64,000 nucleotides of DNA from Glaciecola sp. (GCA_018623155.1 JAAZVZ010000013.1:1-64000), one strand, 5' to 3'. Numbered from the stretch's first letter, positions 1 through 64,000 are shown. A program made the numbers and translations. Notes: a model not told the origin generated them from the letters alone.

Positions 1-1286
1 GCTTGTTGCTCATTACTGCGTTGCTGAACTCGTTCAATAAATTCCAGGCCATCAACATCTGGCATAAACCAGTCAGATACAATGAGATCAATATTCTGAT
101 TCGTGGCTTTACACTCATCAAAAATAGCCAAGCCTTGCTCAGCACAGTCAGCTTCTAGCACATTAAAATCAAAAGACTGTAGCATGGCACTCAACACAGA
201 ACGTGCTGATTCGGAGTCATCCACTAAAAGCACGGTAATATCCTTTAAATCGGCTTTTTGAGTATTTGATAACACCGTCTCATTGCTTTGAATGTCACAT
301 TTGATATCAAAAGAGAAGGTCGTGCCAGCATTTTGTTCAGACTCAACAAGTAACTGCCCGCCTAACAAGCCAATGATGCGTTGCGTAATCACTAATCCTA
401 AGCCCGTACCACCATATTTACGAGTAGTAGAGTCATCTGCTTGTTTAAATGGTTCGAATATCTTTTGCAGGCGGTCCTGCGGTATCCCAATACCACTATC
501 TTTTACTGCAAATGCTAATTCAATTTGGTTGTCGTCTTGTTTTGCTAACTGACAGTTGAGTCTTATTTCTCCAACATGTGTAAACTTGACCGCATTATCG
601 AGTAAGTTAAGTAACACTTGCCGTATTCGCGTAGGATCTGACACGACAACACTTGGAATACTTGCGTCCATGTCCATGACAAACTCGATATCAGGTTTAT
701 CTTTCAGCTTGATGTTGATCACATCAGTGACTTCGTTCAGTAGTGGCTCAAGTTTGAAAGGAACATTTTCAACTGACATTTCACCAGCTTCGGCTTTCGA
801 AAAGTCTAATATGTCATTAATAATTGCTAGCAAAGACTTTGCGCTACTTTCGACCTTACTAATGTAGTTGATTACTTCTTCTTGCTCACACCGCTTTTGC
901 GCAAGATAAGACATGCCAATGATAGCATTCATCGGAGTACGGATCTCGTGGCTCATATTGGCCAAAAAGTTACTCTTTGCCGCATTGGCCTCGTCCGCTT
1001 TGCGACGCAACACTTTCATTTCTTCGTAGCGCTCTCGTAACTTATCCTCTCGAGACTCTACGCGGTCGAGTTGCAAGCCTCCAAATGAGGCGAATAAACC
1101 CAAGAAAAATGGTGCTGTATTGATGATCCAGAGAAGTTTTGAATTGGCTTGAACGGCTTTAATGCCTTCCCAATCTAAGGGCAAGCCTTCGACCCAGCAT
1201 TGCAGCAGAGAGCCAATGATAGGGAAACACACACCAAAGAGCGCGCCATACAAAGCGAAACGCTTTTGATTTTTACCTATCTGCAT
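1..1286 (-). CDS. Hybrid sensor histidine kinase with C-terminal receiver domain (partial, runs off left edge)
   Basis: Reverse-strand translation from ATG at 1286 gives an N-terminal membrane segment, an H-box ([16 protein letters not shown]), ATPase motifs ([26 protein letters not shown]) and a receiver domain (VLLVDDSE...[12 protein letters not shown]). Not in the ORF track because it is open at the edge. Confidence 0.9.
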
Positions 1287-1382
1287 CTCAACCCCCGTTT
1301 AGTCATAGCTGACGACTGCAGCCGGTTCTATTGTCGAAGTTTAAGATAGATCAACAAAGAAAAAAAGACTTTCTGCGATTGG

Positions 1383-2615
1383 TTAGAAACGATAGCCTAT
1401 CGAAAATTGCAGTTGCGACATTTCCAACTCAATATTTTGTGCACATTGCCCACTGATTGGATCACACGTCAACGCATTGGCTCCGCTGATATTGTTATTT
1501 GGTGAGTACATAATATCTGCACTCCAGCGACCCGATGCAATACCTGCGGTATAGTGAATTTCTTGTACCCCAGGAGATAGAATGTTAAACAACATTTCAC
1601 TTTCTGGGATCGGTTGCTCACCATAACTTACTCCCAGGCGATATATCGTCTCGCCAATACCAAATTGATAACCAAGTTTGACAATGTCCATATCACGCCA
1701 GCCAAACCCTGCGCCATTATCTTGACCTAGTTGAGCCTGCATCAGATTGGGCATCATCGCGTTAGCAATGGATGCAACTTCTGAGTAGTTAATTTTTTGC
1801 CAGTCCAAGGCAATGAGTGCGTTATCCGAAAAAGTGTATGCAGTGCTGATCGATATATTTGAAGGGATATCAAATCCGCCCTGTTCTGCAAATAAACCAG
1901 CATAATCAGAAAAGTCTTCCATTGCGATTTTGGTTTGATAGCTTAGGCCTAAAGTAAGAGTATCTGAAACATCATAGGTAACGCCAAATTTGGCACCAAA
2001 CCCAGTGGTAATTTCATGTCCTTTATTCGACACCGCTTGTGGGTTTGCAGAAAATTGTCCGAAGGCTTCTAAGCCTGTTGCTGCAAATCGTTGTACAGCA
2101 AATATTGGAGCCACGCCAATGGCCAAATCATCGTTCATTTGACGAGCATAGCCAATACTAACAAACAATTGCGCTAAATCGACCCCTGCATTTGAGCCAT
2201 AAAATACGCTTGTTGGATATTCGGTGTTCATACCACCATTACCATAGACCACAATATTTAAACTAGATTGCTCATCGAGCGATGTTTTCCAACCAAATCC
2301 AGGGGTAATAAAGCGCTCTCGGTCTGATTCTACTTCGCCTAAAGCCAATGAAAAAGCGGGAGGTGGTGCCATTTGACCTGTGACTGTATGCCCACGTTTA
2401 GGGTTAAATATACTTAACTCTAACTGTAGTTGGTCATTTACTTGCAATGCGCTGGCTGGGTTATTCACTGAGGAAATAGCGTCAAATGCAACAGCCGTTC
2501 CTGCACCCGCTAATGCTCTATTTGCGTTGCCGTATCCGTGAGCAAAGTAGCCGTTTGTGGCTTGAGCTGCAAACATAGTGAAAAGTGAAACACTTGATAT
2601 TATTATTTTTTTCAT
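1383..2615 (-). CDS. OmpP1/FadL/TodX family outer membrane transport protein
   Basis: 410 aa; signal peptide then TNGYFAHGYGNANRALAGAGTAVAFDA, typical FadL-family N-terminus; C-terminal aromatic (SIGYRF). Confidence 0.85.
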   Translation of the reverse strand: MKKIIISSVSLFTMFAAQATNGYFAHGYGNANRALAGAGTAVAFDAISSVNNPASALQVNDQLQLELSIFNPKRGHTVTGQMAPPPAFSLALGEVESDRERFITPGFGWKTSLDEQSSLNIVVYGNGGMNTEYPTSVFYGSNAGVDLAQLFVSIGYARQMNDDLAIGVAPIFAVQRFAATGLEAFGQFSANPQAVSNKGHEITTGFGAKFGVTYDVSDTLTLGLSYQTKIAMEDFSDYAGLFAEQGGFDIPSNISISTAYTFSDNALIALDWQKINYSEVASIANAMMPNLMQAQLGQDNGAGFGWRDMDIVKLGYQFGIGETIYRLGVSYGEQPIPESEMLFNILSPGVQEIHYTAGIASGRWSADIMYSPNNNISGANALTCDPISGQCAQNIELEMSQLQFSIGYRF

Positions 2616-2695
2616 CAGATACTCCTATTGACAGGTCATTATGCCACCTTTTGTATCTGACTTTATATCCGTTTATTTTGAGTTAGACAGTTCAG

Positions 2696-3127
2696 TTATA
2701 TATCCTGTCTATAATGTTCAATTCCAAGCTGTTTTATTCGTTTAATTGTCTCCACCTCTAAGGTTGCAATGGGGCAATTTTTCCTTAAAGCGAGGCTCAA
2801 ATAAGCGGCTTCGTAATTTGATACACTGTAGGCTCTAGCTAATTCAATGGTTTGCTGAGTCATTTCCTCTATTGATGGATTGTCGACAACAATAGGAAGT
2901 TTCTTTATTTGTTCTAAGAAGCGTTTCGAATGATGTAATTCGAGCATCTTTTTTCGTTCGGCATGCAAAATCAAATTTGTTAGCTCTAGATGAAATGATC
3001 CAGGTACCAATGCATGGTATTCATTTAAACTTTCCAAAACACTTATGGCATATTTTGCTTGCGGTAAAAGTTGTGGCGTTAATAACCAGCGAAAAGCAAG
3101 TGCTGCATCGAGTATAAAATAATTCAC
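2696..3127 (-). CDS. PIN-domain toxin, VapC-like
   Basis: 143 aa; FILDAA...HLELTN...SNYEAAYLSLALRKNCPIATLE follows the PIN/VapC layout; overlaps the upstream antitoxin ORF by 4 bp. Confidence 0.8.
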   Translation of the reverse strand: MNYFILDAALAFRWLLTPQLLPQAKYAISVLESLNEYHALVPGSFHLELTNLILHAERKKMLELHHSKRFLEQIKKLPIVVDNPSIEEMTQQTIELARAYSVSNYEAAYLSLALRKNCPIATLEVETIKRIKQLGIEHYRQDI

Positions 3128-3366
3128 TGTCTTACCGAATCAAGTAATTTTTTATAGATAGAATCAGGGATTTGAGAAACCGATGTGTTGGTAATGATAG
3201 CAATGGCTTCACTGATTACCTTTTCATCGTGCATTTGTGAAGAAACAATATCCACGACTGCTTTTCCACGATTTGTAATTGTAAAGCGCTGGCCTTGTTC
3301 GGCTTTGCGCATGATTTCGGGTAATTTTGTTTTTGCTTCATAAGCGCCAATGATGGTAGAGCTCAT
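3124..3366 (-). CDS. Type II antitoxin, Phd/YefM (VapB-like) family
   Basis: 80 aa; GAYEAKTKLPEIMRKAEQGQRFTITNRGKAVVDIV is the Phd/YefM N-terminal motif; overlaps the PIN toxin ORF. Confidence 0.85.
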   Translation of the reverse strand: MSSTIIGAYEAKTKLPEIMRKAEQGQRFTITNRGKAVVDIVSSQMHDEKVISEAIAIITNTSVSQIPDSIYKKLLDSVRQ

Positions 3367-3428
3367 TTTGACTTCACTGTGTTAATTCAATACCAGCAAA
3401 CTACTATATTTATTGAGACAACGCAAAC

Positions 3429-3448
3429 TAGACCAGATCACTAGTCTA
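3429..3448. promoter_or_regulatory. Imperfect 20-bp palindrome TAGACCAG-ATCA-CTAGTCTA (candidate operator, site 1)
   Basis: Direct reading; same architecture as the site at 3483-3502; in the divergent intergenic region of the TA pair and the DUF3299-type gene. Confidence 0.55.
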
Positions 3449-3482
3449 AACACATAGTCTCGAATTTATACTTTTGTTTATA

Positions 3483-3502
3483 TAGACCAGTAAACTGGTC
3501 TA
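3483..3502. promoter_or_regulatory. Perfect 20-bp palindrome TAGACCAG-TAAA-CTGGTCTA (candidate operator, site 2)
   Basis: 8-bp perfect arms, 4-nt spacer; immediately upstream of a TTGACA hexamer at 3504-3509. Confidence 0.65.
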
Positions 3503-3560
3503 TTTGACATTTCTTACTCGACAGGTAATCTAACGATTCGCTAATGATAAGAGTAAAACG

Positions 3561-4019
3561 ATGCGATTTTTGATTTGTATGTTTGGATTAGTAGCACACT
3601 TGGTCCTAGCTGAAGAGCCGACAGAACTATACTGGGAAGACATGGTGCCACAAGATTTTGTGCCTTCTGAAGTTTCGGTCGATCATCAAATGAATATGAG
3701 TCAAGCTGACCCAAATGCGCCAGTATTGCAATCACTCCACAACCGCTTTGTCAAAATCCCAGGGTTTGTGGTCCCGCTTGAAGGCACGGCAACTCATACC
3801 AAAGAATTTTTACTCGTGCCTTATTTTGGTGCTTGTATTCATGTGCCACCGCCACCTTCTAACCAAATCGTGCATGTGACTTTTGCAGAAGGCGTTCCAA
3901 TTGAACGTCTTTATGATGCAGTGTGGATTACTGGCAAACTAACCACCACTCGCTGGGAAGGCGATATTGCTTCGGTCGGCTATTCTATGAAGGGTATCGC
4001 AGTAGAATTGTTTGAATAG
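3561..4019 (+). CDS. DUF3299 domain-containing exported protein
   Basis: 152 aa; signal peptide; IPGFVVPLEG...FLLVPYFGACIHVPPPPSNQIVHV is the DUF3299 signature. Confidence 0.8.
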   Translation: MRFLICMFGLVAHLVLAEEPTELYWEDMVPQDFVPSEVSVDHQMNMSQADPNAPVLQSLHNRFVKIPGFVVPLEGTATHTKEFLLVPYFGACIHVPPPPSNQIVHVTFAEGVPIERLYDAVWITGKLTTTRWEGDIASVGYSMKGIAVELFE

Positions 4020-4025
4020 ATTTGC

Positions 4026-4415
4026 TTAGATCAAATAGCGAGTCAACTGTTGTTTAATGTCCAGGGGTATCGCACAGGATTTTTGTGTGACAAAATCATA
4101 GTGCACTAACGTTGTTTCCCCTTTGGCAACAAGTTGTTCTGCTTGCCATACCTCCTGTGCAACCACAAATGAGCTATTGCCCACTCGTCGAATACCGGTT
4201 TTGACAGTAACATCCAGGCCATAATGAATTTGTGCAATGAAATCCACTGTGTAACTGGCCAAAATCAATGGCCATTGTTCCAAGTTCAAAGCCGGATTAA
4301 ATAGTTTAAAAATTGGCTCACGCGCGGTTTCAAACCACTGAGGCACAACCGTATTGTTCACATGTCGTAATGCATCCGTTTCATAAAAGCGAACTTTGAA
4401 GGTTTCAGATAACAC
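4026..4415 (-). CDS. Acyl-CoA thioesterase, hotdog fold (YbgC/4HBT-like)
   Basis: 129 aa; VRFYETDALRHVNNTVVPQWFETAREP is the 4HBT active-site region. Confidence 0.85.
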   Translation of the reverse strand: MLSETFKVRFYETDALRHVNNTVVPQWFETAREPIFKLFNPALNLEQWPLILASYTVDFIAQIHYGLDVTVKTGIRRVGNSSFVVAQEVWQAEQLVAKGETTLVHYDFVTQKSCAIPLDIKQQLTRYLI

Positions 4416-4426
4416 CTTAAAACTCC

Positions 4427-7252
4427 TTATTGCAACATGGGCTTTAAAAATCTACCAGTATGAGAAACGCTTGATTCCGCTACTTCTTCAGGGGTACCTT
4501 GTGCAATAATCTGACCACCGCCCGAACCGCCTTCAGGACCTAAGTCTACAAGATAGTCTGCCGTTTTGATGACGTCCAAATTATGCTCAATGACCACCAT
4601 CGTGTTACCTGCGTCACGCAAACGATGCAGTACTTCAAGAAGTTGCTTAATATCGTGAAAATGCAAACCCGTCGTTGGTTCATCCAAAATATAGAGCGTC
4701 TGCCCAGTATCGCGTTTAGACAGTTCTTTAGCTAACTTCACACGCTGTGCTTCCCCACCAGATAACGTGGTGGCGGCCTGTCCTAGGCGTATGTAGCTCA
4801 AACCAACATCCATCAAAGTTTGTAATTTGCGATTGATCGCCGGGATTGCATCAAAAAACTCACGCGCATCTTCCACTGTCATCTCAAGGATTTCATGAAT
4901 ATTTTTACCTTTGTAACGGATCTCCAACGTTTCGCGATTGTAGCGTTTGCCTTTACATACATCACACGGCACGTACACATCCGGTAAGAAGTGCATCTCA
5001 ACTTTTATAACACCATCTCCCTGACAAGCTTCACAACGACCGCCTTTCACATTGAAGCTAAATCGTCCCGGCTTGTAACCTCGTGAACGCGCCTCTTGAG
5101 TACCTGCAAAAATCTCGCGGATTGGCGTAAAGATCCCTGCATACGTTGCAGGATTAGAACGAGGCGTACGACCTATCGGGGATTGGTCAATATCAACGAC
5201 TTTGTCTAGCTTTTCCAGACCGGTAATGGACTTATACGGCGCAGGCTCATTGGTCGTCGCGTTGTTTAATTCGCGCTGAGCGATTTTGTAAAAGGTATCG
5301 TTTATAAGCGTTGATTTGCCAGAACCTGAGACCCCTGTGATACAAGTCATTAAACCTGTAGGGACTTTTAGTGTCACATCTTGAAGGTTATTACCCGTCG
5401 CACCGGTTAACGTAACCCAGCCGCCTTTCTTGGGTTTGTTTCGCTTAGTAGGAATGTCAATTTTTTCTCGGCCCGACAAATACTTACCGGTGAGTGAATC
5501 AGGCGAATCCATGATGTCTTGCATGGTGCCTTGGGCGATGATTTCTCCGCCGTGAACGCCCGCACCTGGGCCAATATCGATGACGTGATCGGCTTCGCGA
5601 ATAGCGTCTTCATCATGCTCAACGACTAGTACAGTATTGCCCAAGTCACGTAAATGCCGCAACGTCTTAAGCAATCGCTCATTATCTCGTTGATGCAATC
5701 CAATGCTTGGCTCATCCAGTACATACATTACGCCAACAAGACCGGCACCGATTTGGCTGGCCAAACGAATACGCTGGGCCTCACCACCAGAAAGAGTATC
5801 GGCACTGCGTTCAAGCGTGAGATAGTTCAATCCAACATTCACAAGAAAGTTAAGACGGTCTTGAATTTCTTTTAGGATTTTTTCGGCGATTGCCGCTTTT
5901 TGGCCCTGTAAATCGAGGTCATTAAAAAACTTCAACGAATTCTCTATCGACATGGTCGCGATGGAAGGTAAGCTGGTGTTCCCGACAAAAACATTTCGGG
6001 CCTCTAGGCGCAAGCGGGAGCCGTGACATGCCGAGCAAGGTTGTTGTGAGAGGTATTTGGATAACTCTTCACGCACTGCATTGGACTCAGTATCCTTATA
6101 GCGACGCTCCATGTTGGGAATAACCCCTTCAAATGGATGCTTGCGCTGCATGATATCGCCACGTTCATTGATGTATTTGAAATTGATCGCCGTCCCTTTG
6201 GAACCATTTAAAACGATATCAAGGTGTTTTTTATCTAGAGTATTGAGTGGTTTAGTCAAATCAAAACCATAATGCTCCGCCACGGCTTGGAGCATTTGAT
6301 AATAATAAAAGCTCCGCTTATCCCAGCCTCTGATTGCCCCACCAGAAAGAGAAATCTCATCGTTAACAATCACTCTTGTGGGGTCAAAAAATTGTCTAGT
6401 GCCTAACCCATCACAGGTTTGACATGCACCAGCTGGGTTATTAAATGAAAATAAACGCGGCTCTAACTCAGCAATACTATAGCCACAATGCGGACAAGCA
6501 AAATTAGCAGAAAAAATAATTTCTTCTTTGTCTGGTTCATCCATGTAGGCAATTTTGGCATTACCACCGGATAAATTAATCGCCGTTTCAAATGACTCAG
6601 CCAACCGCAATTGCAAGTCATCGCGCACTTTAAAACGGTCAACGACCACCTCAATGGTATGTTTTTTGTGTAAGTCCAACGGTGGAGGATCAGATAAATC
6701 ACAAACATCACCATCAATTCGTGCTCGAATATAGCCCTGCGCAGCTAATGCTTCGAGTGTTTTGATATGCTCGCCTTTACGCTCTTGCACCACAGGGGCT
6801 AGTAGCATGAGTTTTTCACCCTCAGGCATAGCAAGAACGCGATCCACCATCTGAGAAATCGTTTGCGCATCCAGCGGAACATCGTGATCTGGACAGCGAG
6901 GAGTCCCGACTCGAGCGAATAACAAACGCAAATAATCGTATATCTCTGTGATGGTACCGACCGTAGAACGCGGGTTGTGCGAGGTGGATTTTTGTTCAAT
7001 CGAAATCGCCGGAGACAAACCTTCAATGAGATCCACATCAGGTTTTTCCATCATAGACAAAAACTGACGCGCATAAGCAGATAACGATTCCACGTAGCGA
7101 CGTTGACCTTCGGCATAAAGGGTATCAAACGCTAACGATGACTTACCAGAACCTGAAAGCCCGGTGATAACGACCAGTTTGTCGCGAGGAATGTCCAAAG
7201 AAATATTTTTTAAATTATGGGTGCGGGCGCCGCGTACTTCGATTTTATCCAT
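4427..7252 (-). CDS. uvrA: Excinuclease ABC subunit A
   Basis: [44 protein letters not shown] plus both ABC signatures and zinc-finger CxxC motifs. The track ORF starts at 7294; the MDKIEV start at 7252 is more likely. Confidence 0.97.
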
Positions 7253-7401
7253 GGATAACCAGATGTGTAAAATGGCAAACCTGTAGTATGCCATAAATGT
7301 CTATTTTTGTTAGTGACTTTTACGCAATAGGCTCTGTATTGATCACATTAGCTCAAGCTGTGATAGAATTTACTGAAATTATTTTTGTGTTTTAAACGAT
7401 T

Positions 7402-8751
7402 TTGAACTCTACCGAATTACGAGCGGCCTTTTCTCTCGCTGCAATATACATGAGCCGGATGCTTGGCCTGTTTATGGTCATGCCAGTCATGGCTGTTTTG
7501 GCTGTGCAATATGAAGACTATTCGCCGTTCTTGTTAGGCTTAGCAATTGGTGGTTATGGCTTAACCCAAGCTATTTTGCAAATTCCATTTGGCATGCTAT
7601 CAGACAAAATTGGTCGTAAACCAGTTATTATTGCTGGGCTGATACTATTTGCTATGGGCTCAATCATTGCCGCTCTTGCTGATAGCTTATTTTGGCTGGT
7701 ATTGGGTCGCATACTTCAAGGGGCAGGGGCAATAGCGGGAGCGGTTATGGCGCTAGCCGCCGATGTAACTCGAGAAAATCACCGTACCAAAGTCATGGCC
7801 ATTATCGGTATCAGTATTGGCTTATCTTTTTACCTTGCTTTATTACTCGGTCCAGTATTAGCTCAAGTCGGAGGGCTGTCTGGGATTTTTTATGTCACAG
7901 CGGGACTTGCAGTTGTGGGCATAGTCCTCGTCATTGTTGCGGTACCCAACGCAGTCAACCTGGCCCCTTCCGGAGATATTTTACCGCGTACCAAACAGCT
8001 CAAGCAGATGATATGCCACCCAGAGCTGATCATTTTGAATATCAGTGTCGGTATTTTGCATCTATTGATAACGGTTTTATTTATCCAACTGCCGGTATTA
8101 CTTCATGCGCAAGGATTAGATTTGACTGCTCAGTGGCAAGCTTATTTACCTATTTTGCTAGTTTCATTAATTGGCTTATTCATCCTCATCCGCATAGGTC
8201 AGCGTCAAATAAAAACCACTTTGTACATTGCCGTCACACTTTTAATGCTCTCTTTTGTAGGATTGTGGGCCGTCACTAGATTGGACGCATTTTCCCTTTT
8301 CTGGTTATATGGCATTGGTGTGGCCTTTTTTATCGGGTTTAATTATTTAGAAGCCAATCTACCTTCTATGTTATCAAGTATTGCGCCAGCAGGTGCAAAA
8401 GGTAGCGCGATGGGGATTTATGCTAGCAGTCAGTTTTTTGGTGCTTTTTTAGGCGGTACAATAACGGGTATTTTGGTCAGTAGCTTTTCTGATTCCGTCC
8501 TATATACTGTGGTCATTGGCATATGTATAGTGTGGTCAATTTTATTGTCACGTCTACCTAGTCAAACCCGCTTTAAAAGGGTTACACTTGACGTCAATAC
8601 CGTACAGTGGTCAGTGGCTGAACTCAGTAACAAATTACGCCAGTTAGATGGCGTAGCAGACATTACCATTGTTGAAACAGAACAAGCGGCGTATCTCAAA
8701 GTCGACACAATGTATTTTGATCTGGCGCAAGCACAACAAGCCGTACAATGA
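7402..8751 (+). CDS. yajR: MFS transporter, YajR-like, with C-terminal ferredoxin-like domain
   Basis: 449 aa, 12-TM MFS pattern (FGMLSDKIGRKPVI) and C-terminal soluble domain (LSNKLRQLDGVADITIVETEQAAYLKVD); TTG start. Confidence 0.75.
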   Translation: MNSTELRAAFSLAAIYMSRMLGLFMVMPVMAVLAVQYEDYSPFLLGLAIGGYGLTQAILQIPFGMLSDKIGRKPVIIAGLILFAMGSIIAALADSLFWLVLGRILQGAGAIAGAVMALAADVTRENHRTKVMAIIGISIGLSFYLALLLGPVLAQVGGLSGIFYVTAGLAVVGIVLVIVAVPNAVNLAPSGDILPRTKQLKQMICHPELIILNISVGILHLLITVLFIQLPVLLHAQGLDLTAQWQAYLPILLVSLIGLFILIRIGQRQIKTTLYIAVTLLMLSFVGLWAVTRLDAFSLFWLYGIGVAFFIGFNYLEANLPSMLSSIAPAGAKGSAMGIYASSQFFGAFLGGTITGILVSSFSDSVLYTVVIGICIVWSILLSRLPSQTRFKRVTLDVNTVQWSVAELSNKLRQLDGVADITIVETEQAAYLKVDTMYFDLAQAQQAVQ

Positions 8752-8765
8752 GACAGAGGTGAGCA

Positions 8766-9296
8766 ATGGCATCTAGAGGCATTAACAAAGTAATCATCGT
8801 TGGTAATCTTGGCAACGATCCTGAAATTCGCTACGCGCAAAACGGCAATGCAATTGCAAACTTAAGTGTTGCAACTAGCGAGACATGGAAAGACCAACAA
8901 GGACAACCACAAGAAAAAACTGAATGGCATCGCATCGTTATGTACCGACGCCTTGCTGAAATCGCTGGTGAGTACCTCAAAAAAGGCTCCAAAATCTACA
9001 TCGAAGGTAAGTTGCAAACGCGCAAATGGCAAGACCAATCTGGTAATGATCGCTACACAACTGAAATTGTAGCAAACGAATTACAAATGCTCGACAGTCG
9101 CGGAGACGGAGGCATGGGCGGTGGTAATGCTGGTGGTGGACAAGCTCGTGGCGGGCAAGGCGGATACAATCAAGGTGGCAACCAATCTAATAATGGGGGC
9201 TTCCAACCATCAAAGCCACCACAACAACCAACTGCGCCAGCAAGCAAACCAGTGAGTGAGCCTGACTTTGACATGGATGATGACATCCCATTTTGA
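8766..9296 (+). CDS. ssb: Single-stranded DNA-binding protein
   Basis: [25 protein letters not shown]-fold, Gly/Gln-rich linker, acidic tip [10 protein letters not shown]. Confidence 0.97.
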
Positions 9297-9332
9297 TTCA
9301 AGACAAAATTCACATGTTGAAAACTAATCTAG

Positions 9333-9357
9333 AAAGCCGCTGAAAAGCGGCTTTTTT
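9333..9357 (+). terminator. Intrinsic terminator downstream of ssb
   Basis: AAAGCCGC-TGAAAA-GCGGCTTTTTT hairpin plus T-tract. Confidence 0.85.
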
Positions 9358-9398
9358 AGTTCTCTATATAAAATTAACTTATAGAGGCCATGCCTTGA

Positions 9399-9427
9399 TT
9401 GTAAATCCATGTAACTTAACCTAGAAT
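9399..9427 (+). promoter_or_regulatory. Candidate sigma-70 promoter for mreB
   Basis: TTGTAA - 17 nt - TAGAAT, ending about 40 bp upstream of the mreB ATG. Confidence 0.5.
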
Positions 9428-9437
9428 ACGGCGATAA

Positions 9438-10511
<1,074 letters not shown>

Positions 10512-10516
10512 CACGC

Positions 10517-10541
10517 AAAGGCAACTTCTGTTGCCTTTTTT
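10517..10541 (+). terminator. Intrinsic terminator/attenuator between mreB and mreC
   Basis: AAAGGCAAC-TTCT-GTTGCCTTTTTTG: 9-bp perfect stem plus T-tract. Confidence 0.8.
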
Positions 10542-10566
10542 GCTTTTAATCAGATAGTTAATTGAT

Positions 10567-11424
10567 ATGAAACCGATATTTAACATTGGCCCATCTATAG
10601 AATCTCGCTTATTTGTTGCGGTATTCTTTGCTGTTACATTACTGATAGCAGATGGTGTGTATCAATTCTCTAAACCCATCCGGGTGACTCTTAATTCGCT
10701 GGTTTACCCCATCAAGTTTATCGCCTCTTTACCAGGTGAGTTTTTAGAAGAAAGCTCAGCTTTGTTTGTTACTCAAGGTGACTTATTAGCTGAACGCGAA
10801 ATCCTCATTTCCGAAATTATGCAATTGCGTGAAAAGGCCCAGCGATTTGATATTTTAGAAGAAGAAAATGCTCAGTTGCGTAGCTTAATGGATGCACCGC
10901 TTGCACCTGAGTTTGCAAAAACCATTGTTGAGCTTCTGGCGGTCGACAATAGTCCCTATTCTCAACAAGTGCTAGTCAATAAAGGAGCATTAGACGGCGT
11001 CTTTTTATCGCAACCAGTTCTGGATGACCAAGGTATTGTTGGGCAAATTAATGATATCGCGCCAACCGAGAGCCGAGTACTGCTTATCACTGATATTGCA
11101 CATGCCATCCCTGTGCGTATTCTTCGCAATAACGTTAGACTCATTGCCAACGGTTCAGGTAATACAAACCGCCTTAATATTAAATATGTTGCACACAGTG
11201 CAGATATTGAAGTGGGTGATTTACTCGTCAGTTCTGGTTTAGGCGAAGTCTATCCTGCTGGTTATCCAGTTGGCGTTGTTTCTGACATAATTCGCGATGA
11301 AAGCAAACCCTTTGCTCAAGTCAACGCCACCCCTCTTGCACGCTTAGATAGAATTCGTTACTTGTTGCTGCTAGATACTCAAGCACCCCTCACTGGACAA
11401 GCTCAACAGGTTGATACGCAATGA
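10567..11424 (+). CDS. mreC: Rod shape-determining protein MreC
   Basis: 285 aa; N-terminal TM, coiled coil, MreC beta domains; follows mreB. Confidence 0.95.
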   Translation: MKPIFNIGPSIESRLFVAVFFAVTLLIADGVYQFSKPIRVTLNSLVYPIKFIASLPGEFLEESSALFVTQGDLLAEREILISEIMQLREKAQRFDILEEENAQLRSLMDAPLAPEFAKTIVELLAVDNSPYSQQVLVNKGALDGVFLSQPVLDDQGIVGQINDIAPTESRVLLITDIAHAIPVRILRNNVRLIANGSGNTNRLNIKYVAHSADIEVGDLLVSSGLGEVYPAGYPVGVVSDIIRDESKPFAQVNATPLARLDRIRYLLLLDTQAPLTGQAQQVDTQ

Positions 11425-11894
11425 TAAATCGCTTTCATGTACATTTTTCTCTATTGGTGTGTACCGTTCTTGAAATCATGCCAATGCCAATTAGTTTTGG
11501 TACTTATCGACCTGATTGGTTATTAATGGGGCTGGTATTTTGGAATATGTTTTTCCCACAGAACATAAACATTGGCATTGCGTTCTTTTACGGGCTCATA
11601 CTGGATGTGTTATTAGGTTACACTCTCGGCATGCATGCGTTGGCATTTTCACTGATCATGTATGTCGCTTCGATACATCATTTGCGATTCAAAAATTATT
11701 CTATCTGGCAACAAAGTGGTATTTTAGGGCTTTATACCGCATTTTTTAACATGGTATTGTTTTGGTTACAGCATTGGTTCAACGATGCCTTTTTCCAACT
11801 AAATTATTTTTGGCCAACGGCCACGACAATGTTTTTATGGCCTTGGTGCTTTTGGTTACTCAATCGCGTTCGCAAAGAACGCTTGCGACATTAA
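11421..11894 (+). CDS. mreD: Rod shape-determining protein MreD
   Basis: 157 aa membrane protein; RPDWLLMGLVFW; overlaps mreC by 4 bp. Confidence 0.95.
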   Translation: MINRFHVHFSLLVCTVLEIMPMPISFGTYRPDWLLMGLVFWNMFFPQNINIGIAFFYGLILDVLLGYTLGMHALAFSLIMYVASIHHLRFKNYSIWQQSGILGLYTAFFNMVLFWLQHWFNDAFFQLNYFWPTATTMFLWPWCFWLLNRVRKERLRH

Positions 11895-11904
11895 AGGAAG
11901 CCAA

Positions 11905-12519
11905 ATGTGGCAGCAACAAAGTGAGTTTATTTTAGCGTCCTCCTCTCCTAGACGCATCGAGCTTTTGTCTCAACAAGGACTAAAATTTACCTCTGTGAGT
12001 CCCAATTTGGATGAGACAGTATTGCCCAATGAAGCTCCCGATGCTTACGTACAGCGCTTGGCGATAGCCAAAGCAGAGATCATCGCTCAATCGGTTCCTG
12101 GCGTTTGGGTCATAGGCAGTGATACCACGATCGGTTTTGCCAAGCAAATATTAGGTAAGCCACAAGATGAAGCGCATTGTGTGGCAATGCTGACCTCATT
12201 AAGTGATTCTTCACATCAGGTGTACACGGCAACCGCACTGGTTTGTTGCCATAGTGTCCCGCAGGATACAGATAAGCATATTGAACGCCACGTCGTGTTA
12301 AATACTTCAGTTGTTACGCTGACCCAGATCACAGAGGCGCAAGCTCGAGCTTATTGGCGAACTGGCGAACCTGCAGATAAGGCTGGGAGTTATGCTATAC
12401 AGGGTATCGGGGGCGCCTTTGTTGCTTCATGCGAAGGTAGTTATAGTGCGATTGTTGGGTTACCATTGGTGGAAAGCATCGCGCTATTGCGCAAAGTAGG
12501 AGTTATCGATGAGTGCTGA
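11905..12519 (+). CDS. Maf-family nucleoside triphosphate pyrophosphatase (YhdE type)
   Basis: FILASSSPRRIELLSQQGLKF...GSDTTIGF...DKAGSYAIQGIGGAFV. Confidence 0.93.
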   Translation: MWQQQSEFILASSSPRRIELLSQQGLKFTSVSPNLDETVLPNEAPDAYVQRLAIAKAEIIAQSVPGVWVIGSDTTIGFAKQILGKPQDEAHCVAMLTSLSDSSHQVYTATALVCCHSVPQDTDKHIERHVVLNTSVVTLTQITEAQARAYWRTGEPADKAGSYAIQGIGGAFVASCEGSYSAIVGLPLVESIALLRKVGVIDEC

Positions 12520-13975
12520 GTTATTAATTAACGTTACACCGTCAGAGTCTCGGGTAGCGTTGATTGAGAATGGGATTTTGCAAGAAATCCATATCGAACG
12601 TCACACCAAAAAAGGACTTGTAGGCAATATTTATCGCGGCAAGGTATCTCGTGTTTTGCCGGGTATGCAAGCTGCGTTTGTGGACATCGGATTGGATAAA
12701 GCTGCTTTTTTACATGCCTCGGACATTGCGATTCACTCCGAAGTAGCAGAAGATGTCGCGCCGAGTAATATTGCAACCAAAGACATTCGCGAACTGGTAC
12801 GCGAGGGACAAAGTATCGTCGTACAGGTCGTTAAAGACCCTATTGGAACAAAAGGTGCTCGTCTCACTACAGATATTACTCTGCCATCGCGTTATCTGGT
12901 TTTTATGCCCTCAGTGACGCATGTTGGTGTTTCACAAAGAGTCGAGGACGAAGCAGAACGGCAACGCTTAAAAGAACTGGTTTCACCTTTGTGTGATGAG
13001 CAAGGTGGATTTATATTGCGAACAGCAGCTGAAGGTGTTGCAGGTCCTGAACTAGAACAAGATGCAGCTTTCTTACGGCGATTGTGGGACAAGATTAAAA
13101 GTCGTTCAAGTGACAAAAAACGCTTCGTGTTGTTTGAGGATCTGCCTTTGGCACGACGTGTGATCCGGGACTTTACTGGCACCCCTATTGAGAAAATTCA
13201 AATTGATTCAAAACTTGCTTACCAAGAGCTTGTGGATTTTGTCGCAGAGTATGTCCCCGAGCTCACTGATAAATTGGTTTTGTATACAGGTGACCGACCC
13301 ATCTTTGATTTATACGATGTCGAAAATGAAACCCAACGCGCCCTTAAACGTCGTGTGGACCTGAAATCTGGGGGGTATCTCATCATCGATCAAACCGAAG
13401 CCATGACCACAGTTGATATTAATACAGGAGCGTTTGTTGGACATCGAAACTTAGAACAGACGATATTTAATACCAATGTTGAAGCCACTCAGGCGATTGC
13501 ACGTCAACTTAGATTACGCAATTTAGGCGGTATGATACTAATCGATTTTATCGATATGGAGGAACCTGAGCACCAAAAACGTGTCTTACAATCATTGACT
13601 CTCGCGTGTGCTAAAGATCGCGCTAAAATAAACATTATGGGATTTACGTCTCTTGGCTTAGTTGAGATGACCCGCAAACGCACTCGAGAAAGTCTGGAAC
13701 ATGTACTATGCGATGAGTGTCCAGTCTGTGAAGGCAGGGGAACCGTCAAAACCATAGAGACGGTTTGTTTTGAAATTATGCGAGAGATTGTCCGGGTTAA
13801 CCGCGCTTACGATGCTGACAAATTTGTCGTTTACGCTGCGCCGGCAGTTGCAGATGCATTAATGGGAGAAGAGTTTCCAATGTTGGCAGAAGTTGAAGCG
13901 TTTGTGACTAAGCAAATAAAAGTCCAGACTGAACATCTTTATAGCCAAGACAAATTTGATGTCGTCATGATGTAA
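12509..13975 (+). CDS. rng: Ribonuclease G
   Basis: 488 aa; ELLINVTPSESRVALIENGILQEIHIER; S1 domain; GGYLIIDQTEAMTTVDINTG; overlaps the maf-like gene. Confidence 0.96.
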   Translation: MSAELLINVTPSESRVALIENGILQEIHIERHTKKGLVGNIYRGKVSRVLPGMQAAFVDIGLDKAAFLHASDIAIHSEVAEDVAPSNIATKDIRELVREGQSIVVQVVKDPIGTKGARLTTDITLPSRYLVFMPSVTHVGVSQRVEDEAERQRLKELVSPLCDEQGGFILRTAAEGVAGPELEQDAAFLRRLWDKIKSRSSDKKRFVLFEDLPLARRVIRDFTGTPIEKIQIDSKLAYQELVDFVAEYVPELTDKLVLYTGDRPIFDLYDVENETQRALKRRVDLKSGGYLIIDQTEAMTTVDINTGAFVGHRNLEQTIFNTNVEATQAIARQLRLRNLGGMILIDFIDMEEPEHQKRVLQSLTLACAKDRAKINIMGFTSLGLVEMTRKRTRESLEHVLCDECPVCEGRGTVKTIETVCFEIMREIVRVNRAYDADKFVVYAAPAVADALMGEEFPMLAEVEAFVTKQIKVQTEHLYSQDKFDVVMM

Positions 13976-14005
13976 TGCAATATAAAATAACGTGAGTATT
14001 GTTAA

Positions 14006-17000
14006 GTGAGTGAAAGTAACACCAGCCATTTTTTACGAAAAAGCATTGCCTTTATTTGGCAGAGCTTTGCGCTGTGTGTGGTGTTGGTCGCAGTGCTACT
14101 TTCTGCCATTCGACTCAGTCTTCCGCATGTTGACAGTATCAATGCTCATGTTTCAAAACTTCTTTCTGAACGTCTTAATGCGGAGGTCTCGATTGAACAG
14201 CTTCAAGGAGATTGGGGCAACGAAGGCCCCACTTTAGAGTTAATTAATTTATCTATCTTTGATAACTCTGAGAATGCGTTCATGGTAGAGCAACTCACTA
14301 TCAGTCTAGATTTATTTGAGTCGTTCGCTCAGATGAACCTCATCACACATGAGTTTGCCCTGCGCAATGCATCGTTGACATTACTTCCACAAGCTACTTA
14401 CGACCTAGACTCAAACAGTGATAACGTTGATGCGTTAGTCCCACTACTGAAAACGCTTTTTATTGAACAGTTGACCTACTTTTCAATCGACAACCTGACG
14501 ATCCAGTTGCTCACAGATGGCTATAAACAAAACTACCGTATAGCAGAGCTCAAATGGCTTAATCGCGATGATCAACATACTGGGATTGGGAGCATATTAA
14601 GTGCTGATTCACAATTTGAACTAGCAACATTGTCTATCGCACTGACTGGTGGTGCCGATAATTTAGAAGGACAGATTCATTTTGCTGCTGATGCCTTACC
14701 AGTGCGTGATTTACTACCGATAAAACTTCGTGAACACGTATCTCAAAGCAGTGTTTTATCCAGCTCAGCATGGGTCGATATTCAGGCTAACAGGATCACT
14801 CAAGTGACGGGTAATGTCGAGCCGTCGAATATCCTCATCCAAAATAATGAGCAACTACTCACGATTATGACGGACCAATTTAATTGGGTTATGCGTCCTG
14901 AAAATGAATACTGGTCGGTATCCCTAAATGACATTGCTCTGCAGATAAATGATGTTGTAACTAACACGACATTTGAAGGGCGTTTATACACCAACGGCCA
15001 AAGTGAATTCACTTTAGCCAACCCAGTCCCAATGGCTGTGCTTGAGCCCATTTTGACGATTGTCAATCCCAGCCAAACACCTTTAACTCTGACTGGAGAA
15101 CTCGCACAAGCTCAACTATTTTGGCTGTCAGATGATGAACAAGCAGGGTTTTTACGCCTTGCTGAGGCGGGTTGGAAAGCACAAGATTACGTCGGCATAA
15201 ACAATCTTAACGTCAGCACATATTGGCATCGAATCGGATCACAGGCACATTTAAGAACCACGGTTGATGCTATGGATGGTACGATATTTACCCGTTCACA
15301 TACCCTTGCTGATGATGTGCCTTACTCTAAATTATCAGCAGATATTTTTGCCAGTATTGACGACAATTCATTTGTCATAGCGCCAAGTACTCTTTCACTG
15401 AAAAGTGAATTAACAGACGTATTTGTGTCTGCGCAATACGATGAGCGCTTACAGTTAGAAGCCACCTTAGAACCTGATACAGTCAAAAACGTAATAGCCT
15501 TACTACCGACGGAATTGATGGGTAAACAAACCTATCAATATTTGATGCGTGCTTTGAATACAGAAAGCCAAACCGGCACAGTCAAACATGCATCGTTATT
15601 GTGGGATGGCGTACCATCGGAATTTCCTTTTGCCGACAACAATGGGGTATTCCAAGCTCAGATAGTGATCGAAGCAGCCGATTTTGTCTTTGCCCCAGAT
15701 TGGCCAATGTTAGAAGAGCTATCCTTGACTTTAGATTTTGTCAACTCAGACTTATTCATGTATTCACCGACTGCGACCTTGGGTGACGTTGCGGTAAAGG
15801 ATATGCATGCATCCATTCCGGGTTTGAGCAGTCAATCTGTCTTAACTATTGATGCGCAAGGTAGCGGTACTGGCTTTGCTGTGTCACAAGTAATGCAACA
15901 ATCGAGCTTAGCGAATTCATTAGGCAAAGTGTTAACGGAAAATGTCATTATTTCTAATGCTTTATCCGCTCAGTTAAACTTAACTATACCGCTTAGTGAC
16001 TCAAAAGTTGATGCAAAAGGTAAGGTCAATTTTGACGAGAATTATGTGCTCATCAAAAATATCGATGCAGAACTCAAAAATGTGACCGGGGAATTGACAT
16101 TCAATAATGCTAATATTACCGCGCCATCTTTGAATGCTCTACTCCTAGAGCAAATGATCGATTTAGACTTGTTATTAGCCCCAAAAGAGTCTGGCTATCA
16201 GGCAGAAATCAAACTCAATGGTGATTTTGATAGTGCTCAGATAGCGAGTGAAGTTAATCCACGCTACGCAAAGTTAACCTCTGGCAATATCCCCTGGCAA
16301 GCAAAAGTTGACTTACAATTTCCCACTGATGGGGAGTTTGCTTACGCGGTATCACTTGATGCTAATTTGATGTCAAGTGAATGGTATTTGCCCGCACCAT
16401 TTGCCGATGCCAGAGAGTTGACGCTCTCACTTACTGGCGATACCAAATTCAGTCAGGTAGAAACTCAGTTAGATAATGCGGTTTATTTTAATGGTTCATT
16501 ACCTCATGCCGAAATGCAATTTTCGCGGGCGCACCTGCGCATTGGCGATGCTTCACCTCTAGCCAATATGGGGACAGGTTTTAGTATTTCAGCTGCACTA
16601 GATAAGCTTGAGGTACTGCAATGGTATAGTACAATCAATCACTTATTGGATACTGAACACAACACAAATAACGCGCTCTTTGCACCACCTGAACGTATCT
16701 TTATCGATACGGATGCGCTGCTCATTGCCGGCCAGACTTTGCATAATGTGGCAGCCACCGTTAAGCAATCAGATGATAATTGGCAAATTGAACTCAGCGC
16801 AGATGAAACTCGAGCGGAAGCAAATTTATATAATGATTGGCTCGGTGCTGGGATCGTGATTAACGCACAGTATATCGATTTGCCGACATGGTCTGACACG
16901 ACAAAGTCCACTCAGGTCGCTTGGCAAGAAATGAATCTTCCACCGATTCGTTTCACCTGCTACAAGTGCAGTATATTAGGTAATGATTTTGGCAAAATTG

Positions 17001-17866
17001 TCATGCACACTGAACCAAACGCAGAAGGCGTCGCGATTGAAGAACTCCGTATAGAGAACTCTGAGGGGACTTTGTTTGCCTCAGGTCAGTGGCGTTTTTC
17101 CAATAGCGAGCGTTTCGCAGATACCCAGATTAATGGCGTCTTAGATGCTCGAGATTTTGGGCGGTTCTTAGAGCGATTCAACTTTGACTCAGGCATTGTC
17201 GACTCCAGTGCTGATTTTGATTTTGCCATAGGCTGGACTGATACACCGATGGATTTCAATTTTGAAAACCTTTATGGAGAGATAGATTGGTCCCTTTCAG
17301 ATGGTTACTTGACCGAGGTCAGTGATAGAGGATCTCGAATTTTTACATTGGTTTCACTAGAATCTTTAGTTCGGAAATTGAGTTTAGATTTTCGTGATGT
17401 GTTTGCTCAAGGTTTTTTCTATGACGAGATAAGCGGCACGATGAATATTGAGCAAGGCGTAGCAAGTACCCAAGATACCGTTGTCGATGGCGGCGCTGGT
17501 GAAATTGAAATTACAGGTTTTACTGATTTGGTCGCACAAGAGCTCAATTATAACGTGTCATTTACTCCTGATGTAACCGGTAACTTGCCAGCACTAGTGT
17601 ACTTTATGGTAAATCCCCCTACTGCTATTGCCGCTATTGCCGTAAACCAAGTACTCACTGAAGCTAAAGTGTTTTCAAACATCAACTATTCAGTCACTGG
17701 TTCATTTTCTGAACCGGTCATTGAAGAGCTCGGTCGTACTAGTGCCGATATTCAACTTCCAGCCCGTCTCGGAGCAGAGCTTCCACCTGAACCGGTACGC
17801 CCAATAAGCAATCTGGATAAACAAGGGATCCCCATTGCTGAACCACAGGGTAATAACGGTGGATGA
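14006..17866 (+). CDS. yhdP: YhdP-family AsmA-like envelope lipid-transport protein
   Basis: 1286 aa; single N-terminal TM, AsmA-like repeats, conserved C-terminus; directly after rng; GTG start. Confidence 0.9.
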   Translation: MSESNTSHFLRKSIAFIWQSFALCVVLVAVLLSAIRLSLPHVDSINAHVSKLLSERLNAEVSIEQLQGDWGNEGPTLELINLSIFDNSENAFMVEQLTISLDLFESFAQMNLITHEFALRNASLTLLPQATYDLDSNSDNVDALVPLLKTLFIEQLTYFSIDNLTIQLLTDGYKQNYRIAELKWLNRDDQHTGIGSILSADSQFELATLSIALTGGADNLEGQIHFAADALPVRDLLPIKLREHVSQSSVLSSSAWVDIQANRITQVTGNVEPSNILIQNNEQLLTIMTDQFNWVMRPENEYWSVSLNDIALQINDVVTNTTFEGRLYTNGQSEFTLANPVPMAVLEPILTIVNPSQTPLTLTGELAQAQLFWLSDDEQAGFLRLAEAGWKAQDYVGINNLNVSTYWHRIGSQAHLRTTVDAMDGTIFTRSHTLADDVPYSKLSADIFASIDDNSFVIAPSTLSLKSELTDVFVSAQYDERLQLEATLEPDTVKNVIALLPTELMGKQTYQYLMRALNTESQTGTVKHASLLWDGVPSEFPFADNNGVFQAQIVIEAADFVFAPDWPMLEELSLTLDFVNSDLFMYSPTATLGDVAVKDMHASIPGLSSQSVLTIDAQGSGTGFAVSQVMQQSSLANSLGKVLTENVIISNALSAQLNLTIPLSDSKVDAKGKVNFDENYVLIKNIDAELKNVTGELTFNNANITAPSLNALLLEQMIDLDLLLAPKESGYQAEIKLNGDFDSAQIASEVNPRYAKLTSGNIPWQAKVDLQFPTDGEFAYAVSLDANLMSSEWYLPAPFADARELTLSLTGDTKFSQVETQLDNAVYFNGSLPHAEMQFSRAHLRIGDASPLANMGTGFSISAALDKLEVLQWYSTINHLLDTEHNTNNALFAPPERIFIDTDALLIAGQTLHNVAATVKQSDDNWQIELSADETRAEANLYNDWLGAGIVINAQYIDLPTWSDTTKSTQVAWQEMNLPPIRFTCYKCSILGNDFGKIVMHTEPNAEGVAIEELRIENSEGTLFASGQWRFSNSERFADTQINGVLDARDFGRFLERFNFDSGIVDSSADFDFAIGWTDTPMDFNFENLYGEIDWSLSDGYLTEVSDRGSRIFTLVSLESLVRKLSLDFRDVFAQGFFYDEISGTMNIEQGVASTQDTVVDGGAGEIEITGFTDLVAQELNYNVSFTPDVTGNLPALVYFMVNPPTAIAAIAVNQVLTEAKVFSNINYSVTGSFSEPVIEELGRTSADIQLPARLGAELPPEPVRPISNLDKQGIPIAEPQGNNGG

Positions 17867-18692
17867 GCTTGAGCTTGTTGCCATACAGTTAGTTTCGGTT
17901 CCCGATGTGGCAGCAAATTTGGTTCAGGTGAACAAACAGCTTTCTGATTGGCAATCTCAGCGAACTTCATCACTTCCTGCCCTGGTAGTTTTGCCGGAGT
18001 GTTTTGCGTTTTTTGGTGGCAGTGAACAAGCCCAACTAACTCTATTAGAGCAGGATATGCAGGCGCGTATCACAAAGTGGTGTTGTGAGACGGCTCAACA
18101 ATATGGCATTTGGTTAGTGACTGGTTCTATACCCACTCCGAGCATTGAATCGAGTAAACTTCGAGCAACCTCATGGTTAGTGAATCCCGCAGGTAAAATC
18201 TGTGCTGAGTATAACAAGGTGCATTTGTTTGATGTAGATATCGCAGACAACACTCGCGCTTATCGGGAATCAGCTACTACATTAGCAGGAGATCAAGCCG
18301 TCACTTACTCTGGAGAAATTGGTCATATTGGCATGGCGATTTGCTATGACTTGCGATTTAGCGCGTTATTCAATGCAATGAGTGCAAAAAAACCATTAGA
18401 TGTCATTGTGTTACCCGCTGCTTTTACCTACACTACAGGTAAAGCACATTGGCACAATTTGCTATCCGCCCGCGCAATTGAATACCAAAGCTATGTAGTT
18501 GCGGCCAATCAGGGCGGCCTGCATGCCAACGGTCGGGAAACTTTCGGGCATACCGTAATTTATTCACCTTGGGGCGAACTCATCGCTTTAATAGAACAAG
18601 GTAACGGCTGGATCAGTTGCCATCTCGACCATAAAGCTCAAGAACATATTCGCCAAGCCATTCCAATGGCACAGCACCGCAAAGTATTTTAG
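17859..18692 (+). CDS. Carbon-nitrogen hydrolase (nitrilase/Nit1-like)
   Basis: [39 protein letters not shown] give the Glu-Lys-Cys triad; GTG start at 17859 overlaps the yhdP stop. Confidence 0.9.
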
Positions 18693-18700
18693 GAGACGCT

Positions 18701-20149
18701 GTGAGTTTAGCTGATGTACAACACAATTTGTTAGATGCTTCCGATATCAGTCTTACACAAATTGAACAGACGTTTGAGATATTCGATACGCATCAAGTTG
18801 ATTATGCTGATATGTATTTCCAATCATCACAACATGAGGCTTGGGTACTAGAAGACGGCATTATAAAAAACGGCAGCTATAACATCGAGCGCGGAGTAGG
18901 GGTTCGAGCAATTAGTGGTGAAAAAACCGGTTTTGCATACTCCGATGATATTAACCTCACTGCACTTAAAGATGCCAGTAAAGCCGCTCGAGGTATCGCC
19001 CCAAAACTCAATGTCACTCCGGACCGAAAACATTTGCAAAGTCAACATGCTGTGCAAATGTACATGAGTGATAACCCATTATTGGCAATGGCAGAAGAAG
19101 AAAAAATTGCATTGTTAAAAGCATGTGATCAGTATATTCGAGCACAAGCGCCCAATGCAGAGCAGGTAAGCGTTTCGATTACAGGTGTGTATGAAGAAAT
19201 ATTGATTATTGCCACCGATGGGACGTTGGCATCCGATATTCGTCCCCTTATTCGCTTGAATATTTCAGTATTACTCGAAGAAAACGGTCGCCGTGAACGT
19301 GGTGGTTCGGGTGCCGGTGGACGATACGCGTATGCGTTTTTTACTGCCGAAAACAATGGCATACCATTTTATCAAACTGTTGCCGATGAAGCTTTGCACA
19401 TGGCTCGAATCAATCTTCAAGCCGAGGCAGCACCTGCTGGGAATATGCCGGTTGTTTTAGGTGCGGGCTGGCCTGGTGTATTATTGCACGAAGCAGTTGG
19501 TCATGGTTTGGAAGGAGATTTTAACCGCAAAGGCGCCTCAACCTTTTCAGGCAGAATTGGGGAACAAGTCGCCGCTAAGGGAGTCACAGTAGTCGATGAT
19601 GGGACGATTCCAGATCGTCGAGGCTCGTTGAGTGTTGATGATGAAGGGACACCTTCTGGTTATAATGTCTTGATTGAAGATGGGATTTTGCGTGGGTACA
19701 TGCAAGACAAACACAATGCTCATCTGATGGGCGTTGCACCAACCGGCAATGGCCGCCGTGAATCTTATTCGCATTTACCGATGCCGCGGATGACCAATAC
19801 TTACATGCTAGGAGGTGAGCACAATCCAGATGAGATCATCAGCAGTGTAAAACAAGGTATCTATGCGCCTAATTTTGGTGGTGGTCAAGTGGATATCACC
19901 TCCGGAAAATTCGTATTTTCTACCTCAGAAGCCTACTTGATTGAGTACGGTAAGGTCACTACGCCCATAAAAGGCGCAACGTTAATCGGCAATGGTCCAG
20001 ATGTCATGGGCAAAATCTCTATGATTGGCAACGACATGCATTTAGACCGCGGGGTCGGCGTATGCGGCAAAGATGGCCAGAGCGTTCCTGTTGGGGTTGG
20101 CCAGCCGACCCTCAAAGTAGATGAGCTGACCGTTGGTGGTACTCAATAA
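18701..20149 (+). CDS. tldD: Metalloprotease TldD
   Basis: 482 aa; [12 protein letters not shown] zinc motif; GTG start. Confidence 0.96.
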
Positions 20150-20668
20150 TTATTTGATCTGTGCTTTGAGATACTGAAATATTTCGCGTGATGCTTTAGG
20201 TGGTTTATTTTGTTCAGCTTGTTTTTTGGCCTGACGCGCAAGCTGACGAAGATGTTGACGGTCGAGCTGAGGATGTGCTTCTAGCACCTCATTAATCCCA
20301 TCGTCACCCCGAGCAACAATGTCATCTCGGGTTTGCTCTAGGGCATGAAAGGCTTGAACAACTTGGCGCTGAGCGACGTTGAGCATCGTCATTTGATGCG
20401 CTATCTCTGGAGTATTATCGCGTTGACGCAAGAGTTTGCCGATAAACGATAATTGACGGCGATAACCGTCTTTTTTTCGATTGATTTTTTGCGCAAGGGT
20501 GATTGCTTCTAATAACTCGTCATCCAAGTCAAATTCTTTGAGTTTGGCAGGCGCCAAATCGACGAGTTTTTTGCCCAAATCGACCAACTCTTTTGCTTCT
20601 TGCTTGAGTTGGGTTTTACTAATAAATTCGGGTTCGTTGTTGTCTTGAACATCATCAAATTCGGACAT
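20150..20668 (-). CDS. yjgA: Ribosome-associated protein YjgA (DarP)
   Basis: FISKTQLKQEAKELVDLGKKLVDL; DUF615 family. Track ORF starts at 20686; MSEFDD start at 20668 preferred. Confidence 0.92.
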   Translation of the reverse strand: MSEFDDVQDNNEPEFISKTQLKQEAKELVDLGKKLVDLAPAKLKEFDLDDELLEAITLAQKINRKKDGYRRQLSFIGKLLRQRDNTPEIAHQMTMLNVAQRQVVQAFHALEQTRDDIVARGDDGINEVLEAHPQLDRQHLRQLARQAKKQAEQNKPPKASREIFQYLKAQIK

Positions 20669-20751
20669 AGATAGATTGCCTGTCACAGTGAGCGCTTTTA
20701 ATATAAGTGCTATTGTACCAAGACCGGCCCTACAATGGATAGAAGTTTTAT

Positions 20752-22086
20752 ATGCAACCTATACAGCAACAGCTCATCGATATTCAAGACGCAGTTTCTC
20801 AAGTATTGGATTTTGCTAAAACTGCAGGCGCCACTGCAGCAGAAGCAAGTATGTCCAAAGTACAAGGAATTAGCGTCACAGCTCGTATGCAAGGTGTAGA
20901 AACGGTTGAATTTACGAATGATGGCGGTCTAGGCATCGCCGTTTATGTCGGCCAACAAAAAGGCTCTGCTTCCACCTCTGATCTCTCCCCTGAGGCATTG
21001 AAACTCACCGTAGAAAAAGCCGTAGCCATCGCAAAGCACACTGAAAACGATATCTGCAACGGTTTAGCTGATGCCGACCTGATGGCTTCAGAAATCGTCG
21101 ATTGTGACCTGTATCATCCGGTTGAGCTCGATACAGAACAAGCTCTATCGCTCGCACTTGAGACAGAAAAAGCAGCACTCGAAGTCTCTGATAAAATTAC
21201 CAACTCTGATGGCGCTACCTATAATGCCAATATTGGTTGTCGAGTGTATGGCAATTCACATGGGTTTTTGGCTGGTTACCCTAGTTCTCGTTATGCTCTG
21301 AGCTGTGTCATGATTGCAACAGATGGCGATGACATGCAACGCGATTACGCTTACGGTATTAATCGCCAAGCTGATTTGCTACCTAACTCCCAAGCCATCG
21401 GGATTGAGGCAGCGAATAACGCACTCAACCGCCTAAATGCTCGTAAAGTCCAGACCGGTAAATACCCTGTGGTGTTTGATCGCACAATTGCATCAAGCTT
21501 GTTTGGTCATCTTGTCAGTGCAATCAGCGGGGGCAGTCTATACCGCAAATCCAGCTTTTTGCTCGACAGCATTAACACCCAAATTTTACCTGAATGGCTA
21601 ACGATTCAAGAAACTCCGCATCTTTCAAGTGCATTAGCAAGTTCTCCATTTGATCATGAAGGTGTTGCAACCATCGAACGAGATATCGTTTTAGACGGCG
21701 TTTTACAAACGTACTTATTAACCAGTTACTCTGCGCGCAAAATGGGGCTCACAACAACAGGTCATGCAGGCGGTATTCACAATTGGCAGGTGTCTTCTAC
21801 ACATGCTACACAAGCGGATTTGTTGTCGCAAATGGGTACTGGGATCTTGGTTACAGAGCTAATGGGGCAAGGTGTAAATGGTGTCACAGGCGATTATTCA
21901 CGTGGTGCGGCAGGCTATTGGGTAGAGAATGGCGTGATTCAGTATCCAATCCACGAGTTCACTCTTGCATCCAATCTCAAAGAGATGTTAGCCAATATTC
22001 AAGGTATTGCAGCTGATACAGAAGTGCGTGGTTCGGTTCACACGGGGTCGATTTTGTTGGATGAGATGCAAGTAGGTGGCGAATAG
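20752..22086 (+). CDS. pmbA: Metalloprotease PmbA/TldE
   Basis: 444 aa; TldD/PmbA family; VGGE C-terminus; ITGDYSRGAAGYWVENG-like motif (VTGDYSRGAAGYWVENG). Confidence 0.95.
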   Translation: MQPIQQQLIDIQDAVSQVLDFAKTAGATAAEASMSKVQGISVTARMQGVETVEFTNDGGLGIAVYVGQQKGSASTSDLSPEALKLTVEKAVAIAKHTENDICNGLADADLMASEIVDCDLYHPVELDTEQALSLALETEKAALEVSDKITNSDGATYNANIGCRVYGNSHGFLAGYPSSRYALSCVMIATDGDDMQRDYAYGINRQADLLPNSQAIGIEAANNALNRLNARKVQTGKYPVVFDRTIASSLFGHLVSAISGGSLYRKSSFLLDSINTQILPEWLTIQETPHLSSALASSPFDHEGVATIERDIVLDGVLQTYLLTSYSARKMGLTTTGHAGGIHNWQVSSTHATQADLLSQMGTGILVTELMGQGVNGVTGDYSRGAAGYWVENGVIQYPIHEFTLASNLKEMLANIQGIAADTEVRGSVHTGSILLDEMQVGGE

Positions 22087-22119
22087 GCATTTTGCATTTG
22101 ATGCCTTGGTTAGGTGTAC

Positions 22120-22554
22120 TTACAAATGGTCAAAGTAATCACCTGCTCGGTGTCTAAAAAACACATTACAATATTGTAATTCAATCTCCAGTGGCGATGA
22201 GTTGAGTATATTTATGTAGGGATTAAGTTCCAACGTCACAGTGACGGTTTGAGATGCAACAAGTGAATCAAACAGCGCACGCTTTTGCGCTTCTGACTTT
22301 GAATATGGCATACGAATAATGATGTTTTCATTGCAATTCGGGGCACGAATAGGAAAGTGCTCCTTTGGAACGAACACCTCAAACTGTCCACCTTGATTAA
22401 ATCCATATTCCGTATTTACTTTATAATACCCGGATATCAGCTCAAACTTCATGTGGTAATAGTTTGAATACATACCAGGGTTAATTTTTATCTCTGTTCC
22501 ATGACTTTGTGCTAAAACCAATAGCAACAGAGCACTTAATATTTGTATCTTCAT
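22120..22554 (-). CDS. Hypothetical secreted/periplasmic protein
   Basis: 144 aa; signal peptide MKIQILSALLLLVLAQSHG; no family recognised. Confidence 0.6.
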   Translation of the reverse strand: MKIQILSALLLLVLAQSHGTEIKINPGMYSNYYHMKFELISGYYKVNTEYGFNQGGQFEVFVPKEHFPIRAPNCNENIIIRMPYSKSEAQKRALFDSLVASQTVTVTLELNPYINILNSSPLEIELQYCNVFFRHRAGDYFDHL

Positions 22555-22558
22555 CAGT

Positions 22559-23419
22559 TTAATCGTCGCTTATTCGGTTCGTGAGGTAAACATCAAAGCG
22601 ATGCTTTTTACCTTTGATAACCATTGTCGGAGCTTGATTATTTAAGGGTGGTGCATAATTAGGACGCTTCACGACTACGCGCTTTTGCGCTAACGCTAAA
22701 GCGGGTATTAACAAATCATCCGCATCGAAATCATGGCCAAGTAACTGTTGCAAAAACTGCATATTTTTCTTAACGGCAGCTGATTTTTTCTTATGTGGAA
22801 ACATGGGATCCAAATACACGACATCAACATGTTCACCATCCTCAGCCAGTTTAATTAAGGACTCATGAGCACTGCCCGCTTTGAGGGAAAGAGCATCTGC
22901 TAACCAACTTAAATCATCCCGCCGCGACAATCTTGCAAGTCCATCCGCTAATAGTGCACAAACCACATTGGCTCGCTCCAACATGGTCACACGACAGCCA
23001 ACACTGGCCAAAATAAAGCTATCTGTTCCCAAACCTGCGGTTGCATCGACCACATGCCAATCAGACTGCCCCTTAATACCAACCGCTTTGGCAATGGCTT
23101 CGTTTTTACCACCACCTTTATCTTTACGATATGCTAATGCGTCACTGGCAAAATCGACCATTAAAGGGAGTACTTTAGGTTGATTCATATCCACCAAACC
23201 CAGACCGTTTTCGCTTAACGACAAAAGTAAGCCTTGTGCAGGCACACCCGCTGATTTTGGCCACGCCTGCAGTTGCCAATTGTCAGCGAATGATTGTAAG
23301 GACTGTAAATAATCAGGTTTTGCTTCTTGTACTATGGTATCTGCGAGGCGAATGGGAAACGGATCATCGCCAATGATGCGCAAATCAGAATACCGTTGTA
23401 CAAACTCAATATTAAGCAT
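22559..23419 (-). CDS. rsmJ: 16S rRNA (guanine(1516)-N(2))-methyltransferase
   Basis: DPFPIRLADTIVQEAKPDYL...VVDATAGLGTDSFILASVG...VVYLDPMFPHKKKSA. MLNIEF start at 23419 rather than the track start. Confidence 0.92.
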   Translation of the reverse strand: MLNIEFVQRYSDLRIIGDDPFPIRLADTIVQEAKPDYLQSLQSFADNWQLQAWPKSAGVPAQGLLLSLSENGLGLVDMNQPKVLPLMVDFASDALAYRKDKGGGKNEAIAKAVGIKGQSDWHVVDATAGLGTDSFILASVGCRVTMLERANVVCALLADGLARLSRRDDLSWLADALSLKAGSAHESLIKLAEDGEHVDVVYLDPMFPHKKKSAAVKKNMQFLQQLLGHDFDADDLLIPALALAQKRVVVKRPNYAPPLNNQAPTMVIKGKKHRFDVYLTNRISDD

Positions 23420-25493
23420 TGGTATAATGTCCTTTGTAACCGAGCCAGCGCTGCACAATGGCGTTGGCGTGTTTTGGATACTGCTCAAACAAATGCTCAG
23501 CCAACTGATGAACTTGACCAAGCATGTACCCATCCCGAACTAAATCAGCAATCTTAAGATCGGCGATACCCGTTTGCTTTGTCCCAAGTATTTCTCCAGG
23601 TCCACGAATTTCCAAATCTTTTTGAGCGATATAAAAGCCATCATTGGATTCGCGTAATACGCGCAAACGTTGTTCAGCAGTCTTAGAAAGGTTCCCTTCG
23701 TAAAGCAAAACACAATGGCTCTCTACACTACCGCGCCCCACCCGACCACGCAACTGATGAAGCTGAGCCAGTCCTAAGCGCTCTGGGTTTTCAATGATCA
23801 TCAGCGAAGCATTTGGCACATCGACGCCGACTTCAATCACTGTCGTGGCAACCAGCAAATCAATTTCTGCGTCTTTAAATGCCTGCATTCGTGCTTGCTT
23901 CTCTTTGGCGTGAAGTCGGCCATGAACAAGACCGATATGCAATTCGGGCAACAAGGTTTGTAATGCCGCATGGGTGTCTTCGGCAGCTTGACTTTGTAAC
24001 ACATCCGATTCTTCAATCAAGGTACAAACCCAGTACACTTGACGCCGCTGAGTAGTTACTACTTGACGAACTCGCTCGATGATTTGATCTCGTTTAGCGT
24101 TGGGAATGACGACGGTTTTGACCGGTGTTCGACCTGGGGGTAATTCATCAATAATCGAGGTATCCAAGTCAGCATAAGCAGTCATTGCAAGGGTGCGAGG
24201 TATAGGTGTTGCGGTCATGACAAGTTGATGAGGAAAACGCCCTTGTTGCTCGCCTTTTTCGCGCAAAGCAAGCCGTTGATGAACCCCAAATCGATGTTGT
24301 TCGTCGATGATCACCAGAGCAAGCTTAGCGTATTCAACTTTCTCTTGAAAGACAGCATGAGTACCGACTAGCATATTAATGCTGCCATCCTGGAGTGAAG
24401 TAAGCACTTGCTCACGAGCTTTACCTTTAAGTTTTCCTGCTAGCCAGCCCACTTCCAATCCAAGAGGCGCAAACCAGTTCGCAAAATTTTGGGCATGTTG
24501 CTCGGCAAGCAACTCCGTTGGAGCCATCAGGGCAACTTGATAACCTTGCGCGATAACCGGTAATGCCGCGAGTGCGGCCACCAAGGTTTTGCCTGAGCCA
24601 ACATCGCCTTGCACGAGACGTAGCATGGGCACACCTCGGACCAAATCGGATTTGATTTCTTCTACCACTCGTACTTGCGCACCGGTGGGCGCAAAGGGTA
24701 ACTGTTGCAAAAATGCCGTCGACAATGGATCTTGTGGGGCAATAGCAAAGCCGGGATCCTGTGCATGATCACGGCGCACTTGCAAAATACTCAAATGATG
24801 CGCAATTAATTCCTCTAATATCAAACGGTGTTGCGCCGGATGTTTGCCCTCGGTCAACAACTCCATCGTGACATTTGGGGGTGGTCGATGCACCAAGTAC
24901 AAAGCGTCGCGCAATGAAACTTGTTGGTCGTATAATCCCGTAGGGAATAACTCAGTAAGCGCTCCTTTGTCCAATTCTTGTAGCGCGCTTTCGGTCAGAT
25001 TGCGCAAGGTGATTTGTTTAATACCGTCGGTGGCTGGGTATACTGGTGTGAGACTTTCTGCCACCGCAATTGGGGCATCGTCTTGCACAATTTTATATTC
25101 TGGATGCACCACTTCTAGGCCATTTAAGCCTCGACGCATTTCACCAAATATGCGCACGCGTGTGCCTGGGATAAATTGCTTTTTTTGTGCTGCAGAAAAA
25201 AAGAAAAAACGACAACTCAAGCCACCCGTCTCATCTGAAACTTTTACCACCAAAGAACGTCGTTTGCCAAATTTGATATCCGCACTAATAACCTGTGCCA
25301 CGACTGTAGCGTGTAAGCCATGATGCACATCAGCAATATTGTAAACCCGAGTGCGGTCTTCGTAACGAAGAGGTAAGTGAAACAACACATCTTGAACAGT
25401 ACGCAAACCAAAGTCATGGAGTTTTTCAGCCATTTTGGGGCCGACTCCTTTTAGTTTGGTAACCGGCATACTACCAAGCGTCGTTTGGGTCAC
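23412..25493 (-). CDS. recG: ATP-dependent DNA helicase RecG
   Basis: 693 aa; wedge domain, GDVGSGKT, DEQHRFGV, QLRGRVGRG. Confidence 0.97.
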   Translation of the reverse strand: MTQTTLGSMPVTKLKGVGPKMAEKLHDFGLRTVQDVLFHLPLRYEDRTRVYNIADVHHGLHATVVAQVISADIKFGKRRSLVVKVSDETGGLSCRFFFFSAAQKKQFIPGTRVRIFGEMRRGLNGLEVVHPEYKIVQDDAPIAVAESLTPVYPATDGIKQITLRNLTESALQELDKGALTELFPTGLYDQQVSLRDALYLVHRPPPNVTMELLTEGKHPAQHRLILEELIAHHLSILQVRRDHAQDPGFAIAPQDPLSTAFLQQLPFAPTGAQVRVVEEIKSDLVRGVPMLRLVQGDVGSGKTLVAALAALPVIAQGYQVALMAPTELLAEQHAQNFANWFAPLGLEVGWLAGKLKGKAREQVLTSLQDGSINMLVGTHAVFQEKVEYAKLALVIIDEQHRFGVHQRLALREKGEQQGRFPHQLVMTATPIPRTLAMTAYADLDTSIIDELPPGRTPVKTVVIPNAKRDQIIERVRQVVTTQRRQVYWVCTLIEESDVLQSQAAEDTHAALQTLLPELHIGLVHGRLHAKEKQARMQAFKDAEIDLLVATTVIEVGVDVPNASLMIIENPERLGLAQLHQLRGRVGRGSVESHCVLLYEGNLSKTAEQRLRVLRESNDGFYIAQKDLEIRGPGEILGTKQTGIADLKIADLVRDGYMLGQVHQLAEHLFEQYPKHANAIVQRWLGYKGHYTNA

Positions 25494-25535
25494 TCGTTAT
25501 CCTTTTTGGTTATTATTTTTGCAAGAATAAATCAA

Positions 25536-26216
25536 TTACTTAGAGTATTGTAGCGTATCCCACCATAATTGTGAGGCATCAATTTGCCCCTCGTCATTGA
25601 TGTGTGGCAAAGGTAAATCGTGCTTTAACCATTGTTTGTAAATCGTTGGATGGCCGCCTTTAAACAACAACCTCTGACATTCTTCTTCACTGAGATGTTG
25701 AGTTTGATACATGCCCGCATTTTGTCTTTGACGTTGCGCTTCATATAAGACCAACGCAGCGGCGACTGAGACATTTAAGGATTGTGTCATACCCACCATG
25801 GGGATCACTATGTCTTGATCAGCAAGAGCCAACGCCTCTGGTGTCACACCGTCTTTTTCTTGTCCCATGATGATAGCAGTTGGACGAGTGTAATCGATTT
25901 CGCGATAATCTAAGGCAGAATCAGATAAATTTGTCACCAGCACTTGCATCTTTTGCGCTTTAAGATGAGACACCGCATCATCAATCGTGTCATGCGTTTG
26001 CACTGATAACCAGTCAGTCGCGCCCATCGAGGTACCGCGACGCATCCCGGGCGTTTTTTCCCAAATGGCATGCGCCCGATGAATACCCACTGCATCACAA
26101 GTACGCAATATAGCTGAGACATTGTGAGGTTTGTGTACTTCTTCCATGAGCACCGTCAAATCCGTTTGGCGCATCGCTAACATCTGACGAATGCGCTGAT
26201 AACGTTCCGGTGACAT
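25536..26216 (-). CDS. trmH: tRNA (guanosine(18)-2'-O)-methyltransferase
   Basis: MSPERYQRIRQMLAMRQTDLTVLMEEVHKPHNVSAILRTCDAVG; SPOUT motifs. Confidence 0.95.
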   Translation of the reverse strand: MSPERYQRIRQMLAMRQTDLTVLMEEVHKPHNVSAILRTCDAVGIHRAHAIWEKTPGMRRGTSMGATDWLSVQTHDTIDDAVSHLKAQKMQVLVTNLSDSALDYREIDYTRPTAIIMGQEKDGVTPEALALADQDIVIPMVGMTQSLNVSVAAALVLYEAQRQRQNAGMYQTQHLSEEECQRLLFKGGHPTIYKQWLKHDLPLPHINDEGQIDASQLWWDTLQYSK

Positions 26217-26220
26217 AGGC

Positions 26221-26604
26221 TTACTCTGTAATCAACATACCATCAATTTCGATTTGTGCGCCTTTCGGTAATGCAGCAACTTGAACTGCTGCTCGAGCCG
26301 GATAAGGTTCGCTAAAATACTCTGCCATAATGCTGTTGACCGTTGCAAAATGCCCCAAATCAATCACAAAAATATTCACCTTTGCCATATCATTGAGCGT
26401 ACCACCCGCGGCTTCGCAAACTGCTGAAAGGTTTTTGAATACTTGGTGCGCTTGCTCGGCAAAATCGTCCGATACCATTTCCATTGTTTCTGGAACCAAG
26501 GGGATCTGACCTGATAAGTATGTTGTGTTCCCAACCTTAACGGCTTGGTTATAAGTACCTATTGCGGCGGGTGCACGGTCAGTGTGAATGATTTCTCGAG
26601 ACAT
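26221..26604 (-). CDS. ridA: RidA-family enamine/imine deaminase
   Basis: 127 aa; [47 protein letters not shown]. Confidence 0.94.
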
Positions 26605-26613
26605 ATGTGTTTC

Positions 26614-28734
26614 CTAATGTGTGTGTTTGATCTGCGAATGACGCGAAACTTTTTGAACTTCTTCAATGTTGCGAATTTTACGCATTATATCCGCAAAATG
26701 AATACGATTATGGGTGGTAAAAACCAAATCGACATTGTAAATATTGGACTCTTTTTCATCAGAGTTCATAGAAATAATATTCGAATCACTTTTCGCAATA
26801 ATATTCGTCAGCTTTGCCAGAATACCCTGATGATTAATCAGCTCAATGCGCAACGAAACCTTAAAGTCGCCATTGACTTCGCCATCCCATTCCATAGGCA
26901 ATACTCGCTGAGGTTCTTCCCGTGTGAGCTTGCGAATATTGGTACAACCCACTTGATGGATCATCATACCCTTACCGGGATTGAGTACGGCCACGATTTC
27001 ATCATTTGGGATCGGGTAGCAGCAACGTGAATAGTGTAGCAATAAACCTTCCGTGCCTTTGATTGCGACATTACCGCGCTTATCTGATTCGGTGAGTCCT
27101 TCGGTATCACCGACCAGACGTCGAGCGATGACACCGGCTAATTCGTTACCCAAACCAATTTCTCTCAGTAACTCATCAAAGGTATTATGTCCCAAATCTA
27201 AAGAAATTTGTTGTAAATCTAACGCTGGAATATCATCGTATTTGACCGTCCCCAATGCATGACGTAGTAGGCGAACTCCCATATCCGTTGCATCTTCGGT
27301 TTGCTGACGTTTGAGATAATGACGGATCGCACTTCGTGCTTTTGCAGATACGACATAATTTAGCCAATTGGCATTGGGTTTTGCTCGTGGAGAAGTAATA
27401 ATTTCGACGGTTTGACCATTTTGTAACGGTTGAGATAGTGAGTAGTTACGCTTATCCACACGCACCCCAACACAGCGATTTCCAACATCCGAGTGCACTG
27501 CATAGGCAAAATCGACAGCACAGGCTCCCATCGGCAATTCGATGATTGAACCCTTTGGGGTAAATACGTAAATCTCGTCGGGAAATAAGTCAGATTTGAC
27601 GTTTTCAATAAATTCGAACGATGAACTCGCACTTTGTTGCAATTCAAGTATGGACTGCATCCACTTTCGCGCTTTCAAGTGCGCACTAGAATCGGTGTCT
27701 TCGTTATCTTTATACAACCAGTGTGCAGCAACCCCTTTGTCTGCCATTTGGTCCATTTCTTTAGTTCGTATCTGGATCTCAACAGGGATCCCATGAGGCC
27801 CTTTTAACGAAGTATGCAACGATTGATAACCATTAGTACGAGGAATGGCAATATAATCTTTGAATCGATTTTCAATTGGTTTGTACAAGCCATGCATCAC
27901 ACCTAATGCACGATAACAGTCATCAATCGTATCGAATATCAAACGAAACGCATAAATATCCATCACTTCATTAAACTGCAGTTCTTTATTTTTCATTTTG
28001 CGGTAGATGGAATACAGATGCTTTTCTCGTCCTTTGACCAAAGCAGGCAAACCAACCGAATCAAGTCGAGTACAGATCTCCATAAACACATTGTCGATGA
28101 TCTCTTTGCGATTTCCACGAGCTTGTTTTACTGCACTGGATAATGCGCGAGCACGCATAGGATGCTTGGCTGCAAAGCCGAGATTTTCCAACTCGTTCTT
28201 CATATCATGAATACCCAAGCGATGGGCAAGAGGTGCATAAATCTCAAGGGTTTCATTGGCGATGCGCCGACGCTTATCTGGGCGCAAGGCGCCTAGGGTA
28301 CGCATGTTGTGAGTGCGGTCAGCAAGTTTGATTAGGATAACTCGGATATCTTCCACCATCGCAAGTACCATCTTGCGAAAGTTTTCAACTTGAGCTTCTT
28401 CTTTATTCGAAAACTTGATTTTGTCGAGCTTACTGACCCCTTCGACCAAATCTGCCACGGTATCCCCAAAATGTTTAGCCAAATCTGCACGGGTATAGCT
28501 TGTGTCTTCAATCACATCATGTAATAAGGCGGCCATAAGGGTTTCGTGATCAAATTGCATCTCAGCCAAAATATTGGCTACTGCCACAGGGTGTGTAATA
28601 TAAGGATCACCAGATGATCGCATCTGCCCTTCGTGCGCATCTCGAGCTAACACAAATGCATCACGAACCGACTGAATTTTGTCAGCTGGTAGATACGTTT
28701 CGATGGTTGTTTGTAAGGGTTCGAATAAATACAC
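26614..28734 (-). CDS. spoT: Bifunctional (p)ppGpp synthetase/hydrolase SpoT
   Basis: 706 aa; HD (ALLHDVIEDT), synthetase, TGS and ACT regions. Confidence 0.97.
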   Translation of the reverse strand: MYLFEPLQTTIETYLPADKIQSVRDAFVLARDAHEGQMRSSGDPYITHPVAVANILAEMQFDHETLMAALLHDVIEDTSYTRADLAKHFGDTVADLVEGVSKLDKIKFSNKEEAQVENFRKMVLAMVEDIRVILIKLADRTHNMRTLGALRPDKRRRIANETLEIYAPLAHRLGIHDMKNELENLGFAAKHPMRARALSSAVKQARGNRKEIIDNVFMEICTRLDSVGLPALVKGREKHLYSIYRKMKNKELQFNEVMDIYAFRLIFDTIDDCYRALGVMHGLYKPIENRFKDYIAIPRTNGYQSLHTSLKGPHGIPVEIQIRTKEMDQMADKGVAAHWLYKDNEDTDSSAHLKARKWMQSILELQQSASSSFEFIENVKSDLFPDEIYVFTPKGSIIELPMGACAVDFAYAVHSDVGNRCVGVRVDKRNYSLSQPLQNGQTVEIITSPRAKPNANWLNYVVSAKARSAIRHYLKRQQTEDATDMGVRLLRHALGTVKYDDIPALDLQQISLDLGHNTFDELLREIGLGNELAGVIARRLVGDTEGLTESDKRGNVAIKGTEGLLLHYSRCCYPIPNDEIVAVLNPGKGMMIHQVGCTNIRKLTREEPQRVLPMEWDGEVNGDFKVSLRIELINHQGILAKLTNIIAKSDSNIISMNSDEKESNIYNVDLVFTTHNRIHFADIMRKIRNIEEVQKVSRHSQIKHTH

Positions 28735-28821
28735 TAATGCATCACACGTTTTGGTTAAGGATTACGTTTATAGAATACGTCTTATTAGCGTGTGATGCTA
28801 GTGTTTGAAAGGGAAAAAAGC

Positions 28822-29091
28822 TTATTCAGCAAGGATGTTAGCTACCGATGCAAATTCCTCTGACTCAGCACGAGCTTGGTCTGCAACTTCTGCTTGTTCA
28901 AGTGATTCTTGTGTAACCAAACCTTTTTCGATTTCGCGCAAGGCAACAACTGTTGGCTTGTCGTTGACGTTATCAACAAGAGGATCTTTACCTTCAATGG
29001 CAAGCTGACGTGCGCGCTTAGCTGCTAATAAAATCAAATCAAAGCGATTGCCTACCTGATCAACTGCATCTTCAACAGTGACTCGAGCCAT
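28822..29091 (-). CDS. rpoZ: DNA-directed RNA polymerase subunit omega
   Basis: [29 protein letters not shown]. Confidence 0.98.
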
Positions 29092-29192
29092 GGTCTTCTC
29101 CGTGTAAAATAGTTAAATTTCGTAAAAGGGGCGTGATCTTACCCCATAAACGTCGATATTGCTATATTTTTGGGCAACAATTTATTGGCCGA

Positions 29193-29843
29193 TTACCGAC
29201 CCAATAACGCGTTAATTAATCTGCCATGCGCGGTCTTAACGAATGCCTGAGTCTGGCGCTGAGCCTGAACAATACTGAGGAAGGAACGTAGAGTTTCATC
29301 AAAATCATCGTTCACTAATACATAATCGAATTCATCGACGTGTGACATTTCACTGACCGCTTCTGCCATTCGGCCGGCAATCACTTCTGCGCTGTCCTGC
29401 CCTCGCCCAGTCAAGCGTCGCTCAAGCTCAGCAACACTGGGAGGTAAAATAAACACTGTGTGCGCATCTGGTAATTGGGCTTTGACTTGCCGAGCTCCTT
29501 GCCAATCAATATCCAAAAATACATCAATTCCGCGTTCTAAAGTATCCGCAATCGCTTGTTTTGATGTGCCGTAGTATTTGCCAAAAACCTCCGCCCATTC
29601 AAAAAAGCCGTCTTCTTCAACTAACGCTTTAAATGCATCCACTGTGACAAAATGATAATGCACACCATCTTTTTCACCCGGCCGTGGCGCCCGAGTGGTA
29701 TGAGATACTGAAACTTGCAGGGGGTGGTTATCGGTGCTGTATTGCTCTAATAACGCCTTGATCAGACTCGACTTACCAGCACCAGAAGGCGCTGATACGA
29801 CAAAGAGATTTCCTTTAGCAGATGAACTTGGTGTAATAGACAT
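29193..29843 (-). CDS. gmk: Guanylate kinase
   Basis: [42 protein letters not shown]. Internal Met at 29843 preferred over the track start 29945. Confidence 0.96.
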
Positions 29844-29943
29844 AGGTAAAAAAGACTGAACTAACATTGGATTGCACACTGCCCTCAATGGTAACATAAC
29901 CAATAAATAAAACACTATGCACTGGCCACGTACAGGAGAGCTC

Positions 29944-30282
29944 ATGGCAGAATTAACCGAATTGGCTTATCACAACCTGATTGATGAAGCGTTTATTGCT
30001 ATTGAAGAACAAATCGACGCCCTTGAAGAGCCGGATATTGAGGCCGAGAGCGCCGATGGCATCATCACTCTGGTGTTCGAAAACGGCACCAAAATCATCT
30101 TGAACAAGCAAGAACCCTTACTTCAATTGTGGGTCGCTACCCGTTACAACGGACACCATTTTAATTATGAAGATGGACGGTGGATCGATGAGCGAGGCGC
30201 AGGCGAGTTTTGGGCATTTTTAGATGATGCGATTAGTAAACAAGCTGGTGTAGAAGTACGCTTAGGCCTAGGCAATGCTTGA
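29944..30282 (+). CDS. cyaY: Iron donor protein CyaY (frataxin)
   Basis: [48 protein letters not shown]. Start at 29944 preferred over 29917. Confidence 0.94.
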
Positions 30283-30946
30283 TTTATTAGCTTCAGTTGT
30301 AGTCGATGCGCCAAGCGAACACAAAGCCACCGTCATATGGCTGCATGGCTTGGGTGATTCGGGTAATGGTTTTGCGCCTATCGTGCCTGCCTTTCAGCTT
30401 CCTCCTGAACTAGGCATCAAGTTCATATTCCCACATGCCCCGGTTCGTCCTGTCACCATTAACAATGGTATGCAAATGCGCGCATGGTACGATATTAAAA
30501 GTATGGATTTTGGCTCACGCGCAGATATTGATGGTGTACTCGAATCAGCGGAATCTGTCAAAGCTCTACTTGATGCAGAGATCGAGTCGGGTATACCCGC
30601 ACACAAAATTATCCTTGCTGGATTTTCTCAAGGTGGTGTCATCACATACCATCTTGGCGCACGTTATCAGCACACTCTTGGCGGTATGATTTGTTTATCG
30701 ACCTATATGGCAGAGCCGTTATTGCTGACTAACGAAAAAACCGAGGCGGCTCTTGCTACGCCTATTTTTGCTGCACATGGTACACATGATGACGTGGTTC
30801 CCGTGAGCATGGGAGAAGCCGCTTACCAATCCGCTTTACAAAATGGTTTTGATGCTAGTTGGCGAACATATTCGATGCAACACAACGTACACCCAGATGA
30901 AATAAAAGATATCAGCGCGTGGTTACAAGCTCGCTTAGCCGATTAA
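30275..30946 (+). CDS. Alpha/beta hydrolase, phospholipase/carboxylesterase family
   Basis: TVIWLHGLGDSGNGF, ILAGFSQGGVI, GTHDDVVP. Confidence 0.93.
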   Translation: MLDLLASVVVDAPSEHKATVIWLHGLGDSGNGFAPIVPAFQLPPELGIKFIFPHAPVRPVTINNGMQMRAWYDIKSMDFGSRADIDGVLESAESVKALLDAEIESGIPAHKIILAGFSQGGVITYHLGARYQHTLGGMICLSTYMAEPLLLTNEKTEAALATPIFAAHGTHDDVVPVSMGEAAYQSALQNGFDASWRTYSMQHNVHPDEIKDISAWLQARLAD

Positions 30947-30982
30947 AACGGTTTTTGGATAACGCAACACCCAGGATTAAAT

Positions 30983-31936
30983 ATGAGCAAACAAACCCTA
31001 ACCATCGCTACCCGTAAAAGCCCACTCGCTATGTGGCAAGCTGAATATGTGCAAGCCGGTTTGTCTCATGCTTTCCCTGAGCTCGACGTGGAACTGCTAC
31101 CCATGTCCACCAAGGGTGATCGTATCCTAGATACGCCATTGGCAAAAGTCGGTGGTAAAGGTTTGTTTATCAAGGAACTGGAAGTTGCCATGATGGAAGG
31201 ACGTGCAGACATTGCCGTACATTCGCTTAAGGATGTCCCCATGGAGTTTCCACCAGGATTCGGACTGCATGCAGTGTGTCGCCGAGAAAATCCATACGAT
31301 GCATTTGTTTCAAACCGTTACGACAACTTTGCTCAATTACCTCAAGGCGCGGTTGTCGGCACCAGTTCCTTGCGTCGCCAAGCACAGCTCCGTGCGAGAC
31401 GTCCGGATTTAGTGATTAAAGATCTGAGAGGGAATGTCAACTCGCGTTTAGCAAAATTAGATGCAGGTGAATACGATGCAATCATTCTTGCCTGCGCAGG
31501 TTTAATTCGTTTGGATATGGGCGAACGCATTAAAGAACAACTTGCTTCAGAAATCTCCTTACCTGCAGTAGGGCAAGGTGCTGTAGGCATAGAGTGTCGC
31601 AATGACCAGCCGGAAGTAATTGCATTATTGCAGGCTCTAGCCTGCCCTGACACGACGATTCGAGTCAGTGCCGAGCGCGCCATGAATGCTAAGCTTGAAG
31701 GTGGGTGTCAAATTCCAATTGGCTCATTTGCAGAGCTTAATAACGACGAGCTGCGCTTACGTGGATTAGTTGCCTCAGTCGATGGCAAGCTTGTCTGTCA
31801 AAGCGAGCAGACCGTGAGTTTAATCGGTGATTTTGCAGCACAATGCGAACAGGCAACCGCCCTAGGAGTAGCCATAGCAGAAGAACTCCTATCCCAAGGT
31901 GCCGGGGAAATCCTCGCAAATGTGAGTATTGCCTAA
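30983..31936 (+). CDS. hemC: Hydroxymethylbilane synthase
   Basis: [18 protein letters not shown]...[12 protein letters not shown]...[13 protein letters not shown]. Confidence 0.97.
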
Positions 31937-31937
31937 C

Positions 31938-32687
31938 ATGAGTGTGCTGCTGTTGCGACCTGAACATAAGATTGCAGCATCTCAGCGCGCTTTTGCTCGA
32001 GCAGGAATCCACTGCGTGGGCGTCGCTTTACAACATTGCCTACCCTGTGATGACGTGATGACTCAAGTCAATGACATTGAATGGCAAACCGTCAAGCATG
32101 TGATTTTTACCTCCAGTGTGGCAGCCAAATGGACTTTACCATTGCTTCCACAGCTGCCCAGTTCAACACTCATCTACGCAATCGGAAAGCATACTTTTCA
32201 GACCTTAGCCCAATGGACAAGTAAAGATCCTTTTTGGTGTAATGGACATAGAATATTTTGTGCGCCGAAAGGGGCTGAGCACTCAGAAGGGTTATTGCAA
32301 CTTTCTCAGCTAAAAGATGTCTCACAACAACAAGTTGTTATTGTGAAAGGTCACGGCGGTCTCAATACATTAGCAGACACATTAGCTACTCGGAAAGCCG
32401 AAGTTAGTACTCTGTGTAGCTACGAACGCTTAAATTTATCTGAACCAGTTTCTACACATGATTGGCATCCAGTCGATATAAAGACTATTATTGTGACAAG
32501 TGGCGAACAGGTCGAATTAGCCTTTAGGCATTTTGATGATGATTGGCTTAAACAATGCACTTGGTTGGCACCCAGTCAGCGTATCGTTACAATATTGTAT
32601 GAACGCGGTATCGAATCTGCGTTCAATACCAACGGTGCATCGGACACCGATTTAATTAGTACCCTACAAAGTATAAAAATGGAGTAG
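31938..32687 (+). CDS. hemD: Uroporphyrinogen-III synthase
   Basis: MSVLLLRPE...; HemD fold pattern; between hemC and hemX. Confidence 0.88.
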   Translation: MSVLLLRPEHKIAASQRAFARAGIHCVGVALQHCLPCDDVMTQVNDIEWQTVKHVIFTSSVAAKWTLPLLPQLPSSTLIYAIGKHTFQTLAQWTSKDPFWCNGHRIFCAPKGAEHSEGLLQLSQLKDVSQQQVVIVKGHGGLNTLADTLATRKAEVSTLCSYERLNLSEPVSTHDWHPVDIKTIIVTSGEQVELAFRHFDDDWLKQCTWLAPSQRIVTILYERGIESAFNTNGASDTDLISTLQSIKME

Positions 32688-32690
32688 CTT

Positions 32691-33932
32691 ATGGCAGTAG
32701 ATGATAAGGATGTACAAGACGACGTAATTGAAGGGGAAGTCGTTGATAGCTCATCTGCGCAACGTGACGCGCTAGAGGCTGAGCCCAAGCAAGAACCCAC
32801 ACCATCAGAATCCTCTCCCGCCACTCGTGAAACCGAAGTAAAAATGACCCAAAAACACAGCCACAAAGGCTTATGGCTGATCACGACCATTAACCTTTTG
32901 ATAGTGATTACACTGATTGCTGGCGGTTACTGGTATTGGTTAAACTACCTCAAAGTCGATCGCGCCAATCCACAAATCGAATTATTAGAGCAACGTTATT
33001 CAAGCCTTGAGACAAGTGTAAATGGAATAACTCAAGATGTTGCAGCCGTCCAAAATACGATTGATGCTCAAGCTGAAACCATTACCAGTTTGCAAAACGA
33101 TGACGCTCAAACGGCTGACATACTTGGTCAATTATTACAGCAAGTCGAACTGAATCAATTGACAAACGAAGGGTTATCCAAGCGTATTGCCGATGTGGCC
33201 GGCCGTCGCCCTTCTGATTGGTTATTAGCAGAAGCAGATTACCTTGTTAAACTCGCAGGAAAAAAACTGTATCTTGAACAAGACGTCCAAGCGGCGGTCA
33301 TGTTATTAAAATCCGCAGACGTACGCATTGCCGATTTAGCGGACACTTCTTTGTTACCTATACGCGCACTCCTAGCAAAAGATATTCAGACCCTACAACA
33401 AGTTAATGATGTACCGTCAACGTCTATCGCTTTGAGTATTTCTGCTTTGATTGCACAAGTGGATGCATTGCCATTAGACACCTTAAAATTACCGGACCCC
33501 GTCGCGCCAGAGGAGCAAACTGCGGTCAGCACCGATGTCGCCAATTGGAAAGCCAATCTAAAAGCGAGCTGGGATGCAATTGTCAAAGACTTTATCTCAG
33601 TTGAGGAACGCACATCAGACGTGACGCCTTTCATGTCGGGCAAGCAGCAGTGGCTAGCACGAGAGCAACTCAAATACGCTTTGCTCAATGCTCAACAGGC
33701 TATATTACAAGATGAACCTGCGCTTTATGTGCAAGGATTACAGACGGCGTTAGATACTGTCATCACACATTACCAACTCGACAATTCAGGTGTAGAAACC
33801 TACATCCAGTCCATTCAAGACCTAATTACCATAGACACCAATCAAGACATTCCTTCACAACTTGACTCTCAAGTGCCTTTAGCTGAAGTCATTAATGCAC
33901 GTATCCAGACTCTCTTTGCAGGGGGTAACTAA
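32691..33932 (+). CDS. hemX: Uroporphyrinogen-III C-methyltransferase-like protein HemX
   Basis: Acidic N-terminus, one TM, coiled coil, ADYLVKLAGKKLYLEQDVQAA; gene order. Confidence 0.9.
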   Translation: MAVDDKDVQDDVIEGEVVDSSSAQRDALEAEPKQEPTPSESSPATRETEVKMTQKHSHKGLWLITTINLLIVITLIAGGYWYWLNYLKVDRANPQIELLEQRYSSLETSVNGITQDVAAVQNTIDAQAETITSLQNDDAQTADILGQLLQQVELNQLTNEGLSKRIADVAGRRPSDWLLAEADYLVKLAGKKLYLEQDVQAAVMLLKSADVRIADLADTSLLPIRALLAKDIQTLQQVNDVPSTSIALSISALIAQVDALPLDTLKLPDPVAPEEQTAVSTDVANWKANLKASWDAIVKDFISVEERTSDVTPFMSGKQQWLAREQLKYALLNAQQAILQDEPALYVQGLQTALDTVITHYQLDNSGVETYIQSIQDLITIDTNQDIPSQLDSQVPLAEVINARIQTLFAGGN

Positions 33933-33934
33933 CC

Positions 33935-35095
33935 ATGGTCCGAGTCATATTATTATTTGTGATTTTAGTTACCGGATTGATTGTAGGTCCCAATTTAGTC
34001 GGCGAGAAAGGCTATGTGCTCATCGCTCTCAAAAATACCACTATAGAGATGAGTGTGATCAGCCTCGGTGTCATGGTGTTCTTTGCAGTGATCGGCTTTT
34101 TGGTCGTTGAATGGCTCATCAAGCGCGTGGTAAGAATGCTCACCGGTTCAAGGGACTGGTTAGGCAGTTGGGGCTCTCGTCGACGTCAAATGCTTTTCAA
34201 TAAAGGGATGCAAGCCCTTGCTGAAGGTGACTTTGTCCCTGCACGCAAAGCCTTACTCAAAATTCGTAACGCCGAATTTAACGGTCTTAATTTACTGGCT
34301 CTTGCGGATGTTGAAGCCAAACTCGGAAATACACAAGCAGCCATCGGTTACTGGGATGAAGCTGCGCTCAATGAAGGAAGTGCCCTTGCAGCGCACTTAA
34401 CAAAAGCCCGTTTTCTAATCCATCAAGATGAAAGCAAAGCAGCATTAGAGATTATTAATCATTTAACCATCGCCCAAAAAAGTAAAGCCAATGTCATTGA
34501 AGTTTGGGCTGAAGCGCTTGCCGCTGCGGATGAATGGCACGAACTGAGAGAACGCTTGAGCAGTTGGAAAAAAGCGCTCGGTAATCGTTATCAGCACTGG
34601 CAAGACTTAGCGACTCAGGGTGATTTTGCCTTAATTGCGTGTAATGAAGGTGGCAATGAGCTCATCCAAGAATGGCAAAAACTGCCTCGCGCTCAACGTA
34701 AATCACCCGTGCAACAAAAGGCTTATATTGAGCAATTAATCGCCCAAGACATGCATAGCGAAGCTGAAAAAGCGTTAGTTGAAGCGCAAAAGTCAGGGCC
34801 TGAAACACAACTACTGCCACTATTCAAAAAGCTTCATTTAGCCGAGCCCAAAGCCGCTACCAAAATGCTGCAAAAGTGGCTCAAAAAAGACAGCGACAGT
34901 GTGATGTTACATTCGGCTCTTGCCCATCTTGCTCATCACGCTGGAAATGATGAACTCGCACAAAGTGAAGCTGAAGCCGCTATCGCCATTGAAAAGCGTC
35001 AAGAGGATGTGATATTACTGGCAGAGATCAAAGCCCGCCAAGCCCACCCCGATGAAGCACTTGCGTTATATCAGCAAAGCTTCAAAGCCAGTTGA
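33935..35095 (+). CDS. hemY: Heme biosynthesis-associated TPR protein HemY
   Basis: Two N-terminal TM segments then TPR-like repeats; RNAEFNGLNLLALADVEAKLG; gene order. Confidence 0.92.
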   Translation: MVRVILLFVILVTGLIVGPNLVGEKGYVLIALKNTTIEMSVISLGVMVFFAVIGFLVVEWLIKRVVRMLTGSRDWLGSWGSRRRQMLFNKGMQALAEGDFVPARKALLKIRNAEFNGLNLLALADVEAKLGNTQAAIGYWDEAALNEGSALAAHLTKARFLIHQDESKAALEIINHLTIAQKSKANVIEVWAEALAAADEWHELRERLSSWKKALGNRYQHWQDLATQGDFALIACNEGGNELIQEWQKLPRAQRKSPVQQKAYIEQLIAQDMHSEAEKALVEAQKSGPETQLLPLFKKLHLAEPKAATKMLQKWLKKDSDSVMLHSALAHLAHHAGNDELAQSEAEAAIAIEKRQEDVILLAEIKARQAHPDEALALYQQSFKAS

Positions 35096-35165
35096 TTTTT
35101 TGAAAGATTCTCATCATCGCGCCTGTCTTATATAGTGAACCCAACATCACTGAGACAGGACGATT

Positions 35166-35603
35166 ATGAAACGCTATATACTACTTTTTTCGCTACTCTT
35201 TTCCGCCGGCGTAATGGCCAATGATCCGATAGAAACGGGCACCTTCAACAACAAGGCGATATACGGTTACGATACAGTCGCCTACTTTACCCAAAGCCAA
35301 GCAATCAAAGGTTCAGAACAACATGTTACATCATGGCGTGGAGCGGATTGGTATTTCAGCTCTGCCGAACACAAATCGTTGTTTGACAACAATCCCGAAG
35401 CCTATGCACCACAATACGGTGGTTACTGTGCTTATGCGATGTCTCGGGGGCGTTTTGTGGGGATTGATGAAGATGCATGGACGATTTATGACAACAAGCT
35501 ATACCTAAATTACTCTAAAGGTGTGCGTGACGATTGGTTGGAGCAACGTGAAAAGTTTATCCGCGATGCCGATATTCAATATCATGAAAAAGTGGATTTC
35601 TGA
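35166..35603 (+). CDS. Exported YHS-domain protein
   Basis: Signal peptide; AIYGYDTVAYFTQSQAIKGSEQHVTSWRGADWYFSSAEHKSLFDNNPEAYAPQYGGYCAYAMSRG. Confidence 0.88.
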   Translation: MKRYILLFSLLFSAGVMANDPIETGTFNNKAIYGYDTVAYFTQSQAIKGSEQHVTSWRGADWYFSSAEHKSLFDNNPEAYAPQYGGYCAYAMSRGRFVGIDEDAWTIYDNKLYLNYSKGVRDDWLEQREKFIRDADIQYHEKVDF

Positions 35604-35675
35604 TTTGCACCTTTATGCAACGCCATTTTGTGCGATAATGCTGTGCTAAACCTACTTTTTTCTTAAGGATTTTTG

Positions 35676-36332
35676 ATGAATATTGCACAAGCGTTGCAAA
35701 CTCGTTATGCAACAAAGGTATTTGATCCGACTCGCACTATTTCTGAACAGGACATGGCCTCGTTACTAGATGTCATGCGCCTCGCGCCCTCTAGTGTCAA
35801 TGTTCAGCCTTGGCATTTTATTGTGACTTCTACCGATACTGGTAAAGCACGTGTTAATCAAGGTGCTCAGGGGCCATATGCGTACAACGCACCCAAAGTT
35901 CAAAATGCCTCGCATGTTGTAGTAGTCTGTTCCAAAATCCATATGGATGACGATTATCTTCTCTCATTGTTGGAGCGTGAAGAACACGATGGACGCTTTG
36001 CCAAAGATCCAAGTTTTAAAGAGACCTATCACGGCATCCGTTCGACATTTGTTAATCTACACCGCTACCAGCTTAAAGACACTCAACATTGGATGGAAAA
36101 GCAAACCTACCTGAATATTGGTGCCCTCTTAACCGCCGCCGCTGCCATGGGAATTGATGCCTTACCAATGGAAGGATTCGATTTACCCGCATTGGATAAA
36201 GAGTTTGATTTGCCTGCGCAAAACCTCTCTGCAATATGTGTGATCGCACTGGGTTATCGAGCAGATAGCGATTTTAATGCAGATTTACCCAAGTCACGGT
36301 GGCCATTGTCTACTATTATCACCGAAGTATAG
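35676..36332 (+). CDS. Nitroreductase-family NAD(P)H-dependent oxidoreductase (NfsB-like)
   Basis: MNIAQALQTRYATKVFDPTRTIS...LRLAPSSVNVQPWHFIV; MGIDALPMEGFD. Confidence 0.9.
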   Translation: MNIAQALQTRYATKVFDPTRTISEQDMASLLDVMRLAPSSVNVQPWHFIVTSTDTGKARVNQGAQGPYAYNAPKVQNASHVVVVCSKIHMDDDYLLSLLEREEHDGRFAKDPSFKETYHGIRSTFVNLHRYQLKDTQHWMEKQTYLNIGALLTAAAAMGIDALPMEGFDLPALDKEFDLPAQNLSAICVIALGYRADSDFNADLPKSRWPLSTIITEV

Positions 36333-36341
36333 TGGCCGGAT

Positions 36342-38354
36342 TTAGTCACCGAGTAAACCTTTGAGGTTGGCTATCCCCACTGCGCCAACGGCCTTGCGTT
36401 GTTCTGCTGTTTTTGTGGGCTTTTTGAACTCCCATTCCACATCGTCTTGTGGGAGTTCATACAAAAATCGAGAAGGTTCGGGCTGAATGATTTCGCCAAA
36501 CTGACGCCGTTCACGAGAAATACTAAAGGTCAGTTCACGTTGGGCACGAGTAATTCCAACATACGCCAAACGCCGTTCTTCCTCGACATTGTCTTCGTCA
36601 ATGCTGGATTGATGGGGTAATAACCCCTCTTCCATCCCGACTAAAAAGACATAGGGAAATTCTAAGCCTTTGGAGGCGTGCAAAGTCATTAATTGCACTT
36701 GATTACCTGCACCGTCATCTTCACCGCGTTCCATCATGTCACGCAAAATCAAACGGTTCACCACCTCGAGCAGTGTCATAGGCGCATCGGTTTCTGACCC
36801 TTTCAGCATGTCTGTCACCCAACCATACAAGGTCGATATATTGGCCATGCCCATCTCTGCAGCTTTGGGTGACGCGGCATGCTCAAACAACCATGCTTCG
36901 TAATCAATGTGTTTGATCAAGTCTCGGATAACCGCCACGGTATCACCGCGCTCGGCATTGTCCGATGCTTCCACCATCATCCTTGCAAATTGCTGTGCCG
37001 CTTGCCATGCCTGGGGCGTTAACACAGACTGCAAGTCATTGTCACAAATGGCCGCAAACAAACCAATTTGTTTCTCATTAGCGAACTGACCAATCTTTTC
37101 CAAAGACGTTCTGCCAATACCACGGTTCGGCGTATTAATGATCCGCAACAGCGCATTGTCGTCATCGGCATTCACCAATACCCTAAAATACGCCATGATA
37201 TCTTTGACTTCTGTCCGATCAAAAAACGAGGTGCCACCCGAAATCTTGTAAGGAATTTTATTGTTCATCAAGATCTTTTCAAACACACGCGCCTGATGAT
37301 TCCCGCGATACAAAATCGCATAATTACCAAAGGAAGTAGCGTTCATGAACTTGTGTGCGAGCAACTCTGCGACCACCCGCTCAGCCTCATGCTCTTCATT
37401 TCGGGCAATCACTATTTTGAGTGGCTCTCCATATTGCAAATTGGCTCTTAACGTTTTGTCAAAGATATGGGGATTGTTCTGGATCAAGATGTTTGCACAA
37501 TGCAATATGCGCCCTGAAGAACGATAATTTTCTTCTAATTTGATCACTTTGAGACGTGGAAAGTCCTGATTTAACAATTGCAGGTTCTTGGGTTGCGCGC
37601 CGCGCCAAGAATAAATGGACTGGTCATCGTCGCCGACCACAGTAAAACGAGACCGCTCACCGACCAAAAGCTTTACCAAAATATATTGCGAAGTATTGGT
37701 GTCTTGATACTCATCCACCAACAAATACCGAATACTCGATTGGATCTTTTGCCTCGCCGTTTCATTGTGCTGTAGCAACAGAGTGGGAAGCAAGATTAAA
37801 TCATCAAAATCCAACGCATTGTAAGCTTTTAAGTGGGATTGATAACGCTCATAAAAGTGCGCAAACTGTTTTTCTCCTTCATTCGCTGCGCGTTTGGCCA
37901 GCTGTTCAGGCAAGATCAAATCGTTTTTCCAGTTAGAAATACAATTCTGTAACAGTCTAATTTGTTCCTTATCCCCTTCAAACACCTCTTGTGTTAAGTC
38001 CTTGAGCAACGCAAAACTGTCTTTGTCATCAAATAACGAAAAACCCGCTTTAAGACCCAATAAATGAGTGTATTTGCGTATGATATTTAGACCAAGAGTG
38101 TGAAAGGTGGAGACTTTTAAGCCACGCGTTTCGCGCTTATCTAAACTTAGCGCTACGCGTTCCTTCATTTCTTTAGCGGCTTTGTTGGTAAATGTCACTG
38201 CAACGATATGTCGAGCAGGCACGTCACATTCACGCACAAGATAGGCGATTTTATTGGTGATAACGCGAGTTTTGCCACTGCCTGCACCCGCCAACACTAA
38301 GCAAGGACCAGAAATAAAAGTGACCGCGTCATGTTGCGCAGGATTTAATTTCAT
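36342..38354 (-). CDS. rep: ATP-dependent DNA helicase Rep
   Basis: 670 aa UvrD/Rep: [48 protein letters not shown]. Confidence 0.96.
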
Positions 38355-38388
38355 AAAGAGTATTTTACCTGAATTTGTATGCTTTGCA

Positions 38389-38416
38389 TTGAAACTTTAC
38401 ACGGCTCAGTTACAAT
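38389..38416 (+). promoter_or_regulatory. Candidate sigma-70 promoter for ubiK
   Basis: TTGAAA - 16 nt - TACAAT, 27 nt upstream of the ATG. Confidence 0.55.
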
Positions 38417-38443
38417 AAAAACTGTTCAAAAGGAGAAATCAGC

Positions 38444-38695
38444 ATGTTAGATCCACAAAAATTAGAGCAATTTGCAAAACAGATCACCGATGCCATGCCC
38501 GAAGGGATCAAGTCGATGGCAAACGAAACTGAGACAAAGGTCAAACAAGTGATTCAAGCTCAACTTGCTAAGATGGATATTGTTACTCGTGAGGAGTTTG
38601 ATGTGCAAAGTCAGGTATTACTGCGCACTCGAGAAAAGCTCAAAGCACTAGAAGCGCGGCTGGACGCATTAGAGGGTGACTCAAACGCCGAGTAA
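38444..38695 (+). CDS. ubiK: Ubiquinone biosynthesis accessory factor UbiK (BMFP family)
   Basis: 83 aa; LEQFAKQITDAMPEGI; coiled-coil C-terminus REKLKALEARLDALE. Confidence 0.92.
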   Translation: MLDPQKLEQFAKQITDAMPEGIKSMANETETKVKQVIQAQLAKMDIVTREEFDVQSQVLLRTREKLKALEARLDALEGDSNAE

Positions 38696-39538
38696 TTCGG
38701 CCCATAACCCTAGCAAGAATATTAAGCCAATCCAATGATTGGCTTTGAACATAGCAAAACACTGAGTTAGATCACGCTCTCTTACTTGCCACATTACATA
38801 GCCGATAAACCCAGCCATGACGCTCAGGCCAGCAAAATACCATGTGCCTAATATTAACTCATAGCCTAACAAAGCCAAAAACCCGAGCATAACGCCATAC
38901 AATAAGCCAACCATTGTTAGATCATGACGGCCAAACAGTATCGCAGTGGATTTGACGCCAATTTTCAGGTCATCATCTCTATCCACCATCGCATACAAGG
39001 TGTCATATGCGACGGTCCACGCTAAATTCGCAGCGTACAGATACCACGCCCAATGAGGAATATTTTGGTTGATGGCCATAAACGCCATCGGGATGGACCA
39101 ACTAAATGCCGCCCCTAAAACAACTTGAGGGAGGTGAGTATAGCGTTTCATAAATGGGTAACTGCTGGCCAATACCAACGCGATAAGCGATAGATAAAAC
39201 GTGGCTAGATTTAACTGCAACACGAGTACCATTGCAATAAACAACAGTCCGATAAACATAATGATCGCTTCTTTGGTGCTCAATAACCCAGATACCAAAG
39301 GCCGCGCATTTGTTCGTGTCACATGGCCATCTACTTTGCGATCCGCAATATCATTAATCACGCATCCTGCTGCGCGCATCACCACAACCCCTGCCGCAAA
39401 AATCACAAACACATCGAGTTGCGGCTGCCCCAATGAAGCGAGCACGACGGCCCACAAAGTTGGCCATAACAATAGATAAATGCCGATGGGTTTATCCATC
39501 CGCGTAATCGACCAAAATCCTTGAAGCAAACGCATCAT
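38681..39538 (-). CDS. ubiA: 4-hydroxybenzoate octaprenyltransferase
   Basis: MDKPIGIYLLLWPTLWAVVLA; NDIADRKVDGHVTRTNARPL. Met at 39538 preferred over the track start. Confidence 0.96.
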   Translation of the reverse strand: MMRLLQGFWSITRMDKPIGIYLLLWPTLWAVVLASLGQPQLDVFVIFAAGVVVMRAAGCVINDIADRKVDGHVTRTNARPLVSGLLSTKEAIIMFIGLLFIAMVLVLQLNLATFYLSLIALVLASSYPFMKRYTHLPQVVLGAAFSWSIPMAFMAINQNIPHWAWYLYAANLAWTVAYDTLYAMVDRDDDLKIGVKSTAILFGRHDLTMVGLLYGVMLGFLALLGYELILGTWYFAGLSVMAGFIGYVMWQVRERDLTQCFAMFKANHWIGLIFLLGLWAELLGV

Positions 39539-40077
39539 CAGGCGTTTCCGTACGCTGGTGATGATGGCAAAAAAACCTCGGCAACAAGTAATTGCGAATC
39601 CGCATAAGTAAATACCGAGCGGCGCCCAACCAAGTCTGTTGCTGCATCCCACGCTTGGGCAAATTTGGAATCTTGCACAATACGAGTCAGGCTAAATGGC
39701 TGACGTACAAAACGGGTATCATTAAATAAAATTTTGCCCAATGGCTTATTCCCCAATCCCACGAACTCGCCTTGACACAAACATTGGGGGATGACCGAGC
39801 GGGCGAACACAAGTGGCGTACCATTATCATGCAAAACAACTTCACGAATGACATAATCGTCATCTTGCATGACGGCTCTCTCACTCATGTGTAAAGGCAA
39901 AGCATCTTGCTGTATAAGATGCACTGCAAAACCCTTTGTAACCGAAACCAAACGCTCGGTTAATGACTCAGTGGCTAACACCCACTCTCGCGCATTAGCG
40001 CTCAGTACCAAATCGTTTTGCCACGATTGCTCGGCTAAATGTTCAGATAGCGTTGGGAGGTGAGCTGGAAATGTCAC
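39538..40077 (-). CDS. ubiC: Chorismate lyase
   Basis: 179 aa; UbiC-like, SERAVMQDDDYVIREVVLHDNGTPLVFARSVIP; adjacent to ubiA. Confidence 0.92.
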   Translation of the reverse strand: MTFPAHLPTLSEHLAEQSWQNDLVLSANAREWVLATESLTERLVSVTKGFAVHLIQQDALPLHMSERAVMQDDDYVIREVVLHDNGTPLVFARSVIPQCLCQGEFVGLGNKPLGKILFNDTRFVRQPFSLTRIVQDSKFAQAWDAATDLVGRRSVFTYADSQLLVAEVFLPSSPAYGNA

Positions 40078-40169
40078 GTATCTAAGGCCTTATGCTGACT
40101 CGAGTCATAAAAATTTGAGGCAGATTTTACCTTACTTGCTGATACAGTGGTAAATAATTTTGCAAAAAA

Positions 40170-41021
40170 TCAAGTACGCCGCTTTATGAGAGAAAACAGC
40201 ATCGCCCACACCATGCCTGCTAAAAGACCGAGTGTATGTGCTGTATTCGCCATGTTAACGGGTAAAATATCAACATAACCCAACGCTAACCAAGCCAACA
40301 TAAAGCCAATGACTCCCTTATTGAGGACAAAACCCCACTGAGGTCTAAGCCAACCAAGTATCCAGTAAAACCCCAACAGGCCGTATACAACACCTGACAG
40401 CCCACCAAAGTTAGGTCCTGAGACCAACAGTTGCCCTACGTTGGAAATGACGCCTATCGTCACAAGCAACAACAACAAAGTGGACCGCCCCATGCGCAGT
40501 TCAATCTGCTGTCCTAAAATCCACCACCATAACAAGTTAAATGCAATATGCATGAAGGAAAAATGAATGAATGCAGGCGTTAATACACGCCACCATTCAT
40601 GTGTCACTGCCAATTCTTTGATGGGGACAATAAACAAATATGAATAGATCCACATCCCCGTTTCACGCAAAGGCATCAACAAAAAAATCACCATACAAAT
40701 GACCAATACACCTGTAACAAGAGGGGTTTTCAGTGCTTCACTAAACCATCCATAGGGCATCGTCAAAGAGCTTGAACCAACTGCGTTTACCTTGCCTGTG
40801 TCCCAACTTGCCGCTTGATAACGCGGATCATTTGGCGCATTGAGATAGTGATTGAGTATATTCTGCGCCTGTGGTAAATGTGCCTCGTGCTGTAGCATGA
40901 CACAAAATTGCGAACCATCTTCAATCAATTCACATGGCAACTGTTGCGCACACAAATAATCAACCAACACTTGGCCATGCGACACTTGCCGAAAACATAC
41001 TAAACGCACTGGGCTATCCAT
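40170..41021 (-). CDS. glpG: Rhomboid protease GlpG
   Basis: 283 aa; cytoplasmic N-domain, GLSGVVYGLLG catalytic Ser, HTLGLLAGM catalytic His. Confidence 0.94.
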   Translation of the reverse strand: MDSPVRLVCFRQVSHGQVLVDYLCAQQLPCELIEDGSQFCVMLQHEAHLPQAQNILNHYLNAPNDPRYQAASWDTGKVNAVGSSSLTMPYGWFSEALKTPLVTGVLVICMVIFLLMPLRETGMWIYSYLFIVPIKELAVTHEWWRVLTPAFIHFSFMHIAFNLLWWWILGQQIELRMGRSTLLLLLVTIGVISNVGQLLVSGPNFGGLSGVVYGLLGFYWILGWLRPQWGFVLNKGVIGFMLAWLALGYVDILPVNMANTAHTLGLLAGMVWAMLFSLIKRRT

Positions 41022-41024
41022 GTA

Positions 41025-41354
41025 TTAGACCTTGACTGATGAGACATCCTCAGGAAATGTAGACTGCCACAAGGTAAAACCACCATCCATGCTGTAGACT
41101 TCATCAAAACCTTGCTCTGCAATATACGCAGCAGCTTGTTGTGAACTGATCCCATGATAACAAGTCACAACGATAGGGGTTGCAAAATCCACTTCCGCTA
41201 AAAAACTACTCAACGAACCATTATCCAAATGGCGAGAGCCTGGAATGTGTGCTTGCGCAAAGCTATTTTCATCGCGAATATCGACCACAACGATGTTGTC
41301 ATGAGCAAGACGTGATTTCGTTTGTGTGACGTCAATATGTTTGAAAGTTGTCAT
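41025..41354 (-). CDS. glpE: Thiosulfate sulfurtransferase GlpE (rhodanese)
   Basis: VVDIRDENSFAQAHIPGS; active-site loop CYHGISSQ. Confidence 0.95.
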   Translation of the reverse strand: MTTFKHIDVTQTKSRLAHDNIVVVDIRDENSFAQAHIPGSRHLDNGSLSSFLAEVDFATPIVVTCYHGISSQQAAAYIAEQGFDEVYSMDGGFTLWQSTFPEDVSSVKV

Positions 41355-41377
41355 TACATTAATCCTATATCAAATGG

Positions 41378-42406
41378 TTAACTTTGCCAGTCTAATATGA
41401 CTTTGCCTGATTGCCCTGACTGCATGGTTGCAAAACCCACTAGATAATCGTCTACCGGCATCTGATGAGTGATGATTGGCGATAAGTCCAAGCCACTTTG
41501 GATGAGACTTGCCATTTTATACCAAGTTTCAAACATTTCACGACCGTATATGCCCTTGATCGTCAGTCCTTTAAAAATCACCTGATCCCAATCTATGGCG
41601 ACTGAATCAGGAGGTATCCCTAGCATGGCAATCTTGCCACCGTGGTTCATCGAATCGAGCATACTAGTGAAGGCTTGAGGGACACCTGACATTTCTAACC
41701 CGATATCAAAACCTTCGGTCATACCCAGCTCGCTCATTATATCTTGCACGTTAGTTTGAGCAACATTAACCGCTCGAGTCGCGCCCATTTGTTCCGCTAG
41801 AGCCAAACGATAAGGGTTGATATCCGTGATCACGACATGCCGAGCTCCGACGTGTTTGGCCACCGCTGCCGCCATAATTCCGATTGGGCCAGCGCCAGTA
41901 ATTAACACATCTTCGCCAACTAGATCGAAGGCCAAAGTGGTATGTACTGCATTCCCAAATGGGTCAAAAATAGAGGCTAACTCATCACTAATATTGTCTG
42001 GGATCTTAAACGCATTAAACGCAGGGATCACCAAATACTCAGCAAACGCACCTGCTCGGTTCACCCCAACCCCTTCGGTATTGCGACATAAATGACGCCT
42101 TCCTGCACGGCAGTTGCGACAATGTCCACAGGTGATATGACCTTCACCTGAGACCCGATCACCAGTGGCAAATCCTTTGACTTCAGAACCCATACCAACG
42201 ACTTCACCAACGTATTCATGACCAACAACCATAGGCACAGGGATGGTTTTTTGCGACCAACTATCCCAATTATAAATATGCATATCCGTGCCACAGATCG
42301 AGGTTTTACGAATTTTGATGAGCAGATCATTAGGACCGACTTCAGGTTCTGGCACATCTATTAACCAAATGCCCGGCTCCGACTTCAATTTAGCGAGTGC
42401 TTTCAT
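41378..42406 (-). CDS. tdh: L-threonine 3-dehydrogenase
   Basis: 342 aa zinc [39 protein letters not shown]. Confidence 0.97.
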
Positions 42407-43596
42407 TCAATCACTCCTAACTCTCGTCCAACATCAATAAAGCAGTCTATGGCATAATCTACTTGCTCAAGACTGTGTGCAGCAGACATTTGTGTACGGA
42501 TACGGGCTTGACCTTTTGGCACAACCGGATAAGAGAAACCAACAACATAGACGCCTTTTTCCAGCATTTTATCGGCCATCGTCGCAGCCAGTTGGGCGTT
42601 CCCTAACATCACAGGGATAATGGCATGATCTTGTCCACTCAAAGTAAACCCTGCGGCAGACATACGCGAGCGAAAATGTTGTGTATTGCGCGCCAATGCT
42701 GAACGAAGCTCTTCACCGTCAGCCATCATTGCAAAGGCTTTTTGTGCCGCTGCGACAATAGGGGGAGCCACCGAATTAGAAAACAAATATGGACGTGAGC
42801 GCTGACGCAACCATTCTACAACTTCTTTTTTACCACTGGTATAACCACCAGAGGCGCCACCCAGTGCTTTACCCAGTGTGCCGGTCAAAATATCTACCCG
42901 CCCCATCACATCACAATACTCGTGTGAACCTCGACCGTGTTTTCCCACAAAACCAGTTGCATGGCAATCATCAACCATGACCATCGCATTGTATTGCTCT
43001 GCCAAATCACACACACCCTTGAGATTCGCTATCACCCCATCCATTGAAAACACCCCATCGGTAGCAATCAATTTGAATCTTGCTCCGGCTGCATCAGCAG
43101 CCTGCAACTGCGCTTCTAAAGAAGTCATATTATTACTGGTATAGCGAAATCGCATTGCTTTAGATAAACGCACACCGTCAATGATACTTGCGTGATTCAA
43201 GCTATCCGAGATGATGGCATCTTCTGCGCTCAGTATCGTTTCAAACAACCCACCGTTAGCATCAAAACACGAGGGATACAAAATGGTATCTTCCATACCC
43301 AAAAACTCACTGATTTGCTGTTCTAATTGTTTGTGAATGTCTTGAGTACCACAGATAAAACGAACCGAAGCCATACCAAATCCATGGCTATCTAACCCTT
43401 TTTTGGCGGCTGCAATAATATCCGGATGATTGGCAAGACCCAGATAATTGTTCGCACAAAAATTCAAAACGCCACGCTCCGCTACGGCGACCTGGCCTTG
43501 TTGTTGAGAGGTGATGATGCGCTCGGATTTATATAATCCATTGCCTTTTACATCTTCAATTTGTGCACGAAGATGCGATATGAATGCATTACTCAT
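42403..43596 (-). CDS. kbl: Glycine C-acetyltransferase (2-amino-3-ketobutyrate CoA ligase)
   Basis: 397 aa PLP enzyme; [34 protein letters not shown]. Confidence 0.97.
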
Positions 43597-43684
43597 ACTT
43601 ATGTATCTCTGTCGTCAGTTTTTTTCTTATTTTAAACAGTGCAATTCAGACTGCAGTGACAGTATAGATGCTTAGTTTAATATT

Positions 43685-46120
43685 TCAATGACTTGGCAGG
43701 CTCTTAGGCTGGACCCATTTTTGATCAAGGAGAACATGGGCTAAACTTTGTGTTAATTGATGTTCAGGAATAGGTTGAGCAACCAGAAAGCCCTGTATAA
43801 AGTCGCAGTTCAGGTTTTGCAAAAACATATATTGCTCAAGGGTTTCAACACCTTCTGCTACAACCGTCATTCCGATATTACGTATCAAATCAATTGTGGA
43901 TATGACGATTAGTTCATCTGTTTTGTTATCCAACATACCGTGGATGAAACTCCGATCAATCTTGATTTTTGTCACGGGCATTTTACTGAGATAGCTCAGA
44001 GAAGAATAGCCGGTACCAAAATCATCGATAGAAATTTTCACACCAACTTTTCGTAACTCTTGCATCACCTGTAAAGTGTGTTTGATATCTGAGACTAAGG
44101 TGCCTTCAGTTAACTCAAGTTCTAGGCGGTCAGGTCTGATCTGATAGCGCTTTAACGTACTTTCAAGATATGGAATCAAATTTCGATCCAAAAATTGCGT
44201 TGCAGAGAGGTTCACTGCTATGGTTTGATTCTTATAGCCTAGATTATTTAAGGCCTGCAACGTTTTTATACTGCGCTCAAGGACGTAGTAGTCTAGGTTC
44301 AGCATAAAGGTTGAGTTCTCTAGAATTGGAATAAACTCAGCTGGTGGTATGAGTCCTTTTTCAGGATGACGCCAGCGCAACAATGCTTCAAAACCGTGCA
44401 AATCATTATTGCGCATGTCAATTATTGGCTGTAACGCGAGATAGAAGTCATTATTTTGTAATGCCAGTCGCGCCTCATGCTCCAACTCAATTTTACGTAT
44501 CACCTCGTCATTAAATACCTCATCATAAATACGTTTACTGTTTCCTCGGACCTCCTTCGCTCGATTCAAAGCCATATCAACTTGACGGATAATTTCATCA
44601 ACACTGATTTTGGCTGAATTACATATTGTAACTCCCAAACTCACTGACACAAACACCTTCAAACTATTCACCACAAAAGGCTCTTCAAACAAAGCGATGA
44701 CTTTTTCTGCCGTTATATTTGCATCAGCCTCATGCACAACACCATCCACAACAATCACAAACTCATCACCGCCAAAACGACATAAAAAATCTTTCTTTCG
44801 CACTAGCCCAAGTAACCGTTCTGCAACCTGTTGTAAAAGCTGATCACCAACGGTATGTCCTTGTGTGTCATTCACTTTTCTAAATTCGTCTAAGTCAATC
44901 AATATGACGCCAAACGGTTTGTTGTATCGGTGCATGCGTATCATAGACTTGTGCAAATATTCATTGAGGTTGTTGCGGTTAGCTAACTGGGTCAGCTCAT
45001 CGTACATGGCCAGAAAACGCAGCTTAGATTGGTCTGCAGACATTTTTTTGTGCAGTTCATTAAGCTCTTTCGCAAATTGCATAGCTGCTGAATCTAATGT
45101 GTCTAACTCGTCGGAAAAAAAGCGTTTTAATTTGAGTTTTTTCTCATTAAACGCCTCAAAATGGTTGTCTTTAATAATTGGAAAGCGTTCGACAAGATTA
45201 GTCAAACGCTTCCGATACTTTGCGGTAAATAAATGAAAGATAACACCAAAAAGTATCAAGACAAGTATAGCCATCACAATGATACTCACCGCAAAAGACT
45301 CTCGGGTTTGCACTCGGGACTGCACGTCTTGTAAAAAAACAAAGTATTGAGGAGAGTCATTTTGCATCGGATTAATGTGTACAAAACTCACAAAATACGT
45401 TCTTTCTTGATGATCAAACGAAATACCATCTCGCAAAAAAGCATCGTCTTGTCGTTGTGATAACGCTTTGCTCACAGGAGCATATATCGTTTTAGTATTT
45501 TCCGAGGTTTCGATGTGATGAATGAGGTGATTGCGCTGTTGCATATCCGAAACTAAATTGACTTGGGAAATTAGGGCGCCGGTTGTCTGATACAAATCAG
45601 CCATAATAATGGTCATATTTTGTGAAACATACACCATAAAACGTTTGCCATTACTGTCTATAAAAGGCACTGCAACGTACATAAAGCAATCTTTTTCGCA
45701 CCAAATTTGTGGTACTTGCTTCAATAACACTTGTCGTTTGATATCAATGTATTCAAATGGCAACTTCTGTGGTGAAGATTGATATATCATCTCCCCTTGA
45801 CCATCAGATATCCAAGCATGAGAAACTAACTCATTGAGTTGCCAAAATGACATTTGAGCGTTTAATGCATTGATGAGTTGTGCGAGAGAATGGTTAGCTT
45901 GTTCGATCTCAGCTTCAAGTAAAACGGACAAATTTTTACTGTGTAGCCGCTTAACGATCATGAACTCACCCAGATGCGTCTCAATATATTCTTGTTCCAT
46001 ACGGTTTTTGCTAGAACGAGACTCGGTAACTGTAATCGTTATGACCACAGCCAAAATGAAAAACATCAAGAAGAGCATCAAAATAAAGATCTTCTGGCTG
46101 ATACTGAGATATCGGGTCAT
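43685..46120 (-). CDS. Membrane diguanylate cyclase/phosphodiesterase (GGDEF-EAL)
   Basis: Two TM segments around a periplasmic sensor region; RKKDFLCRFGGDEF and FEALLRWRHPEKG, IDDFGTGYSSLSYL. Confidence 0.95.
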   Translation of the reverse strand: MTRYLSISQKIFILMLFLMFFILAVVITITVTESRSSKNRMEQEYIETHLGEFMIVKRLHSKNLSVLLEAEIEQANHSLAQLINALNAQMSFWQLNELVSHAWISDGQGEMIYQSSPQKLPFEYIDIKRQVLLKQVPQIWCEKDCFMYVAVPFIDSNGKRFMVYVSQNMTIIMADLYQTTGALISQVNLVSDMQQRNHLIHHIETSENTKTIYAPVSKALSQRQDDAFLRDGISFDHQERTYFVSFVHINPMQNDSPQYFVFLQDVQSRVQTRESFAVSIIVMAILVLILFGVIFHLFTAKYRKRLTNLVERFPIIKDNHFEAFNEKKLKLKRFFSDELDTLDSAAMQFAKELNELHKKMSADQSKLRFLAMYDELTQLANRNNLNEYLHKSMIRMHRYNKPFGVILIDLDEFRKVNDTQGHTVGDQLLQQVAERLLGLVRKKDFLCRFGGDEFVIVVDGVVHEADANITAEKVIALFEEPFVVNSLKVFVSVSLGVTICNSAKISVDEIIRQVDMALNRAKEVRGNSKRIYDEVFNDEVIRKIELEHEARLALQNNDFYLALQPIIDMRNNDLHGFEALLRWRHPEKGLIPPAEFIPILENSTFMLNLDYYVLERSIKTLQALNNLGYKNQTIAVNLSATQFLDRNLIPYLESTLKRYQIRPDRLELELTEGTLVSDIKHTLQVMQELRKVGVKISIDDFGTGYSSLSYLSKMPVTKIKIDRSFIHGMLDNKTDELIVISTIDLIRNIGMTVVAEGVETLEQYMFLQNLNCDFIQGFLVAQPIPEHQLTQSLAHVLLDQKWVQPKSLPSH

Positions 46121-46273
46121 AAAATGACAAACACATTTATGCAGTTTAAAGCTAATAATGGCAAGGTTTTGTACTCCTCTTTGCCATCCATAGCAATAAA
46201 AGAACCCACTCTTTAAACTATAGGTGATTTTGTAGGAATTGCGTGATTTTATTATGAAAAAGTAGGCAATATC

Positions 46274-47314
46274 TTACATTGAAAGTATTTTCTGTAATGC
46301 GTCAATGACCTGTTCTGGCGTAATTTTGCTCATCAGTTTATCTCCATGAGCCCGTTTACCCCACTCGAGTTCTGACCAAGGCTTACCATATTCAGCTTCT
46401 ATCGCTTCTGAATAAACCGAGATGGTCTGATCAATAGAACGATATGGACCTGTGCGTTGCGGATTGGAATGAGCATACAGACCTAATACGGGCGCACCCA
46501 TCATTGAGGCCATATGAGCAGGACCGGTGTCCGGTGCAATCACACATGCAGCATGTCGCATAAGCGCCGCCATCTGTAATAAAGACGTCTTTCCAATTAG
46601 ATCCAAAGTGACATTGTTCGTATGCTCAAGAATGCCCTGCTGGCAGGCCTTATCCAAAGCTCCCGGGCCTCCACACAGTACTATGCTGATCCCTTGTGTT
46701 GCACACCAATCAATGACTTTTGCATAATATTGATTAAGCCAATTGCGCTGAGCTTTTGATGCGGCTGGCGCAATGATGATAAAACGTTCAAGTATTTTTG
46801 TTTGCGCTTTGGCCCAATCTAAGTCAGTTGCCGGAATACCCAGATCCCACTCGACTGGTGCCTTAGGTACACCTATCGCGTCGGCAAATTGCATAAAACC
46901 GTCCAACACATGCACTCTTGAATGACCTTGAATGCGTTCATTGATAAACCAGGAATGCAGTTCCTTACTGCGTGCTTTATCGAAACCAACGCGACGCTTG
47001 GCACGTACTACAGAACCCAACCAGTTCGCACGAAAAGCAATTTGCATTTGCAATAACACATCAAACTCACGATGTTTTAATGCACGTTGCAGTTCTGTGC
47101 GAGCATTTTTTGCGCGTTTATCGCAAACGATAAATTCAATACCCGAGGTATGTTTGAGAAGTTGATATTCTACTTTGCCAATGATCCATGTAACCTGAGC
47201 AGTTGGCCATGTGCGTTTAATCCGAGTAACCATCGCCAACGCATGTGTCACATCGCCAATCGCTGAGAGTCGCATTAAACATATTGTTTTAGGAGGAGAT
47301 ACACTATTTGGCAT
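46274..47314 (-). CDS. Glycosyltransferase family 9 (heptosyltransferase-like)
   Basis: CLMRLSAIGDVTHALAMVTRI; VIAPDTGPAHMASMMGAPVLGLY. Confidence 0.9.
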   Translation of the reverse strand: MPNSVSPPKTICLMRLSAIGDVTHALAMVTRIKRTWPTAQVTWIIGKVEYQLLKHTSGIEFIVCDKRAKNARTELQRALKHREFDVLLQMQIAFRANWLGSVVRAKRRVGFDKARSKELHSWFINERIQGHSRVHVLDGFMQFADAIGVPKAPVEWDLGIPATDLDWAKAQTKILERFIIIAPAASKAQRNWLNQYYAKVIDWCATQGISIVLCGGPGALDKACQQGILEHTNNVTLDLIGKTSLLQMAALMRHAACVIAPDTGPAHMASMMGAPVLGLYAHSNPQRTGPYRSIDQTISVYSEAIEAEYGKPWSELEWGKRAHGDKLMSKITPEQVIDALQKILSM

Positions 47315-47423
47315 AAGTTAGATCGAATTGCATCACTCTTTGTGAATTTTTACAGATTTCATGGCGATATTTGATTACAATCTGTTGTAAAGTACAAGTA
47401 AAAAACCAACAAACCGATTCTTT

Positions 47424-48188
47424 ATGGCGGAACTTCACAGCGATTTACCAAATCACAGCGATACATGGGAGTGGCAAGCTCAGTCTCAACCCAAGCAATT
47501 TGTGTATGCTCCGCAACTCAATCAACATATTCACAGTCATTGGTTCAAGCCCAACTATTGGCGCGAAAATAATGCCGTTATGGCCGTACGAGTTGGCCGA
47601 GGTAAAACCTATTTCATTGCACATGAAGGTCGTACTATGGTGTTACGTCGCTACTTACGCGGTGGTATGGTACGGCATTTCACAAAGGACAAGTTCCTCT
47701 ACCGAGGCCTTGCTCAGACTCGTGTTCAGCGTGAAATCGATTTGCTTTTGTATATGCATACACACGGATTAAATGTGCCCAAACCCATTGCAGGCTGGTG
47801 TAAACAATCCACGTTTATTTATCGCAATGCACTATTACTAGAGGCAATCCCACACGCTCAAGATTTTCACCACCTTTTGTGCCAAGAGGCTTTGCCAGAG
47901 GTCCTGTGGCAAAATGCTGGGCGCATGGTCAAACAAATGCACTCACTGGGCGTATATCACCATGACCTTAATATACACAACATATTAGTGGATAACGAGC
48001 AAACCGTTTGGCTCATTGACTTTGACCGCTGTGAACGTCGTCCACACGATCACAAGGCTGAGCAATGGAAGTCTGCAAACATTACCCGACTCAAACGCTC
48101 TTTGGACAAGGAGCAACTGCAGATGGATGAATATTACATGGACGATATGCAATGGCAGGCATTTTTGAATGGATATAAAGCGTCTTAA
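47424..48188 (+). CDS. kdkA: 3-deoxy-D-manno-octulosonic acid kinase
   Basis: 254 aa Kdo/WaaP kinase: VLRRYLRGGMVRHFTKDKFLYRG; GVYHHDLNIHNILVDNEQTVWLIDFDRC. Confidence 0.92.
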   Translation: MAELHSDLPNHSDTWEWQAQSQPKQFVYAPQLNQHIHSHWFKPNYWRENNAVMAVRVGRGKTYFIAHEGRTMVLRRYLRGGMVRHFTKDKFLYRGLAQTRVQREIDLLLYMHTHGLNVPKPIAGWCKQSTFIYRNALLLEAIPHAQDFHHLLCQEALPEVLWQNAGRMVKQMHSLGVYHHDLNIHNILVDNEQTVWLIDFDRCERRPHDHKAEQWKSANITRLKRSLDKEQLQMDEYYMDDMQWQAFLNGYKAS

Positions 48189-48266
48189 GACTGTAAGTAC
48201 CGCTTTTTCCTTGCATATCACCCTACGCATTGTTATCTTTCTCCTCTGCTTGTTATATGGACTTAG

Positions 48267-48755
<489 letters not shown>

Positions 48756-48772
48756 AATGAATAGTATTAACC

Positions 48773-49585
48773 CTAACGCTGACAAGTAGTACAATAAAAC
48801 GTATTACGTTGTCCGACCATTTTAGATTTGATGGAGCTGTGACAAGTTAAACACGGTTCGTTGGCTCGGCCATACACATTGAGATGCAGGCGAAAATATC
48901 CCGGATTGCCATCTACATTAGAAAAATCTTGTAATGTGGTACCGCCTTGTTTAATCGCTGCGGCCAATACAATTTTGATGTTTGCTACTAATCGTTCATA
49001 GCGAGCTTTACTGATCTTTCCCGCTTTGCGCAAGGGATGGATCCCGGACAAAAACAGGGCTTCATTCGCATAGATATTGCCCACACCTACCACAATGTGA
49101 TTGTCCATAATGAATTGTTTAACGGTACTCATGCGACCCCGACTTTTGTCAAATAATGTCTGTGTCGTGAAGTCTTCGGTTAACGGCTCAGGTCCTAAAG
49201 ACTGCAACAGGACATGAGGTGGCTCATCAATGCCTTGCCACAATACCGCACCGAATTTACGCGCATCGTTTAAACGTAAACACTGACCATTTGCTAGGAC
49301 AATATCAAAATGATCGTGTTTTTTGAGTGGCGTATTCGCGTCAAATACTCGCAAATATCCAGTCATACCCAAATGGATGATAATGCTACCCGCTCGGGTA
49401 TTAATAAAAATATACTTTGCCCGGCGCGTTACGCTATCAATCGGCAAATCTTGTACCAACGCAACGTCTTCTGGTATGGGCCAGCGCAATTTTGGAGTGC
49501 GCACAATGACGCGTGCAATGGTTTGTCCAGTGATTTTGGGGGCCACACCCTGACGGGAGACTTCTACTTCTGGTAGCTCTGGCAT
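48773..49585 (-). CDS. mutM: Formamidopyrimidine-DNA glycosylase
   Basis: MPELPEVEVSRQGVAPKITGQ; C-terminal zinc finger (CLTCHSSIKSKMVGQRNTFYCTTCQR). Confidence 0.97.
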   Translation of the reverse strand: MPELPEVEVSRQGVAPKITGQTIARVIVRTPKLRWPIPEDVALVQDLPIDSVTRRAKYIFINTRAGSIIIHLGMTGYLRVFDANTPLKKHDHFDIVLANGQCLRLNDARKFGAVLWQGIDEPPHVLLQSLGPEPLTEDFTTQTLFDKSRGRMSTVKQFIMDNHIVVGVGNIYANEALFLSGIHPLRKAGKISKARYERLVANIKIVLAAAIKQGGTTLQDFSNVDGNPGYFRLHLNVYGRANEPCLTCHSSIKSKMVGQRNTFYCTTCQR

Positions 49586-49646
49586 AACTTTAATTGTCCA
49601 ACAAATAATGAAAGTAGTATGCGTTAGGCTGATGGATGGATCAAAT

Positions 49647-49675
49647 ACAAAAAACCCGACACTTGGTCGGGCTTT
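49647..49675 (-). terminator. Intrinsic terminator downstream of rpmG
   Basis: Minus strand: GCCCGAC-CAAGT-GTCGGGTTTTTTG. Confidence 0.75.
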
Positions 49676-49698
49676 GTTGGAGACATCACCAAATAAGA

Positions 49699-49854
49699 TT
49701 ATTTGATTTTGGCTTCCTTAAACATAACGTGCTTACGGACTTTAGGATCGTACTTTTTGATTTCCATTTTGCCTGGCATGTTGCGCTTATTTTTGTCTGT
49801 GGTGTAGAAATAACCTGTACCAGCAGAAGAAACTAATTTGATTTTATCACGCAT
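49699..49854 (-). CDS. rpmG: 50S ribosomal protein L33
   Basis: 51 aa, below the ORF-track cutoff: [51 protein letters not shown]. Confidence 0.97.
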
Positions 49855-49866
49855 AATCTAGGTTCC

Positions 49867-50103
49867 TTATACTTTTTCGCCACGTGCACGGATGTCAGTT
49901 AATACTGCATCAATGCCTTTCTTATCGATTATACGCATACCTTTAGTAGTAAGGCGTAACTTAACGAAACGGTTTTCAGACTCAACCCAAAAACGGTGAG
50001 TTTGTAAATTTGGTAAAAAACGACGACGAGTCGCGTTGCGAGCGTGTGAACGGTTGTTACCTACCGCCGGGCGCTTGCCTGTTACTTGACATACTTTTGC
50101 CAT
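49867..50103 (-). CDS. rpmB: 50S ribosomal protein L28
   Basis: [34 protein letters not shown]. Confidence 0.98.
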
Positions 50104-50175
50104 GACAATGTCTCCAATAAACTATAACATCTCACAAAACTGATAAATTAAGTTGTTGTGAATAAGAGGGCGCAT

Positions 50176-50204
50176 TTTATACAGCATTTACTCAATTATT
50201 GCAA
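50176..50204 (-). promoter_or_regulatory. Candidate sigma-70 promoter for rpmBG
   Basis: Minus strand TTGCAA - 17 nt - TATAAA. Confidence 0.65.
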
Positions 50205-50283
50205 ACATTTTCTATGTTCAAATCGGTAAATGTTTAATATTTAAACGATATTTTTTAGCCCTTATTTGCGTACCCCTCCATGA

Positions 50284-50934
50284 CTAGGTGATTAACCCTC
50301 TCGCAAGAAAAGAAACTGCCTGCCCAGCACCTATCACAAAATGATCCAAAATCTTCACGTCTACCAACGCCAGTGCGTCTTTGAGTATCTGGGTAATGTG
50401 CAGATCGGCTTCACTCGGTTCTACCATTCCAGAAGGATGATTATGCGCTAATATGACTCCAGCAGCATTATATTGCATCGCCAATTGCACGACCACCCGA
50501 GGGTACACCGGTGAGCGATCAATGGTGCCTTGAAATACGACTTCAAAATGCAAAAACTGATGTTGGCTGTCCAAAAACATTACGGCGAAACACTCATTTT
50601 GGGCAAACTGCAAACGACTTTGTAAAAATACTTCTACGGCTTCACTGCTATTGAGCACGGGTTGATGATAAATCGGTTGGCTAACAATGCGTTGCTGTAC
50701 TTCATACATAGCACGGATTTTGGCAACGCGGCTCGGCCCCATTCCCTTGATTTGTTGTACTTGCTCATCTGAAGCGCCAAAAACGCCGTAAAGCGAACCA
50801 AAACGATCCAGTAATTGATTGGCGATGGTTTGGGCAGTATTTGTCGATTCGCGATGACGCAAACACAGTGCTAATAGTGCCGCATCACTGTGCTGGGTGA
50901 TTGGTATAGATTGACTTTGAATTGAGTTATGCAT
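50284..50934 (-). CDS. radC: RadC-family JAB-domain protein
   Basis: HNHPSGMVEPSEADLHIT JAMM motif; N-terminal HhH region. Confidence 0.93.
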   Translation of the reverse strand: MHNSIQSQSIPITQHSDAALLALCLRHRESTNTAQTIANQLLDRFGSLYGVFGASDEQVQQIKGMGPSRVAKIRAMYEVQQRIVSQPIYHQPVLNSSEAVEVFLQSRLQFAQNECFAVMFLDSQHQFLHFEVVFQGTIDRSPVYPRVVVQLAMQYNAAGVILAHNHPSGMVEPSEADLHITQILKDALALVDVKILDHFVIGAGQAVSFLARGLIT

Positions 50935-51038
50935 TTAGAATAATTTCCGAGTTTTATATTGGCAAATGCCAAGAAAGTATTGATAATGCCATTTTTGAAC
51001 TGCGAAAATGACGCGTCACAGGTAAGTGAAACAAAATC

Positions 51039-52274
51039 ATGAATAATTTACAAAACCAGAAAGTGTTGCTAGGTGTTACAGGAGGCATCGCCGCCTATAA
51101 AGCACCTGATGTTGTGCGTAAACTTGTGGCACAAGGTGCTCAAGTGAGAGTCATTCTTTCTGCTTCTGCACGTGAATTCGTTTCACCTCTGTCTTTGCAA
51201 GCTGTCAGCGGCAACCCTGTGAGTGAGCATTTACTGGATCCAGCAGCAGAAGCAGGTATGGGACATATTGAATTGGCTCGGTGGGCGGATCAGATTTTAA
51301 TTGCACCAGCGACTGCACATGTGATGGCAAAACTAGCCCATGGACTAGCTGATGACTTGTTGATGACGTGTGTTTTGGCATCAACTGCACCTGTCACTAT
51401 TGCACCGGCAATGAATCAACAGATGTGGGCGGCCGCGTCAACCCAAGCAAATTTGTCTATTTTACAAGAACGTGAGATCCGAATATTAGGTCCCGCTGCC
51501 GGTGAACAAGCCTGTGGCGATGTGGGTTATGGACGCATGCTCGAACCACTTGAAATTGCCGAATTACTTGCACAAAACACGTTACCTCTTGCCGATGAAC
51601 CTGACGTCACCTTACAACATAACTTGCCTCTCTCTGGGCAGCATATTGTATTAACCGCTGGTCCTACCCGAGAAGCCATTGATCCGGTGCGTTATATCTC
51701 TAATCATAGTTCTGGCAAAATGGGCTACGCACTGGCAATGAAGGCTTTAGAATTAGGGGCAAATGTCACGCTAATCTCTGGTCCAGTAAATCTTCCTGAA
51801 CCACTTGGCGCGAACACTATTCAAGTGCAATCTGCGGTCCAGATGCATGCAGCCGTTATGAATATCATCGATCAAGCCACAATTTTTATTGGGTGTGCAG
51901 CCGTTGCAGATTATCGCGTTGCCGATGTCCCTGAACAAAAAATTAAAAAAAGCAATGACACTATGACCGTCAATATGATCAAAAACCCAGACATATTGTT
52001 TGACGTTGCACATTTACCCACCCCTCCTTTTACCGTTGGCTTTGCTGCGGAAACACAAGACGTCGAGCACTACGCTAAAGACAAACTTAAGCGGAAAAAA
52101 CTCAATCTCATCGCAGCGAATGATGTATCGGATACAAACATTGGTTTTAACCAGAATCAAAATGCGATCACCGTTTTTAGCGCCAATGAAAAAATACAAC
52201 TCCCACAACAAGATAAGCTTGCAATTGCCGAGCAACTTCTTACAATAATCGCTAGACACGTAAGTACTAACTAA
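51039..52274 (+). CDS. coaBC: Bifunctional phosphopantothenoylcysteine decarboxylase/phosphopantothenate-cysteine ligase
   Basis: [60 protein letters not shown]. Confidence 0.97.
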
Positions 52275-52290
52275 CCAAAAGGAACGTTTC

Positions 52291-52884
52291 ATGGCTGAGC
52301 AAAAACGCAAGCCCAATCGTCGCGCCCATATTCTTCAGTGCCTAGCCAGCATGTTAGAAAACAACTCTGGGAAACGTATTACGACCGCGGCCCTAGCCGC
52401 AGAAGTAGGTGTGTCTGAAGCCGCTTTGTACCGTCATTTCCCTAGTAAAGCACGTATGTACGAAGGTTTAATCGACTTTGTCGAAGAAACGTTATTTTCT
52501 CGTATCAACAAAATCATCAACGATGAAAAAGACACTGCCGTTCGAATCCAAATGGTCTTACATTTGTTTCTGGGTTTTGGTGAAAAGAATCCCGGTATTG
52601 CGCGTATCTTACATGGGGATGCACTGACCGGTGAACACGAACGCTTACGTGGACGGGTAAGCAAAATCTTTGAACGTCTGGAAACACAAATCAAGCAGAT
52701 CTTGCGTGAACGCAAAGTACGTGATGGTAAAACGTTCAGCATCGATGAGGGAGCTTTAGCTTCTCTACTTACCAGTTACGTAGATGGTCGAATCAATGCG
52801 TATATCCGTAGTGAATTCAAGCGTCGTCCTACGGAGCAATTTCCTGAAATTTGGGTGAGCTTGAAAGCACAGTATTTTGCATAA
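52291..52884 (+). CDS. slmA: Nucleoid occlusion factor SlmA (TetR fold)
   Basis: 197 aa; [46 protein letters not shown]. Confidence 0.95.
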
Positions 52885-52915
52885 GCCCATTGAGCTGAAC
52901 CTATCCTCACTTCGT

Positions 52916-52952
52916 AAAAAACCCCGAGAACATCGTATTCACGGGGTTTTTT
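52916..52952. terminator. Bidirectional intrinsic terminator between slmA and the M28 peptidase gene
   Basis: AAAAAACCCCG-N15-CGGGGTTTTTT, symmetrical A and T tracts between convergent genes. Confidence 0.85.
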
Positions 52953-52969
52953 AGAATTTGCTCATCACA

Positions 52970-54643
52970 CTATGGCAACTGATTATATGGCTTACCGAAG
53001 GTTTGCCCAAAAAAGCTCTCTTGATACCATTTTGGTCTGTCGACAGCATTGGCCACTTCTAACCCAATATTAAAATTCACTTGCGTAAAGTTATATGCCG
53101 CGCCCCAATGAAAGTCCTGATTCATATCGTCCTGTGGCGTGTGATAATTGGTCTTTAAAAAGTTCATCAGAACATTTTCTGCATCGTCGTCTTCATCAAA
53201 CGATGTGATCCCAGTGATCAGAAAAATGGCTGGGATCCCTTGTTTAACAAAGCTATAGTGATCTGAACGAGTAAAGAGATTCATCTGCGGCCAAGGATCA
53301 GGAGTTAACGCAATATTCGCATTGGCCGTTGCACGTTCAACATATTGCCCCATAGTGGAATGCTCTGCTCCAAAAGCAATCACATCAGCAAAATTAAACG
53401 TGATCAATGGCATATCCAAATTCACATTCGCCACAATACTCGGAAGCGGTACCGTTGGATTTTGCGCATAGTAATCCGAGCCCAACAAACCTTTTTCTTC
53501 CGCTGTAACAGCAACAAATAACATGGAACGTTTGGGTTTTTGAGGTAATTGCGCAAACATACGCGCTGTCTCTAACATCACCGCTGTGCCAATGGCGTTG
53601 TCTAACGCACCGTTATTGATCTTGTCTTTTTTGACTGATTTACCAATGCCTAAGTGATCAGAGTGCGCACTATATAAAACGTATTCATTTTTTAATATCG
53701 GGTCACTCCCCTCAACCATACCAATGACATTAGGTGAGGTAATGTCTTCGTGTGTCGAGCGTGCTTTGATGGTAACGCTGGCATTCAATACAAAACCATC
53801 TATCGCTTGATCTGTAGTCATCTTTTCGTAAACAGAATCCAGTGATTGTGGTGCATTTGCAAACAGGGTTTGCGCACTGGGGATTGGTAGATAAGCCCCG
53901 CCAAGGATCTGGGTTGAGGCACTGGATGCATTGCCATCCGCATTGAGCCAGTCCATACGCTCAGAGTGGATATAGTTTAGCTGACGCGAATAAGGCCGGG
54001 TCTTTTCTTGCTCTGGATCGGAAATGACAATAACACCGATAGCACCAGCTTCTTCAGCATATTTGCGACGCATTGAACTGGACGCTAAATGCGCGCCAAC
54101 ATCGGTCAGTAACGTCTTGGGTTTGCCTGGTAAGCGCACAATGATCTTGCCTTCAACATCCACATTAGCAAAATCATCTATCCCAAATTCTGGCGCCACA
54201 ATACCGTAACCGACAAAAACGGTTTCAGCAGTAATATCGACTTGGGTATCATTCATGCTAATACTCGTCATGAATTCTTTGGGATACGCTAACTCCGTTT
54301 GCTTTTCACCACCTCTAATGATGAACTCAGGAGACGTTTGATCAAGCTTGCCTTTGCGCAACACCAATCGTTGCATGAATCCGTCTGTCCCTGCTGGCTT
54401 TAAGCCATACTCGGCAAATTGTTGTGCGATATATTCACTGGCCGCTTCGTGTCCTTGAGTCCCTGGAAACCGCCCCGTCAGTTCATCTGATGCCAAATAC
54501 GCCATGTGCTGGCGAATATTGTCTGTATTCGCTGATGCACTTTGCTCTGGTCGAGTAGATCCATTATGGGTTGCTTGACAAGCACTTAATACAAATAACC
54601 CTGCAACCCCGAGTAGCAGGACTCGACCTAATTTGTTCGACAT
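52970..54643 (-). CDS. M28-family metallopeptidase, lipoprotein
   Basis: 557 aa; lipobox LSAC; PA-domain-like insert; YSAHSDHLGIG...NNGALDNAIGTAVMLE; VTAEEKGLLGS. Confidence 0.92.
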   Translation of the reverse strand: MSNKLGRVLLLGVAGLFVLSACQATHNGSTRPEQSASANTDNIRQHMAYLASDELTGRFPGTQGHEAASEYIAQQFAEYGLKPAGTDGFMQRLVLRKGKLDQTSPEFIIRGGEKQTELAYPKEFMTSISMNDTQVDITAETVFVGYGIVAPEFGIDDFANVDVEGKIIVRLPGKPKTLLTDVGAHLASSSMRRKYAEEAGAIGVIVISDPEQEKTRPYSRQLNYIHSERMDWLNADGNASSASTQILGGAYLPIPSAQTLFANAPQSLDSVYEKMTTDQAIDGFVLNASVTIKARSTHEDITSPNVIGMVEGSDPILKNEYVLYSAHSDHLGIGKSVKKDKINNGALDNAIGTAVMLETARMFAQLPQKPKRSMLFVAVTAEEKGLLGSDYYAQNPTVPLPSIVANVNLDMPLITFNFADVIAFGAEHSTMGQYVERATANANIALTPDPWPQMNLFTRSDHYSFVKQGIPAIFLITGITSFDEDDDAENVLMNFLKTNYHTPQDDMNQDFHWGAAYNFTQVNFNIGLEVANAVDRPKWYQESFFGQTFGKPYNQLP

Positions 54644-54774
54644 GTTCTGTCCTTACATTAATGTTTTTATTGCATAATATCTTAACTGAGATGCATGTTA
54701 TGTGCTTGAAATTTTTTAGACGCCCCCAATAATGTATTTCAAATGTGATTTCATCTTATTGATAACAAGACTTT

Positions 54775-55110
54775 ATGAGTTCAACTATGGACAACAACAC
54801 GCCTTTATACAAAATCCAATTTATTTCAAATGGTCAACGTTACGAACTGTTTGTCAAAACATTGCGCCAAGATAGCCTATACGGTTTTGTTGAAGTCGGT
54901 GATTTTGTCTGGAATACGCATACCGAGCTTGTCCTAGACCCGAGCCATGAAAAACTCAAAGATGAATTTGCAGAGGTGACCTCGACGTTTATTCCGATGC
55001 ATAATGTATTGCGTATCGACACAGTCAAAAAGCACGGCACTGCCAAAATCACTGAGTTGTCGGATAAAGTCGCCCCCTTCCCAAGCCCAATTTATACCCC
55101 AAAAAAGTAA
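54775..55110 (+). CDS. DUF1820 family protein
   Basis: YKIQFISNGQRYELFVKTLRQDSLYGFVEVGDFVW...IPMHNVLRIDTVKKHGTAKI. Confidence 0.8.
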   Translation: MSSTMDNNTPLYKIQFISNGQRYELFVKTLRQDSLYGFVEVGDFVWNTHTELVLDPSHEKLKDEFAEVTSTFIPMHNVLRIDTVKKHGTAKITELSDKVAPFPSPIYTPKK

Positions 55111-55172
55111 GCATAGCAGGGACTTGCATTCTTTGTTAGACTGATGTCTTATCGCAGTCAAGGGAATCGCTC

Positions 55173-56912
55173 ATGCGTTACTTACTCAGTCTTATTGCTT
55201 TATTCACACTGACACTAACAGGGTGTCAAAGCACTTTATCGACTTCCTCTGAAAGCTCTTTTGACAATTTGTTAGATGAAATTTGGCAATATGAGCAAAA
55301 CGCTCAATCAGGTGGTAGGGGCGTTATCGCAGGATCATCGTTGCCCAATATTTCTCCTGAGTTTAAAGCGCAGCGCCATGCGAAACTCACTGCCTTTATT
55401 GAGCAAGTCAACGCATTTTCTGATACCGAGCTGACTGAGCAACAACAAATCAGCAAAGCAATTCAATTGTATCGTTTGCAAAACTATGTGGATGAGTATC
55501 AATACCATGCCCACCTAATGCCAATCACTTCTGAATATGGCTTCCACAGTAGCTTGCTCAATCTTCGCTATCGGTTTGCCTTTACTCAACCATCTGATTT
55601 TGAGCAGTATTTGGATACATTAGAACAGATCCCTGAGTATATGGCACAGCAAATTGACTATATGCGACAAGGGATAGCGCTTGGCAAAACACAACCCCAA
55701 GTGGTTCTTGATGGATTTGAAGAAAGTATCGCGACGATCATCAAGGCCGATCCTATGCAAAGTGCTTTTTTTGCCCCCTTTGCACAAGTATCTGATGCCG
55801 CTCTGATAGCTCGCGCCAAACACGTTATCCTGACGTCTGTAAATCCGGCTTTTCAAGCGTTTTATGATTTTATGGTAGAAGAATACAAGCCCAATGCAAA
55901 AGTCAGCATCGCTGCCAAAGACTGGCCTAATGGTGCAGAGTATTATCAAAATCGCGTGCGTTACTATACCACTTTGGATTTGAGTGCAGCAGCCATTCAC
56001 GAAATTGGCTTGCAAGAAGTTGCGCGTATTCGTGGGCAGATGCAAGAAGTACTAGATGAGCTGAACTATGTAGGGAGTATTAATGACTTTATTGCATTTT
56101 TGCGCAGTGATCCGCAGTTTTATGCCACAAGCTCCAAAGAGTTGATTCACACTGCCATGGTCATGTCAAAACGGATGGATGCCCTATTACCAAAGTTATT
56201 TGAACATTTACCTCGAACCCCTTATGGCGTAGCTCCTGTTCCCGACGATATCGCCCCCAAATACACTACTGGTCGCTACGTCTCACCACGCAACGACCAA
56301 CAACCAGGCTATTATTGGGTAAATACCTATGCCTTAGACAAGCGCCCATTATATGCATTACCGGCATTGACCTTACACGAGGCGGTACCAGGACATCATT
56401 TGCAAATCTCCTTAGCCAATGAAATGCAAGACTTACCCAATGTTCGGCGCTCGACTTACATCTCCGCATTTGGTGAAGGCTGGGGGTTATACAGTGAGTA
56501 TTTGGGCGTTGAAGTTGGTTTTTATCAAACGCCTTACGAGGAGTTTGGTCGGCTGAGTTATGAAATGTGGCGAGCGTGTCGTCTCGTTGTCGATACCGGT
56601 ATGCACATGCTAGGTTGGACAAGGCAACAAGCCTTAGATTATATGTTGGAAAACACAGCGCTTAGCGCCCACAATGTCAAAACGGAAATTGATCGTTATA
56701 TATCTTGGCCAGGACAGGCATTGGCCTACAAATTAGGAGAGATCCTCATCAAAAAATGGAGAGTGAAAGCCGAAGAGACGCTTGGAACCGATTTTGACGT
56801 GCGACGATTCCACACGGCCGTCCTCAAAAATGGCAGTTTGCCTTTGCACAAGCTTGAACAACAACTGGAGCAGTTTATCGCAGATGAACAAGCCCGCTTG
56901 AAGCAATTATAA
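55173..56912 (+). CDS. DUF885 family lipoprotein, putative metallopeptidase
   Basis: Lipobox LTGC; LTLHEAVPGHHLQISLANE; FGEGWGLYSEYLG. Confidence 0.92.
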   Translation: MRYLLSLIALFTLTLTGCQSTLSTSSESSFDNLLDEIWQYEQNAQSGGRGVIAGSSLPNISPEFKAQRHAKLTAFIEQVNAFSDTELTEQQQISKAIQLYRLQNYVDEYQYHAHLMPITSEYGFHSSLLNLRYRFAFTQPSDFEQYLDTLEQIPEYMAQQIDYMRQGIALGKTQPQVVLDGFEESIATIIKADPMQSAFFAPFAQVSDAALIARAKHVILTSVNPAFQAFYDFMVEEYKPNAKVSIAAKDWPNGAEYYQNRVRYYTTLDLSAAAIHEIGLQEVARIRGQMQEVLDELNYVGSINDFIAFLRSDPQFYATSSKELIHTAMVMSKRMDALLPKLFEHLPRTPYGVAPVPDDIAPKYTTGRYVSPRNDQQPGYYWVNTYALDKRPLYALPALTLHEAVPGHHLQISLANEMQDLPNVRRSTYISAFGEGWGLYSEYLGVEVGFYQTPYEEFGRLSYEMWRACRLVVDTGMHMLGWTRQQALDYMLENTALSAHNVKTEIDRYISWPGQALAYKLGEILIKKWRVKAEETLGTDFDVRRFHTAVLKNGSLPLHKLEQQLEQFIADEQARLKQL

Positions 56913-56923
56913 CCCTACATAGG

Positions 56924-57916
56924 ATGAGTAAGATGATTTACCGAGTGGCAAGCGTAATCACAATGTCATGCTTATTCTTTTTTGTTTTAACTGGGGTCTC
57001 TGAAGCAAAAACTGATTCAGTACGAAACACAACCTTACAGAACGTCATGATACCTAGTGCAGGGACTATTGATACGTATCAACAGTTTGCCTCCTCCTTT
57101 GTTGCGCCACGCAGAGTAAGTGTTTGGCTACCGAATCAATATGAATCCCTAGTTGCTCAAGGTAAACGCTTTGCCGTGATGTACATGCATGATGGACAGA
57201 TGCTCTTTGATGCGAAAGTCACCTGGAATCAGCAAGAATGGGGCGTTGATGAAACGGCACAACTACTGATAGATAATCAGCGTGTTATGCCCTTTATCGT
57301 TGTGGGAATTGATAATGGCGGTGATGATTTGCGCTATGTCGAATACATGCCACAAAAACCCTTTGAGGCATTACCTGTAACGATCCAAGACCAAATCTAT
57401 TCACGTCAGAACCACGACAACAAAATTCAATCCGATGCGTATCTGCTCTTCATCGTAGAAGAGCTAAAACCTTATATCGATCAGCAATATGCAACGTTAA
57501 ATTCGCGAAACAATACGTTCATTGCCGGAGCGAGTATGGGCGGGTTAATCAGTTGGTATGCCGTTGCAGAATACCCCAATATATTTGGTGGTTGTCTATG
57601 TTTGTCGACGCATTTTCCAGGCGGCTATGAATTACAAGACTTTAGCGTCTTTAACAGCTTTGTTGATTATATGGCAAAACACCTGCCTATCACAGGTGAG
57701 CATAAGTTGTGGTTTGCCTATGGCGATCAAACGCTGGATCAATACTACCCACCGTTTCATAAGGCTCTGCATGAACAGTTTACAGAGTGGGGAGCAGCTC
57801 CAAACTCTGTCAAGGTTCAATTTTTTGCTGGAGACAATCATTCAGAAAGCGCATGGCAAAAACAATTACCACTTGGGTTGATGTTCATTTTATCTAACAA
57901 CCATTACATCCATTAA
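56924..57916 (+). CDS. Exported alpha/beta hydrolase, putative esterase (esterase D/enterochelin-esterase-like)
   Basis: Signal peptide; FAVMYMHDGQMLFD; GASMGGLISWYAVAEYPNIFGG nucleophile elbow; GDNHSESAW. Confidence 0.85.
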   Translation: MSKMIYRVASVITMSCLFFFVLTGVSEAKTDSVRNTTLQNVMIPSAGTIDTYQQFASSFVAPRRVSVWLPNQYESLVAQGKRFAVMYMHDGQMLFDAKVTWNQQEWGVDETAQLLIDNQRVMPFIVVGIDNGGDDLRYVEYMPQKPFEALPVTIQDQIYSRQNHDNKIQSDAYLLFIVEELKPYIDQQYATLNSRNNTFIAGASMGGLISWYAVAEYPNIFGGCLCLSTHFPGGYELQDFSVFNSFVDYMAKHLPITGEHKLWFAYGDQTLDQYYPPFHKALHEQFTEWGAAPNSVKVQFFAGDNHSESAWQKQLPLGLMFILSNNHYIH

Positions 57917-57952
57917 AATTCTAACTATTTTGTAAGTGTTAACTGATTGCAT

Positions 57953-57980
57953 ATGACAAACTTCGCTGACAAATCATAAT
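57953..57980 (+). promoter_or_regulatory. Candidate sigma-70 promoter upstream of a terminator-like hairpin
   Basis: ATGACA - 16 nt - CATAAT. Confidence 0.35.
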
Positions 57981-58008
57981 GTAAATAGCATGTTAAGCCA
58001 AATCAGTC

Positions 58009-58050
58009 CCTGTATCACCTTAATCTTTTAAGAGGACACAGGCTTTTTTT
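58009..58050 (+). terminator. Terminator-like hairpin in the TonB receptor leader region
   Basis: CCTGT-ATCAC-CTTAA-TCTT-TTAAG-AGGAC-ACAGG followed by C-TTTTTTT. Confidence 0.6.
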
Positions 58051-58105
58051 CATTTAAATTCGATACGGCTTATCTTAATCAATTAAGAAAAATTAAAAAG
58101 TTCGC

Positions 58106-58134
58106 TTGCATTTTACATTCCGTTAACGTATTTT
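58106..58134 (+). promoter_or_regulatory. Candidate sigma-70 promoter for the TonB-dependent receptor
   Basis: TTGCAT - 17 nt - TATTTT, 59 bp before the ATG. Confidence 0.4.
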
Positions 58135-58192
58135 AGATAACTGCTATAAAGCAAACTTAGATCATTCATGTGATGACAACGGGGACAACTAC

Positions 58193-61147
58193 ATGAAAAC
58201 AAAACAATTATTCAAGCCAGCTTTGCTGTCTTTGGCTGTTGCTTCAGCCTTCACTTCTGGCACTGTATTAGCACAAGATGCTAATCAACAGGCCGACAAC
58301 GTAGAAGTAATCGCGGTTAAAGGTATCCGTGGTTCACTTATCCGTGCTCAAGCGGTTAAACAAGATTCAACATCGATTGTTGAAGCAATCTCTGCTGAAG
58401 ACATCGGTAAATTACCAGATTCATCTATCGCAGAATCACTTGCACGTCTACCAGGTCTAGCCGGTGAGCGTGTTAACGGTCGTACTTCTGGTATTTCTGT
58501 ACGTGGTTTTAAAGAAGACTTCGTTGGTACGTCAATCAATGGCCGTGAAGCCATTTCAATCGGCGATAACCGTGGTGTTGAATACGACTTATACCCATCA
58601 GAAATTATGACTGGTGCAACGATTCATAAATCAGCATCGGGTACTTTGTTAACTCAAGGTATCGGTGGTACCGTTGATTTACAAACCGTTCGCCCATTAA
58701 ACGCAGAAGAAACCTTAACGGTAACGGGTATCTACGAAGCGTCACAAGCACCAGCGGATAACCCTGATTTTGACGACAAAGGTCATCGTTATTCATTGTC
58801 TTTCGTCGAAAAATTCGCGGACGACACTATCGGCCTAGCTGTTGCTATCGCTTCTACTGAATCACCAAACAACCAACGTAAGTATGGTGTTTGGGGTTAC
58901 GGTGCGAATGACGATGGTCAATTTTTACCATTTGGTCTAGACCTTAACTCTCAATCAACGCGTCTAGAACGTGATACCATTTCTGCAGTTTTACAATTCC
59001 AACCATCTGATGACCTAGATATCATTGTTGATTATTTATCAATCGATTATCAAGATTCAGGTGTGTTACGTGGTTTCATTGAACCGTTTGCAACCGCAGA
59101 CTTACAAGGTGAAGGTGTCAACGTTTCTGGAACACAAATCAACGCACAACCAGTATTGCGTACTGACCCACTCAATAAAGATGGGCAACTTGATTCTTAT
59201 GGAATCAAATTAGAATATGCACTAAACGATGATTGGTCAGCAACGGTTGATTATGCTTACTCTGAAGCAGATAAGTTCGAACAACGTGCTGAATCATACG
59301 CTGGTTTATCTCGTTCAAATGATCCATTACTTGGCCAGCGTACGTTCCAGATGTCATCTGAAGGTGTGTTTTTCACCGGCCAAACCGGTTTAGATGCATT
59401 CTCTGATCCAAACACACTACAACTAACAGGCCCTCAAGTCTGGGGTGGTGGTTTAGCGAACCTTGCTTCTCAGTTTGCAACAGACGCGATCCCAGGTGAT
59501 CAGGATTATTTGTATGCGCAAGATGGCTTCAACAACAAGTTCAGCATTGCTGAAGAATTAACTCAATTCAAAGTTGAAGTTGAAGGTAACCTTGACCATG
59601 ACGTAGTTCAAAAAGTAACGTTTGGTTTAGCATATACTGATCGCTATAAAGACAAAATCAACAACGGTAACTTCGCAACTGCTTCAACTTTCCCAGCAAC
59701 GGAATCTGTAACTGAAGCAAACGTACCAGTTTATGGTCTAACTGACCTAACATGGGCTGGTTTAGGCTATGTTGTTGCATATGATGGTGCCGCTCCATAC
59801 AACAATGGCTACTATACACAAAACGACGGTGAGTGGTTAGAACCAGACCGTTTCGGTGATTCATATGTTATCGAAGAAGAAGTCACTACATTATACTTCC
59901 AAGCAGACTACACAACTGAAATCGGCGGCTTAGAAGTATTTGGTAACTTTGGTGCGCAGTACGTTGACACTTCACAGTCTTCAAGCGGTACACTAGGCGT
60001 TATCGGTGCGAACTTCCGTGTGTGTGACGTCAATGGCGACGGCCCAACTTCATCTTCACTCGCACAAGGTGCAGATCCATTAACGTCTATCGTTGATTTG
60101 TCTGAGTTTGTGGACCCAGAGTGTAAAGTGGAAGACGGTAACGACTACTCTCACTTCTTGCCATCATTTAATATTAATGCAGAAGTAGCGGATAATACGT
60201 TTGCACGTTTTGCAGCATCTAAGACGATTTCTCGTGCACGTATCGACCAAATGCGCGCATCAGGTTTCGTGAAATTCGATATCAACGAACAATTCATCAC
60301 ACTTGAAAACGAAGATGTCCTAAACGGTGCAGGTTCACCTTGGTCAAAAGTTGCGGGTAACCCGAAACTTAAGCCACTTGAATCAAACAACTTTGACCTA
60401 TCAGTTGAAAAATATTTCGACGATGAAGGTTATGTTGCGGGTACGTTCTTCTATAAAGACATCGTGAACTACACGCGTTCTGCTAACCCAACTATCAACT
60501 TCCGTAACGATGAGTTCAATAACGGCGCAGATTACTTTGTACCAGGTTTCCATGACCGTGTTCTAACTGATGACGTTGTGAACTCACAAAATGGTAACAC
60601 TTACACTGCAGGTACTCTTGTCACACCACCTGATTTTGGTCAGTTCTCATTCTTCGAAGACGGATTGAAAGGTTCAGTATCTGGTTTAGAGTTAACTGCT
60701 AACGTTCCGTTAAGCGTAATTGATGCTTCTCTAGATGGATTTGGTGTGGTTGCCACAGCAACATTCATTGATGCAGAGCTGGATGATGGCTCAGCTATCC
60801 CAGGTCAATCTGATGAGATCTTGTCAGTTGTTGCTTACTACGAAAACGAAGGTTTTGAAGCACGTATCGCGATGACGGATCGTGACGGTTTCACAACGTA
60901 CGAGCGTGGTGGTTCAAACAAGATTGCTGAAGCAACTCGTGACGGCACTAAAGTAGTCGATGCTCAGATTTCTTATGATTTCGAAAACGCAGGTATCGAA
61001 GGTTTAGAAGGCCTACGTCTGTCTCTACAAGGAACCAATATCCTTGATGATGCAGACCAAGTATCACGTGACGGTAACGGCATCGTTACAACACGTCGTG
61101 AGTTTGGTGCCACTTACATGCTTAACGTGAACTACTCTTTCTGGTAA
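58193..61147 (+). CDS. TonB-dependent receptor (Xanthomonas/Caulobacter-type subfamily)
   Basis: 984 aa; signal peptide; TonB-box-like VEVIAVKGI; plug LPDSSIAESLARLPGLAGERVNGRTSGISVRGF; C-terminal LNVNYSFW. Confidence 0.95.
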   Translation: MKTKQLFKPALLSLAVASAFTSGTVLAQDANQQADNVEVIAVKGIRGSLIRAQAVKQDSTSIVEAISAEDIGKLPDSSIAESLARLPGLAGERVNGRTSGISVRGFKEDFVGTSINGREAISIGDNRGVEYDLYPSEIMTGATIHKSASGTLLTQGIGGTVDLQTVRPLNAEETLTVTGIYEASQAPADNPDFDDKGHRYSLSFVEKFADDTIGLAVAIASTESPNNQRKYGVWGYGANDDGQFLPFGLDLNSQSTRLERDTISAVLQFQPSDDLDIIVDYLSIDYQDSGVLRGFIEPFATADLQGEGVNVSGTQINAQPVLRTDPLNKDGQLDSYGIKLEYALNDDWSATVDYAYSEADKFEQRAESYAGLSRSNDPLLGQRTFQMSSEGVFFTGQTGLDAFSDPNTLQLTGPQVWGGGLANLASQFATDAIPGDQDYLYAQDGFNNKFSIAEELTQFKVEVEGNLDHDVVQKVTFGLAYTDRYKDKINNGNFATASTFPATESVTEANVPVYGLTDLTWAGLGYVVAYDGAAPYNNGYYTQNDGEWLEPDRFGDSYVIEEEVTTLYFQADYTTEIGGLEVFGNFGAQYVDTSQSSSGTLGVIGANFRVCDVNGDGPTSSSLAQGADPLTSIVDLSEFVDPECKVEDGNDYSHFLPSFNINAEVADNTFARFAASKTISRARIDQMRASGFVKFDINEQFITLENEDVLNGAGSPWSKVAGNPKLKPLESNNFDLSVEKYFDDEGYVAGTFFYKDIVNYTRSANPTINFRNDEFNNGADYFVPGFHDRVLTDDVVNSQNGNTYTAGTLVTPPDFGQFSFFEDGLKGSVSGLELTANVPLSVIDASLDGFGVVATATFIDAELDDGSAIPGQSDEILSVVAYYENEGFEARIAMTDRDGFTTYERGGSNKIAEATRDGTKVVDAQISYDFENAGIEGLEGLRLSLQGTNILDDADQVSRDGNGIVTTRREFGATYMLNVNYSFW

Positions 61148-61179
61148 ACACGTTAACGATGTAAGTTCAACGCAACACA

Positions 61180-61215
61180 AAAGGTCTCTTTAGTCTCGAC
61201 TAGAGAGACCTTTTT
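61180..61215 (+). terminator. Intrinsic terminator between the TonB receptor and halogenase 1
   Basis: AAAGGTCTCT-T-TAGTC-TC-GACTA-G-AGAGACCTTTTTC, long near-perfect stem plus T-tract. Confidence 0.85.
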
Positions 61216-61266
61216 CTTTTTACCGCTGATGTTTTACGGTATAGTTTTTACATTACATATTTAGGT

Positions 61267-62766
61267 GTGCGTTTCATGCAAGCTATCAAAAAAGTCCTTA
61301 TCGCGGGCGGTGGTACAGCAGGTTGGATGACTGCAGCGTTAATGAGCAAAGTGCTTGGCCAGCAGGTACAAATCGCTCTTGTCGAATCTGAAGAAATCGG
61401 GATTATTGGGGTAGGCGAAGCGACCATCCCACCCATTCAAACATTTAACAAATTTTTGGGTTTAGACGAGAAAGCGTTTTTACGTGAAACACATGCCACC
61501 ATGAAACTCGCAATTCAATTTGAGAATTGGCGAGTGAAAGGCGAGAGCTATTTACATACTTTTGGTGCACCGGGAGCGAGTTTAGGATTTTGCAACTTCC
61601 AACATTACTGGGAGCGCGCTAAACGCCAAGGTGTCAAAGGCTCAATTTGGGATTACGATCTAAACTACCTCGCTTGTAAGCAAGGTACATTTAACAAAAT
61701 CAATACCCAAAATCCAATTTATGATATGCCGTATGCTTATCATTTTGATTCGGCATTATATGGCAAGTTTCTGCGTGGACTCGCTGAACAATCTGGCGTC
61801 GTTCGCCATGAAGGGATTATTGAGCATGTTGCGCAGGACCCTGAAACAGGTCATGTCTCCGGCGTTCAATTGACCGATGGCCGTCAGCTAGAAGCCGATC
61901 TGTTTGTTGATTGCACCGGTTCACGAGCGTTGCTTATCCAAAAGACTCTTGGCGTTGCCTATGAAGATTGGTCACATTGGTTACCTGCTAACAGTGCGTT
62001 GGCTGTACCGACTGAACGCCATGATAAAACCGCTCCTTATACTCGTTCGATCGCTCACGATAACGGTTGGCAGTGGCGTATCCCTCTTACCCATCGCAAT
62101 GGTAATGGGATCGTATACAGCACAACTCACACCACCGATGAAGCGGCTCTGGCAAACTTAATGGGTAACCTTGATACCAAACCTTTGGCCGACCCCAAAC
62201 AGTTGCGCTTTAACACTGGCCGAACCAGCAAACAATGGTACAAAAACGTCATTGCTGTAGGATTAAGTTCAGGGTTTTTAGAGCCATTAGAATCGACTTC
62301 CATTCATCTTATTCAGTCTGCTATCGTCAGATTATTAAAGCTTTTCCCGCACCAAGGCATTCAGGACAGCGCAGTGGAAGCCTTTAATGAAGAAGGGCGG
62401 ATTGAATACGAAACCATTCGCGACTTCATCATCTTGCATTACAAAGTCACCGAGCGTGATGACAGCGAGTTTTGGCAAGCAATGCGCAACTTGGAGGTAC
62501 CCGACCGTCTGCAACACAAAATTGACCTGTTTACTTCAGTTGGTGAAGTGTTCAACGACCAACATGATATATTTCGAGATGCGTCTTGGATCCAAGTTAT
62601 GTATGGCCAAGGGTTGACCCCACAAGACTATCACCCAGCGGCCAATGCGATGAACTTAGATGATCTCAAGGCCACCTTAGATAAAGTACTCGCAGCCAAG
62701 CAACAACCTCTCGCGAAGATGTTGCCACACGATGACTATATCAAAGCGTTTTTAGGAGCGGCCTAA
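61267..62766 (+). CDS. Flavin-dependent tryptophan halogenase-family protein (halogenase 1)
   Basis: GGGTAGWM FAD motif; GVGEATIPPIQ; ATMKLAIQFENW (candidate catalytic Lys); GWQWRIPL (WxWxIP); SSGFLEPLESTSIHL. Confidence 0.93.
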   Translation: MRFMQAIKKVLIAGGGTAGWMTAALMSKVLGQQVQIALVESEEIGIIGVGEATIPPIQTFNKFLGLDEKAFLRETHATMKLAIQFENWRVKGESYLHTFGAPGASLGFCNFQHYWERAKRQGVKGSIWDYDLNYLACKQGTFNKINTQNPIYDMPYAYHFDSALYGKFLRGLAEQSGVVRHEGIIEHVAQDPETGHVSGVQLTDGRQLEADLFVDCTGSRALLIQKTLGVAYEDWSHWLPANSALAVPTERHDKTAPYTRSIAHDNGWQWRIPLTHRNGNGIVYSTTHTTDEAALANLMGNLDTKPLADPKQLRFNTGRTSKQWYKNVIAVGLSSGFLEPLESTSIHLIQSAIVRLLKLFPHQGIQDSAVEAFNEEGRIEYETIRDFIILHYKVTERDDSEFWQAMRNLEVPDRLQHKIDLFTSVGEVFNDQHDIFRDASWIQVMYGQGLTPQDYHPAANAMNLDDLKATLDKVLAAKQQPLAKMLPHDDYIKAFLGAA

Positions 62767-64000
62767 TGCAAGCCACATCAGACAAGCAACAATTTGTAAT
62801 CGTCGGAGGTGGTACTGCTGGTTGGATGGCTGCCTGTTTGTTGGCTCATCACTGGCGTGATAAGGTCGATGTCACCTTGGTGGAGTCTCCAGAGATTGGT
62901 ATCATCGGCGTCGGTGAAGGTTCAACACCGACTTTAAAGCGTTTTTTTTCTGATCTAGGTATCTCTGAATCCGATTGGATGCCACGCTGTCACGCTACCT
63001 ACAAGACCAATATTCGCTTTGTCGACTGGTCTCCAGAGTCTGGGGTTGATAGCTATTCTCATCCTTTTATTTGTCAGCTTGATACGTTTTCTGAACGTGC
63101 ATTTTACTTAAATTGCTTAACTCGTCGGTTAGGGCTTGATGTCGAAACGACGCCTGAAAAACTATTGTTCAACGGTTGGTTAGCGAACTATCAATTAGCG
63201 CCTGTTACCCCGCCGCATTTTCCATTTAACATTGAATATGGATATCATTTTGATTCTGGATTACTCGGTCAGTTTTTGGCAGAGCATGCTGTACAGAAGC
63301 TTGGAGTCAATCATATTCAAGCGAATGTAAAAGCCATAATGACCGAAGCCAACGGCAACATCGGACGTATTTCATGTGCAGATCATGAAGATATCCACGG
63401 AGATTTTTTCATTGATTGTACTGGTTTCAAATCAATGTTATTGCAAGACACATTAGGTGTGCCATTCCATTCATTCTCAAACAATCTGTTTAATGATTCA
63501 GCTGTGGTATTCCCTACAGAGGTAATGAATGATCTACCCGTTGAGACACGAGCAACAGCGCTATCAGCTGGTTGGACTTGGCAGATCCCACTGACCCATC
63601 GAACTGGTAACGGCTATGTATATTCTTCCCAATACATTAGCAGCGAAGATGCAGAAAATGAATTAAGAACCCACCTAGGGCTTGGCAAAGAAGCTGAAGC
63701 ACGTCATTTAACGATGCGCGTGGGGCAGGTTGAAAAACATTGGGCTAATAACTGTATTGGTTTAGGATTATCGCAAGGGTTCATAGAGCCCCTTGAGGCT
63801 ACTGCACTACACTTGGTACAAACCAGTGTCGAAATTTTTATGGATGAATACGAAAAAGGGAACTTCACTGCGCAGCAACGCGATAACTACAACGCCACGA
63901 TCACTGAACGATTTGAACGAGTACGTGATTACATTGTGGCACACTATAAACTCAATACACGCAATGATAGTGATTATTGGCGGGACAACCGCAATAATAA
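62766..64000 (+). CDS. Flavin-dependent tryptophan halogenase-family protein (halogenase 2, partial at right edge)
   Basis: Hand translation from ATG 62766: GGGTAGWMAA; GVGEGSTPTLKRFF; ATYKTNIRFVDW; GWTWQIPL; SQGFIEPLEATALHLVQ; no stop before 64000. Confidence 0.92.
   Translation, partial: MQATSDKQQFVIVGGGTAGWMAACLLAHHWRDKVDVTLVESPEIGIIGVGEGSTPTLKRFFSDLGISESDWMPRCHATYKTNIRFVDWSPESGVDSYSHPFICQLDTFSERAFYLNCLTRRLGLDVETTPEKLLFNGWLANYQLAPVTPPHFPFNIEYGYHFDSGLLGQFLAEHAVQKLGVNHIQANVKAIMTEANGNIGRISCADHEDIHGDFFIDCTGFKSMLLQDTLGVPFHSFSNNLFNDSAVVFPTEVMNDLPVETRATALSAGWTWQIPLTHRTGNGYVYSSQYISSEDAENELRTHLGLGKEAEARHLTMRVGQVEKHWANNCIGLGLSQGFIEPLEATALHLVQTSVEIFMDEYEKGNFTAQQRDNYNATITERFERVRDYIVAHYKLNTRNDSDYWRDNRNN

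Follow-up and report, generated by a model that had tools for sequence, protein, structure and literature searches.

A TonB-dependent receptor and two tandem flavin-dependent halogenases in a predicted sucrose/alpha-glucoside regulon of a Glaciecola-like bacterium

The receptor and its two halogenases

The window, a stretch of 64,000 nucleotides (GCA_018623155.1, JAAZVZ010000013.1:1-64000), belongs to a 2.3-Mb Alteromonadaceae MAG that is Glaciecola/Opacimonas-like, with Glaciecola and Opacimonas as its nearest named records. At its right-hand end lie three + strand genes in the order TonB-dependent receptor (TBDT, 58193-61147), flavin-dependent halogenase A (FDH-A, 61267-62766) and flavin-dependent halogenase B (FDH-B, from 62766), an arrangement that a sequence-only reading had proposed and that was confirmed here. 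The receptor has a signal peptide-like start, scores 455.6 bits to TIGR01782 (TonB-Xanth-Caul; cut-off 310), is also matched by PF07715, and has orthologues of 61-95% identity in relatives. FDH-A is listed with a GTG start at 61267, and an ATG at 61276 is equally possible. FDH-B, whose start overlaps the FDH-A stop codon by one base, occupies 62766-64000 and runs past the window end to a stop at position 64265 of the extended, 69.5-kb contig.

The two halogenase ORFs score 612 and 413 bits to PF04820 (curated cut-off 21). FDH-A keeps the GxGxxG FAD motif, Lys80, WxWxIP at 268 and Glu339 of the F-x-EPLE segment; FDH-B keeps the same FAD motif, Lys80, WxWxIP at 270 and Glu341. Judged by these residues both enzymes look catalytically competent, as had been suggested, and the alignments contain both members of the Lys/Glu pair on which that suggestion depended. 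The two had also been called divergent, a term that fits their sequences, since they share only 33% identity, and not their orientation. Among aligned FDHs from related loci, the catalytic Lys is kept in 147/150 and the Glu in 146/150, and WxWxIP is almost invariant too. In TBDT loci of four genera we also observed full-length FDH-fold paralogues that lack the FAD motif, WxWxIP and the catalytic Lys and/or Glu; these are possible pseudoenzymes, and they sit between or beside intact FDHs (L128:7869-9371, L145:11682-13118, L134:8275-9840, L129:9930-11453 and also L118:8606-9964).

Among PDB matches of FDH-A, 9luq ranks first (537 bits), followed by Xcc4156 of a different organism, Xanthomonas campestris (6y1w, 487 bits), and BrvH (6frl, 418 bits), with tryptophan halogenases at 283 bits at most. 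By this ranking FDH-A is clearly of the BrvH/Xcc4156 type, i.e. group C. FDH-B is about equidistant from Th-Hal (308 bits) and BrvH (292 bits). Halogenases of groups A and B hold tryptophan by a Trp4 motif such as YYHGLPPYS (PMC8269204). FDH-B has LASHFGTTSW at the position of that motif in Th-Hal, and at the ATFS/HPFE motifs listed for groups A/B in the motif table of PMC8269204, FDH-A has ATIPPI/HTFGA and FDH-B GSTPTL/HPFIC. The window pair thus shares GxGxxG, the catalytic Lys and Glu, and WxWxIP with PrnA, RebH, PyrH and Th-Hal, members of the same family, and differs from them in lacking the Trp4 motif and in lying outside a natural-product cluster. Because FDH-B lacks the Trp4 motif and FDH-A is of the BrvH/Xcc4156 type, the substrates of both are probably other than tryptophan. 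AlphaFold predictions for FDH-A and for one orthologue of FDH-B, built on shallow alignments, were not good enough for further use (mean pLDDT 52 and 45).

A strong terminator-like hairpin of 16 pairs followed by a T run lies on the + strand in the gap between TBDT and FDH-A (61179-61214), and comparable hairpins are found in 53/57 TBDT-FDH gaps, against 0.17 expected. Its location upstream of FDH-A suggests that the halogenases are probably expressed below the receptor level, or from their own promoter. The hairpin weakens any simple claim that receptor and halogenases form a single operon, and it may wholly uncouple the halogenases from the receptor transcript.

Rightward extension of the contig placed a GH97 alpha-glucosidase gene next after FDH-B, on the opposite strand (contig 64292-66415). 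Its protein best matches the GH97 alpha-glucosidase 5HQ4 (843 bits), with 425 bits to SusB and no more than 206 bits to alpha-galactosidases. The contig ends 5.2 kb downstream, in a segment that holds GH97, a glycosyltransferase-like gene and small proteins. No NRPS, PKS or tailoring genes were found near the halogenases on the extended contig, which bears out their earlier placement outside any such context and led us to reject a biosynthetic cluster. An esterase and a DUF885 peptidase are encoded upstream of TBDT. The exported esterase had been named with the receptor as a neighbour of the halogenases; it is present, but it and the DUF885 gene, like GH97, adjoin the TBDT-FDH-A-FDH-B unit in the nearest relatives only. 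Neither SapC nor cupin genes occur at the window locus.

The source genome has four PF04820 genes: the window pair, one on C42 with two GH13 genes and a LacI gene as neighbours, and one on C11. The last (C11:44036-45601, equivalent to L006:9036-10601) stands alone next to a gene for a DinB-like polymerase; it has no receptor gene close by, and inspection by eye of the bases upstream revealed no operator.

Operators and the predicted sugar regulon

Searching the upstream regions of these genes for LacI-type palindromes yielded 43 matches, against 3.6 expected, and two motifs. Motif 1, TGmATACGTATkCA, is MalR-like and marks maltodextrin loci, while motif 2, CTTAAwCrwTTAAG, is that of the sucrose/alpha-glucoside regulon. 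The TBDT promoter in the window contains a predicted motif-2 operator without mismatches (CTTAATCAATTAAG, 58074-58087), the centre of which is CA rather than CG, a feature that counts against the explanation favoured below. A pattern search of the genome also returned a second, weaker operator-like site with 1 mismatch (CTTAATCTTTTAAG, 58019-58032).

Further motif-2 sites with zero mismatches precede GH97 (contig position 66425), a sucrose phosphorylase gene on C38 (TIGR03852, 451.6 bits; cut-off 334.4) that is adjoined by a LacI gene, a PfkB fructokinase-like gene (C1), a GPH symporter gene with a GH13 (C39) and another GH13 gene (C50). One more precedes a DUF3450-ExbB operon (C14:2255-2268, L192), which suggests that a TonB energising system is also under sugar control. 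A perfect motif-2 operator was likewise observed before an APH/EcKL-type kinase-like gene without a known sugar link (C3:2848-2861, L191). The C42 halogenase and a cyclomaltodextrinase-like GH13 gene have a common divergent promoter that carries motif 1.

Similar sites recur in other genomes. When promoters of FDH-followed TBDT genes were examined (n = 58), motif 1 was found in 35/58 and motif 2 in 14/58, compared with shuffle expectations of 0.0 and 0.025, ratios that are somewhat optimistic because the motifs were defined on overlapping data. LacI genes beside four of the relatives with motif 2 encode proteins 42-47% identical to that of C38.

The genome thus combines a TIGR01782 receptor, glycoside hydrolases, a GPH symporter and a LacI regulator with common operators, the make-up of a TBDT carbohydrate utilisation locus. 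Sugar loci that combine a TBDT with a LacI regulator are well documented (PMC1790865, PMC2996990), and the CUT loci of Caulobacter MalA, Xanthomonas SuxA and Shewanella OmpMal/MalR resemble the window regulon in having a TBDT, a LacI regulator, alpha-glucosidases and a sugar permease. They differ in that the word "halogenase" is absent from the main text of PMC1790865 and "halogen" from that of PMC2996990. Among open-licence PMC full texts, we found no paper joining halogenases to TonB-receptor sugar loci. What is new here is a LacI-type operator in the TBDT promoter, with zero-mismatch copies at sugar genes across the genome.

Regulatory and neighbourhood evidence argues strongly that the window pair belongs to a sucrose/alpha-glucoside uptake regulon, and the TBDT gene is apparently induced by sugars of the sucrose or maltose type. 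The sequence-only reading had considered it plausible that an aromatic or glycan-linked substrate is imported and halogenated; operators and gene content point instead to plain sucrose/alpha-glucoside and maltodextrin uptake.

Halogenases and receptors in related genomes

Orthologous TBDT-FDH-A-FDH-B units were found in about 45 of the relatives compared, as well as in Novosphingobium. Where FDH-B is at least 54% identical, the gene order is almost always TBDT > FDH-A > FDH-B, and in most relatives the two halogenase genes either lie end to end or share a few bases. Genes for pullulanase, GH31, GH13, GH97, an MFS sugar transporter and LacI recur beside the unit. SucABCD-like genes, which we take to be a TCA-cycle block, adjoin many units; they were rejected as partners, as in the source genome the same block is found next to another receptor, one without an FDH. 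Outside the family, Novosphingobium carries TBDT-FDH-A-FDH-B-GH13, with FDHs 62-64% identical to an Alteromonadaceae copy, and a Qipengyuania plasmid carries an operon of overlapping genes in the order TBDT-FDH-GH13-GH13-GH97-FDH.

The proposed association of halogenases with TonB receptors proved real and systematic. In four FDH-rich relatives, 48/60 FDH genes lie no more than 6 kb from a TIGR01782 receptor gene, against about 5% (3-7%) expected; nearly all of those linked are downstream of the receptor and on the same strand, and 30/57 TIGR01782 receptors have a linked FDH. The glycoside hydrolases, SapC and cupin proteins that had been guessed as partners do occur in related loci. FDH-linked loci contain GH13, GH20, GH43, GH1, GH3, GH16, GH95, GH97, melibiase and LacI genes, and most of the SapC (18) and Cupin_8 (11) genes of the four relatives, whereas FDH-free receptors adjoin GH2, GH28, alginate lyase, sulfatase and GntR genes. 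SapC and Cupin_8 are not among the 25 commonest families beside FDH-free receptors, nor is DUF6445 among the families listed there. DUF6445 (PF20043) was observed repeatedly in TBDT-FDH loci (L115:7159-7860 and others; L200:6309-7004), and a Sphingomonas plasmid locus comprises GH43, TBDT, DUF6445 and FDH genes.

Halogenases in related genomes are also found in chito-, beta-gluco-, galacto- and xylo-type loci. Since receptors for a wide range of glycans are followed by FDH, SapC and Cupin_8, the common element would be the receptor system and not one imported substrate.

Possible roles of the halogenases

The explanation we favour, and hold to be reasonably probable, is that the locus serves a sucrose/alpha-glucoside regulon as its outer-membrane uptake unit and carries two dedicated flavin halogenases, probably of the BrvH/Xcc4156-like, non-tryptophan kind. 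The CTTAAwCrwTTAAG sites would be bound by a repressor of the LacI family, probably the product of the LacI gene next to sucrose phosphorylase on C38, and its relief by sugar would lead to co-expression of the receptor, GH97, GH13 glucosidases, symporter, sucrose phosphorylase, fructokinase and ExbB operon. The halogenases behind the hairpin would probably be made at a lower level, through read-through or from a weak promoter of their own, with FDH-A and FDH-B translationally coupled. Neither FDH-A nor FDH-B has a signal peptide, so action in the cytosol is expected. There, a general flavin reductase would supply FADH2, which would react with O2 and Br-/Cl- to give HOX, and the Lys/Glu pair would pass this on to an electron-rich ring in a substrate bigger than free tryptophan. 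The acceptor presumably lies in the receptor system or its accessory proteins and not in the imported sugar.

BrvH, which the Botany Bay metagenome encodes next to FHal gene 13, is a group-C enzyme with the catalytic motifs of the window pair, and, like that pair, it is one of two adjacent FDH genes outside a known biosynthetic cluster (PMC5945002). The passages of PMC5945002 used here mention no sugar-regulon link for BrvH, unlike the window pair, and FDH-A is closer to 9luq and Xcc4156. BrvH accepts indole but not Trp for halogenation, its active site is open and MibH-like, and indole was judged not to be its natural substrate (PMC5945002). Xcc4156 is also an indole halogenase, and for BrvH and the Xanthomonas enzymes alike the native substrate is described as unknown (PMC7336383).

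One alternative is that the halogenases modify protein, forming with SapC, Cupin_8 (JmjC-like) and DUF6445 a maturation kit whose target, before export, is the TonB receptor or a peptide associated with it. A substrate that belongs to the receptor system is attractive because FDHs follow receptors whatever the type of glycan; FDH loci are also where SapC, Cupin_8 and DUF6445 cluster, none of which is listed beside FDH-free receptors, and the open BrvH site resembles that of the peptide halogenase MibH (PMC5945002). However, alignments of FDH-linked and unlinked receptors contained no Trp column that was kept at 90% or more or was specific to the linked set, and receptor Trp and Tyr content was not raised after length normalisation. 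A universal Trp/Tyr target in the receptor was thereby rejected, with Trp content about equal per length. So was the C-terminal Trp of the window receptor, as the last residue varies among W, Y and F in FDH-linked orthologues. The window locus, moreover, has no SapC or cupin gene. For want of a conserved Trp target, we regard this reading as improbable. The broader version, in which FDH, SapC, Cupin_8 and DUF6445 form a dedicated system in Alteromonadaceae and Sphingomonadales for modifying TonB-dependent glycan receptors, or a secreted peptide that goes with them, and with it a cytosolic, sugar-induced halogenation step in nutrient uptake, is equally doubtful.

Halogenation of a small molecule imported by the receptor, an aromatic or an aryl glycoside, which is the kind of role that the sequence-only reading had proposed, also seems unlikely. 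Receptor and halogenase are physically linked, and group-C enzymes brominate indoles in vitro (PMC5945002), but the regulon is one for sucrose/alpha-glucan, and no genes for aromatic catabolism or natural-product synthesis were seen at the loci. A single orthologous FDH pair is shared between two sugar regulons, and further FDHs lie in other glycan loci, which argues against the imported substrate as the target. Least probable, to the point of being a slim chance, is that FDH-fold proteins have taken on a flavin reaction other than halogenation, or are neighbours inherited along with the locus whose function is not linked to sugar uptake: catalytic residues alone do not prove the reaction and sister loci retain degenerate paralogues that lack FAD or catalytic motifs, yet Lys, Glu and WxWxIP hardly vary across about 150 paralogues and the sugar-locus linkage recurs across classes.

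If the halogenases do belong to sucrose and maltodextrin regulons, as our preferred explanation holds, the inducers, growth conditions and likely acceptors would be narrowed to something that can be tested in culture. Since the TBDT-FDH-A-FDH-B trio lies in starch/sucrose loci of many marine bacteria, the role of the halogenases would be testable in sugar-grown cells. Some of these marine bacteria carry about 20 FDH genes per genome. If the explanation is true, halogenation, usually viewed as a matter of secondary metabolism, would be built into the primary sugar uptake of common marine bacteria.
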